DNA from: Acinetobacter sp. TGL-Y2 | Lineage (GTDB): Bacteria; Pseudomonadota; Gammaproteobacteria; Pseudomonadales; Moraxellaceae | DNA: 64,000 bases | Assembly (NCBI RefSeq): GCF_001612555.1 | Contig: NZ_CP015110.1 | Location: 2,914,001 to 2,978,000 of the forward strand | Reading direction: 5' to 3' | In this document: positions 1 to 64,000 of the stretch, piece after piece | How positions within the stretch are numbered: position 1 is the stretch's first letter | Layout of the letters: each line of letters starts with the position of its first letter | Program-made: the position numbers and the translations under genes | The notes under the pieces: generated by a model | What the model saw: the letters and a program-made list of their open reading frames with translations, nothing else | What the model was told of the DNA's origin: nothing | Databases searched by the model: none

Positions 1-497
1 TGTGGATGAATGATTTGACCTTTAAAGGCATCTTGATTGGGGAAATCTGGCTGGAAACCTTGATCATAATTATAGTAACCCGTACAACCTACGACAAAAT
101 TTGCAATCCAGGTCTGTGCCTTCTGCTCCGCATTTTCAATTTGCACAACCCATTTTTTTATAGATGAATCGTAGTTTGCAGAGAGTACACGGTGTTCAAA
201 ATGAATCTTGTCTTTTATTTTATATTGGTCGACTACTTCACCTAGATAACCTTTAATCGAGGCGCCATCAGCCAGTACATTGGCTTTTTGCCAAGGTTTA
301 AAATTATAACCAAAGGTCGACATGTCAGAATCTGAGCGTATACCGGGGTATTTAAAGAAATCCCAAGTACCGCCATAACTCTTACGACGTTCAATAATCT
401 CGAATTGACGATTTGGATTATTTTTAGATAAATGCGCAGCAATACCTATTCCTGAGATACCTGCACCAACAATGAGAATATCAACGTGCTTTTCCAT
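1..497 (-). CDS. almA: AlmA-like flavin-containing monooxygenase, 5' part only
   Basis: The first 165 residues of an FAD/NADPH-dependent monooxygenase are visible; the gene runs off the left edge. The N-terminus is a Rossmann FAD-binding strand with GAGISG at residues 11-16. It is followed by a YGGTWD motif (41-46) and PGIRSDSDMSTFG (51-63), both typical of flavin monooxygenases and Baeyer-Villiger-type enzymes. The N-terminus closely resembles AlmA of Acinetobacter, which is linked to oxidation of very-long-chain n-alkanes. The start is the ATG at 497. It lies downstream of the ribosomal cluster on the same strand but is separated by a terminator, so it probably has its own promoter. The family is sure; the AlmA name rests on remembered similarity, and the C-terminal half cannot be checked. 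Confidence 0.8.
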   Translation of the reverse strand, partial: MEKHVDILIVGAGISGIGIAAHLSKNNPNRQFEIIERRKSYGGTWDFFKYPGIRSDSDMSTFGYNFKPWQKANVLADGASIKGYLGEVVDQYKIKDKIHFEHRVLSANYDSSIKKWVVQIENAEQKAQTWIANFVVGCTGYYNYDQGFQPDFPNQDAFKGQIIHP

Positions 498-544
498 TTC
501 TTTTTATAACCTGTTATTTGTACCATTTTATTTAAGCACATTTC

Positions 545-562
545 TGACAATACACAATGTCA
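545..562. promoter_or_regulatory. Candidate operator upstream of the monooxygenase
   Basis: This is an 18-bp inverted repeat, TGACAAT-ACAC-AATGTCA, with one mismatched pair. It lies about 50 bp upstream of the monooxygenase start. Read on the minus strand it overlaps a TTGACA hexamer that could be a -35 element, although no good -10 follows at 16-18 bp. Its size and symmetry suit a TetR-type repressor. This is a guess from symmetry alone. Confidence 0.25.
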
Positions 563-628
563 AGTTTCAAAATTTCCTGTTTTTTTTATATCATTTCGGG
601 TCATATTGCATTTTTGTCAGACAATAAA

Positions 629-656
629 AAAGGTCGGTTAAAATAACCGACCTTTT
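629..656 (-). terminator. Rho-independent terminator after rplQ
   Basis: The stem AAGGTCGGTTA pairs with TAACCGACCTT around a 3-nt loop. On the minus strand a run of T follows. It sits just after the rplQ stop and closes the whole S10-spc-alpha transcript. Confidence 0.9.
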
Positions 657-683
657 ATGAACAACTGAAGCTGTTCTTGCGAA

Positions 684-1049
684 TTATTTAACTTCGCGAT
701 CTACTAGCTCAACGTAAGCCATCGGTGCAGCATCACCTGCACGGAAGCCCGCTTTAAGAACACGTAGATAGCCGCCGTTACGTTCTTTATAACGAGGGCC
801 TAGAACTGTAAATAATTTACCTACAGTTACAGCTGAACGAGTACGAGCAAACGCCAAACGACGGTTTGCTACAGAATCGACTTTAGCTAAAGTGATTAAA
901 GGCTCAGCAACACGACGTAATTCTTTTGCTTTAGGAACAGTTGTTTTAATTAACTCATGTTCGAACAAAGAATTAGCCATGTTTTGGAACATCGCTTTAC
1001 GATGACTGCTTGTACGGCCTAATTTCACACCACTATTACGATGACGCAT
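684..1049 (-). CDS. rplQ: 50S ribosomal protein L17
   Basis: This is L17 of the large subunit, placed near the polypeptide exit tunnel. The 121-residue protein starts with the conserved [17 protein letters not shown] and contains the [10 protein letters not shown] segment typical of the family. It is the last gene of the alpha operon (rpsM-rpsK-rpsD-rpoA-rplQ), 18 bp after rpoA, and a strong terminator follows it. It is slightly shorter than the 127-residue E. coli protein because the C-terminal tail is shorter. The identification is secure. Confidence 0.97.
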
Positions 1050-1067
1050 GGTGATAGTCCTACTTAA

Positions 1068-2075
1068 TTAACGACTACGATAAGCAAAGCGATCGTCCAT
1101 GCGGAGGCTAGCCGGTGGCCAGTTCTCTAAACGCATGCCCAATTGCAAGCCTTTCGATGCCAGAACATCTTTAATCTCAGTCAACGATTTTTTACCTAAG
1201 TTAGGAGTTTTTAACAACTCAACTTCAGTACGTTGTACAAGATCACCGATGTAGTAAATATTTTCTGCTTTCAAACAGTTAGCAGAACGAACAGTAAGCT
1301 CTAGATCATCTACTGGACGAAGCAAGATTGGATCAACTTCTTCACGAGGTTCTTGAGCAACTGGCGCTTGATCTTTCTGAAGATCAACAAAAATTGCAAT
1401 TTGTTGTTGCAAGATTGTTGCCGCTTTACGGATTGCTTCTTCTGGATCTACAGTACCATTTGTTTCAAGATCAATGACCAACTTGTCAAGATCCGTACGC
1501 TGTTCTACACGAGCGTTTTCCACTGTGTAAGACACACGTTTGATTGGGCTATAAGATGCATCTAACTGTAAACGACCCACTGGGCGAGTTTCGCCTTCTG
1601 GGAAGCGTGAGTCAGAAGTCTCGTAACCACGGCCTTGAACAACTTTCAAGCGCATTTTTAATGAGCCTGATGCACTTAACGTGCCGATCAAATGTTCAGG
1701 GTTAATCACTTCAACGTTATGCGGTAAACGAAGGTCAGCTGCTGTTACGTCACCTGCCCCTTGTTTTTCCAACGTCAAATATGCTTCATTTTGATCGAAC
1801 AGCTTAATAGACAATCCTTTAAGGTTCAGCAAGAGCTCGACGATGTCCTGCTGCAAGCCTTCTAAAGTACTGTACTCGTGCTCGACGCCTTCAATCTCAA
1901 CTTCAACCACAGCAGCGCCAGGTAAAGATGAAAGAAGAATGCGACGTAAAGCATTACCTAGAGTATGACCAAAGCCACGCTCTAATGGTTCTAGAATCAC
2001 TTTTGCCGAGGTCCCGCTTGCCGCTTCGACCTTGATCGCTTGCGGAGTGAGAAACTCGTTTGCAGTACGCGTCAT
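1068..2075 (-). CDS. rpoA: DNA-directed RNA polymerase alpha subunit
   Basis: The alpha subunit is 335 residues, the normal length. The N-terminal assembly domain (about 1-235) contains the conserved [18 protein letters not shown] segment. The flexible linker runs to about residue 250. The C-terminal domain carries the helix-hairpin-helix motif [13 protein letters not shown], which binds UP elements and activators. Cotranscription with rpsD and rplQ is the standard alpha-operon order. The identification is secure. Confidence 0.98.
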
Positions 2076-2092
2076 TATTGCTACCTCAAGGA

Positions 2093-2719
2093 TTATTTAG
2101 AATACAATTCAACAATCAAGCTTTCGTTGATTTCAGCAGGTAAATCAGAACGATCTGGTGCAGATTTGAATGTACCTTCCAACTTAGTATGGTCAATTTC
2201 CATCCAAGCAGGAGTTCCACGCTGAGCAGCTAATTCAATTGCGTTTTTAATACGTAATTGAGATTTAGAGCTCTCATGTACTGCAATCACATCGCCCGCT
2301 TTAACTTGAATAGACGCGATGTTAACACGACGACCATTCAAAGTAATGCTACGGTGAGATACAAGCTGACGAGCTTCTGCACGTGTAGAACCAAAGCCCA
2401 TGCGATAAACAACGTTATCAATACGGCTTTCAAGCAATTTCAACAAGTTTTCACCTGTTGCGCCTTTAACACGAGCAGCTTCTTTGTAGTAGTTACTAAA
2501 TTGACGTTCTAACACACCGTACATACGACGTACTTTTTGTTTTTCACGTAATTGTAGTGAGTACTCAGATTGTTTACTACCACGAGCTCCACCGTGTTGG
2601 CCAGGAGCTTTCGCATGTTTTTTTGTCTTAACATCAAACGGTTTAACGCCTGATTTAAGTTGCAGGTCTGTCCCTTCGCGGCGAGAGAGTTTGCATTTTG
2701 GACCAATATAACGAGCCAT
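2093..2719 (-). CDS. rpsD: 30S ribosomal protein S4
   Basis: S4 is a primary 16S rRNA-binding protein that nucleates assembly of the 30S body. At 208 residues it is full length. It starts [19 protein letters not shown], and an S4 RNA-binding domain ([20 protein letters not shown]) covers about residues 97-160. In many bacteria S4 represses the alpha operon by binding its leader, which makes the hairpin before rpsM in this window relevant. It lies 12 bp downstream of rpsK. Confidence 0.98.
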
Positions 2720-2731
2720 GAATGATTCTCC

Positions 2732-3118
2732 TTAGACGCGACGTTTTTTAGGTGGACGGCAACCGTTGTGCGGGATTGGCGTCACATCGGTAATGCTGTT
2801 AATTTTATAACCCACTGCACCTAAAGCACGAACCGCAGATTCACGACCAGGACCAGGACCTTTTACAAGGACGTCCAAGTTTTTCAAACCGTAGTCTAAA
2901 GCAGCTTTACCAGCAACTTCAGCAGCTACCTGAGCAGCAAACGGAGTTGATTTACGTGATCCACGGAAGCCTTGTCCACCAGAGGTAGCCCAAGCCAGTG
3001 CATTACCTTGACGATCGGTAATAGTCACAATGGTGTTATTAAAAGAAGCGTGAATGTGTGCAACACCTTCAGAGACGGTACGAGTGACCTTCTTGCGTGC
3101 GCGAGTATCTTTAGCCAT
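2732..3118 (-). CDS. rpsK: 30S ribosomal protein S11
   Basis: S11 sits on the platform of the small subunit near the Shine-Dalgarno/anti-Shine-Dalgarno helix. The 128-residue protein has the family core [20 protein letters not shown] and the C-terminal signature [13 protein letters not shown]. It is second in the alpha operon, between rpsM and rpsD. Confidence 0.98.
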
Positions 3119-3137
3119 CTTTTAGCTTCCAGAAATC

Positions 3138-3494
3138 TTATTTCTTAATAGGTTTGCGCGGACCTTTACGGGTACGTGCGTTAGTTTTGGTGCGTTGTCC
3201 GCGGACAGGCAAGCTGCGACGATGACGAAGACCACGATAGCAGCCTAAATCCATTAAACGTTTAATGTTCATGGAAATTTCGCGACGTAAATCACCTTCG
3301 GTCGGAACCTTAGCAATTTCTGCACGAATCGCATCAAGCTGAGCGTCATCCAATTCACGAATCTTTGTTGTTGTAGCGATACCAACAGCTGCTAAAACGT
3401 TCTTAGCAGTATGACGACCGATACCAAAGATATACGTAAGAGAGATAACAGCATGCTTGTTATCCGGAATGTTTACACCGGCAATACGAGCCAT
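3138..3494 (-). CDS. rpsM: 30S ribosomal protein S13
   Basis: S13 forms part of the head of the 30S subunit and bridges to the 50S. The 118 residues start [14 protein letters not shown] and end in a basic tail ([20 protein letters not shown]). It is the first gene of the alpha operon. A 105-bp gap separates it from rpmJ, and that gap holds a candidate promoter and a terminator-like hairpin whose T-run ends only about 12 nt before the start codon. Confidence 0.98.
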
Positions 3495-3505
3495 TCACTT
3501 TCTCC

Positions 3506-3533
3506 AAAAAGGCGGTAGAGATAATCAACCGCC
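3506..3533 (-). promoter_or_regulatory. Terminator-like hairpin just before rpsM
   Basis: On the minus strand the sequence reads GGCGGT, an 11-nt loop, ACCGCC, then TTTTT, and the rpsM ribosome-binding site GGAGAAAG follows at once. It has the shape of an intrinsic terminator or attenuator located where S4-mediated autoregulation acts in E. coli. The 6-bp stem is short, so termination efficiency could be partial. That it is an attenuator is inference. Confidence 0.5.
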
Positions 3534-3554
3534 CGACAAAATCTTGAGGGGCGG

Positions 3555-3584
3555 ATAATAACCTAATTAGCCTACTGAAATCAA
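3555..3584 (-). promoter_or_regulatory. Candidate internal promoter of the alpha operon
   Basis: On the minus strand TTGATT (3584-3579) and TATTAT (3560-3555) are separated by 18 bp. Initiation near 3548 would give a leader of about 54 nt that contains the hairpin before rpsM. The elements match sigma-70 consensus moderately well. Confidence 0.4.
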
Positions 3585-3599
3585 CAGGTCTTGATCAGA

Positions 3600-3716
3600 T
3601 TAACCTTGACGCTGCTTATGACGAGGTTCAGCGCTACAAATCACGCGGATAACCCCATTACGACGGATAACTTTACAGTTACCACAAATTTTCTTAACAG
3701 AAGCTTGAACTTTCAT
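3600..3716 (-). CDS. rpmJ: 50S ribosomal protein L36
   Basis: This 38-residue protein starts [19 protein letters not shown] and ends EPRHKQRQG. It keeps the zinc ribbon ligands Cys11, Cys14, Cys27 and a His near residue 33, so it is the zinc-binding C+ form. It lies 20 bp downstream of the secY stop, the usual end of the spc operon. The gene was read directly from the sequence. Confidence 0.97.
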
Positions 3717-3736
3717 GATGAAACCTCTAAGTGCGC

Positions 3737-5095
3737 TTATCCCTTCGGATGAGCAGTCGTTTTACTCATTAGCGTTTGATTATCATATTGACGAGAGGTC
3801 AGATGGGCTTGTAGCTGAGCCATAAAGTCCATCACAACAACAACCACAATCAATAATGATGTTCCACCCAAGTGGAATGGAATACCAAAAGAACTTTGCA
3901 GTACCATCGGCATCAAACATACGACTGTAATATAAATCGCGCCAATAAAAGTCAAACGACTAAGAATATGATCTAAATAACGAGCAGTTTGCTCACCTGG
4001 GCGAATACCAGGTACATAAGCTCCACTGCGTTTTAAGTTTTCTGAAACTTCTTTAGGACTGAAAACCAGTGCCGTATAGAAATAACAGAAGAAAATAATT
4101 AACGCACCAAAGAGCACCAAATACAACGGTTGTCCAGGCGATAAAACTAATGCCAAATCTTGTAGTGTACGCTTTACAATTCCTGCACTTGGATCAGAAC
4201 TGCCCAACCATTGACCTAAACTTGCAGGGAATAAAAGCAATGAACTTGCGAAAATTGCTGGAATTACCCCTGCCATGTTAATTTTCAATGGCAAGTGAGT
4301 TTGTTGTGCAGTGAATACTCGGCGACCTTGCTGCTTTTGAGCATAGTTAACAGGTATGCGACGTTGTGCCTTTTCAATAAACACAATAGCTGCTAAAACA
4401 GCCAAAGATAATAATCCAAATATAGCGATTCCAATCAGGCTAGACTGACCATTTTCCACAAGGGTAAATGATTGTACAACCATGCCTGGTAAGCCCGCCA
4501 CGATTCCTGCAAAAATGATCATCGAGATCCCATTACCAACACCACGTTCGGTAATTTGCTCGCCTAACCACATTAAAAACATGGTACCTGCAACTAACGA
4601 GGTTAGTGCTGGAATGAAAAATGCTAAACCTGAAGTAAAGGTAATCCCTTGACTGATCAGACCCGCACACATTCCGATACCTTGCACAATTGCAAGAAAC
4701 AACGTGCCGTAGCGCGTGTATTGGTTAATCTTACGTTTACCCTGCTCGCCTTCTTTCTTTAATGCTTCCAGCGAAGGAACCACCGTAGACATCAACTGCA
4801 CGATAATCGAAGCAGAGATATACGGCATAATCCCTAACGCAAGAATGGACATTCGTTCCAATGCCCCGCCAGAGAACATATTAAACAAACCAAGGAAAGT
4901 TCCTTCGTTTGCATTAAAAAAACGTTCTAAAGCGACATTATCAATACCTGGCAGCGGAATATGCGCTCCTAGTCGAAAGACAACCAATGCGCCAACTAAG
5001 AACATTAATCGACGAATTATTTCACGGTATTTCACATGAAATGGCTGACCTTTCATCATGTTAACATGACCTGTAGAACTAGGAGACATAGACAC
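3737..5095 (-). CDS. secY: Protein translocase subunit SecY
   Basis: SecY is the channel subunit of the SecYEG translocon in the inner membrane. It has ten predicted membrane helices over roughly 450 residues, with the segment [20 protein letters not shown] for the first and the plug-region text IPLPGID after it. Three starts are possible: TTG at 5101, GTG at 5095 and ATG at 5089. The GTG has the best spacing (9 nt) from GAGGAG, which lies inside the end of rplO, so I use it. Coupling to rplO is therefore tight. The identification is secure; the exact start is not. Confidence 0.96.
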
Positions 5096-5101
5096 TCGCA
5101 A

Positions 5102-5542
5102 TTACTCCTCGACTTTACCGCCAGCTGCTTCTAGAGCAACTTTAGCGCCTTTAGTCAATGCAACACCTTGAACAGTGAATGCACGAGTGATTTCACCAGA
5201 AAGAACGATACGCGCACGAATCATATCTTTACGTACAACGTTAGCAGCTTTTAAAGTTTCAAGAGAAACTATATCGCCTTCAACTTTAGAAAGTTCTGAC
5301 AAACGTACTTCAGCAGTTTTCAAAGCCAATTGGCTAGTGAAACCGAATTTAGGTAAACGACGATATAACGCAGTTTGACCGCCTTCGAAGCCTGGACGTG
5401 TACCACCACTTTTACGTGATTTTTGACCTTTGTGACCACGGCCACCTGTCTTACCAACGCCAGAACCAATACCACGGCCGAGACGAAGATTATCACGTTT
5501 AGCACCTTCAGCAGGCGCTAGTTCATTTAAACGCAGAGTCAT
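5102..5542 (-). CDS. rplO: 50S ribosomal protein L15
   Basis: L15 is a late-assembly protein of the large subunit. The 146-residue sequence has the glycine/arginine-rich N-terminal extension ([20 protein letters not shown]) that threads into 23S rRNA, then the globular domain. It is immediately upstream of secY, whose ribosome-binding site lies within the last codons of rplO. Confidence 0.98.
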
Positions 5543-5545
5543 GGC

Positions 5546-5722
5546 TTACTCCTCTACACTAACCATATAGTAGACTTGGTTGATCATACCACGGTTAGAA
5601 GGTGTATCTAGCACTTCTACTGTATGACCAATACGACGCAGACCTAAACCTTTCAAGCTCAGTTTATGATTTTTCAAACGATGAGCAGAAGATTTAGTCT
5701 GGGTAACTTTAATCGTTTTCAT
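5546..5722 (-). CDS. rpmD: 50S ribosomal protein L30
   Basis: This is a 58-residue L30 read directly from the sequence, starting [20 protein letters not shown] and ending YYMVSVEE. It contains the [12 protein letters not shown] core of the bacterial L30 fold. It sits between rpsE (6 bp away) and rplO (3 bp away), the universal position in the spc operon. Confidence 0.96.
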
Positions 5723-5728
5723 GATTGA

Positions 5729-6226
5729 TTACCCTTGAATTTGTGCTACAGACAACCCGCGTTTCGCAGCGACTTTCTCTGGAGAAGTCATATCACGCAA
5801 ACCTTTAAAAGTTGCGTTAACTACGTTAGCAGCGTTTGTAGAACCATAGCATTTTGTCAATACGTTATGTACGCCAACAGCTTCTAGAACTGCACGCATA
5901 GCACCACCAGCAATTACACCAGTACCTTCAGAAGCAGGCTGCATGTAAACGCGGCTTGCACCGTGACGAGCATTAATAGGGTGTTGTACAGTACCGTTAA
6001 CAAGATCAACAGTAATCATGTTACGACGAGCAGCTTCAAGTGCTTTAGCAATAGCAGCTGGAACTTCACGCGCTTTACCACGACCAAAACCGACGCGACC
6101 ATTACCATCACCCACAACAGTTAATGCTGTGAAAGAGAAGATACGACCACCCTTAACAACTTTGGCTACACGATCAACGGCAACCAGCTTTTCAACAAGA
6201 CCTTCGTTTTGTTCAACTTTAGCCAT
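5729..6226 (-). CDS. rpsE: 30S ribosomal protein S5
   Basis: S5 helps control decoding fidelity on the 30S subunit. The 165 residues hold the N-terminal double-stranded RNA-binding-like domain ([20 protein letters not shown], about 23-42) and the C-terminal ribosomal S5 domain with [20 protein letters not shown]. It lies 2 bp after rplR and 6 bp before rpmD. Confidence 0.98.
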
Positions 6227-6228
6227 GA

Positions 6229-6579
6229 TTAGAACTCCAAGCCGTTTTCACGAGCAGCATCAGCCAAGGCTTTGATACGACCATGATATTTAAAACCAGA
6301 ACGGTCAAAAGCAACTTTAGTTACGCCAGCTGCTACCGCACGCTCTGCGATTAAAGCACCAACTTTAGTAGCTGCGTCTACGTTACCGGTCGAACCGCTA
6401 CGTAAAGATGCATCTAAAGTAGAAGCTTGCGCTAATACTTTGCCACCATCTGCTGATATTACTTGAGCATAGATGTGACGCGGAGTGCGGTTTACACACA
6501 AACGAGTCGCACCCAATGCACGGATGTGCAAGCGTGTGCTTTTCGCACGACGCAAACGGGTTTGTTTCTTTTCGTTCAT
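6229..6579 (-). CDS. rplR: 50S ribosomal protein L18
   Basis: L18 binds 5S rRNA with L5 and docks it on the large subunit. It is 116 residues with the basic N-terminus [17 protein letters not shown] and the family ending [19 protein letters not shown]. It follows rplF by 14 bp and precedes rpsE by 2 bp. Confidence 0.98.
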
Positions 6580-6593
6580 AAGAACCTCGCGCC

Positions 6594-7127
6594 TTATTTC
6601 TTCTTAGCTTCTTTACGAAGAACAACTTCATCCGAATAACGAACACCTTTACCTTTATACGGCTCTGGCTCACGATAAGAACGGATATTTGCAGCTGCCT
6701 GACCCAACAAATGTTTGCTTGCTGATTTCAATACGATTTCAGTAGCAGTTGGAGTTTCAGCAGTTACACCTTCAGGAAGTTTATAATCGATTGGATGTGA
6801 ATAACCTAGGTTAAGGTGAACAACATCACCTTTAACTGCAGCTTTATAACCAACACCGATTAGTTGTAACTTACGTTCGAAGCCTTCACTAACACCTTTT
6901 ACAAGGTTATTAAGAACAGCGCGAGCGGTACCAGCTTGCATCCAAGCGTCTTTCGACTCTTTTACTGGAGCAATCTGAAGTGTACCTTCTTCCTGTTTTA
7001 ACTCGACCAGCGCATGCAGGCTGAAAGACAATGTACCTTTAGTGCCTTTCACTTCGACCTGCCGGCCGTTCTGAGTAACTGTTACACCGTTAGGTACAGT
7101 TACTGGGGCTTTAGCCACACGAGACAT
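6594..7127 (-). CDS. rplF: 50S ribosomal protein L6
   Basis: L6 lies at the base of the L7/L12 stalk near the factor-binding site. The 177 residues form two related halves. The C-terminal part contains the L6 signature [15 protein letters not shown] near the end. Its place between rpsH and rplR is standard. Confidence 0.98.
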
Positions 7128-7140
7128 GAGGAATCACCTA

Positions 7141-7536
7141 TTAAGAAACAAAAGCAATAACTTCACCACCGATGCCCGCAGCACGTGCAGCGCGATCAGT
7201 CATGATGCCTTTGCTTGTAGAAACAATTGCAATACCTAAACCTTGCTTAACGCTTGGAAGTGCATCTTTACCGCGATACTGACGTAGACCTGGACGGCTT
7301 ACGCGTTTCACAGTTTCAATAACTGGTTTGCCTTCGAAATACTTTAAAGTAATTGTCAAAGTAGGTTTGCCGTCATTTGCAGCGACCTCTACATTTGAAA
7401 CATAACCTTCAGATTGAAGTACGCTAGCGATAGCTACTTTCAACTTCGAGTTAGGCATAGAAACAGTTTGTTTCTTCGCCATTTGTGCGTTACGAACACG
7501 TGTTAACATGTCGGCAACGGTATCTTGCATACTCAT
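7141..7536 (-). CDS. rpsH: 30S ribosomal protein S8
   Basis: S8 is a primary 16S rRNA binder and in E. coli the repressor of the spc operon. The 131-residue sequence begins [18 protein letters not shown] and ends in the S8 signature [25 protein letters not shown] lies 7 nt before the first ATG, which supports the start at 7536. Confidence 0.98.
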
Positions 7537-7547
7537 CTAGTCGCTCC

Positions 7548-7853
7548 TTACCAGCTTGCCTTAACAACGCCCGGTACATCACCTTGCATTACTTTTTCAC
7601 GTAATTTGTTACGACCTAAGCCGAACTTACGGAAGTAACCATGAGGACGACCAGTTAAACCACAACGGTTACGAAGACGTACTGGAGACGCATTACGTGG
7701 TAATGCTTGAAATTTCATCATCGCTTCGAAACGTTCTTCGTCTGAAGCATTTACGTTTGCAATAATCGCTTTTAATTCAGCGCGTTTTGCAGCGTATTTA
7801 GCAACAGTAGCTTCGCGTTTCAATTCGCGATTAATCATACCTTTCTTAGCCAT
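7548..7853 (-). CDS. rpsN: 30S ribosomal protein S14
   Basis: This is the long, 101-residue type of S14 without zinc-binding Cys pairs. It includes the core [19 protein letters not shown] near residues 62-80, and the long form is normal for Proteobacteria. S14 stabilises the 30S head. It lies between rplE (9 bp) and rpsH (11 bp). Confidence 0.98.
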
Positions 7854-7862
7854 ATCGACCTC

Positions 7863-8399
7863 TTATTTAAACGGGAAGCCGAATGCACGCATTAGCGCAC
7901 GGCCTTCGTCATCGGTGCGAGCAGTCGTAGTAACGGTAATATCCATACCACGAATACGATCAATCTTATCAAAGTCGATTTCAGGGAACATGATCTGTTC
8001 CTTTAAACCCATTGAATAGTTACCACGGCCATCGAATGATTTCGCAGAAAAACCGCGGAAGTCACGAATACGAGGGATCGCGATAGAGATCAAACGGTCT
8101 AAGAATTCGTACATACGTTCGCCGCGTAAAGTCACTTTACAACCAATCGGCCAACCATCACGGATTTTGAAACCAGCAATAGATTTGCGAGCTAAAGTAA
8201 GAACTGGTTTTTGACCAGCAATTGCTTGCATGTCCGCAAGAGCGCCATCTAACAATTTCTTGTCAGCTGATGCAGCACCAACACCCATGTTGATGGTAAT
8301 TTTTGTAATGCGTGGAATTTCCATCACATTCTTAACGCCCAAAGTTTCAAGTAACTGAGCTTTAAGTTCGTCGTTATAACGTGTTTTAAGTCTGGCCAT
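7863..8399 (-). CDS. rplE: 50S ribosomal protein L5
   Basis: L5 binds 5S rRNA and contacts the P-site tRNA and S13. The 178-residue protein shows the family text [15 protein letters not shown] and the L5 C-terminal block [20 protein letters not shown] in slightly variant form. It is full length and in the standard spc order. Confidence 0.98.
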
Positions 8400-8415
8400 A
8401 GCCTAATTCAACCTA

Positions 8416-8733
8416 TTACTTCGCTACCGCCACTGATTCACCAGTTGACTTAAAGATGCGAGTTTTCACGCCTTCAGTTACTTGGTAACCAACACGGTCA
8501 GCCTTTTGGGTTGCAGCATTAAAGATTGCCACGTTTGAGATATGAAGCGTCGCTTCTTGTGTAACGATAGCGCCTTCAGCACCCGTTGCACGATTCGGCT
8601 TCTGATGCTTCTTCACCAAGTTCAAGCCTTCAACAAGAACACGGTCAGTAGAAACAGACAAAACAGTACCCTGTTTGCCTTTTTCTTTACCTGCGATCAC
8701 AATTACTTGATCGCCTTTTTTAATCTTAGCCAT
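8416..8733 (-). CDS. rplX: 50S ribosomal protein L24
   Basis: L24 is an assembly-initiator protein of the large subunit. The 105 residues begin with a KOW motif ([20 protein letters not shown], about 5-24). It is 11 bp from rplN and 16 bp from rplE. Confidence 0.98.
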
Positions 8734-8744
8734 GATTGCCTCTA

Positions 8745-9113
8745 TTATAGAACTTCAGGAGCCAATGAAATGATTTTCATGAACTGTTCAGTACGAAGTT
8801 CACGAGTCACTGGTCCGAAAATACGAGTTGCAATCGGTGCTTTGTTGGTGTTCAAGATAACAGCAGCATTATCATCAAAACGGATCACAGAACCATCTGA
8901 ACGACGAATACCGAATTTCGTACGAACCACAACTGCATTCATCACGTCGCCTTTTTTAACACGGCCACGCGGAATAGCTTCTTTTACAGTAACTTTAATA
9001 ATGTCGCCAACAGAAGCATAACGACGATGTGAGCCACCAAGTACTTTAATACATTGTACGCGGCGAGCACCACTGTTGTCTGCTACGTCGAGCATACTTT
9101 CGGTTTGAATCAT
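8745..9113 (-). CDS. rplN: 50S ribosomal protein L14
   Basis: L14 contacts the 30S subunit and is a docking site for the silencing factor RsfS. The 122-residue sequence is typical: [20 protein letters not shown] at the N-terminus and the [14 protein letters not shown] region in the middle. It opens the spc part of the cluster, and 92 bp separates it from rpsQ, far more than most other gaps here. Confidence 0.98.
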
Positions 9114-9163
9114 TGCCCTACTCCAAAACCGAGCAACACCGGTCGAAATTTCGAAAGGCTCAA

Positions 9164-9192
9164 AGAGTACTCGAAATTGACCGATGATGCAA
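9164..9192 (-). promoter_or_regulatory. Candidate spc promoter between rpsQ and rplN
   Basis: On the minus strand TTGCAT (9192-9187) and TACTCT (9169-9164) are 17 bp apart. The position matches the spc promoter of E. coli, which also lies between rpsQ and rplN. The -10 hexamer is only fair, so this stays a candidate. Confidence 0.35.
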
Positions 9193-9205
9193 CAGAAACG
9201 TCTAA

Positions 9206-9463
9206 TTACTCAGCAGCTGCTTCAATTACTTCAACTAATGTCCAAGACTTAGTTTTAGAGATTGGGCGGCTTTCTTTGATTGTTACAACATCGCCAGTTT
9301 TAGCTGTGTTGTTTTCATCATGAGCGTGTAATTTTGTTGAACGGCGGATTGATTTGCCATACAACGGATGTTGAACGCGGCGTTCGATAAGAACAACAAT
9401 AGATTTCTCCATTTTGTCACTTACTACTTTACCTGTTAACGTGCGAACTGTTTGCTCACTCAT
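9206..9463 (-). CDS. rpsQ: 30S ribosomal protein S17
   Basis: S17 is a primary 16S rRNA-binding protein. It is 85 residues with the OB-fold text [20 protein letters not shown] and the family signature of [20 protein letters not shown]. It overlaps the end of rpmC by 4 bp and is the last gene of the S10 part. Confidence 0.98.
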
Positions 9464-9657
9464 TGTGCGCTCCCCTGTTTTTCGGTAAGGAGGGTCTTGA
9501 TACGAGCAATTGTCTTACGAGTAACAGCAACTTCGTGCGATTTACCCAATTGACCAGTTGCTTTAGCCATACGAAGACGGAATTGGTTAAGCTGTTGCTC
9601 ATCAAGCAAAGCTGTCAATTCTTCTACCGACTTTTCACGTAGATCTTTAATATTCAT
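9460..9657 (-). CDS. rpmC: 50S ribosomal protein L29
   Basis: L29 lies at the tunnel exit, where it helps form the binding site for nascent-chain factors. The small 65-residue helical protein starts [18 protein letters not shown] and contains the [15 protein letters not shown] segment. Its start codon overlaps the rplP stop and its end overlaps rpsQ by 4 bp, so the three genes are translationally coupled. Confidence 0.97.
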
Positions 9658-10070
9658 TACATTACCGTCCGAGTCACGATAGCGGTTTTGAACGGAAGTT
9701 TAGCAGCCGCAAGCGTGAACGCTTCGCGAGCCAATTCTTCGTTAACACCATCCATTTCGTAAAGGATCTTACCTGGCTTGATTTCGCAAACCCAGTATTC
9801 CACTGAACCCTTACCTTTACCCATACGAACTTCTAATGGTTTTTCAGTAATTGGTTTGTCTGGGAACACACGGATAAAGATTTTACCACCACGCTTAACA
9901 CGACGGCTAATAGTACGACGCGCTGCTTCAATTTGACGTGCAGTCATACGACCACGACTAATTGCTTTAAGAGCGATTGTACCAAAAGATACAGTGCTAC
10001 CGCGATGCGCTAGACCAGTGTTACGGCCTTTTTGCACTTTACGGAATTTTGTACGTTTAGGTTGCAACAT
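9657..10070 (-). CDS. rplP: 50S ribosomal protein L16
   Basis: L16 contacts the A-site tRNA and organises the peptidyl transferase centre. The 137-residue sequence begins [17 protein letters not shown] and contains [20 protein letters not shown] and the [19 protein letters not shown] block. It overlaps rpmC by one base and follows rpsC by 3 bp. Confidence 0.98.
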
Positions 10071-10073
10071 GGA

Positions 10074-10826
10074 TTATTCTCCTTTTTCAGCAGAACGATC
10101 ATTGCGACGACCACGACGCTCCTGACCTTCACCACGGCCGCGACCACGTTTAGCTGGACGTTCTTCAGCAGGAGCTGGATTCATGACTTGTTTCATGCCA
10201 CCTAGAATCTCACCACGGAAAACCCATACTTTAACGCCAATCGTACCGTAAGTAGTTTCAGCACGTACAGATGAGTAGTCGATGTCAGCACGAAGTGTAT
10301 GCAAAGGTACACGACCTTCACGATACCACTCAGTACGAGCAATCTCAGCACCACCTAGACGACCAGAAACTTCAACTTTGATACCTTTTGCACCAGAACG
10401 CATAGAGTTCTGTACCGCACGCTTCATAGCACGACGGAACATTACACGTTTTTCTAACTGAGAAGCAATTGCTTCAGCAACTAGACGAGCGTCTAAATCT
10501 GGGCGGTCGATTTCGTTGATGCTTACTTGCGCAGGAACACCCATAATAGATGTTAATTCGCGTTGTAGTCTCTCAATGTCTTCGCCTTTTTTACCGATAA
10601 CGATACCAGGACGCGCAGTGCTAATAGTTACTTTAGCAGCGCCTGTAGGACGTTCGATAAGAATATGGCTGACCATCGCATTCTTAAGTTTTTTGTTCAA
10701 AAACTCACGAACTTGAAGATCTTTAAGCAAATATTCAGCATATTGTTTCGGACTCGCATACCAATTAGCGTTATGACGTTTCACAACACCCAGGCGGATA
10801 CCGATTGGATGAACCTTCTGACCCAT
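10074..10826 (-). CDS. rpsC: 30S ribosomal protein S3
   Basis: S3 lines the mRNA entry tunnel. It is 250 residues, beginning [16 protein letters not shown] domain with [17 protein letters not shown] covers about residues 40-110, and the C-terminal S3 domain follows. The last 35 residues are an Arg/Gly/Glu-rich tail ([16 protein letters not shown]), longer than in E. coli and likely disordered. It is 1 bp from rplV. Confidence 0.98.
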
Positions 10827-10827
10827 A

Positions 10828-11157
10828 TCAAACCCCTACCTTAACGGTGATGTGACAAGTACGCTTAGTAATACGATCTGCACGGCCTTTAGCACGTGGC
10901 AAAATACGTTTAAGGCTAGTGCCTTCATCAACGTAAATCGTAGAAACTTTAAGGTCGTCTACATCTAAACTGTTATTATGTTCAGCGTTTGCAATTGCAG
11001 ATTCCAATGCTTTTTTAACAATTCCTGCAGCTTTCTTGTTGCTGAAAGCAAGAACGTTTAAAGCATGCGCAACAGATTTGCCGCGGATTAGATCTGCAAC
11101 CAAACGAGCTTTTTGTGCCGAGATAGCGGCACCGCGTAATTTAGCAGTAACTTCCAT
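10828..11157 (-). CDS. rplV: 50S ribosomal protein L22
   Basis: L22 has an extended loop in the exit tunnel that is a known site of macrolide-resistance changes. Two ATG codons stand in tandem (11160 and 11157). I choose the second because it is better spaced from AAGG and yields the usual N-terminus [20 protein letters not shown], 109 residues. The loop segment [18 protein letters not shown] is complete. The gene lies between rpsS and rpsC. Confidence 0.97.
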
Positions 11158-11166
11158 CATAGCACC

Positions 11167-11442
11167 TTAACGTTTAGATTTCTTGTCAACACCGTGACCA
11201 CGATAGGTACGAGTTGGCGCGAATTCACCGAGTTTATGACCAACCATATGTTCAGATACAATCACTGGAACATGGTTACGACCATTATGAACAGAAATTG
11301 TTAGACCAACAAAATCTGGGAGGATCATCGAACGACGCGACCAAGTTTTGATCGGCTTACGGTTATTAGCCGCGATAGCCGCTTCAACCTTAGCGAACAA
11401 GTGCGCATCGACGAATGGGCCTTTTTTCAGAGAACGAGGCAT
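11167..11442 (-). CDS. rpsS: 30S ribosomal protein S19
   Basis: S19 pairs with S13 in the 30S head. The 91-residue protein starts [16 protein letters not shown] and includes the S19 signature [19 protein letters not shown] followed by [13 protein letters not shown]. It is 19 bp after rplB. Confidence 0.98.
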
Positions 11443-11461
11443 TGTCAGATTCCTTTACTTG

Positions 11462-12286
11462 TTACTTAACGCGACGGTCGCGAATGATCATCTTAGTCGT
11501 ACGCTTATTGGTACGTGTTTTGTACCCTTTAGCTTTTTGACCCCATGGGCTTACAGGTTGAATACCTTTGTTACGCCCTTCACCACCACCATGTGGATGG
11601 TCAACTGGGTTCATCGCCATACCACGAACGGTAGGACGAACACCACGCCAGCGAGCTGCACCAGCTTTACCGAGTGAACGAAGGTTGCTTTCTTGGTTAG
11701 AAACTTCACCAAGAACTGCACGGCATTCAACGTGAATTTTACGCATTTCGCCTGAACGTAGACGAACAATTGCGTAAGAACCGTCACGACCCAACAACTG
11801 AACTGAAGTACCAGCAGAACGAGCGAGTTGCGCGCCTTTACCGATTTTAAGTTCGATGTTGTGAAGAGTAGAACCGATTGGCATGTTACGAAGTGGTAAG
11901 CAGTTACCTGGACGAATTGGAGCATCGTTACCAGATTGAACTTTATCACCAGCACGTAGGCCTTTAGGCGCAATAATATAACGACGTTCGCCGTCAGCAT
12001 ACAAAACTAAAGCAATGTGTGCAGTACGGTTAGGATCGTATTCGATACGCTCTACAGTCGCAGGAATACCGTCTTTATTACGTTTAAAGTCAACGATACG
12101 GTAGTTTTGTTTATGACCACCACCAACATGACGTGTAGTAATGTGACCGTTGTTATTACGACCACCAGTACGTTTTTTTGCTTCAACCAACGGTGCATAA
12201 GGCGCGCCTTTGTGAAGATGGTCGTGAACGACTTTCTCTACAAAGCGACGTCCTGGAGACGTTGGCTTACATTTTTGAATAGGCAT
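11462..12286 (-). CDS. rplB: 50S ribosomal protein L2
   Basis: L2 is one of the most conserved ribosomal proteins and is needed for subunit association and peptidyl transfer. It is 274 residues, with the conserved C-terminal block [19 protein letters not shown] that carries the functionally important His. It is full length and in the normal S10 position. Confidence 0.98.
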
Positions 12287-12297
12287 AATTCTCGTCC

Positions 12298-12618
12298 TTA
12301 TTCCGCTGTGCTTTCAGCGGTATCGCCCAAGTCAGCCATTTCAACATCTTGGCCAGCTTTCAGGGTGACGTATGCTTTTTTAACATCAGAACGGCGTCCT
12401 AATGTTTTACCAAAGCGCTTAGTCTTACCTTTAGTGATGGTCGTGTTAACTTTAACAACTTCCACACCAAACAATTGCTCAACTGCTTTTTTGATTTCAA
12501 GCTTGTTTGCGTTAATCGCAACTTTAAACACTTGAACACCAGCAGCCTCACCTAAAGCTTGAGCTTTTTCTGAGAATACAGGTCCTTGTAGGACTTGATA
12601 GATACGTTCGTTGTTCAT
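12298..12618 (-). CDS. rplW: 50S ribosomal protein L23
   Basis: L23 is the main docking site for trigger factor and SRP at the exit tunnel. It is 106 residues, starting [20 protein letters not shown], with the [17 protein letters not shown] core. It overlaps the end of rplD by 4 bp. Confidence 0.98.
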
Positions 12619-13217
12619 CCGAGTTCTACCTCAATTTTCTTAGCAGCAGCTACAGACATAACAACTTTGTCAAACGCAATCAAGCTAACAGGATCGATTG
12701 CAGCAGCATCAACCACATCTACATGTGGAATGTTGCGTGCAGCAAGATACAAGTTCTCATCAACAGCATCTGTAACGATCAACGCACGAGTTGCATTTAA
12801 GTCGTTAAGTTTTGCAAGCAATTCTTTAGTTTTTGGAGCTTCAACAGAGAACTCTTCAACTAAAACTAAGCGATCTTGACGAACAAGTTCAGCTAGGATG
12901 CATTGCATAGCACCGCGGTACATTTTACGGTTTACTTTTTGAGACCAGTCTTGTGGACGAGCAGCAAAAGTTTTACCACCGCCAACCCAGATTGGGCTAC
13001 GAATAGAACCAGCACGCGCACGGCCAGTACCTTTTTGACGGAATGGCTTACGACCACCACCAGATACTTCACCACGTGATTTTTGAGCTTTAGAACCTTG
13101 ACGACCACCCGCTAAATAAGCGGTAACAACTTGGTGTACAAGAGCTTCGTTAAACTCACGTCCGAAAGCAACTTCAGACAATTCAACAGCAGAGCCGGAA
13201 ACAGTATTTAAATTCAC
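12615..13217 (-). CDS. rplD: 50S ribosomal protein L4
   Basis: L4 lines the exit tunnel and in E. coli also represses the S10 operon by acting on its leader. The 200-residue protein has the extended loop with [20 protein letters not shown] and the globular domain. Whether L4 controls this operon in Acinetobacter is not known to me, but a folded leader is present before rpsJ. Confidence 0.98.
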
Positions 13218-13228
13218 GTTATTTCCCC

Positions 13229-13867
13229 TCAGGCCTTGATCGTAGGACGAACAGTTACGTCACCACCGGTAGCACCAGGAATCGCGCCTTTAACAACAAG
13301 AACTGAACGTTCAACGTCGATAGCAATGATTTCAAGACCCTGTGTAGTTACGCGTTCAGCACCTAAATGGCCAGCCATTTTTTTGCCTTTGAATACGCGA
13401 CCAGGTGTCTGGTTTTGACCAGTAGAACCTAATGAACGGTGAGATAGTGAGTTACCGTGAGTAGCGTCTTGCGTACGGAAATTCCAACGCTTAACACCAC
13501 CTTGGAAACCCTTACCTTTAGACTGACCAGTTACGTCAACAACTTGACCAACCTGGAACAATTCAACTGTAAGCGTACCACCAACTTCACGACCTTCAAG
13601 ATCAGCTTCTGTAGCGCGGAATTCTTGAACTAAACGACCTGCAGCAACACCCGCTTTCGCGAAGTGACCTTTAAGCGGGTTAGTTACGCGAGATTCACGA
13701 CGTTCACCAGTAGTGATTTGAATCGCTTGATAACCATCAGTTTCAAGCGTTTTGATTTGAGTGATGCGGTTTGGATCAACCTCAATCACTGTAACAGGCA
13801 CAGAAACACCAGCATCTGTAAAGATACGTGTCATACCGCACTTGCGACCGACTAAACCAATAGCCAT
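13229..13867 (-). CDS. rplC: 50S ribosomal protein L3
   Basis: L3 is a primary 23S rRNA binder near the peptidyl transferase centre. The open frame begins [18 protein letters not shown] at 13873, but the second ATG at 13867 has a better 9-nt spacing from AGAGG and gives the usual [11 protein letters not shown] start, 212 residues. The conserved [18 protein letters not shown] segment, with the methylatable Gln region, is intact. Confidence 0.97.
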
Positions 13868-13929
13868 GTGCATAAACCTCTAAAAAAGCGACTTAATTAA
13901 CTTATGAAATGTTAATTAACCCGAAAGCC

Positions 13930-14241
13930 TTAACCCAAAGCGATCTGAACATCAACACCAGCAGCAAGATCCAATTTCATCAATGCATCTACAGTTTTAT
14001 CTGTAGGTTGAACGATATCGATCAAACGCTTGTAAGTGCGGATTTCATACTGATCACGCGCATCTTTGTTTACATGCGGTGAAGTTAGAACGTTAAAACG
14101 TTCGATGCGAGTAGGCATCGGAATAGGACCACAAACTTGTGCGCCAGTACGTTTTGCTGTTTCTACGATCTCTTGAGAAGATTGATCAATTAGACGATGA
14201 TCAAAAGACTTCAAACGGATACGGATTCTCTGGTTAGACAT
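13930..14241 (-). CDS. rpsJ: 30S ribosomal protein S10
   Basis: S10 of the 30S head is also NusE, a partner of NusB in transcription antitermination. An in-frame extension to 14310 exists, but the family start [19 protein letters not shown] lies at 14241 and gives the usual 103 residues. It is the first gene of the S10 operon, and a strong promoter and a leader of about 170 nt precede it. Confidence 0.98.
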
Positions 14242-14410
14242 ACCAGTAAACTCCAAGCCAAATATATAAAGAATCACCTCTGACGCATCTCCCCCCACAA
14301 AATGAGGCAAGTGTCAAAGGCAGTGAAAATCACTAAGGTCGTGATCGATGCCACGACTGTAACGATCTAAACAACACAACTTAGTTGTTTAGCCCCTAAT
14401 ATTTAAGGGT
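14242..14410 (-). promoter_or_regulatory. Folded leader of the S10 operon
   Basis: The leader between the predicted start of transcription and rpsJ has two clear hairpins on the minus strand. CTAAACAAC pairs perfectly with GTTGTTTAG (14367-14392), and GTCGTG pairs with CACGAC (14338-14357). No U-rich terminator tail follows either. The position is where L4 acts in E. coli, but the sequence itself does not resemble that leader in any way I can recognise. Confidence 0.5.
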
Positions 14411-14415
14411 CGCTC

Positions 14416-14444
14416 ATTATAGCGATTGTTTAACAGTTAAGCAA
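14416..14444 (-). promoter_or_regulatory. rpsJp: S10 operon promoter
   Basis: On the minus strand TTGCTT (14444-14439) and a perfect TATAAT (14421-14416) are separated by exactly 17 bp, with GC-rich sequence just after. This is the best sigma-70 promoter in the window, and it drives the long ribosomal transcript. Confidence 0.85.
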
Positions 14445-14514
14445 ACCTATTTGTGGTTTTTATTCTATTAATGACAAATTATTTAGAAAGCGATAGTTTA
14501 AATTTTAGCCACTG

Positions 14515-15243
14515 TTATTCCCCCCTTAAAACGTAGTCTATGGCTGAGTTTAAAAGCATATTCCCTGCTTCAAATTGCTCCTTTTTTGATTTTTTGAGAA
14601 TTTCAATTTGGGGTTTAAACTGTTCTGAAAATTGCTTCTCGTGTTCTTCATTTTTAATAAAATCTTTGAGTACCTTGGGGGTAATTTCGGGATGAAATTG
14701 AAAGCCCAACACATTCTCCCCAATTTGGTACATTTGATTAGTACAGGTGTTATTTTCTGCCAAGCGAACCGCGCCTTTGGGAATTTCAAAGGTTTCACTA
14801 TGCCACTGCATCACTTCAATCTCACTCGGCGGTTGAAAATAGCATGACGCCACCGGAGCGCTTTGCTTAACGGCCGTCCAACCCAACTCTTGTTGTGGAT
14901 TTCGACTGACATTTGCACCAAGTGCGTGGGCGATCAACTGTCCGCCTAAGCATAGCCCAATCGCAGGCTTACCCTCAGATAAGTAACGCCTAATCCATCT
15001 TTTTTCAATTTTGAGCCAAGGAAAATTTGCTTCATCATTGACACTCATTGTACCGCCCATAATGATGAGCAAGTCAACATCTTGAACCTGAGGTAGCGCT
15101 TCAATTTCAAGATTCAAATCAAGGGGTAATGCAAAAAATTCAGTGGCACTGATTTGCGCACTTTTTGCTTTTAAATACTCATAACAACTGCCGAATCCTT
15201 CACCTGCAATATGCTGAAAATAATGAACTTTTAGATTCTTCAT
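14515..15243 (-). CDS. Class I glutamine amidotransferase-like protein
   Basis: This is a stand-alone GATase1 domain protein of 242 residues. The nucleophile elbow GLCLGGQ places the catalytic Cys at residue 98. GFQFHPE (180-186) supplies His184 and Glu186, so the triad is complete. This family is usually annotated as GMP-synthase-like glutamine amidotransferase. The ammonia acceptor is unknown, since no synthetase domain or partner is adjacent. It is divergent from the cystathionine beta-lyase gene, which may share regulation. Confidence 0.85.
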   Translation of the reverse strand: MKNLKVHYFQHIAGEGFGSCYEYLKAKSAQISATEFFALPLDLNLEIEALPQVQDVDLLIIMGGTMSVNDEANFPWLKIEKRWIRRYLSEGKPAIGLCLGGQLIAHALGANVSRNPQQELGWTAVKQSAPVASCYFQPPSEIEVMQWHSETFEIPKGAVRLAENNTCTNQMYQIGENVLGFQFHPEITPKVLKDFIKNEEHEKQFSEQFKPQIEILKKSKKEQFEAGNMLLNSAIDYVLRGE

Positions 15244-15395
15244 CTCAATTATTCCACTCTTTTATGATACTGGTGCTGTACTTGCAAGAATGAAGCCAAG
15301 AGTCATTATTGATTGCTCATTTTAAACAAATCATTGCTTTGAATCGGCTGGATATTATGCTCTCTTATGGGAGTATTTAAAATTTCGAGTCTGCC

Positions 15396-16598
15396 GTGAA
15401 AAACAAACCGCAAACCACTTTAATCCACGCACCACGACAAGCACCACAGTATATTTCCAGTATTCAGCCTCCTGTTTTTCGTGCTTCAACCATTCTATTT
15501 AAAGACACTGACGCCTTATTTAATCGTCATTGGACAGATGATTATGATTATAGTTATGGCACACATGGCACACCAACAACTTTTACACTGGGGGATCAAA
15601 TTGCACAAATTGAAGGCGGCAAATATTGCTTGCTTACACCGAGTGGCTTATCTGCGATTAACTTGGTGAATTCATGTTTTTTAAGCCAAGGCGATGAAGT
15701 TTGGGTCTCTGACAATATTTATGGTCCAAATATGGAGCATTTGCGCAATTTAGAGCACAGATATGGGATAGCAGTCAAAATTTACAACAGTATTGACGCA
15801 GATAGTTTTAAACCCACAGGTAAAGCCAAGCTGATTTGGCTAGAGGCTGCTGGTTCAGTGACTTTAGAATTTCCAGATTTGATTCGACTGATTGAAAAAG
15901 CACAACAAGCCAATGTCTTAACTGCCTTGGATAATACTTGGGGTGCGGGACTTGCCTTCAACGCGTTCGATTTAAATGATCAGCATTTAGGTGTGGATAT
16001 GACAGTCCATGCCCTGACTAAATACCCAAGCGGTGGCGGTGACATTTTAATGGGTTCAGTGGTTACACGAGATCAAAAATTACATCATCAACTTTATCGC
16101 ATGCATGCCTTACAAGGTGTCTGTGTATCTGGTGATGATGCTGCACAGGTGCAACGCAGTCTAGCCTCAATGGAACTGCGATATAAGCATCAATCACAAA
16201 GCGCGATTCAACTGCTTAACTGGTTAAAACTGCAAAATGAGTTTGCTCAAGTGTTGCATCCTGCTTTATCTGATTCAGCAGGTCATTTGTACTGGAATCA
16301 AGTGTGTCAAAATGGACACAGCGCAGGGCTGATCAGTGTGATTTTTAAATCAGATTATGAACTTGCAGATATTCGAACTTTTTGTGATAGTTTAAAATTA
16401 TTTAAACTGGGTTTTAGTTGGGGCGGCCCATTGAGTCTGGTAATGCTTTATGATTTAAAAGACATGCGTCAGCTTGAGAATGCACATTTGCAAGCGGGAT
16501 TATTGGTTCGTTTTTGTATAGGACTAGAACATCCAGACGATTTAATTCAAGATATAGAAAATGCATTAAAACAGTTGCCGAAGCAACATCACAAATAA
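15396..16598 (+). CDS. metC: Cystathionine beta-lyase (Cys/Met metabolism PLP enzyme)
   Basis: This is a PLP-dependent trans-sulfuration enzyme of 400 residues that would cleave cystathionine to homocysteine, pyruvate and ammonia in methionine synthesis. The PLP-phosphate loop YGTHGTPTT (54-62), a TPSGLSA motif (81-87) and the Schiff-base lysine in VHALTKYPSGGGD (Lys209) are all present. The YGTHGTPT form favours cystathionine beta-lyase over gamma-synthase. The start appears to be GTG. The gene ends 18 bp before the next one, so the two may be cotranscribed. Confidence 0.85.
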   Translation: MKNKPQTTLIHAPRQAPQYISSIQPPVFRASTILFKDTDALFNRHWTDDYDYSYGTHGTPTTFTLGDQIAQIEGGKYCLLTPSGLSAINLVNSCFLSQGDEVWVSDNIYGPNMEHLRNLEHRYGIAVKIYNSIDADSFKPTGKAKLIWLEAAGSVTLEFPDLIRLIEKAQQANVLTALDNTWGAGLAFNAFDLNDQHLGVDMTVHALTKYPSGGGDILMGSVVTRDQKLHHQLYRMHALQGVCVSGDDAAQVQRSLASMELRYKHQSQSAIQLLNWLKLQNEFAQVLHPALSDSAGHLYWNQVCQNGHSAGLISVIFKSDYELADIRTFCDSLKLFKLGFSWGGPLSLVMLYDLKDMRQLENAHLQAGLLVRFCIGLEHPDDLIQDIENALKQLPKQHHK

Positions 16599-16616
16599 AA
16601 CAAAATAGGTCTCATT

Positions 16617-18200
16617 ATGGGTACACCAATCGTTATTGCAAAAAAAACCACCAACGTCAGTCAGGACATCGTTTTACATGCTCAGTTTGCCAATCGTCAT
16701 GGATTAATTGCGGGTGCGACAGGTACAGGTAAAACGGTCACTTTAAAAGTATTGGCTGAAAGTTTTTCAAGGATTGGCGTCCCAGTATTTTTAGCTGATG
16801 CTAAGGGTGATGTTTCAAGTCTTGCTAAAATGGGTGAATCGAACCCTAAGTTTGAAGAACGAATTAAAAGTCTTAACATCGAGTCAATTCCTTTTGCCGC
16901 ATCACCTGTGGTGTTTTGGGATTTATTCGCAGAACAAGGCCATCCCATTCGCACCACTATTTCTGAGATTGGTCCATTATTATTGTCGCAAATGCTAAAT
17001 TTGAATGAAACGCAAGAAGGTGTATTGTCCGCCGTGTTTCGGATTGCCGATGATCAAGGTTTATTGTTGATCGATTTTAAAGATCTGAAAGCGATGCTGA
17101 CCCATGTCAGTGAACATGCATCTGAATACAAAGCCGAATATGGCAATCTCTCCCCTGCAAGCTTAGGTGCAATTCAACGTAACTTACTGGCATTGGCAGA
17201 TCAAGGCGGTGATCAGTTCTTTGGTGAACCCAGTTTAAATATTTTAGATTTCATTCAAACCGACAGCCAAGGTCACGGCAATATCAATATCTTGGCTGCA
17301 GATAAACTGATGAACACACCAAAACTTTATGCAACTTTTTTACTATGGATGTTATCCGAGTTATTTGAGCAATTGCCTGAAGTAGGCGATATGGATAAAC
17401 CGAAACTGGTGTTCTTCTTTGATGAGGCACATTTGTTATTTGATAATGCCAGCGATGCGCTACAACAAAAAATTGAGCAAGTGGTTCGCTTGATTCGATC
17501 TAAAGGCGTCGGTATTTATTTTGTCACCCAAAATCCACTGGATTTACCTGAAAGCGTGCTAGGACAATTGGGTAATCGTGTACAACATGCCTTACGCGCT
17601 TTTACACCTAAAGACCAAAAGGCAGTGAAAACCGCAGCGGAAACTTTTCGCGCTAATCCTGAGTTTAATGTCGATCAAGCCATAACAGAACTGGGTGTGG
17701 GCGAGGCACTGATTAGCTGCCTTGATGAGCAAGGCATACCACAAATTGTAGAACGTGCATGGGTCATGCCACCGCATTCGTCTTTTAGCCCCATCACGCT
17801 AGATGAGCGTAAAACGCTCATGGCTCAAAGCCTGATGGCGGGTATTTACGAGCAGCCTTTGGACCATGAAAGCGCTTATGAAATGTTGCAACTCAAAGTT
17901 GAACAGCGCCAACAACAAGCTGTTGCAGACGAGCAAGCAAAAGTCGCAGCCAAAGAACAAGAAATACTTGCGAAAGAGTATGCCAAACAACAAGAGGCTT
18001 TTGCCAAGCAACAACTGAAAGAACAAGACCGCCTAGCGCGTGAACAGCAAAATGAAGCTGAACGCTCTGCCAAAAAGCGTGAAAAGATCACTCAAGATAT
18101 TGTCGGAACTTTTGCCAAAAGTGCCGCGCGAAGTTTGGGCGGGTCAACCGGTCAAAAAATTGTTCGCGGTCTGCTCGGCTCCTTGTTCGGTAAAAAATAG
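16617..18200 (+). CDS. HerA/YjgR-type ATPase (DUF853)
   Basis: This 527-residue ATPase has Walker A GATGTGKT at 33-40 and Walker [10 protein letters not shown] ending near residue 271, and a [19 protein letters not shown] region follows. The whole matches the YjgR/DUF853 family of HerA-FtsK-like ATPases, whose cellular role is poorly known. Residues about 425-505 are a Gln/Lys/Glu-rich coiled coil, and the C-terminus is Gly-rich. A good terminator follows, so it probably ends a two-gene unit with metC. Confidence 0.85.
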
Positions 18201-18229
18201 GTCCTGCTCAACCCATAAAGCACACCATT

Positions 18230-18265
18230 AAAATAGGGGATATGCAATTATCCCCTATTTTTTTT
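18230..18265 (+). terminator. Rho-independent terminator after the HerA-type ATPase gene
   Basis: AAAATAGGGGA pairs with TCCCCTATTTT around a 10-nt loop, and a run of T follows on the plus strand. Confidence 0.9.
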
Positions 18266-18304
18266 ATGGTTTTATTTGTATCTACTATTGATCTCTTTTA
18301 TTTA

Positions 18305-18327
18305 AAGGTATATTTTAAATACACCTT
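18305..18327. promoter_or_regulatory. NsrR-type operator upstream of the globin gene
   Basis: This 23-bp palindrome has the 11-1-11 layout: AAGGTATATTT, a central T, then AAATACACCTT. The half-sites differ at one position. It matches the known NsrR operator form (AAGATGYATTT, N, AAATRCATCTT) in spacing and most bases. It lies 24 bp before the globin start, where a repressor would block transcription. The NsrR gene itself lies just downstream of the globin. Confidence 0.8.
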
Positions 18328-18350
18328 ACAGAAAAAATGATTTCATCGCC

Positions 18351-19115
18351 ATGAATCCACAGCAAATTGAACTCGTTAAAAATACTGTCCCTGTCCTTCG
18401 TGAAAGTGGGGTTGCACTCACCAGTTATTTCTATGCACGGATGTTAAAAAACCACCCTGAGCTCAATAATGTTTTCAATTTAGACCATCAAAGTAGTGGC
18501 CGTCAGCCGCGTGCATTGGCTGCTGCAGTATTGGCTTATGCGGATAATATAGAAAATCCGAGTGTGCTTGCCAAAGCGATTGAGCACATCACCACCAAGC
18601 ATGTCAGCTTAGATATCCGACCTGAACAATATGCCATTGTGGGTGATAATTTACTGCATTCGATCAGTGAAGTTTTAGACGTTCCAATGGAATCAGAATT
18701 GATTGCCGCATGGAAAGTTGCTTATCTGCAACTGGCGGATATTTTAATTGGCGTTGAAAAGCAAAAGTATGACAACTTGGCTGCTCAAAATGGTGGTTGG
18801 GCGGGATGGCGTACATTTATCGTCAAAAATATTGAATCTTTAGATTCAGGAAAACGCTTTAGCTTAGTTCCACAAGATGCTCAAGCGATCGTACCCGCTG
18901 ATGCAGGTAGTTTTATTTCTGTAAAAGTTAAAGTGCCAAATCAGTCAATCGAACAGCCTCAACAGTTTAGCTTTACGGAAGATCAGATCGCACAAGAATA
19001 CAGTTTTGTAGTGAAAGCTGAAGAAACAGCAACTGAATTTTCAGTGGCGAATATTTTACTGAATACTTATCAAGTCAATGATGTTGTTCAGGTCTCTGCA
19101 CCAGTGAAGCGTTAA
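18351..19115 (+). CDS. Reductase-truncated flavohemoglobin (globin protein)
   Basis: This 254-residue protein has a full flavohemoglobin-type globin domain (1-about 137). The haem residues are in place: proximal His84, B10 Tyr28 and E7 Gln52, matching His85, Tyr29 and Gln53 of E. coli Hmp. A further segment of about 105 residues resembles the start of the FAD-binding domain, but the whole NAD(P)-binding domain of Hmp (about 396 residues) is missing. The FAD motif Arg-x-Tyr-Ser reads Gln-Glu-Tyr-Ser. It probably still binds NO or O2 but needs another reductase, or acts as a sensor or scavenger (inference). An NsrR operator lies upstream and nsrR downstream. Confidence 0.85.
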   Translation: MNPQQIELVKNTVPVLRESGVALTSYFYARMLKNHPELNNVFNLDHQSSGRQPRALAAAVLAYADNIENPSVLAKAIEHITTKHVSLDIRPEQYAIVGDNLLHSISEVLDVPMESELIAAWKVAYLQLADILIGVEKQKYDNLAAQNGGWAGWRTFIVKNIESLDSGKRFSLVPQDAQAIVPADAGSFISVKVKVPNQSIEQPQQFSFTEDQIAQEYSFVVKAEETATEFSVANILLNTYQVNDVVQVSAPVKR

Positions 19116-19208
19116 TCTGGATTGAATTGTGGCGAATCTTAGTCTGAAATCTTTCATTTATGATGTGATCGGGCTAAGATTTTCATCCACTTTCTGCCCT
19201 GACGATTC

Positions 19209-19652
19209 ATGCAGCTCAATAAATTTTCTGACTATGCTCTTCGCGTTTTGATGTATGTCTCTAGACCTAGAGATGTACCGTATACCATTGCAGAAATTGC
19301 GGAAAATTTGATGGTGTCTGAAAACCATTTGATTAAAGTGGTTCATTTTATGGCAAAACAACAGTGGATTATAACCACGCGCGGTAAAGGTGGGGGGATT
19401 CGACTCAGCCCTGAGACCTTAAGTTTAAAACTGGGGGATATTTTAAGAACACTTGAGGGTGATGATCAAATTGTTAATTGTGCAACGCCACCTTGCGTCA
19501 TGCGTTCACATTGTGGTTTAAAAAATATTTTGGATCAGGCAGTTGATCAGTTTTATCAAAGCTTAAATCAATATACCCTACAAGATGTGTTGAACCGACC
19601 TGCCCTCCCAACACGCTCATTGTCCTCACCAATTTCCTTGCTTCAACTCTAA
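19209..19652 (+). CDS. nsrR: Rrf2-family nitric-oxide-sensing repressor NsrR
   Basis: This 147-residue Rrf2 regulator has a winged helix-turn-helix (about 1-80, with the RGKGGGIRL wing at 58-66). Three cysteines, Cys91, Cys96 and Cys102, lie at exactly the positions that hold the iron-sulfur cluster in E. coli NsrR. NO damages the cluster and releases DNA. It follows the globin gene by 93 bp, and a matching operator precedes that gene, so the pair forms a self-contained NO response unit. I see no clear operator before nsrR itself. Confidence 0.88.
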   Translation: MQLNKFSDYALRVLMYVSRPRDVPYTIAEIAENLMVSENHLIKVVHFMAKQQWIITTRGKGGGIRLSPETLSLKLGDILRTLEGDDQIVNCATPPCVMRSHCGLKNILDQAVDQFYQSLNQYTLQDVLNRPALPTRSLSSPISLLQL

Positions 19653-19763
19653 TTAACCGAACATACTTACCTCATTCGCTCAAACTTCATTTGTACAAAG
19701 TTCGCTTGACTTGACGACTTCCTTTATAATGACTGTTGTTGATCATTTTATTGAAGTTGAGTT

Positions 19764-20627
19764 ATGCATCGCAGTAGTGGAAAGTCTAAGAATACCAAGA
19801 CATCAAACGCGCCTAAACAAAAGATTAGCTATGAAAAACAGGCTGATCCTGCGATTACAGCCTATGGTATCTCAGCTTTAAATTGGTTACGCCGTGCAGA
19901 ATTTCTCATGAGTGCGCCTAAACTTGATATCTGCGTTGAGGATACAGGTTATGAAGTGGCTTTTGCAGGACGTTCAAATGCAGGAAAATCAAGTGCGATT
20001 AATGCGCTAACCAACCAAAAGCAACTGGCGCGTGCATCGAAACGTCCGGGTCGCACCCAGATGATCAACTTCTTTAGCTTAGGAAATCCTGATCAGCGTT
20101 TGGTCGATTTGCCCGGTTATGGTTATGCAGCCGTACCTGAGGCCATGAAAATTGTATGGCAAAAAGAGCTTGAGAACTATCTGATTCATCGTCAGAGCTT
20201 ACAGGGCTTAGTCTTACTCATGGATATTCGCCATCCGCTACAACACTTCGATGTGATGATGCTTGAATGGGCATATTCTCGCCAATTGTTTGTACATGTA
20301 CTTTTGACTAAGTCTGATAAATTAAATCGTGGTCCTGCCTCGAAAGTCTTACAAGAAGTACAACAGACCTTGAGAAAAATGAAACTAAACTTCTCAATTC
20401 AATTATTCTCTTCGCTCAATAAACAGGGTTTAGAAGAATTAGCAAGTGTGATGGGTGGTCGTTTGAATTATACGCTTGAGCAGACCAACGAATTTGATAT
20501 TGATGCTATTCCTGAAGCCTCTGACTCAGATGTAGATGTAGATGTAGATGTAGATGTAGATGTAGATGTAGATGTAGATGTAGATGTAGAAAATTTTGAT
20601 GAACTAAAAACGCAAACAGATCACTAA
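19764..20627 (+). CDS. engB: Ribosome biogenesis GTPase EngB (YihA/YsxC) with Asp-Val repeat tail
   Basis: EngB is an essential GTPase of late 50S assembly. The G motifs are intact: G1 GRSNAGKSS (69-77), G3 DLPG (115-118) and G4 TKSD (182-185). It is 287 residues, against about 210 in E. coli. The extra length is a basic N-terminal extension and an acidic C-terminal tail containing ten Asp-Val dipeptides. The tail is encoded by a perfect hexanucleotide repeat, so its length may vary between strains. A terminator follows. Confidence 0.95.
   Translation: MHRSSGKSKNTKTSNAPKQKISYEKQADPAITAYGISALNWLRRAEFLMSAPKLDICVEDTGYEVAFAGRSNAGKSSAINALTNQKQLARASKRPGRTQMINFFSLGNPDQRLVDLPGYGYAAVPEAMKIVWQKELENYLIHRQSLQGLVLLMDIRHPLQHFDVMMLEWAYSRQLFVHVLLTKSDKLNRGPASKVLQEVQQTLRKMKLNFSIQLFSSLNKQGLEELASVMGGRLNYTLEQTNEFDIDAIPEASDSDVDVDVDVDVDVDVDVDVDVENFDELKTQTDH
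20529..20588 (+). repeat. Hexanucleotide microsatellite (GATGTA)10 inside engB
   Basis: Ten perfect tandem copies of GATGTA encode (Asp-Val)10. Because the unit is a multiple of three, slippage would change tail length without a frameshift. It is a good candidate variable-number tandem repeat. Confidence 0.97.
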
Positions 20628-20668
20628 TTTCGATTGTTTGACAAAAACTTACACTTATTGATAAACGA

Positions 20669-20708
20669 ATGTCCTCAAATGCTAATAACAATTGAGGACA
20701 TTTTTTTA
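20669..20708 (+). terminator. Rho-independent terminator after engB
   Basis: ATGTCCTCAA pairs with TTGAGGACAT across a loop of about 13 nt, followed by seven T. Confidence 0.88.
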
Positions 20709-20750
20709 TACTAAATATTAAATAGCACAACAATAATTCAGGAAAGTGTG

Positions 20751-21695
20751 ATGAATCTATTATCTAAATTAAAAAACAGTAGAATTGGATCTTCAATCAG
20801 TTATCACATTAAGCCGCGTAAAGTGAAGTTTGAATGGCAAGAAACCCCTGTGGACTGGATTCCAAATCAGCCTTTTGCCAGCTATTTTATCAATGAAATT
20901 AATACCATTTTACCTGCGGGTGAATTTTGGTTTTGCCGTCTGTATAACAAAGTTCTGCCTCAAATTACTGATGAAAAATTAAAAGAAGACGTTAAAGCCT
21001 TTATTCGTCAAGAAGCGATGCATGCTCAGGCACACGTCTCCGCGAACAATGAATATTTGAGCAAACGTGATATCGATGTGCAGCGTAATCTGAAAATTAT
21101 GGATTTTTTGTTTACCAAGGCGTTGGCAGATCAACCTTTTGGTTTAAATGTGCCAAAAGTTCTGATACATCAATGGGATTTATTTCGCTTAGGTATTGTG
21201 GCAACAGTTGAGCATATGACGTGTGTGATGGGCAAGTATGCGTTGTACAACACCCATTGGGAAGAACTGGGTGCAGATCCCAATATGCTGGATTTAATTA
21301 AGTGGCATGGTGCAGAGGAAATTGAACATCGTACTGTTGCATTTGATTTATATCGACATCTAGGCGGTGGTTATATTGCGCGTTATTATCAAAGTGTGAT
21401 TGTAATTATAGCAGTACTTGGGCTTTGGGTGGATGGTGCGGCGGGCTTAATGCGTCAAGACCCACGTTATCAATCTATTCAACCGAGCTTGTTTAAACCG
21501 TGGATTTGGCGTGAGTGGTATCGTTTGTCTCAGCAAAACAATCGTTTACTGCCGAACCCGATGTGGTTGGTTTCTCAGCAACTGGGCTACTTAATGCCGT
21601 GGTACGATCCAGTGCATGAGGCCAAAACAGAAGATGCGCTTGCTTATTTGGACAAATCTCCTGCTGCTAAACGTGCTGCACTGAAGGTTGCATAA
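20751..21695 (+). CDS. Predicted metal-dependent hydrolase (PF10118-like)
   Basis: This 314-residue helical protein belongs to the Metal_hydrol family (PF10118), which is common in Acinetobacter and Pseudomonas and has no firmly known substrate. Possible metal ligands lie in RQEAMHAQAH (about 87-97) and WHGAEEIEHRTVAFD (about 185-200), a ferritin-like pattern of Glu and His on helices. A hydrophobic stretch near 220-240 suggests membrane contact. The ATG at 20751 is preferred over the GTG just before it because GGAAAG lies 4-9 nt upstream. Confidence 0.75.
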   Translation: MNLLSKLKNSRIGSSISYHIKPRKVKFEWQETPVDWIPNQPFASYFINEINTILPAGEFWFCRLYNKVLPQITDEKLKEDVKAFIRQEAMHAQAHVSANNEYLSKRDIDVQRNLKIMDFLFTKALADQPFGLNVPKVLIHQWDLFRLGIVATVEHMTCVMGKYALYNTHWEELGADPNMLDLIKWHGAEEIEHRTVAFDLYRHLGGGYIARYYQSVIVIIAVLGLWVDGAAGLMRQDPRYQSIQPSLFKPWIWREWYRLSQQNNRLLPNPMWLVSQQLGYLMPWYDPVHEAKTEDALAYLDKSPAAKRAALKVA

Positions 21696-21722
21696 CATAG
21701 CGATTCTGAAAGTCTACTTTAA

Positions 21723-21758
21723 AAGCGACACAAATCATTGTTTGTGTCGCTTATTTAA
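21723..21758 (+). terminator. Terminator after the metal-dependent hydrolase
   Basis: AAGCGACACAAA pairs with TTTGTGTCGCTT around a 6-nt loop. An A/T-rich tail follows (ATTTAATTT), so it is weaker than a classic T-run. Confidence 0.7.
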
Positions 21759-21810
21759 TTTATTATGAGACATAAGTCACATTATTGATTCAATTTAAAG
21801 TAGTTCTACC

Positions 21811-22347
21811 ATGTTCCCTCAAATCATAAAACCGTTTAAAAGCATGATTCAGCTCTTTCAGCCTGACTCCAACATGGGTTCAGAACTGACTGATCATCAA
21901 AATAATAACATTCTTGATCAAGCACCGATTTCTTTTTCAGCACAGCTTATTTCGAGCTTACAAGCTGAACATCGTCAGGTAGTTGAGCTATATCGCAAAG
22001 TTGCAATCAGTGTAAAGCGTTCAGAATTTCAAAGCATCCCCCATCAGCTAGGACATCTGAAACGCGAGTTCCATCGCCACCTGATGCAAGAAGATCTGCT
22101 TTTTTATGGTTATATTGAACGGAAATTTGCCGATCAATCCGAACAAATCAATATGATTCAAAGCTACCGCAAACAGATCAGTTCAGTCTCTAACCGCTTC
22201 AATAAATTTATTGATAAGTGGCAAAACCAACTGCTCAATGATCAAAATATTCAGCAGTTTCAAACTGAATACAATGCTATGGGTGATTTATTAACTCGAC
22301 ATTTAAATCACGAAGAACAACATCTCTACCCTTTGTATCAGCATTAA
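21811..22347 (+). CDS. Hemerythrin HHE-domain protein
   Basis: This 178-residue four-helix protein has the His/Glu spacing of a di-iron hemerythrin domain. Candidate ligands are His54 (AEHRQ), His88 and His90 with Glu94 (FHRHLMQED), and His164/His167 with Glu168 and His171 (RHLNHEEQHLY). Such proteins bind O2 or NO, or carry iron. The first 40 residues are poorly conserved and the start could be internal. It stands alone between two terminators. Confidence 0.75.
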   Translation: MFPQIIKPFKSMIQLFQPDSNMGSELTDHQNNNILDQAPISFSAQLISSLQAEHRQVVELYRKVAISVKRSEFQSIPHQLGHLKREFHRHLMQEDLLFYGYIERKFADQSEQINMIQSYRKQISSVSNRFNKFIDKWQNQLLNDQNIQQFQTEYNAMGDLLTRHLNHEEQHLYPLYQH

Positions 22348-22371
22348 TTCAAAAAAACCGAATAACGATAG

Positions 22372-22401
22372 AAAAAAGCCTCCGAATGCGGAGGCTTTTT
22401 T
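22372..22401. terminator. Bidirectional terminator
   Basis: AAAAAAGCCTCC pairs with GGAGGCTTTTTT around a 6-nt loop. It serves both the hemerythrin gene and the convergent symporter gene. Confidence 0.92.
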
Positions 22402-22425
22402 CTATGCAGGTGACCTATTTAAACT

Positions 22426-23679
22426 TTAGCTCTTAACTACGCTCTCTTGCACATCTGCATCTTTGGTATAACGATCCACCACCACACTAATCATCATATC
22501 GCCTTGGACATTGACCACGGTACGTACGGTATCAAGCAAACGGTCAATTGGCAGTAAGATCGCAATCGCCTCAGCGGGTAGCCCCACAGACTGAAGCACC
22601 ATAATCATGGTGACCATGCCTGCACTTGGAATACCTGGGGCACCGAGGGAGGCAATCATGGCCGTTGCACAAACAATTAATTGCTGTCCAATGCTCAAAT
22701 CAAGTCCCATTAAATTTGCAATAAATAAGGCTGCCGCAGCTTCATAAAGTGCCGTTCCATCCATATTCAACTGGGTACCAAGTGGAATCACAAAACCTGC
22801 CGTTTGCGGACGTACCCCTAAGTTTTCTTGGGCACATTTTAAAGACAGTGGCATGGTGGCAGAACTAGAACTAGTAGCAAATGCAGTAATCAGTGCGGTA
22901 CGAGCACCTCTAAAAAAGGTCAGTGGATTCATTTTTCCAAAAACCCACAGCAAAAGCGGCAAGACTACTACACCATGAAAAATAGTCGTGCCAGTGACCA
23001 CTGCAGCAAATTCGGCCAAACGACTAAGGACAGACAAATCTTCTGTTGCAATGAGTTTGGCCAATAACGCAAAGATGCCGAGTGGAGCAATTTTCATGAC
23101 CCAGCCAATCATGATCATCATGATTTCAAAAAATTGCTGACTCAATTTTTTGACTGTATTAAATCGCTCGCCGCCTTTCACCAATGCCACACCCAGCATG
23201 AGGGCAAACACGACCACAGCAAGCACATTGCCTTCTGCAAAGGCTTTAAAAGGATTGATTAAAGTGTTTTGAATAAAGTTGGTGAAAAATGAAGACGCCG
23301 TTAAGGTATCGGGTGATTGATGCTGCTGGATCGTGTCTTTAAATAAAGCGATATCAATGCCTTTGCCGACATCAAACAAATGCGCACAGGTCAAGCCTAA
23401 AATAAGTGCCAAGGTGGTGGTGGTTACACAACATACAAGGGTAATTTTCCAAGTTCGCCCCAACTGACCTCCCGTTTGTAAGTTGGATACACCTACCACA
23501 ATCGAGCTAAAAATCAGCGGGATTAGCAGTAATTTCAGTAAGCCAATAAAAATACTGCTGGCAATGCTTAAACCATACAGACTGCCATTGAAAAATGAAG
23601 TGTCTGGAAATACATTCAACAAGAAACCAAAAGCTACGCCTAAAATGGCGGCAATTAAAATTTGTGTATTTAAGCTCAT
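22426..23679 (-). CDS. Dicarboxylate/amino acid:cation symporter (DAACS family)
   Basis: This inner-membrane symporter of 417 residues imports dicarboxylates or acidic amino acids with Na+ or H+. The family signatures are clear: TAFATSSSSATMPLSL in the first re-entrant loop (Ser-rich tip) and NMDGTALYEAAAALFIA in helix 7, followed by SLGAPGIPSAG in the second loop. The GltP, DctA and SstT branches cannot be separated by eye. A terminator shared with the convergent hemerythrin gene follows. Confidence 0.88.
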   Translation of the reverse strand: MSLNTQILIAAILGVAFGFLLNVFPDTSFFNGSLYGLSIASSIFIGLLKLLLIPLIFSSIVVGVSNLQTGGQLGRTWKITLVCCVTTTTLALILGLTCAHLFDVGKGIDIALFKDTIQQHQSPDTLTASSFFTNFIQNTLINPFKAFAEGNVLAVVVFALMLGVALVKGGERFNTVKKLSQQFFEIMMIMIGWVMKIAPLGIFALLAKLIATEDLSVLSRLAEFAAVVTGTTIFHGVVVLPLLLWVFGKMNPLTFFRGARTALITAFATSSSSATMPLSLKCAQENLGVRPQTAGFVIPLGTQLNMDGTALYEAAAALFIANLMGLDLSIGQQLIVCATAMIASLGAPGIPSAGMVTMIMVLQSVGLPAEAIAILLPIDRLLDTVRTVVNVQGDMMISVVVDRYTKDADVQESVVKS

Positions 23680-23818
23680 TGGGTGTGCTTTTATCGTTAA
23701 ATTCTTAGCGCTACTATGCCATGAGCCCTGTTCAGAATCGATATGAATTTGTCACAAGCTCTGCATGATTGATGCAAACTGGCTTCAGATAATATCGGAT
23801 CAAGAACGGTATTGAAGC

Positions 23819-23834
23819 TGGCATAAAACGTGCT
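23819..23834 (+). promoter_or_regulatory. Candidate sigma-54 promoter of the small His/Cys peptide gene
   Basis: TGGCAT-AAAAC-GTGCT has the -24 GG and -12 GC dinucleotides exactly 10 bp apart, close to the TGGCAC-N5-TTGCW consensus. Initiation would fall near 23845, about 35 nt before the start codon at 23880. No enhancer site is identified. Confidence 0.5.
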
Positions 23835-23879
23835 TAATCAGTGCAACTCAAATATTTTTATCAGCATACGAGCACTTTT

Positions 23880-24008
23880 ATGAAAACATTGATCTTAGGC
23901 GCTGCACTATTATGTAGCATAGGCGTTGCTTTTGCCCATTCATCAGGCACAGGTAGCAAACAAGGCTGTCACAAACACAGTCCTCAAGATGTACCGCACT
24001 GTCACTAA
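23880..24008 (+). CDS. Small secreted His/Cys-rich peptide (YHYH-like)
   Basis: This is a 42-residue protein read directly from the sequence. It begins MKTLILGAALLCSIGVAFA, a convincing signal peptide with cleavage after AFA. The mature part is about 23 residues: HSSGTGSKQGCHKHSPQDVPHCH. It has two Cys, each next to His (GCHKH and PHCH), as in short YHYH-domain proteins common in Acinetobacter, and may bind metal in the periplasm (inference). It has its own candidate sigma-54 promoter and a terminator, so it is probably a real gene despite its size. Confidence 0.75.
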   Translation: MKTLILGAALLCSIGVAFAHSSGTGSKQGCHKHSPQDVPHCH

Positions 24009-24031
24009 GTCAGTAAGCTTAGTGACAAAAA

Positions 24032-24060
24032 AAATCCGAATACTGTATTCGGATTTTTTT
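24032..24060. terminator. Terminator between the small peptide gene and tesB
   Basis: AAATCCGAATA pairs with TATTCGGATTT around a 3-nt loop, with a T-run on the plus strand and an A-run before the stem, so it can work both ways. Confidence 0.9.
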
Positions 24061-24081
24061 CAAATCTTTAAATTTGAAACC

Positions 24082-24957
24082 TTACTGGGTTTCGATTTCA
24101 CGAATCCGAATTAAGCCTTCTTGTACTGTACTACATACCAGCTGACCATTTTGCCACATGCGTCCAAAGTTCAAACCACGTGAGCTTGCTGTGACGGTTG
24201 CATCCATGTCATACAGCATCCATTCATCTGCTTTCACCGGCTTGTGGAAATAAATCGCATGATCAATGCTGGCACATTGCACACTTGGTGTCAGATAATT
24301 TACGCCGTGTGGTCGCAGAGCCGTGGTCATAAATGAATAGTCGGAATAAAACGCAACAATGGCTTGATTTAAAGAAATATCCTCTGACAATGCTTGATCA
24401 AATTTGTCATAAGTTTTCATATAAAACGCATTGGACGGCGCTTCTGGTTGTGGCTGAAAGGGGTTGGTTAAACTCACAGGTTTGATCTCAACCTGACGTG
24501 GCCGCATAAATGCCGTACGAATGTTTTCAGGAATAAAACTAATTAAGTTCAGTTTAAGATCTTGCTCAGATTTCAGTTCTTCAGGTGCAGGATACTCAGG
24601 TTCAGCAATTTGATATTCAAGCCCTTCTTCAGGTGATGCAAATGACACCATGGCTGAAAAAATAATTCGACCGTGTTGAATGGCACGGACTTGACGACTT
24701 AAAAAGCTCTTACCATCTCGCAGTTTTTCAACCTCATAAATGATCGGTGTATTGATATCACCGCCAAATAAAAAGTAGGCATGTAATGAGTGAACTGGAC
24801 GGTCTGCGGTATACGATGCTGCACGAAGTGCTTGACCTAAGACTTGACCACCAAAAACACGTTTTCCGACCAAATTACGGCTTTGCCCACGAAAAATATG
24901 CTCTTCAAGTTTCTCTAGCGTTAATAAATCAACCAAGTCTTGAGTTAAATCATTCAT
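24082..24957 (-). CDS. tesB: Acyl-CoA thioesterase II
   Basis: TesB hydrolyses acyl-CoAs to free acid and CoA. The 291-residue protein is a double hot-dog fold. The N-terminal half carries RVFGGQVLGQALRAAS with HSLHAYFLFGGD, and the C-terminal half has the PSVQCASIDHAIYFHKP region with the catalytic Asp, followed by ASSRGLNFGRMWQNGQLV. The length equals the E. coli enzyme. It is divergent from plsB, the first enzyme of phospholipid synthesis. Confidence 0.93.
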   Translation of the reverse strand: MNDLTQDLVDLLTLEKLEEHIFRGQSRNLVGKRVFGGQVLGQALRAASYTADRPVHSLHAYFLFGGDINTPIIYEVEKLRDGKSFLSRQVRAIQHGRIIFSAMVSFASPEEGLEYQIAEPEYPAPEELKSEQDLKLNLISFIPENIRTAFMRPRQVEIKPVSLTNPFQPQPEAPSNAFYMKTYDKFDQALSEDISLNQAIVAFYSDYSFMTTALRPHGVNYLTPSVQCASIDHAIYFHKPVKADEWMLYDMDATVTASSRGLNFGRMWQNGQLVCSTVQEGLIRIREIETQ

Positions 24958-25262
24958 ATCAAACCTATCGTTTTCGGTGTTTCATGACTGAAGCCAAATA
25001 TATTTGCATGTCAGATTCAGCATTCATATTTGTTGAACTGCACTATAGTGCCACAAATGCAGTTTAAATAATGAAACTTTGACTGACTGTATTGTCATAT
25101 TCAATATTTGATATAATCACTAAAAATACGATTATTAACGATAAAATCTACCAAATTTTATGCAATTTGTTAGAAAATGACATATTGTTTTATGCTTAGA
25201 TTTAAGAAGATAATTGCCCTCGTTCGCTTAAATGCGTAATTCGTCATTGGCTAGGAGTATTT
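24958..25262. other. Divergent intergenic region tesB/plsB
   Basis: This 305-bp A/T-rich region has no convincing ORF. A perfect TATAAT stands at 25112-25117 on the plus strand, about 145 bp before plsB, but the best upstream hexamers (TTGTCA at 14 bp, GTATTG at 17 bp) are poorly placed or weak. I see no operator. Confidence 0.4.
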
Positions 25263-27836
25263 ATGTCCAAGAGTGGCTTTGGTCAAATGTATCGTCGGCT
25301 TTCTAGTAAGCTGCTTGACCTAGTAGTAACACCGCATGTTCTTGGAGAGGTGCCTACAGAAACCCCATCTTCAGACCGTCAAGAAACATCAGCTGAAACC
25401 ACCCCAAAAGTGGTCTGTTATGTTTTACAAAACTACTCGCGCAGTAATGCCTTGGTGGTTGATGGTGAAACTCGCCGTCTAAAACTTGCCCCAGCTTTAG
25501 ACCCTCTGATTGTGGGTGATCATAAAGAAAAAGCCGCGGTGCTGTTTTTACAACATCAGGATGAGACCAATTTACTCAATCCACCGCCGCATGCCTTCCC
25601 TCCTCGTTTATTGCGTTTTATAGAACTCTTAGACAAACATTCTGACTATGACATTGAACTGGTTCCTGTCACCGTGTTGTGGGGACGTTCACCAGACAAA
25701 GAAGATTCATGGTTTAAACTGCTGTTTACCGATACATGGGCAACCCCAAGTACCGTTAAACAATTGATGAACATTGGTTTGCATGGTCGTCAGTCATTTT
25801 TAGAATTTCATCCGCCGCAATCGTTACGTGCTTTGGTGAATTATGCCAAAGTAACCCATCCGAATCTGTCGCCTGCCACATATATTGTCAATCAACTGAA
25901 TGATTTGTTGGATCGTCAGCGCGAAGTGGTTCTAGGACCCGATTTGTCTGATCGCCGCAATGTCATGCAGTCGTTAATTAAATCCAATGACGTTCAAGAT
26001 GCGATTCGTAAAGAAAGCATTCGCTCAAAAATCAGTTTGGTGGATTCTGAGCGCCGTGCGATTAGTTATGTCAATGAAATTGCCTCTGATTACTCCCACT
26101 CTGCGGTTCGTTTTGCTGAGCAATCACTCACGCGTTTATGGACACAGCTGTATGACGGTGTAGAGGTGCATAATTTCAATACCGTTCGTGAGCTCGCCAA
26201 AGACTACGAGATTATTTATACGCCATGCCACCGCAGTCACATTGACTATTTGCTGTTGTCTTATGTGATTTATAAGCGCGGCATGATGGTGCCGTACATT
26301 GCGGCAGGCGATAACCTCAATATGCCGTTTGTCGGCCAGTTGCTGCGTGGCGGTGGTGCGTTCTTTATTCGCCGTACCTTCCGTGGCAATGCCCTGTACA
26401 CCACGGTGTTTAAAGAATATCTGTATAGCATTTTGTCGCGTAACACCCCTTTAGAGTATTTCATTGAAGGTGGACGTTCACGTACAGGACGTCTATTGCC
26501 GCCGAAAACCGGTATGTTGGCCATGACGGTTCACAGCCATTTGCGTGGTCGCGCTAAACCGATTGCTTTCGTTCCGACTTATTTCGGTTATGAACGCTTG
26601 ATGGAAGGCGCAACCTATGTCGGCGAGATGAATGGTAAACCGAAAGAATCCGAATCGATTTTTGGAATTTTACAAACTTTACGCAAAATCGAACGTATTT
26701 TCGGTAAGGTCTATGTGAACTTTGGTGAACCCGTTTTCTTGGATGACATGCTTAAACAGCACGGCGCTGAGCACATCAAAATTGAAAAAAATGATGATCC
26801 AATTCCTCAAGCCGTATCGGATGCAGTCAATAGCTCTGCCAAAGCCATTTTAGAGAATATTAACCGTGCTGCCGTGATCAATCCGGTGTCTTTACTGTCG
26901 CTGATTTTATTGGCCACCAATAAACACACGCTGGATGAAGAGATTTGCATTAAACAGCTCGATACTTATCGCAATCTGTTAACCGCACTTCCTTATGATC
27001 AACGCATGCAAGTGACCCCGCTTTCAGGTAAAGAAATCATTGCCTACGGTTTAAAATTGAAATTGATCAAACGTGTCAAGCATGTCTTGGGCGATATCAT
27101 TGCGATTGCAGACAATCAAGCCGTGTTGCTGACCTATTTCAGAAACAATATTTTGCATGCTTTTGTTTTACCCTCGCTGATTGCCGCGATGGTAGAGCAC
27201 AATGGTAAAATCAGCTCTAACGATTTGATCAATGTCATTCGTACGCTTTACCCATTCTTAAAAGCAGAGCTATTCTTAAAATGGCAAGATGACGAACTAA
27301 AAGATCAAATTTGTCAATATGTTCAGGCGCTGGCAGAGGCCAATCTGATTTCAATTGATGGTGAAGGTACGCTATATAGTCCTGCACCAAATTCGGAAGA
27401 TCATAATCAGCTGGTGGTTCTTGCCGCTCCAGTGATGCAAAGTATCGAACGTTACTACATGACGTTGGCACTGATTACTCAGCGTGGTTCAGGCAATATT
27501 TCAGCCAAACAAGTTGAAGATTTAAGTCACTTGTTGGGTCAGCGCCTATCGGTGCTGTATGAGTTCAACTCACCTGAATTTTTCGACAAAGCATTGTTCC
27601 AAAGTTTCATCCGTGTATTGACCCAACAAGGCTATATCAGCACCAATGAAGATGGCGCGATTGTATTTGATGATAACTTCAAAAACGTCGCTCAATATGC
27701 CAATTTGGTACTCGATGATGTGACCTTACAAATGTTGCAACACATTACGACGTTCACAGATGAAGAACTGAAACAGGCTTTAGACGCGATGGCTGCACAA
27801 CAAGCCAAAAGACGTTTAAAGCGTAAGAAGCAGTAA
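25263..27836 (+). CDS. plsB: Glycerol-3-phosphate 1-O-acyltransferase
   Basis: PlsB is the inner-membrane enzyme that acylates glycerol-3-phosphate at sn-1. It is 857 residues, slightly longer than the 807 of E. coli. The acyltransferase motif HX4D is His323-Arg-Ser-His-Ile-Asp328, and the glycerol-3-phosphate-binding motif EGGRSRTG lies at about 402-409. The C-terminus ends in a basic Lys/Arg tail. It is a single-gene unit with a terminator about 100 bp downstream. Confidence 0.96.
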   Translation: MSKSGFGQMYRRLSSKLLDLVVTPHVLGEVPTETPSSDRQETSAETTPKVVCYVLQNYSRSNALVVDGETRRLKLAPALDPLIVGDHKEKAAVLFLQHQDETNLLNPPPHAFPPRLLRFIELLDKHSDYDIELVPVTVLWGRSPDKEDSWFKLLFTDTWATPSTVKQLMNIGLHGRQSFLEFHPPQSLRALVNYAKVTHPNLSPATYIVNQLNDLLDRQREVVLGPDLSDRRNVMQSLIKSNDVQDAIRKESIRSKISLVDSERRAISYVNEIASDYSHSAVRFAEQSLTRLWTQLYDGVEVHNFNTVRELAKDYEIIYTPCHRSHIDYLLLSYVIYKRGMMVPYIAAGDNLNMPFVGQLLRGGGAFFIRRTFRGNALYTTVFKEYLYSILSRNTPLEYFIEGGRSRTGRLLPPKTGMLAMTVHSHLRGRAKPIAFVPTYFGYERLMEGATYVGEMNGKPKESESIFGILQTLRKIERIFGKVYVNFGEPVFLDDMLKQHGAEHIKIEKNDDPIPQAVSDAVNSSAKAILENINRAAVINPVSLLSLILLATNKHTLDEEICIKQLDTYRNLLTALPYDQRMQVTPLSGKEIIAYGLKLKLIKRVKHVLGDIIAIADNQAVLLTYFRNNILHAFVLPSLIAAMVEHNGKISSNDLINVIRTLYPFLKAELFLKWQDDELKDQICQYVQALAEANLISIDGEGTLYSPAPNSEDHNQLVVLAAPVMQSIERYYMTLALITQRGSGNISAKQVEDLSHLLGQRLSVLYEFNSPEFFDKALFQSFIRVLTQQGYISTNEDGAIVFDDNFKNVAQYANLVLDDVTLQMLQHITTFTDEELKQALDAMAAQQAKRRLKRKKQ

Positions 27837-27936
27837 TTTCATACTTACTCCTTTCCCTCTGGGAGAGGAGTAATAAACAGTTTAGTTTCAATTATTTTAT
27901 TAAACATTGTTGGTAGAAAATTTCAAAGTTACTCAT

Positions 27937-27975
27937 AAAAGAGCCCACTTACTTTCGAAGTCGGCTCTTTTGTAT
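27937..27975 (+). terminator. Probable terminator after plsB
   Basis: AAAAGAGCC pairs with GGCTCTTTT around a 17-nt loop, with T-rich sequence following. It is the only terminator-like structure in the 240 bp after plsB, which otherwise hold no gene I can support. Confidence 0.7.
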
Positions 27976-28073
27976 TTTTAATATCATGCAAAATATTTAA
28001 GCTTTTGATTTTAAAATAATAGTTAGTGTAGCGTTTCTATAAGCTAAATTATGTTCAATAGAAAAATTTAGGT

Positions 28074-28345
28074 CTATTGTTCAATAATCCTTATTTCATA
28101 ACGATCTCTATCTTTGCAAAAAATGACCTTATAAGACTCATTTAAAATCCCTTGCTCTTTATAAAAACCTAATAGTTCTTCAGGACTCCAGTCTCGACCT
28201 GCCGAAAAGATTGAATTGATACTTATTAAATTTTTTGGTAGTGCATGAATACGACGTGATAAAAATAATAAGTTATTGATATTAATAATATATAAATGAA
28301 TTATTACACGTTGGTTTTTAGCACTACCAAAATATTATTCATCAT
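28074..28345 (-). pseudogene. Decayed or frameshifted small ORF of unknown family
   Basis: On the minus strand an open frame ends at 28074 and reads back through about 85 codons without any ATG, GTG or TTG start. Its C-terminal part (SAGRDWSPEELLGFYKEQ, then NESYKVIFCKDRDRYEIRII) has the composition of a real protein. A plausible start, MMNNILVVLKTN at 28345, exists in another frame, so a single frameshift near 28300 would join them. A 12-bp inverted repeat (GCACTACCAAAA at 28321 and its complement near 28226-28237) brackets the middle. I do not recognise the family. Confidence 0.4.
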
Positions 28346-28407
28346 ATAAAAAGTCTGATTCAAAAATTTAATAGGTAAATTTAAATTAATACTATTCCAT
28401 TGAATGA

Positions 28408-29193
28408 TCAAGAATCATCAGTTTTCAATTCAAACTCACTCCCCAACATTCTCTCCGCAAAAATCCTTTTCCCAGATTCCACCTGACTTTCCAAAATCAA
28501 TTCAGGTAAACCCCATTCTCGTTGAATATTTAAAATTCTTTCATGTAACGGCGTTGGCATGTTATCGCTACAAATATACGATTTTTCAAGACGTTCCACG
28601 TGAATCAAATGAACTAAAAACCTTGCTAGGTCATCTATATGAATTCGATTCGACCAATGAATATTGGGGTAAGTTTTTGTGGTTTCAGCAAGCTTTATCA
28701 TCCGAGTCGTTGAAGTGCCATAAATCCCTGTCGGTCTGACAATCACACACTCATACGGATAAGCCTGTTGCCAACGTTTCTCCATTTCAAGTAACGACCG
28801 CCCCTGCTCATCGCATGGAATCGCTATTGACTTATCATCAATCCACTCACCCTGATCTTCCCCATAAACACGTGTAGAAGACAGCACAATAACTCGCTGA
28901 ATAGGATGGCTTTTTAATGCTTGAACAATCGGCTGGACTGAATCGATATAGGTATGCCGATATAAATCGATTGAATTTTGAGTCATACTATATTGATGTG
29001 CAAGTAACACATACACCACATCAATCTGTGCGACTTGAGATAAGTCCATTTGATGAACATCCTGAATCAAATGTGTCGCAAAATCATCCGTTTTGGGACT
29101 GCGACTAATTGTGGTAATTTGGTGCTGTTGCTGAAATAATGATTTAGCAACACGTTGGGATGTTTTACCATAGCCCACAAATAAAATATGCAT
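28408..29193 (-). CDS. NAD(P)-binding SDR-family protein (YeeZ-like)
   Basis: This is a 261-residue extended SDR/epimerase-like protein. It starts MHILFVGYGKTSQRVAKSL, with the glycine-rich Rossmann turn, and has an STRVYG segment in which Tyr is the likely catalytic residue, then RPTGIYG. It resembles the YeeZ group of atypical SDRs with no known substrate. The ATG at 29193 is preferred to the TTG one codon upstream. It is divergent from recG. Confidence 0.75.
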   Translation of the reverse strand: MHILFVGYGKTSQRVAKSLFQQQHQITTISRSPKTDDFATHLIQDVHQMDLSQVAQIDVVYVLLAHQYSMTQNSIDLYRHTYIDSVQPIVQALKSHPIQRVIVLSSTRVYGEDQGEWIDDKSIAIPCDEQGRSLLEMEKRWQQAYPYECVIVRPTGIYGTSTTRMIKLAETTKTYPNIHWSNRIHIDDLARFLVHLIHVERLEKSYICSDNMPTPLHERILNIQREWGLPELILESQVESGKRIFAERMLGSEFELKTDDS

Positions 29194-29245
29194 CAAATCA
29201 CCCGATGATTATCCATTCAAACATTGAAATATAAGTTGAGGGGAC

Positions 29246-31291
29246 ATGGCTGCAGTCCACCAATTGCAAGGGGTTGGCAACGCCTCTGCTGCATTACTTG
29301 AAAAGCTCAATATTTTCACGACAGACGATTTATTGTTTCATTTACCGCGTGATTATGAAGATCGTAGCACGATCATTCCGATGAACCAACTCACCGTGGG
29401 TCGAAGTTATTTGCTTGAAGGTACCGTGGTGTCTATGGATATGCCACCCGGCAAACGTAAATCGATGGCAGTCCTACTCCAAGATGATTTCGGTAAAATC
29501 ACTTTACGTTTTTATCATATTTATAAAGCCTTAATGGATCGTGCCAAAGCAGGCAATCGTTTACGTATCTTTGGTGAAGTACGTGTGGGCGCGCGTGGTT
29601 TAGAGATGTATCATCCAGAAATGCAATTGATCACTGAGCACACACCACTCCCTCATACTGAACTCACTGCGATTTATCCAAGCACAGACGGTTTGACCCA
29701 ACCCAAATTACGTGACTATGTCAAACAAACTCTAGAACAACACAGCCATGATTTGCCAGAACTACTACCCAAGCAGTTCACCAATGGTTATGCACTCAAA
29801 CAAGCCCTAGACTACATTCATCACCCCCCCACCAATGCCAATATGCTGCAACTGGCACAGGGTGCACACCCTGCTCAGCAGCGCTTGATCTTTGAAGAGT
29901 TGGTGGCACATCAAGTCAGTTTGCTGACGCGCAGAGCCTATATTCAGAAAATTTCCGCACCGGCTTTTGCACCCAGTCAGAACTATGCCAAGCAATTATT
30001 GGCTAGCCTCCCTTTTGAGATGACAGGCGCACAAAAACGTGTCTCTAATGAAATTACCAAAGACTTAAAACAAAATAAGCCGATGCTGCGTCTCGTTCAA
30101 GGCGACGTTGGTGCAGGTAAAACATTGGTGGCCGGTGTTGCAGCTTGCCATGCGCTTGAAGAAGGTTGGCAAGTGGCACTGATGGCACCGACTGAAATTT
30201 TAGCTGAACAGCATTATTTAAATTTTAAACAGTGGTTTGAGCCTTTGGGGATTAGCGTCTCATGGCTGTCAGGCAAACAAAAAGGCAAAGCACGTGCTGC
30301 AGCTGAGCAAAGCATTCAAAATGGATTTGCTCAGCTGGTGGTGGGTACACATGCACTTTTTCAAGACAATGTGGCATTTGCCAAACTTGGACTGGTGATT
30401 ATTGATGAACAGCACCGTTTTGGCGTCGATCAACGTTTAGCGCTCCGCAACAAGGGTGTGGATAATACTACCCCGCATCAGTTGGTGATGACCGCAACCC
30501 CGATTCCACGTACCTTGGCCATGTCCGCGTATGGTGACTTAGACACCTCGGTGATTGATGAACTTCCGCCTGGTCGTACCCCCATTCAAACCGTGACCAT
30601 TCCACTGGATCGGCGTGAACAAGTGTTGCAGCGTATTGTCAGTAATTGCTTAGAGGGTAAACAAGCCTATTGGGTCTGTACCTTGGTGGAGCAATCTGAA
30701 AGCTTAGATGCACAAGCTGCCGAAGCCACCTATGCGGAAATTAAAGAACGTTTTCCTGAGATTCATATTGGACTGGTACATGGCAAAATGAAGTCCGATG
30801 AAAAACAATCCGTCATGCAACAGTTTAAGGACAATCAATTGCAACTGTTAATTGCCACGACAGTGATTGAAGTCGGTGTGGACGTACCGAATGCATCCCT
30901 TATGGTCATTGAAAATGCAGAGCGCTTAGGGCTTTCACAGTTACATCAACTACGCGGACGTGTCGGTCGAGGTTCAACCGCAAGCTTCTGTGCATTGTTA
31001 TATAAAAATCCACTGTCGCAAAATGGACAAGAGCGCTTACGCATCATGCGTGAAACCAATGATGGCTTCTTGATCGCAGAAAAAGATCTAGAAATCCGCG
31101 GTCCGGGTGAGTTACTGGGCACGAAGCAAACTGGTGATATGGGCTTTAGAGTCGCTAAACTGGAGCGGGACGACCATTTACTCGCACAAGCACACTATGT
31201 CGCAGGTGAAGTCCTTAGAGCGCACCCAGAGCAAGCCGATGCACTCTTGAAGCGTTGGTTACCTGAAGCACCCCGCTATGCCTATGTGTGA
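29246..31291 (+). CDS. recG: ATP-dependent DNA helicase RecG
   Basis: RecG remodels stalled forks and branched DNA. The 681 residues comprise the wedge/OB domain (about 60-150), helicase motif I GDVGAGKT starting at Gly286, the DEQH box at 387-390 and motif VI with QLRGRVGRG. The TRG region near the C-terminus (GPGELLGTKQTG) is present. It is full length and starts at the ATG at 29246. Confidence 0.97.
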   Translation: MAAVHQLQGVGNASAALLEKLNIFTTDDLLFHLPRDYEDRSTIIPMNQLTVGRSYLLEGTVVSMDMPPGKRKSMAVLLQDDFGKITLRFYHIYKALMDRAKAGNRLRIFGEVRVGARGLEMYHPEMQLITEHTPLPHTELTAIYPSTDGLTQPKLRDYVKQTLEQHSHDLPELLPKQFTNGYALKQALDYIHHPPTNANMLQLAQGAHPAQQRLIFEELVAHQVSLLTRRAYIQKISAPAFAPSQNYAKQLLASLPFEMTGAQKRVSNEITKDLKQNKPMLRLVQGDVGAGKTLVAGVAACHALEEGWQVALMAPTEILAEQHYLNFKQWFEPLGISVSWLSGKQKGKARAAAEQSIQNGFAQLVVGTHALFQDNVAFAKLGLVIIDEQHRFGVDQRLALRNKGVDNTTPHQLVMTATPIPRTLAMSAYGDLDTSVIDELPPGRTPIQTVTIPLDRREQVLQRIVSNCLEGKQAYWVCTLVEQSESLDAQAAEATYAEIKERFPEIHIGLVHGKMKSDEKQSVMQQFKDNQLQLLIATTVIEVGVDVPNASLMVIENAERLGLSQLHQLRGRVGRGSTASFCALLYKNPLSQNGQERLRIMRETNDGFLIAEKDLEIRGPGELLGTKQTGDMGFRVAKLERDDHLLAQAHYVAGEVLRAHPEQADALLKRWLPEAPRYAYV

Positions 31292-31320
31292 TAGTACATC
31301 AAGACAATAAACACCTCAAA

Positions 31321-31386
31321 ATGGTAGGTGGGCGCTGACATGGATGTCACCGTTAGGTTGAGGCTTAGGGCTATCCCTTCAACATC
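31321..31386. repeat. Candidate dispersed intergenic element
   Basis: The stretch after recG is more G/C-rich than the AT-rich gap around it. It contains the perfect palindrome TGACAT-GG-ATGTCA and a GGCTTAGGGC segment. The minus strand stays open through it (text ALSLNLTVTSMSAPTYH) but with no gene context. Its look suggests a copy of a small interspersed repeat. Only one copy lies in this window, so repetition is unproven. Confidence 0.3.
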
Positions 31387-31535
31387 ATTAAAAATGTTTG
31401 TTACTTTTTATCTTTAAAAATTTTTAGAACTTTTAAAATTAAGATTAACCCTGCGAAATTGAATAAAAATTTTCGATTCATTTGAGGCTGTGAAACGATA
31501 TAAAATAGAAATAATAAAAAAGTGCCAGATCACCT

Positions 31536-32168
31536 ATGCTAAAAATATTAAAAGAAATGTGTCAGAGCAGCGTGCAACACTTATTTCCCTGCCAGCTCTG
31601 CGGCATCGATCATGCGCAATCACATTCACTCTGCGCAGATTGCTGGAATCAACTCCCTTGGCTCAAAGCACGTATTGTTCGGCATGAGCGATCCATTCAA
31701 ATTGCCTTACATTATGACTTCCCCATCGACCGAATCATTCAGAAATATAAATATGAACAAGACTTGCATTATCAAACCCTTCTAGCCCAGAGCTTACTGA
31801 CGCTCCGCTTCTCAAAAGTTCAAGCCATTGTCCCAATGCCTATCTCAAATGAACGCTTGGCTGAGCGGGGTTACAACCAAATGTTGATTATTGCGAAGCT
31901 AGTGTCTAAACAACTGGGCATTCCCGTTTGGCAACCAGTGATTCGTGCCGCACAACATTCACAAAAAGGACTCTCTCGGGTTGAGCGCATGGCGACGATT
32001 GAAACGCAATTTCAAATTATTCGGGCTGAGCGACGCAAGTTCAAAAAGGTACTGATGATTGATGACGTCGTGACTACAGGAAGCTCCATGCACGCCTTGG
32101 CACAAGCTTTAGAAAAACTGGGTTGTCAACAGATTGAAATGGCGTGTATTGCAGCAGCTGAGCAATAG
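31536..32168 (+). CDS. comF: ComF-family phosphoribosyltransferase-like protein
   Basis: This 210-residue protein has an N-terminal four-Cys zinc finger (CQLC at 19-22 and CADC about 11 residues later) and a type I phosphoribosyltransferase domain with the PRPP loop VLMIDDVVTTGSS at 172-184. ComF proteins are needed for natural transformation in several bacteria, including Acinetobacter relatives, probably in DNA uptake or processing. It stands downstream of recG with a 244-bp gap. Confidence 0.88.
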   Translation: MLKILKEMCQSSVQHLFPCQLCGIDHAQSHSLCADCWNQLPWLKARIVRHERSIQIALHYDFPIDRIIQKYKYEQDLHYQTLLAQSLLTLRFSKVQAIVPMPISNERLAERGYNQMLIIAKLVSKQLGIPVWQPVIRAAQHSQKGLSRVERMATIETQFQIIRAERRKFKKVLMIDDVVTTGSSMHALAQALEKLGCQQIEMACIAAAEQ

Positions 32169-32265
32169 TTTATAAGTCGGAATGCGCTCATCTTAAGCAA
32201 CCATCTTGTCTTGCTTTGACGTGATGTTTACCATGCGTCAACATTTTAATGATTTAAATATTGGC

Positions 32266-32691
32266 TCAAACTGCTGCTTTCTCTTCATCTGGACTTGATT
32301 TTTGCAATGCCTGTTGGCACCAAGGAATCACCACTTGAGTGGTTAAAGGCGCTAATAAAGTATGCTCAGCATCGAGATCAATCCATTTCATTTCAGCGAT
32401 TTCGGCATGAATTTGAGGTGCTTGTGCAAGTTTGACTTGATAGACATAGCTGACCAATAGATGATCGGCTTCATTGGCAGCAGGCGTTTCAAAACGCCCA
32501 ATGAATTGCTGAATTGTAGCTTTCGCGCCAATTTCTTCTTCGATTTCACGCAGCATGGTGTGCTCAGGCAATTCATTTGCCTCGAGCTTACCGCCGACCT
32601 GCATAAAAAATGCCGTATTTTGCTTACGCACCAACAATAATTGATGCTGTTCATTTTGAATAATCGCCGCTGCGACAGTAATGGTTTTCAT
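32266..32691 (-). CDS. Nudix hydrolase
   Basis: This 141-residue protein has a complete Nudix box, GX5EX7REUXEEXGU, from Gly34 to Ala56: GKLEANE, then REIEEEIGA. It would hydrolyse a nucleoside diphosphate linked to another group; the substrate cannot be told. Its start overlaps the stop of the LOG-family gene by 4 bp, so the two are translationally coupled and may act in one nucleotide-salvage or clean-up path. Confidence 0.88.
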   Translation of the reverse strand: MKTITVAAAIIQNEQHQLLLVRKQNTAFFMQVGGKLEANELPEHTMLREIEEEIGAKATIQQFIGRFETPAANEADHLLVSYVYQVKLAQAPQIHAEIAEMKWIDLDAEHTLLAPLTTQVVIPWCQQALQKSSPDEEKAAV

Positions 32692-33287
32692 GAATCTATT
32701 TTCACCAATTGCTCACGATCTTTGACGCCCCATTTGGGTTCAGGCGCTTTAAAGTTTTCAAATGTATCTAAGATGGATTCAATCGACTCGGAATGGATCA
32801 AGGCATCTGTAAAACGACTGCGGGTAAATCCTTTCTCAGTTGTAAGCTGAATAAACTGAAGTAAATGATCATAAAAACCTTCGACATTTAAAAATGCACA
32901 AGGTTTCAAATGAATACCCAACTGCGCCCAGGTCCATTGTTCAAAAATCTCTTCAATCGTACCTGCCCCACCCGGCAGTGCAATAAAACCGTCAGATAAA
33001 TCTGCCATCATGGTTTTACGCTCATGCATATTTTTCACGATATGCAGCTCAGTTAAATGCGGATGCGCCAATTCACGATCCACCAAACCTTGTGGAATGA
33101 CCCCAATCACCTGCCCGCCTGCATTTAACGCACTGTCTGCAACAATGCCCATCAAGCCTGAACGACCGCCGCCATAAACCAAGGTTTTGCCTTGCTCAGC
33201 GACCAATTGACCGGTCTGACGTGCTGTTTCTGCGAAAATTGCATCTGAACCTAGAGTTGAACCACAAAATATTGCGATAGATTTCAT
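32688..33287 (-). CDS. LOG-family protein (cytokinin riboside monophosphate phosphoribohydrolase-like)
   Basis: This 199-residue Rossmann-fold protein of the TIGR00730/LOG family has the signature PGGAGTIEE at 105-113 and the upstream NMHERK motif near 86-91. Characterised members cut the N-glycosidic bond of nucleoside 5'-monophosphates, releasing a base. Bacterial members may serve nucleotide turnover. It forms an operon with the Nudix gene through a 4-bp overlap. Confidence 0.9.
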   Translation of the reverse strand: MKSIAIFCGSTLGSDAIFAETARQTGQLVAEQGKTLVYGGGRSGLMGIVADSALNAGGQVIGVIPQGLVDRELAHPHLTELHIVKNMHERKTMMADLSDGFIALPGGAGTIEEIFEQWTWAQLGIHLKPCAFLNVEGFYDHLLQFIQLTTEKGFTRSRFTDALIHSESIESILDTFENFKAPEPKWGVKDREQLVKIDS

Positions 33288-33445
33288 AGACTATTAACCT
33301 TATTTTCATTCTGGCTTGTCTTAAAATTAGACAATATGAGCGTGTTTAAACGATTTAGTGAAGTAATCAGTTTTTTTTCATGGCATCCTTGTCTAAAATA
33401 CACCCATCGAAATAATTACACACTGCGCTAAGGAGAAAAGATCAA

Positions 33446-34459
33446 ATGCTTGAAGCCTTTTATGCCACAGAGCGCGGTAGTTTAGAAGATGCAACCATCA
33501 ATGGCGGCTTCGACCTTCACCCAGAATTGGTTTGGGTCGATTTGATTGCACCTTCTCAAGATGAACAAGAATGGGTACTCGATGCCTATAAACAAAATTT
33601 ACCGACTTTAAAATCGCTTGAAGACATTTCATCTTCGGCACGATTTTACCGTGATGACGACGGCATTTTACACATTAGTACGTATTTTTTAACGAAAAAT
33701 AAAAACTATCAAGTTGAAGATGAGTCTGATGATTCATCCAATATGCTCGGCACCATCCAAACCGTTGCCTTTATTTTACACAAAGACCGCCTATTTACGC
33801 TACGCGGTGAAAAGCTGGTGGCTTTTCGTGCCTTTCGCGCACGTGCCCGTCGTAATGATTATGACATTGAATATAAAGATCCAACGTGGATTTTGCTGGG
33901 ATTGCTCGAAGCTAAACTGGATGAACTTGCGGATATCTTAGAAGATATCCACAAAGATTTAGAGTTATACTCAACAGAAGTACTCAATGTACGTCATCGT
34001 GAACAAATCCTTGACTTAGACGATATGATTACCCGTCTTGCCCAAAAAGAGGATATGCTCGGAAAAGCGCAATTGTGTCTGATTGACTTGCGCCGTGTAT
34101 TGACCTTCTTGTCACGTCCACGTGCATTGGGCAGTCATATTTATGATGCCGATATTCGAGAACTGAGTGAGGATGTACGTTCACTGGTTGAACATGATGC
34201 CTTCTTATTCCAAAAGGTGCGTTTCTTACTCGATACCACCTCTGGATTTATTAACACGGAACAGAATGATACCATTCGTCGATTCTCAATCTTGCCGAGC
34301 ATGCTTGCGCCACCGATGCTGATTGCCAGTATTTATGGTATGAATACCGATGTCTTACCCTATTCCAAAGGCACAGCGAGTTTTGTGGTTGTCAGTCTGA
34401 TTTTAATTGCGTTCTTGGTCGGTCCACTGATTTATTTCCGCTGGAAAAAATGGATCTGA
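33446..34459 (+). CDS. corA: CorA-family Mg2+/Co2+ transporter
   Basis: This divalent-cation channel of 337 residues is in the inner membrane. It has a large acidic cytosolic domain, two C-terminal membrane helices and the selectivity motif GMN at 298-300 (YGMNTDVLP), with a basic end (FRWKKWI). The start has AAGGAGAAAAG upstream. A bidirectional terminator separates it from mlaB. Confidence 0.93.
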   Translation: MLEAFYATERGSLEDATINGGFDLHPELVWVDLIAPSQDEQEWVLDAYKQNLPTLKSLEDISSSARFYRDDDGILHISTYFLTKNKNYQVEDESDDSSNMLGTIQTVAFILHKDRLFTLRGEKLVAFRAFRARARRNDYDIEYKDPTWILLGLLEAKLDELADILEDIHKDLELYSTEVLNVRHREQILDLDDMITRLAQKEDMLGKAQLCLIDLRRVLTFLSRPRALGSHIYDADIRELSEDVRSLVEHDAFLFQKVRFLLDTTSGFINTEQNDTIRRFSILPSMLAPPMLIASIYGMNTDVLPYSKGTASFVVVSLILIAFLVGPLIYFRWKKWI

Positions 34460-34560
34460 GCGAGCTTTGAAGCACTGCTTCAAAGCAATGCGCAAGAAAC
34501 ACACCTATTTGGCAAATTACCTATACGGTATGCATTTTAATTTGATCTCAAACTACTCAT

Positions 34561-34588
34561 AAAAAAAGCACCCTCAGGTGCTTTTTTT
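34561..34588. terminator. Bidirectional terminator between corA and mlaB
   Basis: AAAAAAAGCACC pairs with GGTGCTTTTTTT around a CTCA loop. It can end both convergent transcripts. Confidence 0.92.
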
Positions 34589-34599
34589 ATATCGAATGT

Positions 34600-34887
34600 T
34601 TAAATAAGATTTAAATCATGTTCAAGATGACAGGACTGAATAATTTTAAGCATTTTATCCGGTACAGCTTTGAACCTTAAGGCTTGAGTATCTGGAGTTT
34701 GACGTAACCAGCGCACCAAAACAGCCAAAGCCAATGTACTGCCCTGTTCGAGCTCAGCCAAATTCACCACCAAAGGGAAGTGATTGTGCTTGCGAATCTG
34801 AGTTAAGCCTTCTTGATAATATTGCTCAGCATTATCGTAATCAATTTTACCTGACACCCATAATTCTTGCTGATCGAAACGTATCAT
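34600..34887 (-). CDS. mlaB: Mla system STAS-domain protein MlaB
   Basis: MlaB is the small cytoplasmic STAS protein that stabilises and regulates the MlaF ATPase dimer. It is 95 residues. The pattern VVNLAELEQGSTLALAVLVRWLR covers the strand and helix of a STAS fold, where the Ser/Thr equivalent to the MlaF-contact residue lies. It is the last gene of the mla operon, 17 bp after mlaC. Confidence 0.85.
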   Translation of the reverse strand: MIRFDQQELWVSGKIDYDNAEQYYQEGLTQIRKHNHFPLVVNLAELEQGSTLALAVLVRWLRQTPDTQALRFKAVPDKMLKIIQSCHLEHDLNLI

Positions 34888-34904
34888 ATTAAAACTCGTC
34901 TCAA

Positions 34905-35537
34905 TTATTTTTTATCAACTGCAGCTTCAGCATCCGGCTTAAAGTTAGCAATGGCTTTGTCAATATCTCCGCCATTACGTTTAACTGTTGCAGCAAACTG
35001 ATTACGGAACTGTAGACCTAAATCAATGCCTGAAACGTTGATGTTACGGATTTTCCACTGGCTGCCTTTATCCGCCAATTGGAAAGATACGGGAATTTTT
35101 TCACCTTTGTGGGTAAAATCAATCGTCACCACAGGGTTTTTGCTTGCGCTCGCCTTATACGGACGAAGAGTATAGGTTTGATTACTAAACTTAGAGAACG
35201 CGCTGCCATAATTTTCAATTAAGGTTTCACGGAAGTTCTTTTCAAACTGCGCACGCTGTGCAGCATTACTATATTGATTGGTCGCATAGGTTCCCATTAC
35301 AATACGGGTAAAAGACTGCGAATCGATATATGGATCAAGGTTTTGGCGCACAATCGCCTTAACAGCAGCAGGATTATTTTGTAATTTTGCCTGATCTGTT
35401 TTTAAACGAGAAATCAGATTATCTGCAACCTTTTTTACAAAAGCTGGTGGTGTTTCAGTCGGCGCTGCAAATGCTGAAGTTGCCATCATTGCAGACAAAA
35501 TACCCACAGAAAGTGTTTGTTTTACTAATATATTCAT
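34905..35537 (-). CDS. mlaC: Periplasmic phospholipid carrier MlaC
   Basis: MlaC shuttles phospholipids between the outer-membrane MlaA complex and the inner-membrane MlaFEDB complex. The 210-residue protein has a signal peptide (about 1-24, ending SAFA) and the MlaC/Ttg2D core FEKNFRETLIENYGSAFSKF. It ends in a charged tail. It follows mlaD by 18 bp. Confidence 0.93.
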   Translation of the reverse strand: MNILVKQTLSVGILSAMMATSAFAAPTETPPAFVKKVADNLISRLKTDQAKLQNNPAAVKAIVRQNLDPYIDSQSFTRIVMGTYATNQYSNAAQRAQFEKNFRETLIENYGSAFSKFSNQTYTLRPYKASASKNPVVTIDFTHKGEKIPVSFQLADKGSQWKIRNINVSGIDLGLQFRNQFAATVKRNGGDIDKAIANFKPDAEAAVDKK

Positions 35538-35555
35538 TTCAATTTCCTCAATTCA

Positions 35556-36227
35556 TTATTCAACAAATGCGGTTTGAGCATCCGTTGTTTCAGGGGCTGC
35601 TGTAGTCGCTTCACCTGCATCTTTTTTGCTATCGCCTGCGCCACCAGTCACGAACTTAGAAACCAAGTCTTCTATTTCCATGGTACTTTGGGTGTTGGTA
35701 ATTTGCTCACCGCGTTTTAAATAGCTCAAACCACCACCTGGTACGATTTTTAAATATTTCTCACCCAGTAAACCATTGGTTGCAACCATAATATAAGCAT
35801 CTTCATCAATATTTGTGATGGATTTCATGTTATTGATCAGTTGCTTTTCCATTGCTTTTTGTTCTTCAGGTGTAGCAGCTTCATAATCCGTACTATAACG
35901 CAGCTCTTCGACAGCACCAGTTTGCACTGTTTTAAGCTGTTCAGCATTAAACGAGGTCAGCTCACCATCCAAATTAATTTTGACAGTTGCAAGACGCGTC
36001 AATGGATCTAAAGTCACTGACTCAACCTCACCCACTTTGACACCACTTAATGCCACTTTAGCGCGAGGCTTAATGCCATTTACATTGTCAAAGGTCGCTG
36101 TCATGCTGTAGCTGTCTTTAAGATTCGTGCCGACCAAGCCACTGACTTTCATGGCCAAGAAAAATAACGCTATACCAAACACAATAACGAAAATTCCGAC
36201 TGCTAGCTCACTAGTACGTGATTTCAT
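35556..36227 (-). CDS. mlaD: Mla system MCE-domain protein MlaD
   Basis: MlaD is anchored by one N-terminal helix and forms the periplasmic MCE hexamer of the phospholipid transporter. It is 223 residues, longer than the 183 of E. coli. The MCE domain (about 38-165) contains GVKVGEVESVTLDPLTRLA. An insert with TPEEQKAMEKQLINNMKSI breaks the domain at about 113-145, and a Thr/Ala/Glu-rich tail follows residue 190. The insert is known from Acinetobacter MlaD. It overlaps mlaE by one base. Confidence 0.93.
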   Translation of the reverse strand: MKSRTSELAVGIFVIVFGIALFFLAMKVSGLVGTNLKDSYSMTATFDNVNGIKPRAKVALSGVKVGEVESVTLDPLTRLATVKINLDGELTSFNAEQLKTVQTGAVEELRYSTDYEAATPEEQKAMEKQLINNMKSITNIDEDAYIMVATNGLLGEKYLKIVPGGGLSYLKRGEQITNTQSTMEIEDLVSKFVTGGAGDSKKDAGEATTAAPETTDAQTAFVE

Positions 36228-37006
36228 TAAACACCTCCGAACATGACCGCAGTCAAAACAAAATCAAAACCTAAAACACAAAGTGATGAATACACCACTG
36301 TACGCGTTGTGGATGTGGCAATACCTTCTGAGGTCGGCTCACATGAATAACCTTGATAGACTGCAATCCAGGTACACAACAAGGCAAATACAAAACTTTT
36401 AATAATGGTGCCATTCAAGACATCTTTATAAAATTGCACAGTGTTTTCCATGCCACTCCAATAAGAACCTTCATCTGCACCTAAAAAATCAACCCCCACC
36501 ATTTTACCCCCCATAATCCCAACCGCAGCAAAAATTACGGCAAGCATAGGCAGGCTAAAAATACCCGCCCAAAGACGTGGGGAAATAATCCGTTTGAGTG
36601 GATCAACACCAATCATTTCCATACTGGACAGCTGTTCCGTGGCTTTCATCAAGCCAATTTCAGCGGTCAAAGCAGACCCTGCACGACCCGCGAACAATAA
36701 CGCCGCAACCACCGGTGCAAGTTCACGCAGCAAGGTTAGTGACACAGCAGCGCCAAGCATGGCTTCACTACCAAAAGTGACCAAGATGCTATACATCTGT
36801 AAACCCAGCACAGCACCAATAAACAGACCAGACACCACAATAATCAACAGCGACATCACACCCACACGGTACATTTGGTAAATGAATAACTTCACTCCCA
36901 ACCATGTCGGCATTGAAAATAGAATTTGCATCAGCATCAGCGCTGCAACACCAATTCCACGAACACGTTCAATAACGCGTCTACCTAATAAGGCAATAGC
37001 ATTCAT
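36227..37006 (-). CDS. mlaE: Mla system permease MlaE
   Basis: MlaE is the inner-membrane permease of the Mla ABC complex, 259 residues with about five or six helices. The family text [19 protein letters not shown] and the [11 protein letters not shown] coupling region are present. It overlaps mlaF by 4 bp and mlaD by one base, indicating strict coupling. Confidence 0.94.
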
Positions 37007-37821
37007 GAACGTACCTCTCCACCTAAATAAGCTTGATGACTAAATTGATAATCGACTGGACCTTCGACAGAACCTGTCAGGAATTGCCGCACGAAGGCAG
37101 ACTGATGATTTCTTAATTGGTCAGCTGTCCCTTCGCCTTGCACTTTGCCTTCGGCCACCACATAAATGTAATCTGCAATAGATAAGGTTTCTGCAACATC
37201 ATGCGACACAATAATCGTGGTGAGATCCAACGCTTCACGTAAAGAACGAATTAGACGTGATAACACGCCCATCACAATCGGATCTTGTCCTGCAAAAGGC
37301 TCGTCATACATGATCAGCTCAGGATCTAAGGCTATCGCTCTCGCTAAAGCCACGCGACGATTCATACCGCCCGATAATTCCGATGGCATCATTTGCTCAG
37401 CGCCGCGCAGTCCCACGGATTCTAATTTGAGTGCCACCAATTCAGCAATTAAATGCTCAGACAGTTTGGTGTGGGCACGAATGGGAAAAGCGACATTTTC
37501 ATAAACCGACATGTCGGTAAAAAGCGCACCACTTTGAAAGAGCATGCCCATACGCGCGCGTGCTGCAAAAAGATCCTGCCGTGACATATCCGCGATATTT
37601 TTACCATCAAGTAAGACTTGACCTGTGTCAGGCGTCAGTTGACCGCCAATTAAGCGCAATAGTGTAGTTTTACCGGTACCAGAAGGACCCATAATTGCGG
37701 TAATTTGTCCGCGACGAATTTTTAAATTAACTTGATCATAAATGATACGTTCTCCGCGATTAAAGCTCAAATTTTTAACTTCAATGAAAGCTTGCTCATC
37801 GGGATGACTTTGATTATTCAT
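37003..37821 (-). CDS. mlaF: Mla system ATPase MlaF
   Basis: MlaF is the ATP-binding subunit that powers phospholipid transport for outer-membrane asymmetry. It is 272 residues with Walker [10 protein letters not shown] at 45-53, the signature [15 protein letters not shown] and Walker [15 protein letters not shown]. It is the first gene of mlaFEDCB. No other genes of its strand lie close upstream, so the operon promoter should lie in the 37.8-38.0 kb gap. Confidence 0.94.
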
Positions 37822-38025
37822 AGCTGAGCGTGTTCCTGCAGATTATCAGCTCGCATACTATACTCTGAAATAGCTGAATTCTGATGTTATTTGTTTACAA
37901 CAAGTGCTGGGCATGATTGTAGCATTAATATACATTTTTAAGCATGCTGAGTGCTTTTAATTATTTTTATCAAATATATGGTCTAGGCGGACATCAAAAG
38001 CGAATGAAAAAATCACATGCTGAAA

Positions 38026-38148
38026 TTAAAAGGTGATACTAAACAGATAATAAGCAAGATTGGCAATCAATAGAATCGAGAAGACGTAAATCATCGCCAC
38101 TCCTACATGATCTCTGGCTGGGGCTTTGGATAGATGGGCATTGTTCAT
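38026..38148 (-). CDS. Small single-pass membrane protein, unknown
   Basis: This is a 40-residue ORF read from the sequence: MNNAHLSKAPARDHVGVAM, then one hydrophobic helix (IYVFSILLIANLAYYLF) and the end SITF. The polar, His/Arg-containing start and single helix look like a regulatory micropeptide of the inner membrane. The ribosome-binding site is weak. It lies alone between mlaF and the helicase gene. I do not recognise the family. Confidence 0.5.
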   Translation of the reverse strand: MNNAHLSKAPARDHVGVAMIYVFSILLIANLAYYLFSITF

Positions 38149-38218
38149 AATTTACTTTTTATTTTTAAAACATGACGTGGTTAACACTAATACTAGCATA
38201 ATTCAAAAAGTTGGCAAT

Positions 38219-38248
38219 AAAAAAACCAGTCAAGCGACTGGTTTTTTT
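38219..38248. terminator. Bidirectional terminator after the DEAD-box helicase gene
   Basis: AAAAAACCAGT pairs with ACTGGTTTTTT around a 6-nt loop, with T-runs on both strands. Confidence 0.9.
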
Positions 38249-38261
38249 AAATACAAATTAA

Positions 38262-40193
38262 TTAGTCATTAAATTTGCGACGTGGACGATCTTCACCACC
38301 TTCACGGCGTGGACGATCTGAATTAAATTCGCGCTTAGGACGTTCGTCAGTACCAAAAGTACGCTTAGGACGCTCATCTGTACCAAAAGTACGCTTAGGA
38401 CGCTCATCTGTACCAAAAGTACGTTTAGGACGATCATCAAAAGTACGTTGTGGACGGTCGCCAAAACCACCTTCACGACGTGGCGCTGGACGATCACCAA
38501 AGTCACGCTTTGGACGATCAGCAAAACCACCTTCACGAGGCGCTTTATAATCTACGCGGTTACCACGGTTGTCATCGTTCGAACGTGGACGATCAGCAAA
38601 ACCACCTTCACGACGCGCTGGAGCTGGACGATCGCCGAAATCACGTTTAGGACGGTCATCAAACGAGCGTTGTGGACGATCACCGAAACCACCTTCACGA
38701 CGTGCTGGAGCTGGACGATCACCGAAACCGCCTTCACGACGTGGCGCTGGACGATCACCGAAATCACGCTTAGGACGATCATCTCCATAAGCAGGACGTT
38801 CGCCACGTGGTTTGTCATCGAATGAACGTTGTGGACGATCGCCACGCGGTTTGTCATCGAATGAACGCTGTGGACGATCACCGCCACGGCCGCCATCACG
38901 ACCACCGCTGAAACCGCCGCCGCTACGACCGCCGCCATCACGACCACGACCACCGCCGAAACCGCCACGACCACGACCACCGCCATCACGACCGCCGCCA
39001 TCACGACTACCGCGTGCAGGAGGTGGAGATGGCTCAAGGCCTTCAATTTCAGAAACATTCAAACGTGCTTCTAGGAATTCTTCTAATGAACGGATTTTAC
39101 CGCGTTCACGGTAAGTCGCTAAAGTGATGGCTTTACCGGTACGACCCGCACGACCTGTACGACCGATACGGTGTACATAATCTTCGTTCTTCATTGGAAG
39201 ACCGAAGTTAATCACGTGAGAAATTGTTGGTACGTCAAGACCACGAGCAGCAACGTCAGTTGCAACTAGGATTTTTGCACGACCTTCACGGATACTGCGT
39301 AGACGGCGGTTACGAACCGTTTGTGGCATAGCACCATGAAGCGCTACAACTGAAAGACCCGCTTCAGCTAGCTCTTCAGCAAGCATATCTGTATCTTCTT
39401 GAGTTGACGCAAATACAACTGCTTGATCAACGTCTTCAGCGCTTAACCAATGTGTTAGTAATTTTTTCTTGTGTTCAAAGCCATCAGTCCAGTGCAAAGT
39501 CTGAGTAATGTCCATGTTTGTAGAGTGACCAGTTTCGATCGCAATACGTACAGGATCATTCATCATACGTTCAGCAAGCGTAATGATACGACCAGCGAAA
39601 GTAGCAGAGAACATTAAGGTTTGCTTACGGTTGTTCGCTAAATCGCTGATTGCTTCTAGGTCTTCAGAGAAACCTAGGTCAAGCATACGATCCGCTTCAT
39701 CGACGATCAATGAACGAACTTGGTCAAGTTTGATTTGACGACGGTTTACCAAGTCAAGTAAACGACCTGGAGTCGCCACAACAACTTGCGCACCTTTTAA
39801 CTGTTGGATTTGTTTACCAAAAGGCATACCGCCCATAACAGCAGCAATACGCACGCCTTTCATGTGGCGAACAAAAGTGATCGCATCTTGGCTTACTTGT
39901 TGAGCCAATTCACGTGTCGGACAAAGAACAAGGATGTCAGGAGAAGTCACTGCACGCATACGATCTTTGAAAGACAATAATGTATCTTCGTTAGTCGCTA
40001 AAGCGTTCAATGTAGGAAGTAAGAATGCAGCAGTCTTACCAGAACCAGTTTGGCTTGATACTAAAAGATCTTTGCCTTCTAAAGCAGCAGGAATGGCCTG
40101 TTCTTGAACAGTCGTAGGCGCAGTAAAGCCTAGAGTCTGAAGTGCTTCTTGAAGTGATTCGTGTAGTTGAAAATCAGCAAAAGTTTTGCTCAT
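38262..40193 (-). CDS. DEAD-box RNA helicase with long repeat-rich tail
   Basis: This 643-residue RhlE-type DEAD-box RNA helicase has Q-motif text (TAPTTVQEQAIPAAL), motif I SSQTGSGKT (56-64), the DEAD box VDEADRMLD, SAT, and motif VI HRIGRTGRAG. After about residue 395 the tail is low complexity: first RGG-rich (GGRDGGGRGRGG), then many copies of a GDRP/RREGGFGDRP unit, then three ERPKRTFGTD units. Such tails bind RNA and promote condensates. A long leader suggests cold or post-transcriptional control. It is probably the CsdA/RhlE-like helicase used in ribosome assembly or mRNA decay. Confidence 0.92.
   Translation of the reverse strand: MSKTFADFQLHESLQEALQTLGFTAPTTVQEQAIPAALEGKDLLVSSQTGSGKTAAFLLPTLNALATNEDTLLSFKDRMRAVTSPDILVLCPTRELAQQVSQDAITFVRHMKGVRIAAVMGGMPFGKQIQQLKGAQVVVATPGRLLDLVNRRQIKLDQVRSLIVDEADRMLDLGFSEDLEAISDLANNRKQTLMFSATFAGRIITLAERMMNDPVRIAIETGHSTNMDITQTLHWTDGFEHKKKLLTHWLSAEDVDQAVVFASTQEDTDMLAEELAEAGLSVVALHGAMPQTVRNRRLRSIREGRAKILVATDVAARGLDVPTISHVINFGLPMKNEDYVHRIGRTGRAGRTGKAITLATYRERGKIRSLEEFLEARLNVSEIEGLEPSPPPARGSRDGGGRDGGGRGRGGFGGGRGRDGGGRSGGGFSGGRDGGRGGDRPQRSFDDKPRGDRPQRSFDDKPRGERPAYGDDRPKRDFGDRPAPRREGGFGDRPAPARREGGFGDRPQRSFDDRPKRDFGDRPAPARREGGFADRPRSNDDNRGNRVDYKAPREGGFADRPKRDFGDRPAPRREGGFGDRPQRTFDDRPKRTFGTDERPKRTFGTDERPKRTFGTDERPKREFNSDRPRREGGEDRPRRKFND
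38341..38430 (-). repeat. Three 30-bp tandem repeats in the helicase tail
   Basis: Three 30-bp units, nearly identical at the DNA level, each encode the decapeptide ERPKRTFGTD. They lie within a wider coding repeat region (about 38270-39010) rich in GGACGATCACC and GAAACCACC motifs. Their near-identity suggests recent expansion and possible length variation. Confidence 0.9.
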
Positions 40194-40460
40194 AGAGAGT
40201 GTTCACCCTGAAGTGGGTGCTCCATTTAATAAATTACAATATGGACATCGGCAAAAAGCGGCACAGCAAATAGAGCTGAAAAATGAATTCAGCAGCGATC
40301 CGAATAACGACGATGTAGTGACGCACGTATGATGACGGCCGCAAACCTGAAGGAATCGCTTAAGCGATTGGGGCGCGAAGGATATGTCCTCTCTATGGAC
40401 AACACGCGCATACAATGATTAGAAGATAGTGTTCAGGTAATGAACGAAAATTAAGTGCGT
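40194..40460 (-). promoter_or_regulatory. Long structured 5' leader of the helicase gene
   Basis: From the predicted transcription start to the ATG is about 266 nt. Inside lie the perfect 16-bp palindrome AATCGCTTAAGCGATT (40354-40369) and a CACCC/GGGTG hairpin next to the start codon (about 40205-40219). A 70-codon open frame crosses it but is not protein-like. Long folded leaders are usual for cold-induced helicase mRNAs; that role here is inference. Confidence 0.55.
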
Positions 40461-40466
40461 TTGCGG

Positions 40467-40475
40467 ATTATAGCA
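40467..40475 (-). promoter_or_regulatory. Extended -10 promoter of the helicase gene
   Basis: On the minus strand TGCTATAAT gives an extended -10 element with perfect TATAAT (40472-40467). Only a weak -35 (ATGACT at 16 bp) is present, which is typical of extended -10 promoters. Confidence 0.7.
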
Positions 40476-40557
40476 GGTTATTTTATAAAGTCATTAAGTT
40501 TATTTATTTTCTCGCTTAAGCTTTAATATGACGCTGTTTTTAATAGATTTAAAATTT

Positions 40558-40586
40558 AAAAAAGCTCTCAATCTGAGAGCTTTTTT
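40558..40586. terminator. Terminator after suhB
   Basis: AAAGCTCTCA pairs with TGAGAGCTTT around a 3-nt loop, flanked by A and T runs so that it works in both directions. Confidence 0.9.
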
Positions 40587-40608
40587 AAATCTTGTACATT
40601 TGATCTGC

Positions 40609-41439
40609 TTATTTCGCAGCATCGCCCCATGCTGGAACAACAGCTTGCATGAGTGGCTTCAGTGTTTTCATTGAACATGCCAATACTTGACCATTGCTCA
40701 TCGAATCTGAACCACCGCGTGCATCAACAACCGTACCGCCCGCTTCTTTTACCATTAATTCGCCTGCTGCGATATCCCACGGCTTAAGACCTAGTTCGAA
40801 ATAACCATCGAAACGACCTGCAGCCACATACGCCAAATCAAGTGCTGCTGAACCTGTACGACGGTATTGAGCGCCTTGTTCAGTGACAGCAAGCAATGAA
40901 TCGAAATGATTTTTCGCATAAGAGACGACTTCACCATTGCGCATTGCACGGTAAGCATGACCTACAGATAAGAAAGTGTTGGCTAAGCTGTCTTTTACAT
41001 TTACACGAATACGGCGCTGGTTCATCATGGCACCACGACCACGACTTGCAGAGAATAGCTCATCTTTCACAGGGTCATAAATCACACCGTGCTGAGTAAT
41101 GCCTTTGTGCTGAACTGCAATAGAAATACAGAAATGGGGAACGCCATTGATGAAGTTCAAAGTACCATCTAGCGGATCGATCACCCAGCACCAATCAGCA
41201 TCGTGACCGACACCTTCTTGTAGACCGAATTCTTCACCATGGAAGCTGTGATTTTTATAACTTTTTTTCAGTGTTGCAATGGTTAATTCTTCTAAATAAC
41301 GATCAACACGCGTCACTGGACCATCAATGCCTTTTTCTTCAACTTGCAGATCAAGCTTATGACGATTCTGATGCGCTTTTAAAAGCTCTTGACCAACTGT
41401 TTGAGCCGCACGCGCAGCCATCACCACCATAGGTTCCAT
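40609..41439 (-). CDS. suhB: Inositol-1-monophosphatase family protein SuhB
   Basis: This 276-residue Mg2+-dependent phosphatase has the metal-binding motif WVIDPLDGTLNFINGVPHF and the second motif KPWDIAAGELMVKEAGG. SuhB also takes part in rRNA antitermination with NusA and NusB in E. coli, and its retention in Gammaproteobacteria may reflect that role. It is single-gene, bounded by terminators on both sides. Confidence 0.92.
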   Translation of the reverse strand: MEPMVVMAARAAQTVGQELLKAHQNRHKLDLQVEEKGIDGPVTRVDRYLEELTIATLKKSYKNHSFHGEEFGLQEGVGHDADWCWVIDPLDGTLNFINGVPHFCISIAVQHKGITQHGVIYDPVKDELFSASRGRGAMMNQRRIRVNVKDSLANTFLSVGHAYRAMRNGEVVSYAKNHFDSLLAVTEQGAQYRRTGSAALDLAYVAAGRFDGYFELGLKPWDIAAGELMVKEAGGTVVDARGGSDSMSNGQVLACSMKTLKPLMQAVVPAWGDAAK

Positions 41440-41487
41440 TGAACATACCCACTACAAATTTGAAGAAACTGATAAAGAATAATGCAT

Positions 41488-41524
41488 AAAAGCGCCGGCA
41501 TTCTATCAAATACCGACGCTTTTA
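41488..41524 (-). terminator. Terminator after dxs
   Basis: On the minus strand AAAAGCGTCGG pairs with CCGGCGCTTTT (one mismatch) around a loop of about 14 nt, ending in a T-rich tail. Confidence 0.7.
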
Positions 41525-41560
41525 GGGAAAAAATGTTGCTAAAATTTTATTGCAGTCGCT

Positions 41561-43465
41561 TTAAACCAACTGCACCAGCTTGGTCCAAGCCTGAACAATT
41601 GATTTTTCAATCCCTTTGGCATCAAGTCCGCAGTCCTTGAGCATTTCACCATGTGTGGCTTGTGCCAAGAATTGATCAGGTAGGCCCAAATTCAATACAG
41701 GCTTCACAATTTGCGCATGCGCCAAGAACTCATTCACTGCACTGCCCGCACCGGCCATGACTGCATGTTCTTCAACCGTCACAAACATTTGCGTTTGATC
41801 CGCCAATGCACGGATGATATTTTCATCTAGAGGTTTAACAAATCGCATGTTAATTACACGCACAACCACCTCAACTTGTTGAGCCAGTTTTTCAGCAGCC
41901 GCAACAGCAACACTGACACGGCTACCAAAGGCCAAAATACTGATGCCTTCATCATGTTGTGTATTTAACGCTAAAACCTGTTCAGCCTGACCAATTTCAA
42001 GCGATGTCCATTCTTTTTGAATCACGACACCTAAGCCTGCTCCACGTGGATAACGCACAGCCGTTGGACCTGGGTAATGATAAGCCGTATGCAACATTTG
42101 ACGGCATTCATTTTCATCTTTTGGTGCCATGATCACCATATTCGGTACGGTACGCATAAAGGCATAATCATAGGCACCTGCATGGGTTGGACCATCTTCA
42201 CCCACCAAACCTGCACGGTCTAGGGCAAAAGTGACATCTAAATTCTGTAAAGCCACGTCATGTATCAGTTGATCATAACCACGCTGTAAGAAGGTCGAGT
42301 AAATCGCAACCACAGGTTTTAAGCCTTCACAGGCCATACCCGCAGCCAATGTCACTGCATGTTGCTCCGCAATGGCAACATCGAAATAACGCTCGGGGAA
42401 TTTTTTGGCAAATTCAACCATGCCAGAGCCTTCGCACATCGCAGGTGTAATCGCGAGCAGACGCTCGTCCTGCGCAGCTTCATCACAGAGCCATTGACCA
42501 AAAACATCCGAATATTTAGGCGCAGACGTTGATGAGGCTGCTGCATCTATTTTTGAAATGGCATGATATTTAATTTGTTCTGCTTCGGCTGGTGCAAAGC
42601 CTTTGCCTTTTTTTGTATAGACATGAATCAGTCTTGGCCCTTTACGCTTTTTAATCGCGTTTAAAGCTTGTACCAAATGCTCCACGTCATGTCCGTCGAA
42701 AGGACCAAAATAATCAAAGCCGATGGCTTTAAATAAATTATCTGCAGCATCTGTGGCTGAAGAGTGCAAACGAGAGGTGTAATCCCACGCTGGATAATCT
42801 TGTAAATAGGCTTCGCCCTGCTCATTAATACAAACAGATTGCCCTTTTTCCCAAATCGCAGCCAAGTGTTTTGCAAAACCACCGGTACTGCATGAAATTG
42901 ACATATCGTTGTCGTTAAGTACAACCATTAAGTCTGCTTGATGCGCAACAGCATCATTCATGGCTTCAAATGCCATGCCAGCAGTCATCGCACCATCGCC
43001 AATAATCGCCACCACATTGCAGGGATCTTTTAGATAGCGGCGTGCCAAGGACATACCCAAACCAGCTGAAATTGCAGTGGATGAATGCCCAACGCCGAAG
43101 GTATCAAATTCAGATTCTTCACGTGTAGGAAAAGCGGCTAAACCGTTTTTCGCACGAATAGTGGTGAGCTGCTCACGGCGACCCGTCAAGGCTTTATGCG
43201 GATAAGCTTGATGACCCACATCCCAAATTAAGCGATCTTGAGGCGTGTTGAAACAATAATGCAGTGCGACCGTTAATTCGACTACACCCAAATTGGCACC
43301 GAAATGTCCGCCACTTTGACCCGCAGCATACAAAATAAATTGACGCAGTTCATCTGCGACTTGAGCCAATTGGTGTTTCGCAAGTTCTCGCAATTGCTTT
43401 GGATGATCGATGGTATCCAACAATGGCGTAACTGGACGTTGATTCGGTATCTCGGTATACAACAT
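41561..43465 (-). CDS. dxs: 1-deoxy-D-xylulose-5-phosphate synthase
   Basis: Dxs joins pyruvate and glyceraldehyde-3-phosphate in the first step of the MEP isoprenoid pathway. The ATG at 43465 gives [17 protein letters not shown], 634 residues; an in-frame TTG at 43474 is too close to GAAGG. The ThDP motif [15 protein letters not shown] is present, as are the transketolase Glu in AIAEQHAV and [18 protein letters not shown]. It is full length. Confidence 0.96.
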
Positions 43466-43771
43466 ATGTGGCAATGCCTTCTCAAGCCTGGCAAATCCTA
43501 AGCTAGGTAAAATGGGTTAGCTCGATTCAGAGATATTCATCAAGAATCGAAAAAAATCACCGTCAATCAACCACATTTATATTGGTGCATTATTAAGCAA
43601 CTGCTTAATCGGGCGTTGTTGGGTAACTAGATTATCCTGAATAACCTTAGTACTTATCAACTATTATCGTGTGCTTTATACAAAAAAGAAAATGTTCTCG
43701 CTAATTTTGCATGAGGATATACAACCAATGTCTGATCATTGAGCTATACTTTAGCCAATTTATGAACATGT

Positions 43772-44386
43772 ATGGATCCATCTGTGCCTATAGAATTTGT
43801 CGCTACGTCTGATTTACCGACCGCTTTTGGTGATTTCAAAATTACAGTTTTCCAAGATCCAAAAACGGGTGAAGAACATGTTGCTCTGTCTAAAGGTTTA
43901 GAAACCCCGCCGACCCAGCCTGTTTTGGTGCGTGTGCATTCGGAATGTTTAACTGGCGATGCTTTTGCATCCTTAAAATGTGACTGCGGCCCACAGCTGC
44001 ATGCCACACAAAAATTGATCAATGATGCAGGTCAAGGGGTGATTTTATATTTACGTCAAGAAGGTCGAGGTATTGGACTGACCAATAAAATTCGTGCCTA
44101 TGCCTTGCAAGATCAAGGACATGACACGGTTGATGCCAATCTTATGCTGAACCTGCCCGCAGATGCGCGTCGTTATGACATGTGCAGCATCATGCTTGAT
44201 CACTTACACGTCAAAGAAGTGAAGCTCATCACCAATAATCCACTTAAAATTGAAGCCCTGCGTGAACAAGGTATTCAAGTGGTTGACCGCGTGCCACTAA
44301 CCGTGGGCTTAAATCCATTTAACGAAGATTACTTAAAAACCAAACATGAGCGTATGTCGCACATGTACCAAAAAGAAGACTTTTAA
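43772..44386 (+). CDS. ribA: GTP cyclohydrolase II
   Basis: RibA opens GTP for riboflavin synthesis. It is 204 residues. The zinc ligands are Cys59, Cys70 and Cys72 in [16 protein letters not shown], and the catalytic RQEGRGIGL and [13 protein letters not shown] segments follow. An internal GTG at 43784 (giving MPIEF) is an alternative start. It stands divergent to dxs with a gap of about 300 bp; I see no FMN riboswitch there. Confidence 0.95.
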
Positions 44387-44560
44387 GTCCGTTATTAGAT
44401 ACAGGATTGAGGATTGTTTATCTTTAAATGGATCATGATTTCAATTACTGCAAAAGAATCAACACAATCCCTTACTTTTTATATGGATTTGTGTTTTGAT
44501 AGTTATCGATAGTCCTCATCTGACATATTATATTTTTACATCTTCTTTAAGAGGGTCATC

Positions 44561-45508
44561 ATGCAGAATCCAACTTCAGCTGATATTCAACGTGTACGCG
44601 AATTTCTCCTCGATTTACAAGCGCGTATATGCGCAGGATTAGAGCAACAAGAACTTGCCGGTGGTGGAACCGCACGTTTTGAAATCGATGATTGGCAGCG
44701 CCCTGAAGGTGGCGGTGGCAGATCACGTGTGCTGCAAAATGGCACAGTGATTGAAAAAGGTGGGGTTATGTTCTCGCATATTAATATCTCCAAATTACCC
44801 GCTTCAGCAACTGAACGTCACCCCCAAATTGCAGGTGCAAAAGCCCAAGCCATGGGCGTGTCACTGGTGATTCATCCCAATAATCCCAACGTTCCTACCT
44901 CACATGCCAATGTACGCTTATTTGTGGCTGAGCCTGAAGGACAAGATCCGATTTGGTGGTTTGGCGGAGGTTTTGACTTGACCCCGTTTTATCCAAATGA
45001 TGAAGATGTATTGGCATGGCATCAGACTGCGCATGATCTATGTGCACCTTTTGGTGAAACGGTGTATGCAGAACATAAAAAATGGTGTGATGACTATTTT
45101 TATTTAAAACATCGTGATGAACAACGTGGCGTGGGCGGGCTGTTTTTTGATGATTTAAATCAATGGGATTTCGAAACCTGTTTCAAATACATTCAAGCGG
45201 TCGGCAATGGATATCTTGAAGCGATTTTGCCTATTTTCAAACGCAATCAAGATAAAGCCTTTACTGAAACACAGCGTAATTTCCAAATTTATCGTCGTGG
45301 TCGCTATGTTGAATACAATTTGGTCTATGACCGCGGGACGTTATTTGGCTTGCAAACAGGTGGAAGAATTGAATCCATTTTGGTCAGCTTACCGAATCTG
45401 GCAGGTTGGTCGTATCGTCCTGAATGGGATGCTGATTCTGCTGAGAAACGTCTCACCGATTATTATTTAAAGCCGCAAGATTGGTTGGCTGAACTTAAAA
45501 AGGCTTAA
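44561..45508 (+). CDS. hemF: Oxygen-dependent coproporphyrinogen III oxidase
   Basis: HemF converts coproporphyrinogen III to protoporphyrinogen IX with O2. The 315-residue protein contains the signature [14 protein letters not shown] and, later, [12 protein letters not shown] and [15 protein letters not shown], all typical of the family. It is full length. The anaerobic-type relative HemW is encoded elsewhere in the window, but that protein is a haem chaperone rather than an oxidase. Confidence 0.96.
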
Positions 45509-45533
45509 ATTTCAGCTTTTTTCAAAATAATGC

Positions 45534-45562
45534 AACCCAAAGCCCTGCTTTGGGTTTTTTTC
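45534..45562 (+). terminator. Terminator after hemF
   Basis: AACCCAAAGC pairs with GCTTTGGGTT around a 3-nt loop, followed by seven T. Confidence 0.92.
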
Positions 45563-45784
45563 GCTTTAGTGCTTCAGGGAATAGCGCTTCTCTAGAATCA
45601 ATCTGAACCCACATAAATCATTACTAAAACCTCAATGCCTTTCAAGACAATATAAATTGTCACACTTGTACGACAGCTTTTCAGATATTTTTAACCGTAA
45701 ATGGCGTACACTGAATCCTATATTCAAAGTTAATTGTTTAAATCTGCGATGCATCAAGCGTGGATTTATGTTTAAGGAACACCC

Positions 45785-45997
45785 ATGCACACTAAAACCA
45801 TAAGTCCGACTGCAATCATTTTCTGGATGCTTCTGATTGCTCTGTTCAGCGCCATCAGTACCACTATTTTTTCTGAAACATTATTGAATGATCGTTTTGG
45901 TTTTGCTTTGATGGCCATCGCCATTGTAGGTCTATGCCTTAATATCACCCATATGGTATTGCATACGCTTTTGGCAATTTGTAATCCCAGTCATTAA
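45785..45997 (+). CDS. Small two-helix membrane protein, unknown
   Basis: This 70-residue protein has two hydrophobic segments: about 10-30 (AIIFWMLLIALFSAISTTIF) and about 38-64 (FGFALMAIAIVGLCLNITHM). The ATG has AAGGA 6-10 nt upstream, which supports translation. It is alone between the hemF terminator and aroE, about 120 bp before aroE. I do not recognise its family. Confidence 0.6.
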   Translation: MHTKTISPTAIIFWMLLIALFSAISTTIFSETLLNDRFGFALMAIAIVGLCLNITHMVLHTLLAICNPSH

Positions 45998-46117
45998 ACC
46001 AATCATTAAAACTATTCAGCTTTAAAAAAACCAAGATGCCCTGCCTACACAAGCCTCTTTAGCAACGCCGCACTTTGGCGTATATTGTTGAGCATTTCAG
46101 CAGAAGGAACATGCTTA

Positions 46118-46906
46118 ATGCTTAAACAATTTGCCGTGATTGGTAATCCGATTGAACAATCACGCTCTCCTGAATTACACCATGCCTTTGCAGAAAAAAC
46201 CGGAATCAAACTCCATTATGTGAAACGCTTTGCTGAGATTGACGCGTTTGAAGCCAGCGTCGCTGATTTTTTTCGGCATGATGGTTCGGGCATGAACGTT
46301 ACCGTTCCCTTTAAGGAACGTGCTTTTGCTTTATGTGAGCACTTTAGCGAACGTGCCAAAATTGCCAAAGCCGTGAATACTTTATGGATGCAGGACGGAA
46401 AATTGCATGGCGACAATACCGATGGACAAGGTTTGGTTGAAGCGATGAATGCCTTAGACTGGTCTTTAAAAAATACCGATATTTTAATGATTGGCGCAGG
46501 TGGTGCAACGCGTGGTGTGATTTACCCATTGGTTCAAGCGGGTGCTAAAAAAATTGTGATTGCAAATCGAACCCGCTTAAAAGCTGAAAATTTAGTTGAT
46601 GATTTAAAAGATGCTGTACCAGAGGCAGAGCTTAAGGCATGCGGTTTGGATCAACTCGAGGGTCAGTTTGACATTGTGATCAATGCAACCTCCGCAAGCT
46701 TAAGTGGTGATGCGCTAATCCTACCTGAGAACCTCATGTTCAATCACGCTTATGAAATGGCGTATGGCAAACCCTCGAGTTTCATTGAGCAAGCCAAAGC
46801 ACGCGGCGTTCCGACTTCTGAGGGGTATGGTATGTTGGTTGGTCAAGCGATTGAGGCGTTTGGAATCTGGCATGGTATCAAGCCTACTTTAAAAGATTTT
46901 CTATGA
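46118..46906 (+). CDS. aroE: Shikimate dehydrogenase
   Basis: AroE reduces 3-dehydroshikimate with NADPH in aromatic amino acid synthesis. The open frame reaches back to a TTG at 46085, but the ATG at 46118 has AAGGA at a good distance and gives the usual MLKQFAVIGNPIEQSRSPEL start, 262 residues. The shikimate site SRSPELHH, the catalytic Lys in VPFKE and the NADP loop GAGGATRG are intact. Confidence 0.95.
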   Translation: MLKQFAVIGNPIEQSRSPELHHAFAEKTGIKLHYVKRFAEIDAFEASVADFFRHDGSGMNVTVPFKERAFALCEHFSERAKIAKAVNTLWMQDGKLHGDNTDGQGLVEAMNALDWSLKNTDILMIGAGGATRGVIYPLVQAGAKKIVIANRTRLKAENLVDDLKDAVPEAELKACGLDQLEGQFDIVINATSASLSGDALILPENLMFNHAYEMAYGKPSSFIEQAKARGVPTSEGYGMLVGQAIEAFGIWHGIKPTLKDFL

Positions 46907-46914
46907 AAGAAAAT

Positions 46915-46946
46915 AAAAAAAGAACCTCAATTGAGGTTCTTTTTAA
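46915..46946. terminator. Bidirectional terminator after aroE
   Basis: AAAAAAGAACCTCAA pairs with TTGAGGTTCTTTTT almost without a loop, with T-runs both ways. It ends aroE and the convergent lipoprotein gene. Confidence 0.9.
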
Positions 46947-46956
46947 TTCAACCTAT

Positions 46957-49332
46957 TTATTTTATATTTGCATCCAGTAATGCTTGGTAGCTCTCTTTAA
47001 AAATAGCATAATCAATAAATTGGGCTGCATTATCATCTAGACTTTGAATCAAAGCAGGTTTAAAATTTTCTGCTTTCAATGCGACATAAGCTTTGGCTAG
47101 TACTTTCGCTGTCTTGTGCAATTCAGCAAGCTCGCTCTTTTCTACAGTGTTTTCTACTGTAAATTTCTGCACATAATATCGTGCAAAAATAGCTTCGGCT
47201 GACTTATATTGCTTACTCAGTTTTTGCACTTCTACCGTGCTCTGATGGGTATCTAATACGCCTTCCACTATACGATCAACATCATTTCCTAGGCTTTGAT
47301 CAAACTGTGAATCCTCATTTAAATGATGCTTTTCTTGTAAAGCTTGTACTTTTTCAAGTGGCTGACCTTCTAAGCTATAAATATCTTCATCTGAAAAAAT
47401 ATACGCATACACAGACGCAATTTCTTGTAAGTCTTTTGCTGAATATTGCTTCACAAGCGCTGGTTTTTCTTGGGTCAATTTGGCAATGAAGACTGCTTTA
47501 TAGGTTTTATCATAAGAATCTGTTTGCAAATAAACCTTGCTTGCCAAATCTTCTAGTTGCTCATCCCAACTGAGTGTATTGGCTTCAGATTCGCCTTCTG
47601 ATGATGGTGTTTCACTTTTACCTGTAAAAGTTTCAATCAAACTTCCTTTGAATGCTTCTTGAAACGATTTCGCTTGGCTTAATGCCTGACGGTCTATTTT
47701 AGTGGCATTGCCATAATTTAAAATTTCCATGTCAAATTTCACATTCAGTTTACGCTGCAAAAGCTCGTAATCGAAGGCTAAATCATAATCCATATGAATA
47801 GCACGGCCTTGTGCATCCAAAACAACGTCCATCACTAATGGCGTACGTTTAGAAGGTGGAGGCATTGACGCTTCAATTTCAGACTTATGCGCAGACCATA
47901 ACTGTTTAAATTGTTCTGCAGTCACCAACTGATTTTGATCATAATCAGCAAACGTGTCATTCAATTTTTCTTTCTGCTTCGCCTGATTGCTTTTAGCAAG
48001 TTGCGCATCAGATGGCGTATCCGCTGCAATCACATCAATATCATAATGATAATCGCAATAAGCAACATCGCCCATTCGAGCCTCAACCACATTCTTTTCT
48101 AATGCGCTACACTGCTCTTCAGATAAGATTCGGCTAGAAGCCTCTTCTGAATATTCACCTTCACTCGATTCTTCTTGTGCAGTGTCTACAGCAGCTGAAT
48201 GTTCATCATCTTGAGAATATGCGTCATCTGAAGCGCTTTCTGCAGTCGCATCTGCTGCATATTCGGTATCAGAAGCCTCATGTCCTTGATCATTCAAATG
48301 ATTTGTAATGGCTTCATGGAGCTCATACATTGCACGCTGCGCAGGATCAGCATCTACTGCTTCTGCTGCTGCAGCATTTACCGCTTCATCCGTAATCTCT
48401 GCACTCGCATCTTCTTCAGCCTCATATTCATCACTGAGGACTTTCGCAACTTTAGAGGTATCCACTTTCAAAACTGAATCGACTAAATATGTACGGTTAA
48501 CTAATGCATACAGCTCTGCCTGTAACATTAATTCATCCACTGTCGATTGGATTCTAATTTTCTCAACTGCACCCTTAGCTTTGTCATCTGCAGTTAAAGC
48601 AATGGTCTTCACTTGGTTTTCAGGAGCCAATACATAAGTGGTCGCCCCAGATTGCTTCAAAAATTCCACAAAGGCTTTGACATCAACATTGGCAATATCG
48701 TTTTTATATTTAGAAAAATCATAGAAGGCAAATTGGTTTTGATCTTGCGGGTTTGCCAAATAAGGCATCAATGAAAAAATGTTGCTATAAAACTTCGATT
48801 CTTTAAAATCAATGACCGATGGAATACGTGCGTGTACCAATAAATTGGGTTTCTGATATTTGGCATCCACATTAAATGTTGCAATTTTCTGACGATAATT
48901 CACAGTGCCATCATAATTAAACTGTAAATCTTTCAAGATACTTTCAAAATAGCCCGCTCCTTTGCCAAAGACTTCATTGAGTGAATAATGCTCATTTTTT
49001 GAAGCCTCTTGCAATACGGCTTGTTTTTGAGCATGACTCAACTGAATATTTTGTTGTTTTAAATACTGGTTTAGCTTTTGTTCCAAAGCGCGATCTATCG
49101 GCTTGAGCGTTTTTTTCGCGTTATTTTTCCCCTGAGTCGAATTTTGCTCAATGTTTAATTTCACCCCACCACGGTAATCAAAGTTGGGGTATTCATAAAT
49201 GGCATTGATGCCTTGAATCGCACGCTGTGCCGTACTCTGATTTTGAGCAATGGAATTGGATTTTGTGACATGTTGAGCACACCCGCTTAGACTCAACCCT
49301 AAAAGACAAAGTGATAAATACTTTAAACGCAT
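46957..49332 (-). CDS. Large lipoprotein of unknown function
   Basis: This 791-residue protein has a lipoprotein signal peptide whose lipobox LSGC gives Cys18 as the lipidated residue. The residues after Cys are Ala and Gln, so the Lol system would send it to the outer membrane (inference). Residues about 300-400 form a strongly acidic Ala/Glu/Asp/Ser-rich linker between two structured regions. The second region has two Cys (in SEEQCSAL and VAYCDYHY) that could form a disulfide. I do not recognise the family. It is a single-gene unit. Confidence 0.7.
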   Translation of the reverse strand: MRLKYLSLCLLGLSLSGCAQHVTKSNSIAQNQSTAQRAIQGINAIYEYPNFDYRGGVKLNIEQNSTQGKNNAKKTLKPIDRALEQKLNQYLKQQNIQLSHAQKQAVLQEASKNEHYSLNEVFGKGAGYFESILKDLQFNYDGTVNYRQKIATFNVDAKYQKPNLLVHARIPSVIDFKESKFYSNIFSLMPYLANPQDQNQFAFYDFSKYKNDIANVDVKAFVEFLKQSGATTYVLAPENQVKTIALTADDKAKGAVEKIRIQSTVDELMLQAELYALVNRTYLVDSVLKVDTSKVAKVLSDEYEAEEDASAEITDEAVNAAAAEAVDADPAQRAMYELHEAITNHLNDQGHEASDTEYAADATAESASDDAYSQDDEHSAAVDTAQEESSEGEYSEEASSRILSEEQCSALEKNVVEARMGDVAYCDYHYDIDVIAADTPSDAQLAKSNQAKQKEKLNDTFADYDQNQLVTAEQFKQLWSAHKSEIEASMPPPSKRTPLVMDVVLDAQGRAIHMDYDLAFDYELLQRKLNVKFDMEILNYGNATKIDRQALSQAKSFQEAFKGSLIETFTGKSETPSSEGESEANTLSWDEQLEDLASKVYLQTDSYDKTYKAVFIAKLTQEKPALVKQYSAKDLQEIASVYAYIFSDEDIYSLEGQPLEKVQALQEKHHLNEDSQFDQSLGNDVDRIVEGVLDTHQSTVEVQKLSKQYKSAEAIFARYYVQKFTVENTVEKSELAELHKTAKVLAKAYVALKAENFKPALIQSLDDNAAQFIDYAIFKESYQALLDANIK

Positions 49333-49560
49333 AATTTTTTTAAAACCCAGATTATTTATAGTTTATTTAAGAATAATGAAGATAGAACCTTCATCGCGTG
49401 ATTCTAGCAAAAGTTGCTTTTAAAATAGATGATTTAATCTACCAATTCGCCTTTCTGACATTTTTTTAATTCGGCGCTATCAATGTTTTTTTGGCAATTC
49501 AGCTCATACTCTGATTAACAATTGAATATTTTTAATATTTACAGATTTAGGAATTATAAA

Positions 49561-51384
49561 ATGCCAGCATATAAAGCGCCTGTCCGTGACATTCGTTTCT
49601 TGATGAATGAGGTCTTTGACTATCCAGCGCACTACAAAACTTTAAGCAACGGCGAAGCTGCTGATTCAGACACCATTGATATGATTATCGACGGTGCTGC
49701 CGATTTTTGTGAAAATATCTTGTCCCCTTTAAACCAAACAGGCGATGAAGAAGGCTGTCATTTTAAAGATGGTGAAGTCACTACACCTAAAGGCTTTAAA
49801 GAAGCTTATGACCAATTTGTTCAAGGTGGGTGGCAAGGTCTGTCTTATCCTGAAGAGTTCGGCGGTCAAGGTCTGCCAATGTCTTTGAACTTGGTAAAGT
49901 CTGAAATGATGGGAACGGCGAACTGGTCATTTACCATGTACCCTGGTTTAAGCATGGGTTGTATGAACACCATCATGCAGTTTGGTACAGATGAGCAAAA
50001 AAATACTTATATGCCACATCTGACCGCAGGTACATGGGCAGGCACAATGTGCTTGACTGAGCCACAGTGTGGTACTGACTTAGGTCAGGTCAAAACCAAA
50101 GCAGAACCCACTGCTGAAGGCACTTATAAAATCACAGGTACCAAGATCTTTATTTCGGCGGGTGAACATGATCTGACTGAAAATATCATTCATATCGTGC
50201 TTGCGCGTCTACCCGATGCTCCTGCGGGCACCAAGGGAATTTCACTGTTTATCGTGCCTAAATTCCTGCCGACAGCAGAAGGTACAGTAGGCGAGCGTAA
50301 CCCAGTGACCTGTGGTTCGATTGAACACAAAATGGGAATTCGCGCCTCTGCAACTGCGGTACTGAATTTTGATGGCGCAATCGGTTATTTGATAGGTGAG
50401 AAACATCGAGGTTTACATGCGATGTTTACCTTTATGAATACCGCACGTATTGGTACAGCTGTTCAAGGTTTAGCGCATGCAGAATTGGCATTCCAAGGTT
50501 CACTGCCTTATGCCAAAGAACGTATGTCTATGCGCGCGCTTTCTGGCAAAAAAGATCCTGAAAAAGTGGCCGATGCCATTATTCATCATGCCGATGTTCG
50601 TCGCATGTTGTTAACCCAAAAAGCCATTGCTGAAGGTGGTCGTTCAATGATTTATCATGCAGCACAGCTGGCAGATAAAATGACCGATGCACTCATTCAA
50701 GGTGATCAAGCCAAGTTTGATGAATATGACGACAAACTGGGTTTCTATACGCCGATTTTAAAGGGTTTCTTAACTGAACTTGGTTTAGAGGCTGCCAATC
50801 ACGGTATGCAAATCTTCGGTGGGCATGGCTATATTAAAGAACATGGCATGGAACAAATCGTGCGTGATGCACGCATCTCAACCTTGTATGAAGGCACAAC
50901 AGGGGTTCAAGCACTGGATTTAATCGGTCGTAAAGTGCTTTTGTCTTCTAAAGGTAAAGTGGTCCGCGACTATACTGCTGAAATTTTAAAATTCTGTGGT
51001 CAACATGCCCGCAATAAATACATGCGCCGTTTCGCATGGGACTTAACCAAGGCTTGTGCACAGTGGAATGCCCTAACAGTGCGTATCATGCTGGCTGCAC
51101 GCAAGGACCGTGACATCGTGTCTTCTGCATCTGTCGATTTCCTGATGTTCTCAGGTTATGTGATGATGGCGTACTACTGGGCACAACAAGCTGCGGTTGC
51201 ATCTGCAAAACTTGCCAATGGTGATGGCGCAGAAACCCCTGAGTTCTATAAAGCTAAAATTAAAGTGGCAGATTTCTACTTTGAACGTTTGTTGCCCCGC
51301 ACTCAAGGTCATGCTGAATCCATGGTTAATCCATCTAAAACAATGATGTCTCTTGGTGCTGAAAATTTTAGTTTTGATTATTAA
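49561..51384 (+). CDS. Acyl-CoA dehydrogenase, long form with C-terminal domain
   Basis: This flavoenzyme starts beta-oxidation. The ATG at 49561 gives MPAYKAPVRDIRFLMNEVFDY, 607 residues, the usual N-terminus of this family; an upstream in-frame start at 49522 is less likely. The FAD-binding segment MCLTEPQCGTDLGQVKT and the catalytic-region text STLYEGTTGVQALDLIGRK are clear. The extra C-terminal domain of about 130 residues is typical of long Acinetobacter and Pseudomonas acyl-CoA dehydrogenases. The chain-length preference is unknown. Confidence 0.9.
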   Translation: MPAYKAPVRDIRFLMNEVFDYPAHYKTLSNGEAADSDTIDMIIDGAADFCENILSPLNQTGDEEGCHFKDGEVTTPKGFKEAYDQFVQGGWQGLSYPEEFGGQGLPMSLNLVKSEMMGTANWSFTMYPGLSMGCMNTIMQFGTDEQKNTYMPHLTAGTWAGTMCLTEPQCGTDLGQVKTKAEPTAEGTYKITGTKIFISAGEHDLTENIIHIVLARLPDAPAGTKGISLFIVPKFLPTAEGTVGERNPVTCGSIEHKMGIRASATAVLNFDGAIGYLIGEKHRGLHAMFTFMNTARIGTAVQGLAHAELAFQGSLPYAKERMSMRALSGKKDPEKVADAIIHHADVRRMLLTQKAIAEGGRSMIYHAAQLADKMTDALIQGDQAKFDEYDDKLGFYTPILKGFLTELGLEAANHGMQIFGGHGYIKEHGMEQIVRDARISTLYEGTTGVQALDLIGRKVLLSSKGKVVRDYTAEILKFCGQHARNKYMRRFAWDLTKACAQWNALTVRIMLAARKDRDIVSSASVDFLMFSGYVMMAYYWAQQAAVASAKLANGDGAETPEFYKAKIKVADFYFERLLPRTQGHAESMVNPSKTMMSLGAENFSFDY

Positions 51385-51429
51385 ATTTTGAGACTTGAGA
51401 CTTGAATTTATTTAAAATCATTTGAATCG

Positions 51430-51455
51430 AAGAGCGCTACGGCGCTCTTTCTTAT
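51430..51455 (+). terminator. Terminator after the acyl-CoA dehydrogenase gene
   Basis: AAGAGCGC pairs with GCGCTCTT around a TACG tetraloop, followed by a T-rich but interrupted tail. Confidence 0.75.
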
Positions 51456-51610
51456 TGTAAAAGTTCGGCTGAATATGCGCTACAGATACATTTTTACGCA
51501 ATTTTAAGACTTCACTCATCCAATGTGTGCTCTTATGATCGAATGGTTTTATACAGGTTGCAATTGTATTAAATGCCCTTTCAATTCATCATTAAATAAA
51601 AGAGAGAGAA

Positions 51611-52210
51611 ATGAAAAAAATCATACTTGCTTTAAGTTGTCTCACCTTAGCCACGACAACATTATGGGCTGATTCTTCAACCAGCAAGCAATTGCCACTT
51701 ACGGCTCAAAATGCATATCAAAGCTTAGATTACAGCGCAAGTGGATCGGCAGAAGTCAGCATTAATCGTCCAGTCAATGAAGTTTTCAACATCCTCACCA
51801 ATGTAAATACTTGGCCAAAAATCAACAAAGGGGTAACCAAAGCCATTGCACCTGAAAAAGTGACTATGCAAAAAGGAACCAAATTCAGGGAATCTATCGC
51901 GAGCCCAATCCCCGGGATTCAAGACTGGAGCAATGAATGGACTGTTGTTGAATTTGAAAAAAATAAGAAATTTGTCATTTCAGGCATCGAAGAGTTTGCT
52001 CAAGTCCCTATTCATTCGAAAATCACCTATGAGTTTAACGCAAAAGATCATCAGACCACAGAATTTGAGCGTACGATTGAAGTCACACTGAATGAACAAT
52101 TTATCAAGGGCGCAGCCCCTGCTGAAGTTGAAGCTTTATATCGTTTCATTGGCTCTCAATGGGAAATGGCCAATCATTTAAAACATTATGTGGAAGCACA
52201 GCCAAAATAG
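51611..52210 (+). CDS. Secreted SRPBCC-fold protein
   Basis: This 199-residue protein has a signal peptide (about 1-20, ending LWA) and a START/polyketide-cyclase-like domain. SVNRPVNEVFNILTNVNTWP is the typical first strand-helix, here beginning SINRPVNEV. A periplasmic lipid- or hydrophobe-binding role is likely, but no ligand can be assigned. The ATG follows AGAGAGAG. A long hairpin ends the gene. Confidence 0.75.
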   Translation: MKKIILALSCLTLATTTLWADSSTSKQLPLTAQNAYQSLDYSASGSAEVSINRPVNEVFNILTNVNTWPKINKGVTKAIAPEKVTMQKGTKFRESIASPIPGIQDWSNEWTVVEFEKNKKFVISGIEEFAQVPIHSKITYEFNAKDHQTTEFERTIEVTLNEQFIKGAAPAEVEALYRFIGSQWEMANHLKHYVEAQPK

Positions 52211-52218
52211 CACATAAG

Positions 52219-52255
52219 ATTTAGCCCTAAGCTGCTGGGTAGTTTAGGGCTAAAT
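52219..52255. terminator. Strong hairpin after the SRPBCC gene
   Basis: ATTTAGCCCTAA pairs perfectly with TTAGGGCTAAAT over a 13-nt loop. The U-tail is weak, so it may act as a 3' stabilising structure or as a modest terminator. Confidence 0.6.
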
Positions 52256-52301
52256 TTAGAGAGGATAAATCGTCAGCCGATTAAGTCCGACTATAGTGAT
52301 T

Positions 52302-52724
52302 TTAACTGGCTTTGAATTCTTTAATTTCAATGCCTTTGTCTTTCACCAATTCAACGGTACCTTCCATCACGCCATTAAAATCTTTGAAATGGATCGACAC
52401 GCCATTGTCATTGGCAAGTTTAATGCCACTGCCTGAAACGACACGTTTTAAATCATGAGTTTTACCTGAATTATCGGTGAGCTGTGCCGTTTCAAAATCA
52501 TCCGTGGTTTTTAACGCAATGGTCAGATCTTGGGGGCCTGTAAAATTGATTGTTTTGACTGCATCAGCCACCTGATCTACAGGCGCATTGGCTGTCATAT
52601 CTGTTGTTGTGGTTTGTGTCATCGACGCGTTGTCTTGAGTCATCGCGGTTTGCGTCTCAGGATTTTTGTCGGTACAGGCGGTTAAAGCCAATGTCAGGAT
52701 TGCCGCAGTTAAAATGTATTTCAT
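52302..52724 (-). CDS. Small lipoprotein of unknown function
   Basis: This 140-residue protein has the lipobox LTAC (Cys17), then a Thr/Gln/Asp/Met-rich spacer (to about residue 50), then a compact C-terminal domain (TINFTGPQDLTIALKTT and DLKRVVSGSGIKLANDNG). The residues after Cys are Thr and Asp, and Asp at +2 is classically the inner-membrane retention signal, though here it is at +3. I do not recognise the family. Short direct repeats lie upstream. Confidence 0.7.
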   Translation of the reverse strand: MKYILTAAILTLALTACTDKNPETQTAMTQDNASMTQTTTTDMTANAPVDQVADAVKTINFTGPQDLTIALKTTDDFETAQLTDNSGKTHDLKRVVSGSGIKLANDNGVSIHFKDFNGVMEGTVELVKDKGIEIKEFKAS

Positions 52725-52978
52725 ATTGTTATCATCCTATATTGTTAAAAAACCATTCAGAACGTCACTCAGAAAGCTCTCAAAAGCCACTCAGAAAAAT
52801 GAGAAAATCACCAAGAACTTAATTTTCTCAGCTCAATGAAGGCTTGATAAGGGATATTTACAGGAATGGTCTAAAACATTACGCATGAGATGCATTTCAA
52901 ATAGAACGGATTCATCTCTTTTATTTAGCAAAGCCTATGAAGAGTACATTTTGATTAAAATGTGAATCTAACTCGAAT

Positions 52979-54133
52979 TTACAAAAACGCTTCCAAAACT
53001 GAGTTGAGGAACACATGCCCTTGTGCAGTACACGCAATACGACTTTGATTATCGACCATCAGCTTTCGAGCACGCAATGACGTTAAGCTATCATCTAGTG
53101 TAGACAGCGCTAAACCTGTACGCTCAGCATAATACTCTGCTGTTACACCTTGATTTAAACGCAGAGCATTCATCATAAACTCAAACGGCATTTCCGCTGC
53201 TTCAATTTTCTTGAACTGTAAATTTTCAGCAGGCACCTTGGCTAAATAATCTTTCGGCAAGCGTGTTTTTTGAAAGCGGTATACACCATCACTCATGCTC
53301 ACTTTTCCATGTGCACCAGCACCGATGGCTAAATAATCCCCAAATTGCCAATAATTCAAATTATGATTCGAGGGCAATTCTTTGCGCCATGCCGACACTT
53401 CATAATTGATGAAACCTTGTGCCTTTAAATAGGCTTCACCCTGTTCTTGAATATCTTCTAAAACGTCATCGACTGGTAAAACGGGTTGTGTTCTAAAAAA
53501 TACGGTATTCGGCTCAATGGTCAGTTGATACCATGAAATATGGGTTGCACCATGCTCAACTGCCAATTTCAAATCTAACAATGCTTGTTCCAAAGTCTGC
53601 TCTGGTAAGCCATGCATCAAATCAACATTAATACGATCAAAACCTGCTTCACGTGCTAGACCAATCGCAGAAATGGCATCTGCATTAGAGTGAATACGCC
53701 CGAGTTTGTTTAAATGCTCGCTGTTAAAACTCTGTACGCCTATAGATAGACGATTGATGCCTGCCTCTAAATACCCCGCAAACGGATCATGTTCCACTGT
53801 GCCTGGATTGGCCTCTAACGTAATTTCACAGCTCTCTTCAAAAGGGATCATCGTACGTAATTGGTCAAACAAGCCTTGATAACCTTTTGCGGAAATCAGC
53901 GATGGCGTTCCCCCGCCAATAAATACGCTATGTACTTTTCGCCCTTGTGCAAAATCGACTTGCGTTTTAAAGTCTTCAACCAAGGCTTTTAAATATTCCT
54001 GCTCTAAGTCTAAAGACAATGCGCCGTTGGGAACTGCATGCGAGTTGAAGTCGCAATACGGACATTTACGCACACACCAAGGCATATGAACATATAACGA
54101 CATCGGGATATTTGCAGGATTTAAATCAGCCAA
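52979..54133 (-). CDS. hemW: Radical SAM haem chaperone HemW
   Basis: This 384-residue radical SAM protein has the cluster motif Cys20-x3-Cys24-x2-Cys27 in CVRKCPYCDFNSH. It lacks the strictly coproporphyrinogen-specific features of HemN, and the family is best described as HemW, which binds haem and delivers it to respiratory enzymes. The GGGTPSL glycine-rich motif follows near residue 73. It is the usual size. Confidence 0.92.
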   Translation of the reverse strand: MADLNPANIPMSLYVHMPWCVRKCPYCDFNSHAVPNGALSLDLEQEYLKALVEDFKTQVDFAQGRKVHSVFIGGGTPSLISAKGYQGLFDQLRTMIPFEESCEITLEANPGTVEHDPFAGYLEAGINRLSIGVQSFNSEHLNKLGRIHSNADAISAIGLAREAGFDRINVDLMHGLPEQTLEQALLDLKLAVEHGATHISWYQLTIEPNTVFFRTQPVLPVDDVLEDIQEQGEAYLKAQGFINYEVSAWRKELPSNHNLNYWQFGDYLAIGAGAHGKVSMSDGVYRFQKTRLPKDYLAKVPAENLQFKKIEAAEMPFEFMMNALRLNQGVTAEYYAERTGLALSTLDDSLTSLRARKLMVDNQSRIACTAQGHVFLNSVLEAFL

Positions 54134-54246
54134 GGAAAAAGCTCAAACACTTAAAAAAGGCATTTTAACATGTCTACATCATAACTCTGCGTTATTGTAT
54201 TTAATTTGCTTTAGACTCATTTTAAGACCATAAGTGAATAAAATTT

Positions 54247-54708
54247 ATGATTAAAATATCCAGTCATTTGCTTATCTTTCTACCGCTTGTGTTTGGTATT
54301 GGTGTGGCGATGACCTTTCAAACTGCCATTAATACTCAACTCAGAGAATACCTTCATTCTCCTATTCAAGCTGCATTTTTATCATTTTTAACTGGTACAA
54401 TCCTGCTTGGACTCATGGTCATGTTCCAATCTGGCCCAAAACCCAACATAAGTAGCTTAGGTCAAATTCCTTGGCATTTATGGTTAGGGGGGATTCTTGG
54501 GGTATATGCCATTAGTATCAGTATTTATGCTGCCCCAAAAATTGGTTTTTTAACCTTGTCCGGTTTGATTGTTTTTGGTCAAATTGTGATGTCGATGATC
54601 GTGGATCAATTTGGATTACTCGGCACTGAAAAAACACCTGTAAACTGGCAACGCCTTTTGGGTGGTATGATTATTTTTGTCGGTGTGATGCTAACCTTGC
54701 AACGCTAA
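54247..54708 (+). CDS. DMT-family inner membrane protein (DUF606/YdcZ-like)
   Basis: This 153-residue protein has five predicted helices. It matches the half-size DMT transporters of the YdcZ/DUF606 group, which act as pairs or homodimers with unknown substrates: it has GIGVAMTFQTAINTQLREY at the N-terminus and WLGGILGVYAISISIYAAPK centrally. It lies 25 bp upstream of abeM on the same strand, so the two are probably cotranscribed. Confidence 0.8.
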   Translation: MIKISSHLLIFLPLVFGIGVAMTFQTAINTQLREYLHSPIQAAFLSFLTGTILLGLMVMFQSGPKPNISSLGQIPWHLWLGGILGVYAISISIYAAPKIGFLTLSGLIVFGQIVMSMIVDQFGLLGTEKTPVNWQRLLGGMIIFVGVMLTLQR

Positions 54709-54733
54709 TGTTTTGTCTTCCATTCTTATTAAA

Positions 54734-56107
54734 ATGAGTATTTTTGTGTCAACAGTCGTGAGTACCCGCTTTGAGTTAAAACATCTTTTTCATTTGATGA
54801 TTCCGATTTTGATCACACAATTTTCTCAAGCAGGCTTAGGGCTGGTCGACACCATCATGGCAGGACATTTGTCGGCTATTGATTTGGCAGCGATTGCCGT
54901 CGGTGTCGGTCTGTGGTTACCAATTGTGCTGCTGTTTAGTGGCATCATGATTGCCACTACGCCGCTGGTTGCAGAGGCCCATGGTGCCAGAACCCCTGAA
55001 AAAATTGCCACCATTGCCCGCCAGTCTTTATGGGTTGCACTGATTTTAGGTGTACTTGCGGGCGTGATTTTACAGTTTATGCCTGCGTTATTGCCCTTAT
55101 TTGGCGTGCCTGAAAATCTGATTCCTAAAGCCAGTTTGTTTTTACACTCGATTGGATTTGGTATGCCCGCTGTGACCATGTATGCAGCCTTACGCGGCTA
55201 TTCCGAAGCATTAGGTTATCCAAGACCTGTGACCGTCATTAGCCTGCTGTCTTTGCTCGCACTGATTCCCTTAAATATCATTTTTATGTATGGCTGGGGT
55301 CCTATTCCAGAACTGGGTAGTGCTGGCTGCGGTTTTGCGACCGCAATTTTACAATGGCTGATGTTGTTGACTTTGGCCACTTATATTTATAAAAGCCGTT
55401 CTTATCAAAAAACACAAATTTTCACTCGATGGGAAGCTTTAGATGCCTACTGGATTAAGCGAATCTTGGTGTTGGGCTTACCCATTGGTCTCGCGATTTT
55501 CTTTGAGGTCAGTATTTTTAGTACCGCAGCCATTGTGATTAGTCCACTCGGTGAAACGACCGTGGCTGCCCACCAAATTGCAATGTCGGTGACTTCACAA
55601 CTGTTTATGATTCCGATGTCACTGGCGATTGCGTTGACCATTCGTATTGGCTTTTATTATGGACAACAAAACTGGGCTGCTATGCGCCGAGTACAGTGTT
55701 TAGGTTTAATTTCAGGTACAGTCTTTGCATTTGCCACTATGGCATTGATCTGGTTTTTCCGACCTGAGATTGTTGCTCTCTACAGTACAGATCTGGATGT
55801 AGCTCAAGTTGCGATCTATTTACTGTTATTTGCTATGGCGTACCAGATTATGGATGCATGGCAAATTAGTGCAGCAGGTTGTTTACGTGGGATGCAAGAC
55901 ACCCAAGGTCCGATGTGGATCACTATGCTTGCCTACTGGATCATTGCCTTCCCTGTCGGTTTATATTTAGCGCGCTATACCGACTTCGGTGCTGCAGGCG
56001 TTTGGATTGGACTGATTGTGGGTCTGAGCATTGCTTGTGTACTGTTACTGACACGCTTATATATGAACAATAAGCGACTGGAAACGTCCTCCGCTCAGCC
56101 TGAATAA
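54734..56107 (+). CDS. abeM: MATE-family multidrug efflux pump AbeM
   Basis: This Na+ or H+-coupled multidrug efflux protein of the NorM type has 457 residues and 12 helices. The text LTQFSQAGLGLVDTIMAGHL (here beginning ITQF) and PLVAEAHGAR mark the first half, and AAGCLRGMQDTQGPMW the second. It resembles A. baumannii AbeM closely along its length, so I use that name. The ATG at 54734 is chosen over an upstream TTG. The drug range in this species is not known. Confidence 0.9.
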   Translation: MSIFVSTVVSTRFELKHLFHLMIPILITQFSQAGLGLVDTIMAGHLSAIDLAAIAVGVGLWLPIVLLFSGIMIATTPLVAEAHGARTPEKIATIARQSLWVALILGVLAGVILQFMPALLPLFGVPENLIPKASLFLHSIGFGMPAVTMYAALRGYSEALGYPRPVTVISLLSLLALIPLNIIFMYGWGPIPELGSAGCGFATAILQWLMLLTLATYIYKSRSYQKTQIFTRWEALDAYWIKRILVLGLPIGLAIFFEVSIFSTAAIVISPLGETTVAAHQIAMSVTSQLFMIPMSLAIALTIRIGFYYGQQNWAAMRRVQCLGLISGTVFAFATMALIWFFRPEIVALYSTDLDVAQVAIYLLLFAMAYQIMDAWQISAAGCLRGMQDTQGPMWITMLAYWIIAFPVGLYLARYTDFGAAGVWIGLIVGLSIACVLLLTRLYMNNKRLETSSAQPE

Positions 56108-56162
56108 CAGATTCTTATAAGGGTAATTTTAGATCAACCTATTGAAAAATATAATTTATAAA

Positions 56163-56196
56163 AATAAAGCCTGAAAAATCAGGCTTTATTTTTTTC
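56163..56196 (+). terminator. Terminator after abeM
   Basis: AATAAAGCCTGA pairs with TCAGGCTTTATT around a 4-nt loop, followed by six or more T. Confidence 0.9.
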
Positions 56197-56363
56197 AATT
56201 CAATCGGATCAAGCCCAAGCCCCTGTGTCATGGGGCGAGGCATAAGCAAATATGCGTTTTATCATAAGCAAAAGATATAATCATACGAAAAATTGAGATA
56301 AATTATACTTCAACTATCGCTTAATATTTAATCCAAATTATCACTCATAAATTGGGTTGAATC

Positions 56364-57476
56364 ATGAATAGTGCGACCACTCGCATCTTATCTTTAGATG
56401 GCAATAATGCACAGTCACTGACAATTCGCGCAAAAGCATTTGTATTCCATGACCCGATCTCGCAACAGTTACTGCATTTAATTGAGCGCTTAGCACCGAG
56501 TGATGCACCGATTTTAATCCGAGGTGAAACAGGCACAGGTAAAGAGTTGGTGGCACGCCACATCCATTCACTCAGTGGTCGAAAAGGTCCTTTCTTGGCG
56601 GTAAATTGCAGCGCGATCAATGATCAATTGGCTGAAAGTGAATTTTTTGGGCATGAAGTGGGTTCATTTACGGGTGCAGTTGGACAACGTAAAGGTTGGT
56701 TTGAGTCCGCTGAAGGTGGAACGCTTTTTTTAGACGAAATTGGTGATTTACCACTGAAATTGCAAGTTAAATTACTGCGTGTACTTCAAGAAAAGGAAGT
56801 GGTTCGGGTGGGTTCAAGACAGGCAATTCCTATTCATGTCCGTTTACTGACAGCAACCAATGTCGACTTAGAAGAAGCAGTCAAAGCGGAAAGGTTTAGA
56901 CAAGACTTATTGTTTCGAATCAATATTGCTCAACTAGAATTGACACCTCTGCGAGAACGACAAGGTGACATTTTACCTTTATTTCAACACTTTATTGATC
57001 TCTATAGCAAAAAAGCACAACGCATTGAGCCGCTCAAAATATCATCAATGGCAATCGCACTGTTATATCGTTATCCTTGGCCAGGTAATATTCGTGAACT
57101 TGAAAACATCGCGCACTATGCGGTGTTGATTGCCGAAGGAAATACCATTCAAAAAGAACATTTAAAGTTCAATAAAATTTTTGAAAATTTTGAACATATT
57201 CCATCATCATCAGCAAAATTGGATCAATGTGACCTGAGCCCTTATGACATTATTGAAGTACAGTTAGAAAAAATATTTTCTTCTTCGCACATTCCTGAGA
57301 ACATTTGGGATCGTTTGGAAAGTACCATTATTGCGACTGCTTACGAATATTGCTATCAAAATCAAGTCAAAACTGCCGAACTGTTAGGCATTAGCCGCAA
57401 TGTCATTCGAACTTTATTAAAACGACATCACCTGTTACATGAAGGACGACATTTTAATATTGAACAAGACGCCTAA
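56364..57476 (+). CDS. Sigma-54 enhancer-binding regulator without sensor domain (SfnR-like)
   Basis: This 370-residue AAA+ activator of sigma-54 RNA polymerase has Walker A GETGTGKE (54-61), Walker B GTLFLDE (119-125), arginine-finger region RQDLLFRI and a Fis-type helix-turn-helix at the C-terminus ([17 protein letters not shown]). The sigma-54 contact loop is GSFTGA (100-105) instead of GAFTGA. Only about 25 residues precede the AAA+ domain, so there is no receiver, PAS or GAF domain. The [10 protein letters not shown] start recalls SfnR of Pseudomonas. It is likely constitutively competent and controlled by its level or by a partner. Its targets are probably the adjacent sigma-54 promoters. 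Confidence 0.9.
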
Positions 57477-57507
57477 ATTTTTATTTCACTTCATTTTCAA
57501 TGCTAAA

Positions 57508-57539
57508 AAAGGCGGTCTTTTCGTTCAAATACCGCCTTT
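57508..57539 (-). terminator. Terminator after the outer-membrane transporter gene
   Basis: AAAGGCGGT pairs with ACCGCCTTT over a 14-nt loop. On the minus strand a T-run follows, so it ends the minus-strand gene; the regulator gene converges on it from the other side. Confidence 0.85.
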
Positions 57540-57587
57540 GTACTGCATCGTCCTAAACGTACTTTCAAGTCAGAGAACTTGTTTAAA

Positions 57588-58454
57588 TCAAAATACCTTT
57601 AAAAATCTAAAATTCACGCGATTGTCTTCTTTAAAACCATTTTCCACATCAATATCACGTCCATACGTCAGCAATAGATTGGTTGTCGCAGTAGGAGAAT
57701 ATGCCCCACCTAACCAAAATTTGGATTGTGTCGTGCTATCTGCATCCACACCTCTCACTTCGGTATCACCTGCATCACTATAGGAAAGTCCTGCACGTAG
57801 GTCTGCTTTTTCATTGAGGAAATATCGACCACTGGTTTGTAATTGGTAACCAAGATCTTGCTTTAATTTGCCACCACCCGCTAAGTCATCATTATCGCCA
57901 TAAATGGTTGCATCCGCAGCAACATCCCATGCAAATTGGGGGATGATCCGAGTCGAAAATGCAGCTTGAAGATTGAGCTTGTATCGATTTTCACCCAAAT
58001 TTAATGCATCATGTTTGGAGTATTCACCCGTTGGAAGATACAAATAAGGGCTAATCCCAAAATATTGCTTCTTGTCGGTATCATTTAACAACCAAATCGG
58101 TGCCGCTAAAATAAGATCACCTAAGCCACTCGAAGAACCCCAGCTCGATATGTCTTTATCCGCTTCTAATTGACCAAAGGGAATTAATATCTGTGGTGCA
58201 ACCCGATATCCTGCAATATCGGTGTAGTGAACAAAACGAGCAATCCCCACATTGGACGTCAGCTCATTCTCCCCCGCAACCTTATGACTACCGCTATACA
58301 GCTTGTCACGATTTGCATGTTGTAAATACAACAATGCCAAATTGGTTCCAGCAGGTGCCGCATCATAATCACCTGAATCTAAGTCGACAGCATAACTTGA
58401 AATGGAGAATGTTGAAATAAGCAATGCTGCTGATAAAGTTCTAAACTTATTCAT
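57588..58454 (-). CDS. Outer-membrane transporter of the phenol MetA/SphA-like family (PF13557)
   Basis: This 288-residue beta-barrel protein has a signal peptide (1-22, ending SYA). The mature part starts VDLDSGDYDAAPAGTN, a typical PF13557 beginning, has repeated amphipathic strands such as FGISPYLYLPTGEY, and ends with Phe, as barrels folded by the BAM complex do. Relatives lie in aromatic or hydrophobic-compound degradation clusters and may admit the substrate. A sigma-54-like promoter lies upstream. It is divergent from the ABC-importer operon and convergent with the regulator. Confidence 0.82.
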   Translation of the reverse strand: MNKFRTLSAALLISTFSISSYAVDLDSGDYDAAPAGTNLALLYLQHANRDKLYSGSHKVAGENELTSNVGIARFVHYTDIAGYRVAPQILIPFGQLEADKDISSWGSSSGLGDLILAAPIWLLNDTDKKQYFGISPYLYLPTGEYSKHDALNLGENRYKLNLQAAFSTRIIPQFAWDVAADATIYGDNDDLAGGGKLKQDLGYQLQTSGRYFLNEKADLRAGLSYSDAGDTEVRGVDADSTTQSKFWLGGAYSPTATTNLLLTYGRDIDVENGFKEDNRVNFRFLKVF

Positions 58455-58535
58455 AAAATTTTAAAATCCCATAATTTATTTAAATGTTTTAAGCCTTGAT
58501 TTTTTAAAGATTAAAAATGACTTGGGATGTTCTTT

Positions 58536-58552
58536 GCAAACAGCATACCAAC
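58536..58552 (-). promoter_or_regulatory. Sigma-54 promoter of the outer-membrane transporter gene
   Basis: On the minus strand TTGGTATGCTGTTTGCA has the -24 GG and -12 GC spaced by 10 bp and a good -12 TTTGCA box, against the consensus TTGGCAC-N5-TTGCA. Initiation near 58525 leaves a leader of about 70 nt. A plus-strand match of similar strength (58523-58539) shares the same TGCA core. Confidence 0.7.
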
Positions 58553-58645
58553 ACAAAATAAAACAATAAATGATTGATATATTTAACTTAAATAAAATTT
58601 TAAAAAATAAAATGTTGAATTTAGAACAACATATTGATCCGCAAT

Positions 58646-58661
58646 TGTTGATATTCCAACA
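58646..58661. promoter_or_regulatory. TGTTG-N6-CAACA site 1
   Basis: TGTTG-ATATTC-CAACA, extended to 7-bp arms (ATTGTTG and CAACAAT). It lies about 120-135 bp upstream of the predicted start of the outer-membrane transporter transcript, a usual distance for a sigma-54 enhancer. Confidence 0.65.
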
Positions 58662-58813
58662 ATCCATTTAAAATTCACCAACACAGCGTTTTTTGAAAAA
58701 AGGACGTATTCTTTTGATCATGTTCAAAGTGATTTTCAAAGTAAAATTAAATTCTGACAGTCACAGCCTCATATCAAAAAATCTTAAACTTATTCAATCT
58801 AGCCATAAACAAC

Positions 58814-58829
58814 TGTTGAAAAAGCAACA
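58814..58829. promoter_or_regulatory. TGTTG-N6-CAACA site 2
   Basis: TGTTG-AAAAAG-CAACA. It is 168 bp from site 1 and 33 bp from site 3, near whole helical turns. It sits about 110-125 bp upstream of the plus-strand sigma-54-like element's start. Confidence 0.65.
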
Positions 58830-58846
58830 TTTGGTTGAGAAAAATA

Positions 58847-58862
58847 TGTTGATAAATCAACA
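58847..58862. promoter_or_regulatory. TGTTG-N6-CAACA site 3
   Basis: TGTTG-ATAAAT-CAACA is a perfect palindrome with 7-bp arms (TGTTGAT and ATCAACA). It lies about 80-95 bp upstream of the start predicted for the plus-strand operon. Confidence 0.65.
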
Positions 58863-58913
58863 CTTAAAATAAAAATAAACACTAAGCCATTGAAGTTATT
58901 TAAATAAAAAAAC

Positions 58914-58929
58914 TGGCATAAAAAATGAA
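58914..58929 (+). promoter_or_regulatory. Weak sigma-54-like promoter of the ABC-importer operon
   Basis: TGGCAT-AAAAA-ATGAA has a perfect -24 half but TGA instead of TGC at -12. Initiation near 58940 would give a leader of about 65 nt before 59005, mirroring the other side. The -12 mismatch keeps this tentative. Confidence 0.4.
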
Positions 58930-59004
58930 ATGGTAAATCCATGTTGTCGCATTTTTGAATGAGGCATTTTAAAAAAGATCACTATTTTTAGAGTTATTCA
59001 GTTT

Positions 59005-60291
59005 ATGTCTGCTTCTACACAAAGCTTAGTTTCTATTTTTGCTGAAAATGTTCAATCCAAAGCGCAAAAGGTTGCATTACGCCATAAGCAACTCGGGATT
59101 TGGCAGGAATGGACATGGCTAGATTTAGCTCACGTCGTTCAAAAATATGTCGCGGTTTTAAATGAATTTAAAATTAACTTTGAAAGCGAGAAAAATCTAA
59201 GCCTTCTGATTTCAAGTTCTCCGAATGTGCATTTTTTCGCATTCAGCATAGCGTCACAGATATTAGGGATCTCTGTTCAGTTGATTGAATCACAACAACA
59301 GCAACACGATTCAAATCTATTTCCATCACTCCAGATCATACAACCTGATTTGATTTTCATTGAAGATTTGAAACAACTCGATGACCGCACAACACTTGGG
59401 CTGAATCCAACGCTCAACTTAAATAGCATCATTTTTTATTTGCAAGATAACCGTTTAAATCCCAAACAGCTCAATCATACTTATTCAATTTTAGATAGAA
59501 TAAATCAATTTGATGATCTTGAATTTAATGGTCTTGAATTTAATCACCCAAATAACAAAGCTCTTAAAAATTCAGCCGAACCAAATGAATTTGATGAAAA
59601 GCAAATCGCATTCATTTTTCACAAAATTAAAAGTGGTCAACATTTTTATGCATTTTATCACGCTCAAAGCTTGATTGAAGAAGCAGAAAATTTGATTGAA
59701 ACACATCATCTCAATCATGACGAACAAGCATTTATTACACGTGGTTTTGCCAGTCATGATCATATTCGCTATTTGTTTACGAGTTGGCTAATCGCTGGCT
59801 TTTGTCTGAATATTCCTGAAAATTTCGAGACTCGTGATCAAGACCGTCAGATTATTTCTCCGACATTGATCATTGGGACATCATCGACCTATGCGCGGGC
59901 TGAAAACATCGTTCAGCAGAAGCTGCCTAACCTAAACAGCTGGTTGTTTAAAATCTTTCCAAACTTAAAAAACTGGCATAGCAGTTTTTCAAATCAACAG
60001 TCTAATACTTCTGGGCTATTTGAAACATTATTCAATGCATTTTTTAAACAATCTATTTTGGCTTCATTAGGTTTTTCAAATTTGCGTACTGCGATTGTTG
60101 TCGGTGAATCAAGCTCAGAGCGAACGCGTCAATTTTATCAACGTTTAGGCATCAAACTTTCTTCTTGGCAGTCTCAAACCTATTGGAAAAACAAGCAGTT
60201 TGATCCCAAGGGTGATCCATCGAGCGACTTAAAAACATTCAATTATCACTCATCTTCTGGAGAGTCGCATGTCCATCCCCACCACCCATGA
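59005..60291 (+). CDS. Truncated, degenerate acyl-CoA-synthetase-like (ANL) protein
   Basis: This 428-residue protein aligns by eye with the N-terminal two thirds of long-chain acyl-CoA synthetases that accompany Liv-type importers (about 650 residues). It starts like them (VALRHKQLGIWQEWTW at about 23-38), but the ATP P-loop expected as YTSGTTGxPKG reads FIFHKIKSGQHFYAF, and the YGQTE motif reads WQSQTYW, after which the protein ends. The C-terminal domain with the adenylation Lys is absent. It should not be an active ligase. It overlaps the ABC ATPase gene by 23 bp and remains open, so it is probably translated, either as a pseudoenzyme or as a gene in decay. Confidence 0.75.
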   Translation: MSASTQSLVSIFAENVQSKAQKVALRHKQLGIWQEWTWLDLAHVVQKYVAVLNEFKINFESEKNLSLLISSSPNVHFFAFSIASQILGISVQLIESQQQQHDSNLFPSLQIIQPDLIFIEDLKQLDDRTTLGLNPTLNLNSIIFYLQDNRLNPKQLNHTYSILDRINQFDDLEFNGLEFNHPNNKALKNSAEPNEFDEKQIAFIFHKIKSGQHFYAFYHAQSLIEEAENLIETHHLNHDEQAFITRGFASHDHIRYLFTSWLIAGFCLNIPENFETRDQDRQIISPTLIIGTSSTYARAENIVQQKLPNLNSWLFKIFPNLKNWHSSFSNQQSNTSGLFETLFNAFFKQSILASLGFSNLRTAIVVGESSSERTRQFYQRLGIKLSSWQSQTYWKNKQFDPKGDPSSDLKTFNYHSSSGESHVHPHHP

Positions 60292-61066
60292 AGATATATT
60301 AATCCTTGAACATATACATTTGTCTTTTGGTGCATCCGACGTTTTAAAAGATCTCAGTCTTAAAGTAAAACAAGGTGAAATTTGTGCCTTGATTGGTCCG
60401 AATGGCGCGGGGAAAAGCTCCGTCATTAACATTATTAATGGGATTTATCATCCTCAACAGGGACAAGTTTCATTTCAAGGAAAATTACTTCAGCGTTACA
60501 AAGCGAAGTACTCACCTCATTTCGGTATCGCACGTACATTTCAAAATCTTGCATTATTTAAGCAAATGTCCGTCTTAGATAATGTTTTAACAGGTCGGAT
60601 TTTACAGAGTAATTATTCACTGATTGGGGCTTTATTGCGCGTTCCATCGATCAAACAAGATGAAAATTTGCAACGTTTAGCCGTTGAAAAAATTCTCGCT
60701 CTACTTGATCTTCAACTGCATCGCGACAGTATCGTTTCTACATTGTCTTATGGCGTACAAAAGCGTGTCGAATTAGCGCGTGCTTTAGTGTCAGAACCCA
60801 CGTTACTACTTCTAGATGAACCTATGGCTGGGATGAACCATGATGAAAAACAAGATATTGCAAAATTTGTAAAACGTATTAATCAACAATTCGGCATCAC
60901 CATTTTGATGATTGAACATGACTTATCTGTGGTCATGAATATTTCAGATCACGTCATTGTTTTAGATTATGGGAAGAAAATTGCGGACAGTACACCGGCT
61001 GAAATTCAAGCGAACCCAGAAGTATTAAGTGCCTATTTGGGTGTCGCTCAGGCTCAAGCCAGTTAA
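60269..61066 (+). CDS. Branched-chain-type ABC importer ATPase (LivG-like)
   Basis: This 265-residue ATP-binding subunit has Walker A GPNGAGKSS (43-51), signature LSYGVQKRVELARAL, Walker B LLLLDEPMAGMN and the H-loop IEHDLSVVM. The LivG branch is indicated by TFQNLALFKQMSVLDNV. The ATG at 60269 has GGAGAG upstream and lies inside the end of the synthetase-like gene, so translation is coupled. Only one ATPase gene is seen; a LivF-like partner is expected beyond the right edge. Confidence 0.92.
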   Translation: MSIPTTHEDILILEHIHLSFGASDVLKDLSLKVKQGEICALIGPNGAGKSSVINIINGIYHPQQGQVSFQGKLLQRYKAKYSPHFGIARTFQNLALFKQMSVLDNVLTGRILQSNYSLIGALLRVPSIKQDENLQRLAVEKILALLDLQLHRDSIVSTLSYGVQKRVELARALVSEPTLLLLDEPMAGMNHDEKQDIAKFVKRINQQFGITILMIEHDLSVVMNISDHVIVLDYGKKIADSTPAEIQANPEVLSAYLGVAQAQAS

Positions 61067-61124
61067 GCATGCCTAGCCCTTACATTCATGATTCATATTT
61101 GATTTAAAAATAGAGATTTATTCA

Positions 61125-62006
61125 ATGTCATTTTTCTTGGAAGTTTTACTCGGTGGCACCTTAGCTGGGGTGATGTATTCACTGGTTGCCATCGGCTTTG
61201 TTCTCATTTATCGGGCATCTGGCGTTTTCAATTTTGCTCAAGGTGCCATGGTACTTTTTGCAGCACTCACTTTTGTTAATTTAACGGAACGAGGTGTCCC
61301 TTTTGCCGTGGCTTTTATCGTCACATTATTCGTGATTTTTATTATTGTGCTGCTCATTGATACTTTGATTCTAAGGCATTTGATTAATCGTTCAGTCATT
61401 ACCCTGTTCATGGCAACACTCGGTTTAAGCTATGTGCTTGAAGGGGTTGCACAAACAGTTTGGGGGACTCAAGTACATGGTTTAGATCTCGGCATTGCAG
61501 ATATCCCTATTGATTTTCACGGCATCATGCTCAGCAAATTTGATTTATTTGCGACCGCAATCGCAGGTACTTTGGTCATTATTTTGTCACTACTCTTTAG
61601 CAAAACTCGTTTTGGTATTTCTCTTCGTGCTGTTGCCGATGATCCGCAAGCGGCACAGTCGGTGGGCATCAAGCTCAATCATGTTTGGATTATGGTTTGG
61701 ACGGTTGCAGGCTTTGTTGCATTGATTGCAGGCTTACTTTGGGGCGCGCGCGTGGGCGTTCAGTTCTCCTTATCACTCATTGTACTTAAGGCATTACCCG
61801 TACTCATTATTGGGGGGTTTACATCCATATCAGGCGCAATTGTGGGTGGGCTGATCATTGGGGCAACAGAGAAGCTCGCGGAAATTTATTTGGGTGCAAT
61901 CATCGGTTCGGGTATTGAAAACTGGTTTCCCTATCTGCTTGCAATTGCTTTCTTATTGGTACGTCCAACAGGTTTATTTGGGCAACAACAAGTCGCGAGG
62001 GTCTAG
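61125..62006 (+). CDS. Branched-chain-type ABC permease (LivH-like)
   Basis: This 293-residue inner-membrane permease has about eight helices. The LivH features are VLIYRASGVFNFAQGAMVLF near the start and RAVADDPQAAQSVGI, the ATPase-coupling segment, in the middle. It is 58 bp after the ATPase gene and 2 bp before the LivM-like gene. Confidence 0.92.
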   Translation: MSFFLEVLLGGTLAGVMYSLVAIGFVLIYRASGVFNFAQGAMVLFAALTFVNLTERGVPFAVAFIVTLFVIFIIVLLIDTLILRHLINRSVITLFMATLGLSYVLEGVAQTVWGTQVHGLDLGIADIPIDFHGIMLSKFDLFATAIAGTLVIILSLLFSKTRFGISLRAVADDPQAAQSVGIKLNHVWIMVWTVAGFVALIAGLLWGARVGVQFSLSLIVLKALPVLIIGGFTSISGAIVGGLIIGATEKLAEIYLGAIIGSGIENWFPYLLAIAFLLVRPTGLFGQQQVARV

Positions 62007-62008
62007 AC

Positions 62009-63079
62009 ATGTTTTTATTTTCACAAGCACGTCAGTTCGCTCTCAATTATCAAGATGAAAAACACATCTTTAATATACGACAACATCGCATTTTGTTCTG
62101 GTTTGCATTGGCAGTTGCATTTCTATTCATTCCTTTTGTAGGAAATGACTACGTATTTAATGCGATTTTAGTGCCTTATTTGGTTTTAGCATTGGCTGGA
62201 TTAGGACTGAACATTTTAACTGGCTATACCGGACAGCTCTCTTTAGGTTCAGCGGCTTTTATGGCGGTCGGGGCATTTGCAACCTATAACTTAGAATTGC
62301 GTATTCCCCAACTGCCTTTACTGATCAGTATATTTTTGGGTGGACTGATCGCTGCGGTTTTCGGCATTCTGGTGGGCTTACCCAGTTTAAGAATCAAAGG
62401 CTTTTATTTAATTGTCTCTACGCTTGCAGCACAGTTTTTTGTGCCTTGGCTTTTTACCCAATATGGATGGTTTACCAATTACAACGCTTCAGGTGTGATT
62501 ACTACACCTCACTTGGAAATATTGGGCATTTCACTCAACTCACCTGTCGGACACTATCTACTCACACTAGGCATAGTGGTAGGTCTCACTTTTTTAGCGA
62601 GAAATTTACTCAACAGCCAACACGGACGTAACTTTCAAGCGGTTCGTGATATGAAAACTGCTGCGATCAGTATAGGTGTGCCTGTCGCAAAAACAAAACT
62701 TTTGGCTTTCGCTATGAGCTCCTTTTATCTCGGTATTGCCGGCTCACTGTGGGCTTTTGCCTACTTAGGAACCGTTGAAGCTGATGGCTTAGACCTTAAT
62801 CGCTCATTTCAGATTTTATTCATCATCATTATTGGTGGTTTAGGCAGCTTGGCAGGGAGTTTTTTTGGGGCAGCGTTTATTGTGCTTTTACCTATCGTTT
62901 TGAGCTTAATTGGCAGTAGCTTTTTTGGGCAAACCTTCGACCAAGCACTATTACAAAATATTCAAAAAATTATATTCGGGGTCTTAATTATTTATTTTCT
63001 GATTAAGGAACCTGAAGGAATTGCTCGTCTATACACACGTTTGTATAGACGGTTAAGAGTATGGCCTTTACGTCATTAA
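62009..63079 (+). CDS. Branched-chain-type ABC permease (LivM-like)
   Basis: This 356-residue second permease shows the LivM pattern ALAGLGLNILTGYTGQLSLG and the coupling segment RDMKTAAISIGVPVAKTK. An N-terminal extension of about 30 residues precedes the first helix. It follows the LivH-like gene by 2 bp. Confidence 0.92.
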   Translation: MFLFSQARQFALNYQDEKHIFNIRQHRILFWFALAVAFLFIPFVGNDYVFNAILVPYLVLALAGLGLNILTGYTGQLSLGSAAFMAVGAFATYNLELRIPQLPLLISIFLGGLIAAVFGILVGLPSLRIKGFYLIVSTLAAQFFVPWLFTQYGWFTNYNASGVITTPHLEILGISLNSPVGHYLLTLGIVVGLTFLARNLLNSQHGRNFQAVRDMKTAAISIGVPVAKTKLLAFAMSSFYLGIAGSLWAFAYLGTVEADGLDLNRSFQILFIIIIGGLGSLAGSFFGAAFIVLLPIVLSLIGSSFFGQTFDQALLQNIQKIIFGVLIIYFLIKEPEGIARLYTRLYRRLRVWPLRH

Positions 63080-63105
63080 CAATACGATTAAATAAGAGAA
63101 TCAAA

Positions 63106-64000
63106 ATGAAAATATTTAAATCATTGTGGTTTTGGTTGATTAGCATTGCCGTCATCTTGGCGATTATTGTTTTTCTTACATCCAATAAGAAAACAGATGT
63201 GCAAAGTACAACTCATCATAAAGCTAAAAACCCAACCACTGAAACAGCGCGAGCCAATCAGACCAGTGAACTTTCAGACACTAAAGCGCAATATTTCCCT
63301 TTGCAAAGCTATCGCGTAGGACCTTATGCAGCAGGTGGAACAGGTTTCTATGGCGGCTTTATTGACTATATGAAGTCGATTAATGCACAAGGCGGTATTA
63401 ATGGCGTGAAATTGGTTTGGTCTGAATGTGAAACCGAATATGTGGTCGAGAAAGGTGTTGAATGCTATGAACGCCTGAAAAAGGGCCTAAATGGAGTACC
63501 TGCCGCTGCGACCAACCCACTTTCAGTCGGAATCGCCTACGCGACACTCGAACGCTCGACCAAAGACAAACTCCCTCTTATTACCATCAACCATGGTCGT
63601 ACCGACTCTACTGATGGTCGAGTTTTCCCCTATGTATTTCCATTACAGTTAAATCCGTATAGTGAAGTTTCTGCGATTATTAACTATTTGGGCGAAAAAA
63701 GTGGCGGTGTTGCGAATTTAAAAGGTAAGAGCATTGCGGTGCTTTATCACGGCTCTCCATACGGTAAAGAAACCATTCCTGTCATTGATGCTTTGTCTAA
63801 AAAATATGGTTTTAAAGTACACCAGATTGAAGTCCCTCATCCAGGTAATGAACAACAATCACAATGGCTTAACATTCGTCGAATTCAACCCGATTGGGTG
63901 ATTCTACGTGGTTGGGGTGTCATGAATCCTGTCGCACTCAAAACTGCACAAAAAGTCGGTTACCCGGTCGACAAAGTGATTGGTAATATTTGGAGTAACT
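63106..64000 (+). CDS. ABC importer substrate-binding protein, 3' end cut by window
   Basis: The first 298 residues of a periplasmic-binding protein of the Liv/urea/aromatic type (Peripla_BP_6) are visible. The N-terminus (about 7-25) is hydrophobic and followed by NKK, so it is a signal peptide or membrane anchor. A Ser/Thr-rich linker leads to the domain starting near FPLQSYRVGPYAAGGTG. The text NAQGGINGVKLVWSECETEY is a clear family marker. Clusters like this take up hydrophobic carboxylates, but the ligand cannot be told. The gene is 26 bp after the LivM-like gene. Confidence 0.9.
   Translation, partial: MKIFKSLWFWLISIAVILAIIVFLTSNKKTDVQSTTHHKAKNPTTETARANQTSELSDTKAQYFPLQSYRVGPYAAGGTGFYGGFIDYMKSINAQGGINGVKLVWSECETEYVVEKGVECYERLKKGLNGVPAAATNPLSVGIAYATLERSTKDKLPLITINHGRTDSTDGRVFPYVFPLQLNPYSEVSAIINYLGEKSGGVANLKGKSIAVLYHGSPYGKETIPVIDALSKKYGFKVHQIEVPHPGNEQQSQWLNIRRIQPDWVILRGWGVMNPVALKTAQKVGYPVDKVIGNIWSN

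Follow-up and report, generated by a model that had tools for sequence, protein, structure and literature searches.

A candidate SfnR-type sigma-54 control region between an outer-membrane channel gene and a LivFGHM-type importer operon in Acinetobacter sp. TGL-Y2

Introduction

In Acinetobacter sp. TGL-Y2, a gene for an outer-membrane channel-like protein and the operon of a LivFGHM-type importer point away from each other across a gap of 550 bp (Table 1). What switches these two transport units on, and in response to which signal, is the question raised by this locus. An earlier note, made from the letters of the 64-kb stretch of DNA analysed here (64,000 nucleotides, hereafter the window), had read the gap as a sigma-54 control region served by an activator encoded nearby. 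Here, the claim was followed up by motif scans, profile searches and comparison with related genomes. We consider, with a probability of roughly three in four, that the locus is a dedicated SfnR-type sigma-54 circuit controlling both the channel and the importer, that is, a sulfur-starvation switch of known type.

Results

Two pairs of operator-like sites accompany two divergent sigma-54-like promoters

A motif scan found the exact inverted repeat TGTTG-N6-CAACA three times in the gap, at the positions that the earlier note had given (58646, 58814 and 58847), and a further copy with one mismatch at 58613 that the note had overlooked. The four sites form two pairs with a spacing of 33 bp in each, one pair per divergent sigma-54-like promoter (Table 1). 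The 33 bp reported between the second and third sites is therefore correct, and the copy at 58613 supplies a second pair of the same spacing. A sigma-54-like motif was also found on each strand, as claimed: that of the outer-membrane gene lies near the -24/-12 consensus, whilst that of the importer operon is poor at -12, being without the C. The distance of 80–135 bp proposed between the sites and the predicted starts fits the distances measured here from the -24 GG, with the start taken to lie about 24 bp downstream of the GG. Transcription is predicted to begin near 58525 (minus strand) and 58940 (plus strand). The original observation was thus correct and understated.

Table 1. Features of the control region, the candidate activator and the transport genes. 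Positions are those of the window; distances run from the centre of a site to the GG of the -24 element.
Feature	Positions	Strand	Evidence or remark
Sensor-less sigma-54 activator, 370 aa, SfnR-like; AAA+ domain, C-terminal HTH-like end	56364–57476	plus	Pfam Sigma54_activat 6.2e-65, AAA lid
Outer-membrane channel-like protein (target 1)	57588–58454	minus	Pfam Phenol_MetA_deg 7.5e-35; kept near activator and/or importer in relatives
Sigma-54-like promoter of outer-membrane gene (target 1), TGGTATGCTGTTTGCA	58550–58535	minus	TGGYAT-N5-TTGC in 7/7 upstream regions, about 5 lineages
Candidate activator site 1a, one mismatch, TGTTGAATTTAGAACA	58613–58628		72 bp from -24 GG
Candidate activator site 1b, exact	58646–58661		105 bp from -24 GG
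Candidate activator site 2a, exact	58814–58829		94 bp from -24 GG
Candidate activator site 2b, exact	58847–58862		61 bp from -24 GG
Sigma-54-like promoter of importer operon, TGGCATAAAAAATGAA	58914–58929	plus	TGGCAY-N5-WTG in 11/11 loci
Short AMP-ligase-like protein, 428 aa, first gene of importer operon	59005–60291	plus	PF00501 in 8 of the 10 homologs listed
LivG-type ABC ATPase	60269–61066	plus	Profile matches
LivH-type permease	61125–62006	plus	Profile matches
LivM-type permease	62009–63079	plus	Profile matches
Periplasmic binding protein, 490 aa in all, running past the window end; LivF-type ATPase next	63061–64000	plus	Profile matches

The gap is only 25% G+C and the repeats could be products of chance in AT-rich DNA. 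However, when the gap was shuffled with its dinucleotides preserved, exact sites averaged 0.0018 per shuffle, none of 20,000 shuffles contained two or more of them, and 0.005% contained two sites of no more than one mismatch set 33 bp apart. Across the whole window there are four exact sites against 0.27 expected, a number reached in none of 100 shuffles. Given these figures and the conservation of the sites across species (see below), we rejected a chance origin, which is scarcely credible. When two mismatches are allowed, the window has 68 sites where 52 are expected, and two shuffles reached that number; two-mismatch sites were therefore counted only where their position supports them.

The fourth exact copy in the window lies at 58318–58333, within the outer-membrane gene and over the peptide LLYLQH. 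As the outer-membrane gene of one relative, G086, carries a copy with one mismatch at the corresponding position (L130:8842), this copy was set aside as probably coding and not as a regulatory site.

The whole genome (G000, a 3.69-Mb assembly) contains 20 exact sites against one for the reversed pattern. Sixteen of these lie inside ORFs: 13 of the 14 in loci L001–L014 (ORFs of at least 100 aa), two on contig 2 and the one at 58318. Of the four intergenic sites, three are in the gap and one is elsewhere (L014). When the genome was searched for the looser pattern TGTT-N8-AACA at a fitting distance from TGGYAY-N5-WTGM, the two promoters of the gap were returned and, apart from them, a single stretch within an ORF.

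Sites and promoters are kept among relatives

The importer binding protein is present in 11 of 175 genomes of the genus, including that of TGL-Y2. Among 299 genomes sampled from the family, ten encode it, and one of these (G185) belongs to another genus. The DNA upstream of the AMP-ligase-like gene was examined in each of the 11 genus genomes, as were seven regions upstream of the outer-membrane gene; G185 was left out of the 11 because its AMP-ligase-like gene sits inside a longer operon. Near-identical pairs (G014/G137 and G166/G082) mean that the 11 importer loci represent nine lineages, whilst the seven outer-membrane regions represent about five, three of them (G055, G091 and G146) being 89–96% alike. 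Non-sister upstream regions are 41–59% identical.

The TGGCAY-N5-WTG motif persists in all 11 importer loci and in ten of them a site with no more than two mismatches lies 91–94 bp from the -24 GG; in the eleventh, G075, sites lie at 75 and 60 bp. Four of the 11 have a recognisable proximal site (up to two mismatches, 59–61 bp). All seven outer-membrane promoters have a site at 92–105 bp, and five have a proximal site at 59–72 bp, three of these at two mismatches. Conservation of the sites in orthologous regions, the check that the earlier note had suggested, thus supports its reading on this point, with the promoter motif kept in 11/11 importer and 7/7 outer-membrane loci.

The two promoters differ consistently at -12. 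GC at this position is nearly invariant in sigma-54 promoters, and it is kept in 7/7 outer-membrane promoters (about five lineages). In contrast, the usual C is found in none of the 11 importer promoters, where the base is A in ten and T in one (G146, which has TTGT at -12).

Sites and promoter motifs were also found together in a set of 43 loci. There, 40 sites with no more than one mismatch precede a sigma-54-like motif, where the reversed pattern gave none, although these 40 are not independent, since the loci were hand-picked for SfnR-like activators or sfn genes, and among them are the window itself, sister genomes and more than one locus from the same genome. Nineteen of the 40 lie at 91–94 bp. 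These data bear on whether the palindromes might be operators of a repressor or of a sigma-70 regulator, with the sigma-54-like motifs a coincidence. Operators often take the form of inverted repeats spaced by 6 bp, and the plus-strand -12 element is poor, both of which would suit such a regulator; a coincidence would nonetheless have to account for a spacing between motif and site that is kept across loci, and for 40 promoter-linked sites where the control gave none. The repressor reading was rejected on these grounds and is very improbable.

A sensor-less activator adjoins the outer-membrane gene

The gene beyond the outer-membrane gene encodes a sigma-54 activator for which a Pfam profile search found neither a sensor domain nor a match to an HTH model. 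Its C-terminal HTH was read from an alignment, in which it shares the core LG[ILV][ST]R. If the earlier note, in calling it an orphan, meant a protein without relatives, the description does not hold: among the loci examined, its clade stands beside the same outer-membrane gene in five of the six relatives having that gene (L127, L128, L129, L130 and L142, not L150). The adjoining activators are 69–71% identical to it in four relatives and 60% in a fifth. In G146, a close activator lies on a different contig from the cluster. An activator of 69% identity is also on record for A. baylyi (P0017). The best activators in six of the 11 importer genomes (G014, G137, G155, G079, G166 and G082) are only 50–55% identical, which indicates that activator and target are not strictly paired. 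Within the 363 bp upstream of the activator gene no operator site with at most one mismatch was found.

The genome contains an rpoN gene, and a search for activators returned five matches with the window protein far the best. That this protein may drive both transcripts, as the earlier note proposed, is the best reading of the conserved sites, of rpoN and of this search, and the protein is the one outstanding candidate for regulator of both promoters as judged from sequence. A different sigma-54 activator, NtrC-type or other and encoded elsewhere, could be one of the other four matches. The two listed next are only 38% and 47% identical, in frames of 483 and 699 aa, and the remaining two are weaker. 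The operator does fit TGT-N10-ACA, the upstream activator sequence of NifA. However, the window protein scores 314.5 bits on the NifA model against a cut-off of 528.85 and was rejected as a member, and the target genes are unrelated by name to nitrogen fixation.

Sites also gather around activators of the SfnR-like kind. Forty such loci were scanned (L018–L057, 276,717 bases; 29 from the genus and 11 named records from outside it), giving 28 sites with at most one mismatch, four of them exact, against 2 and 0 respectively for the reversed control. At least one site was present in 18 of the 40 and none in 22. This enrichment likewise argues against a different activator, which we hold to be improbable. 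In both G055 and G146 an SfnB1-like gene is divergent from an SfnR-like activator, and its promoter has two exact sites at 92 and 63 bp. Genomes of the genus carry two to four SfnR-like activators each (eight genomes searched).

The operator recurs at sulfone and sulfonate genes

The earlier note knew of no described regulon with this operator. This could not be upheld, as the same operator stands at genes for sulfur-compound oxygenases in other bacteria and points to the SfnR kind. A search for sfnG across the order found the gene in 8 of 293 genomes, namely six of family f21 (another family of the order), the TGL-Y2 genome and G045. Nineteen sfnG loci were compared, six from f21 and 13 from the family to which TGL-Y2 belongs. 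An exact site is present within 400 bp upstream of sfnG in 6/6 of the f21 loci, at 97, 97, 109, 109, 110 and 164 bp from the GG. A second case, also from that family, is L211, where one operon encodes an alkanesulfonate monooxygenase (640 bits, cut-off 518), a protein resembling SfnB and MsuC (271 bits with the SfnB model, whose cut-off of 430.9 it does not reach) and an activator. Two sites precede this operon, an exact one at 93 bp and one with two mismatches at 62 bp, and L212 has the same arrangement and gene order. Found around SfnR-like activators and at sfnG and sulfonate loci, the operator belongs to the SfnR kind rather than to this locus alone. In the literature searched, which did not include the primary SfnR footprint papers, we found no printed consensus for an SfnR operator.

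SfnR of Pseudomonas putida DS1 is said to be a CysB-regulated, sigma-54-dependent regulator which is essential for dimethyl sulfone metabolism and regulates sfnFG. The window shares with that system a sensor-less AAA+ activator with an HTH-like end, -24/-12 motifs and an operator common to the promoters of sulfone and sulfonate oxygenases (f21 sfnG, L211 and L212). It differs in that the activator faces a channel and a LivFGHM importer and not monooxygenase genes, and in having no site at its own sfnG. Moreover, the window activator is 52% identical to that of L211 and, in an unrooted tree without an outgroup or a named SfnR sequence, falls in a separate clade from the activators of L211 and L212. 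Orthology to SfnR proper was not found by this comparison, and the protein is therefore termed SfnR-like and not SfnR. SfnR2 of P. aeruginosa PAO1, reportedly concerned with dimethyl sulfide-related utilisation, resembles it by description only, as an SfnR-like activator beside others in one genome.

In the sfn operon of P. putida, sfnA and sfnB are kept apart by predicted ABC transporters (PMC8234197), a further likeness in that ABC transporter genes are found among the sulfone genes of an SfnR system. Searching the six 16-kb f21 sfnG loci with the window importer genes (tblastn) found none of them, except for one LivG match of 25%.

The importer keeps company with organosulfur genes

In G185 a single run of genes encodes an SfnB-like protein, an MsuE-type FMN reductase (254 bits, cut-off 212.5), SfnG (622 bits, cut-off 383), the AMP-ligase-like protein, LivG, LivH, LivM, the binding protein, LivF and an activator, with an exact site at its head that lies 83 bp away from a sigma-54-like promoter. 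In G079 and G155, SfnG and an SfnB2-like gene are found about 1.1 kb beyond LivF. The importer is also near SfnB2-like genes in G014 and G137 and near SfnB1-like genes in G082 and G166. In TGL-Y2 itself, two minus-strand genes of the SfnB family lie just downstream of the importer, past the end of the window (L016:9742–12384). They score 622 and 263 bits, and only the first of these exceeds the cut-off of 430.9; an operator was looked for upstream of this pair and not found.

An exact site within 400 bp upstream of sfnG is absent from all 13 own-family loci, G045 included and with the sfnG of G185 inside its operon. The sfnG of TGL-Y2 (G000:C1:3159888–3160934; L201 and L217) has no operator in that interval. 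In this family sfnG may be controlled otherwise. These loci and the joining of MsuE and SfnG to the importer in G185 point opposite ways, and with no site at own-family sfnG or at the adjacent SfnB pair, the link to sulfur is drawn from neighbouring genes and from other families.

The same evidence bears on a circuit built as described but answering to another signal, with an SfnR-like activator recruited to a system for the import of aromatic compounds or fatty acids. The domain names of the Phenol_MetA_deg channel, the AMP-ligase-like protein and the LivFGHM importer would suit such a role, as would the bare sfnG and SfnB loci and the separate clade of the activator. Set against this is the company that the importer keeps, joined to msuE-sfnG in one genome, near sfnG in two more and near SfnB-like genes in four others. 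We regard a signal other than sulfur as unlikely, though of the alternatives it is the one to be taken most seriously.

The AMP-ligase-like protein has no Pfam match of its own. An alignment with 11 neighbouring loci and four database homologs did not reveal the usual phosphate-binding loop of adenylating enzymes, so the protein may be a non-catalytic relative.

The order of the cluster varies. In L130, L142 and L149 the genes for the outer-membrane protein and the activator come after LivF and are read the same way as the importer; in the window they are on its other side, with the outer-membrane gene divergent from it. The cluster has thus been rearranged with both promoters keeping their sites. 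In G055 (L128, 14463–15676), all that was found of the importer is LivF and a fragment of LivH, and a 33-bp pair of sites still stands upstream of the remnant.

Discussion

Under the SfnR-type reading, scarcity of sulfate would lead the cell to make the sensor-less activator, whose dimers would bind TGTTG-N6-CAACA at two sites per promoter, some three helical turns (33 bp) apart. A hexamer of the activator could then reach RNA polymerase carrying sigma-54 at both facing -24/-12 promoters by looping of the DNA and melt both. The outcome would be expression of the outer-membrane channel on the left and, on the right, of the AMP-ligase-like protein, LivGHM, the binding protein and LivF, an importer probably for an organosulfur compound. 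Binding by this activator and dependence on sigma-54 are predicted from the sites, the promoter motifs and their conserved geometry. Control by sulfur starvation and an organosulfur substrate are suggested by neighbouring genes, and we hold them with less confidence than the regulatory architecture.

More tentatively, the importer promoters may constitute a conserved class without the usual -12 C (TGGCAY-N5-WTG[A/T], 11/11 loci, nine lineages). The departure would be a product of selection that renders one of the two sides of the common control region more reliant on the activator, and the whole would be an organosulfur uptake system of a kind not yet described, under an SfnR-like regulator of its own. 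We advance this as a conjecture that is less likely than not and more doubtful than the circuit itself. The loci provide naturally occurring sigma-54-like promoters whose -12 element is altered, beside a normal partner probably served by the same activator.

For this group of sensor-less activators the comparison yields a testable operator, TGTTG-N6-CAACA, placed mostly 91–94 bp and sometimes also 59–63 bp from the -24 GG. The proposed circuit would also tie an outer-membrane channel and a LivFGHM-type importer, both without an assigned role, to the scavenging of sulfur.
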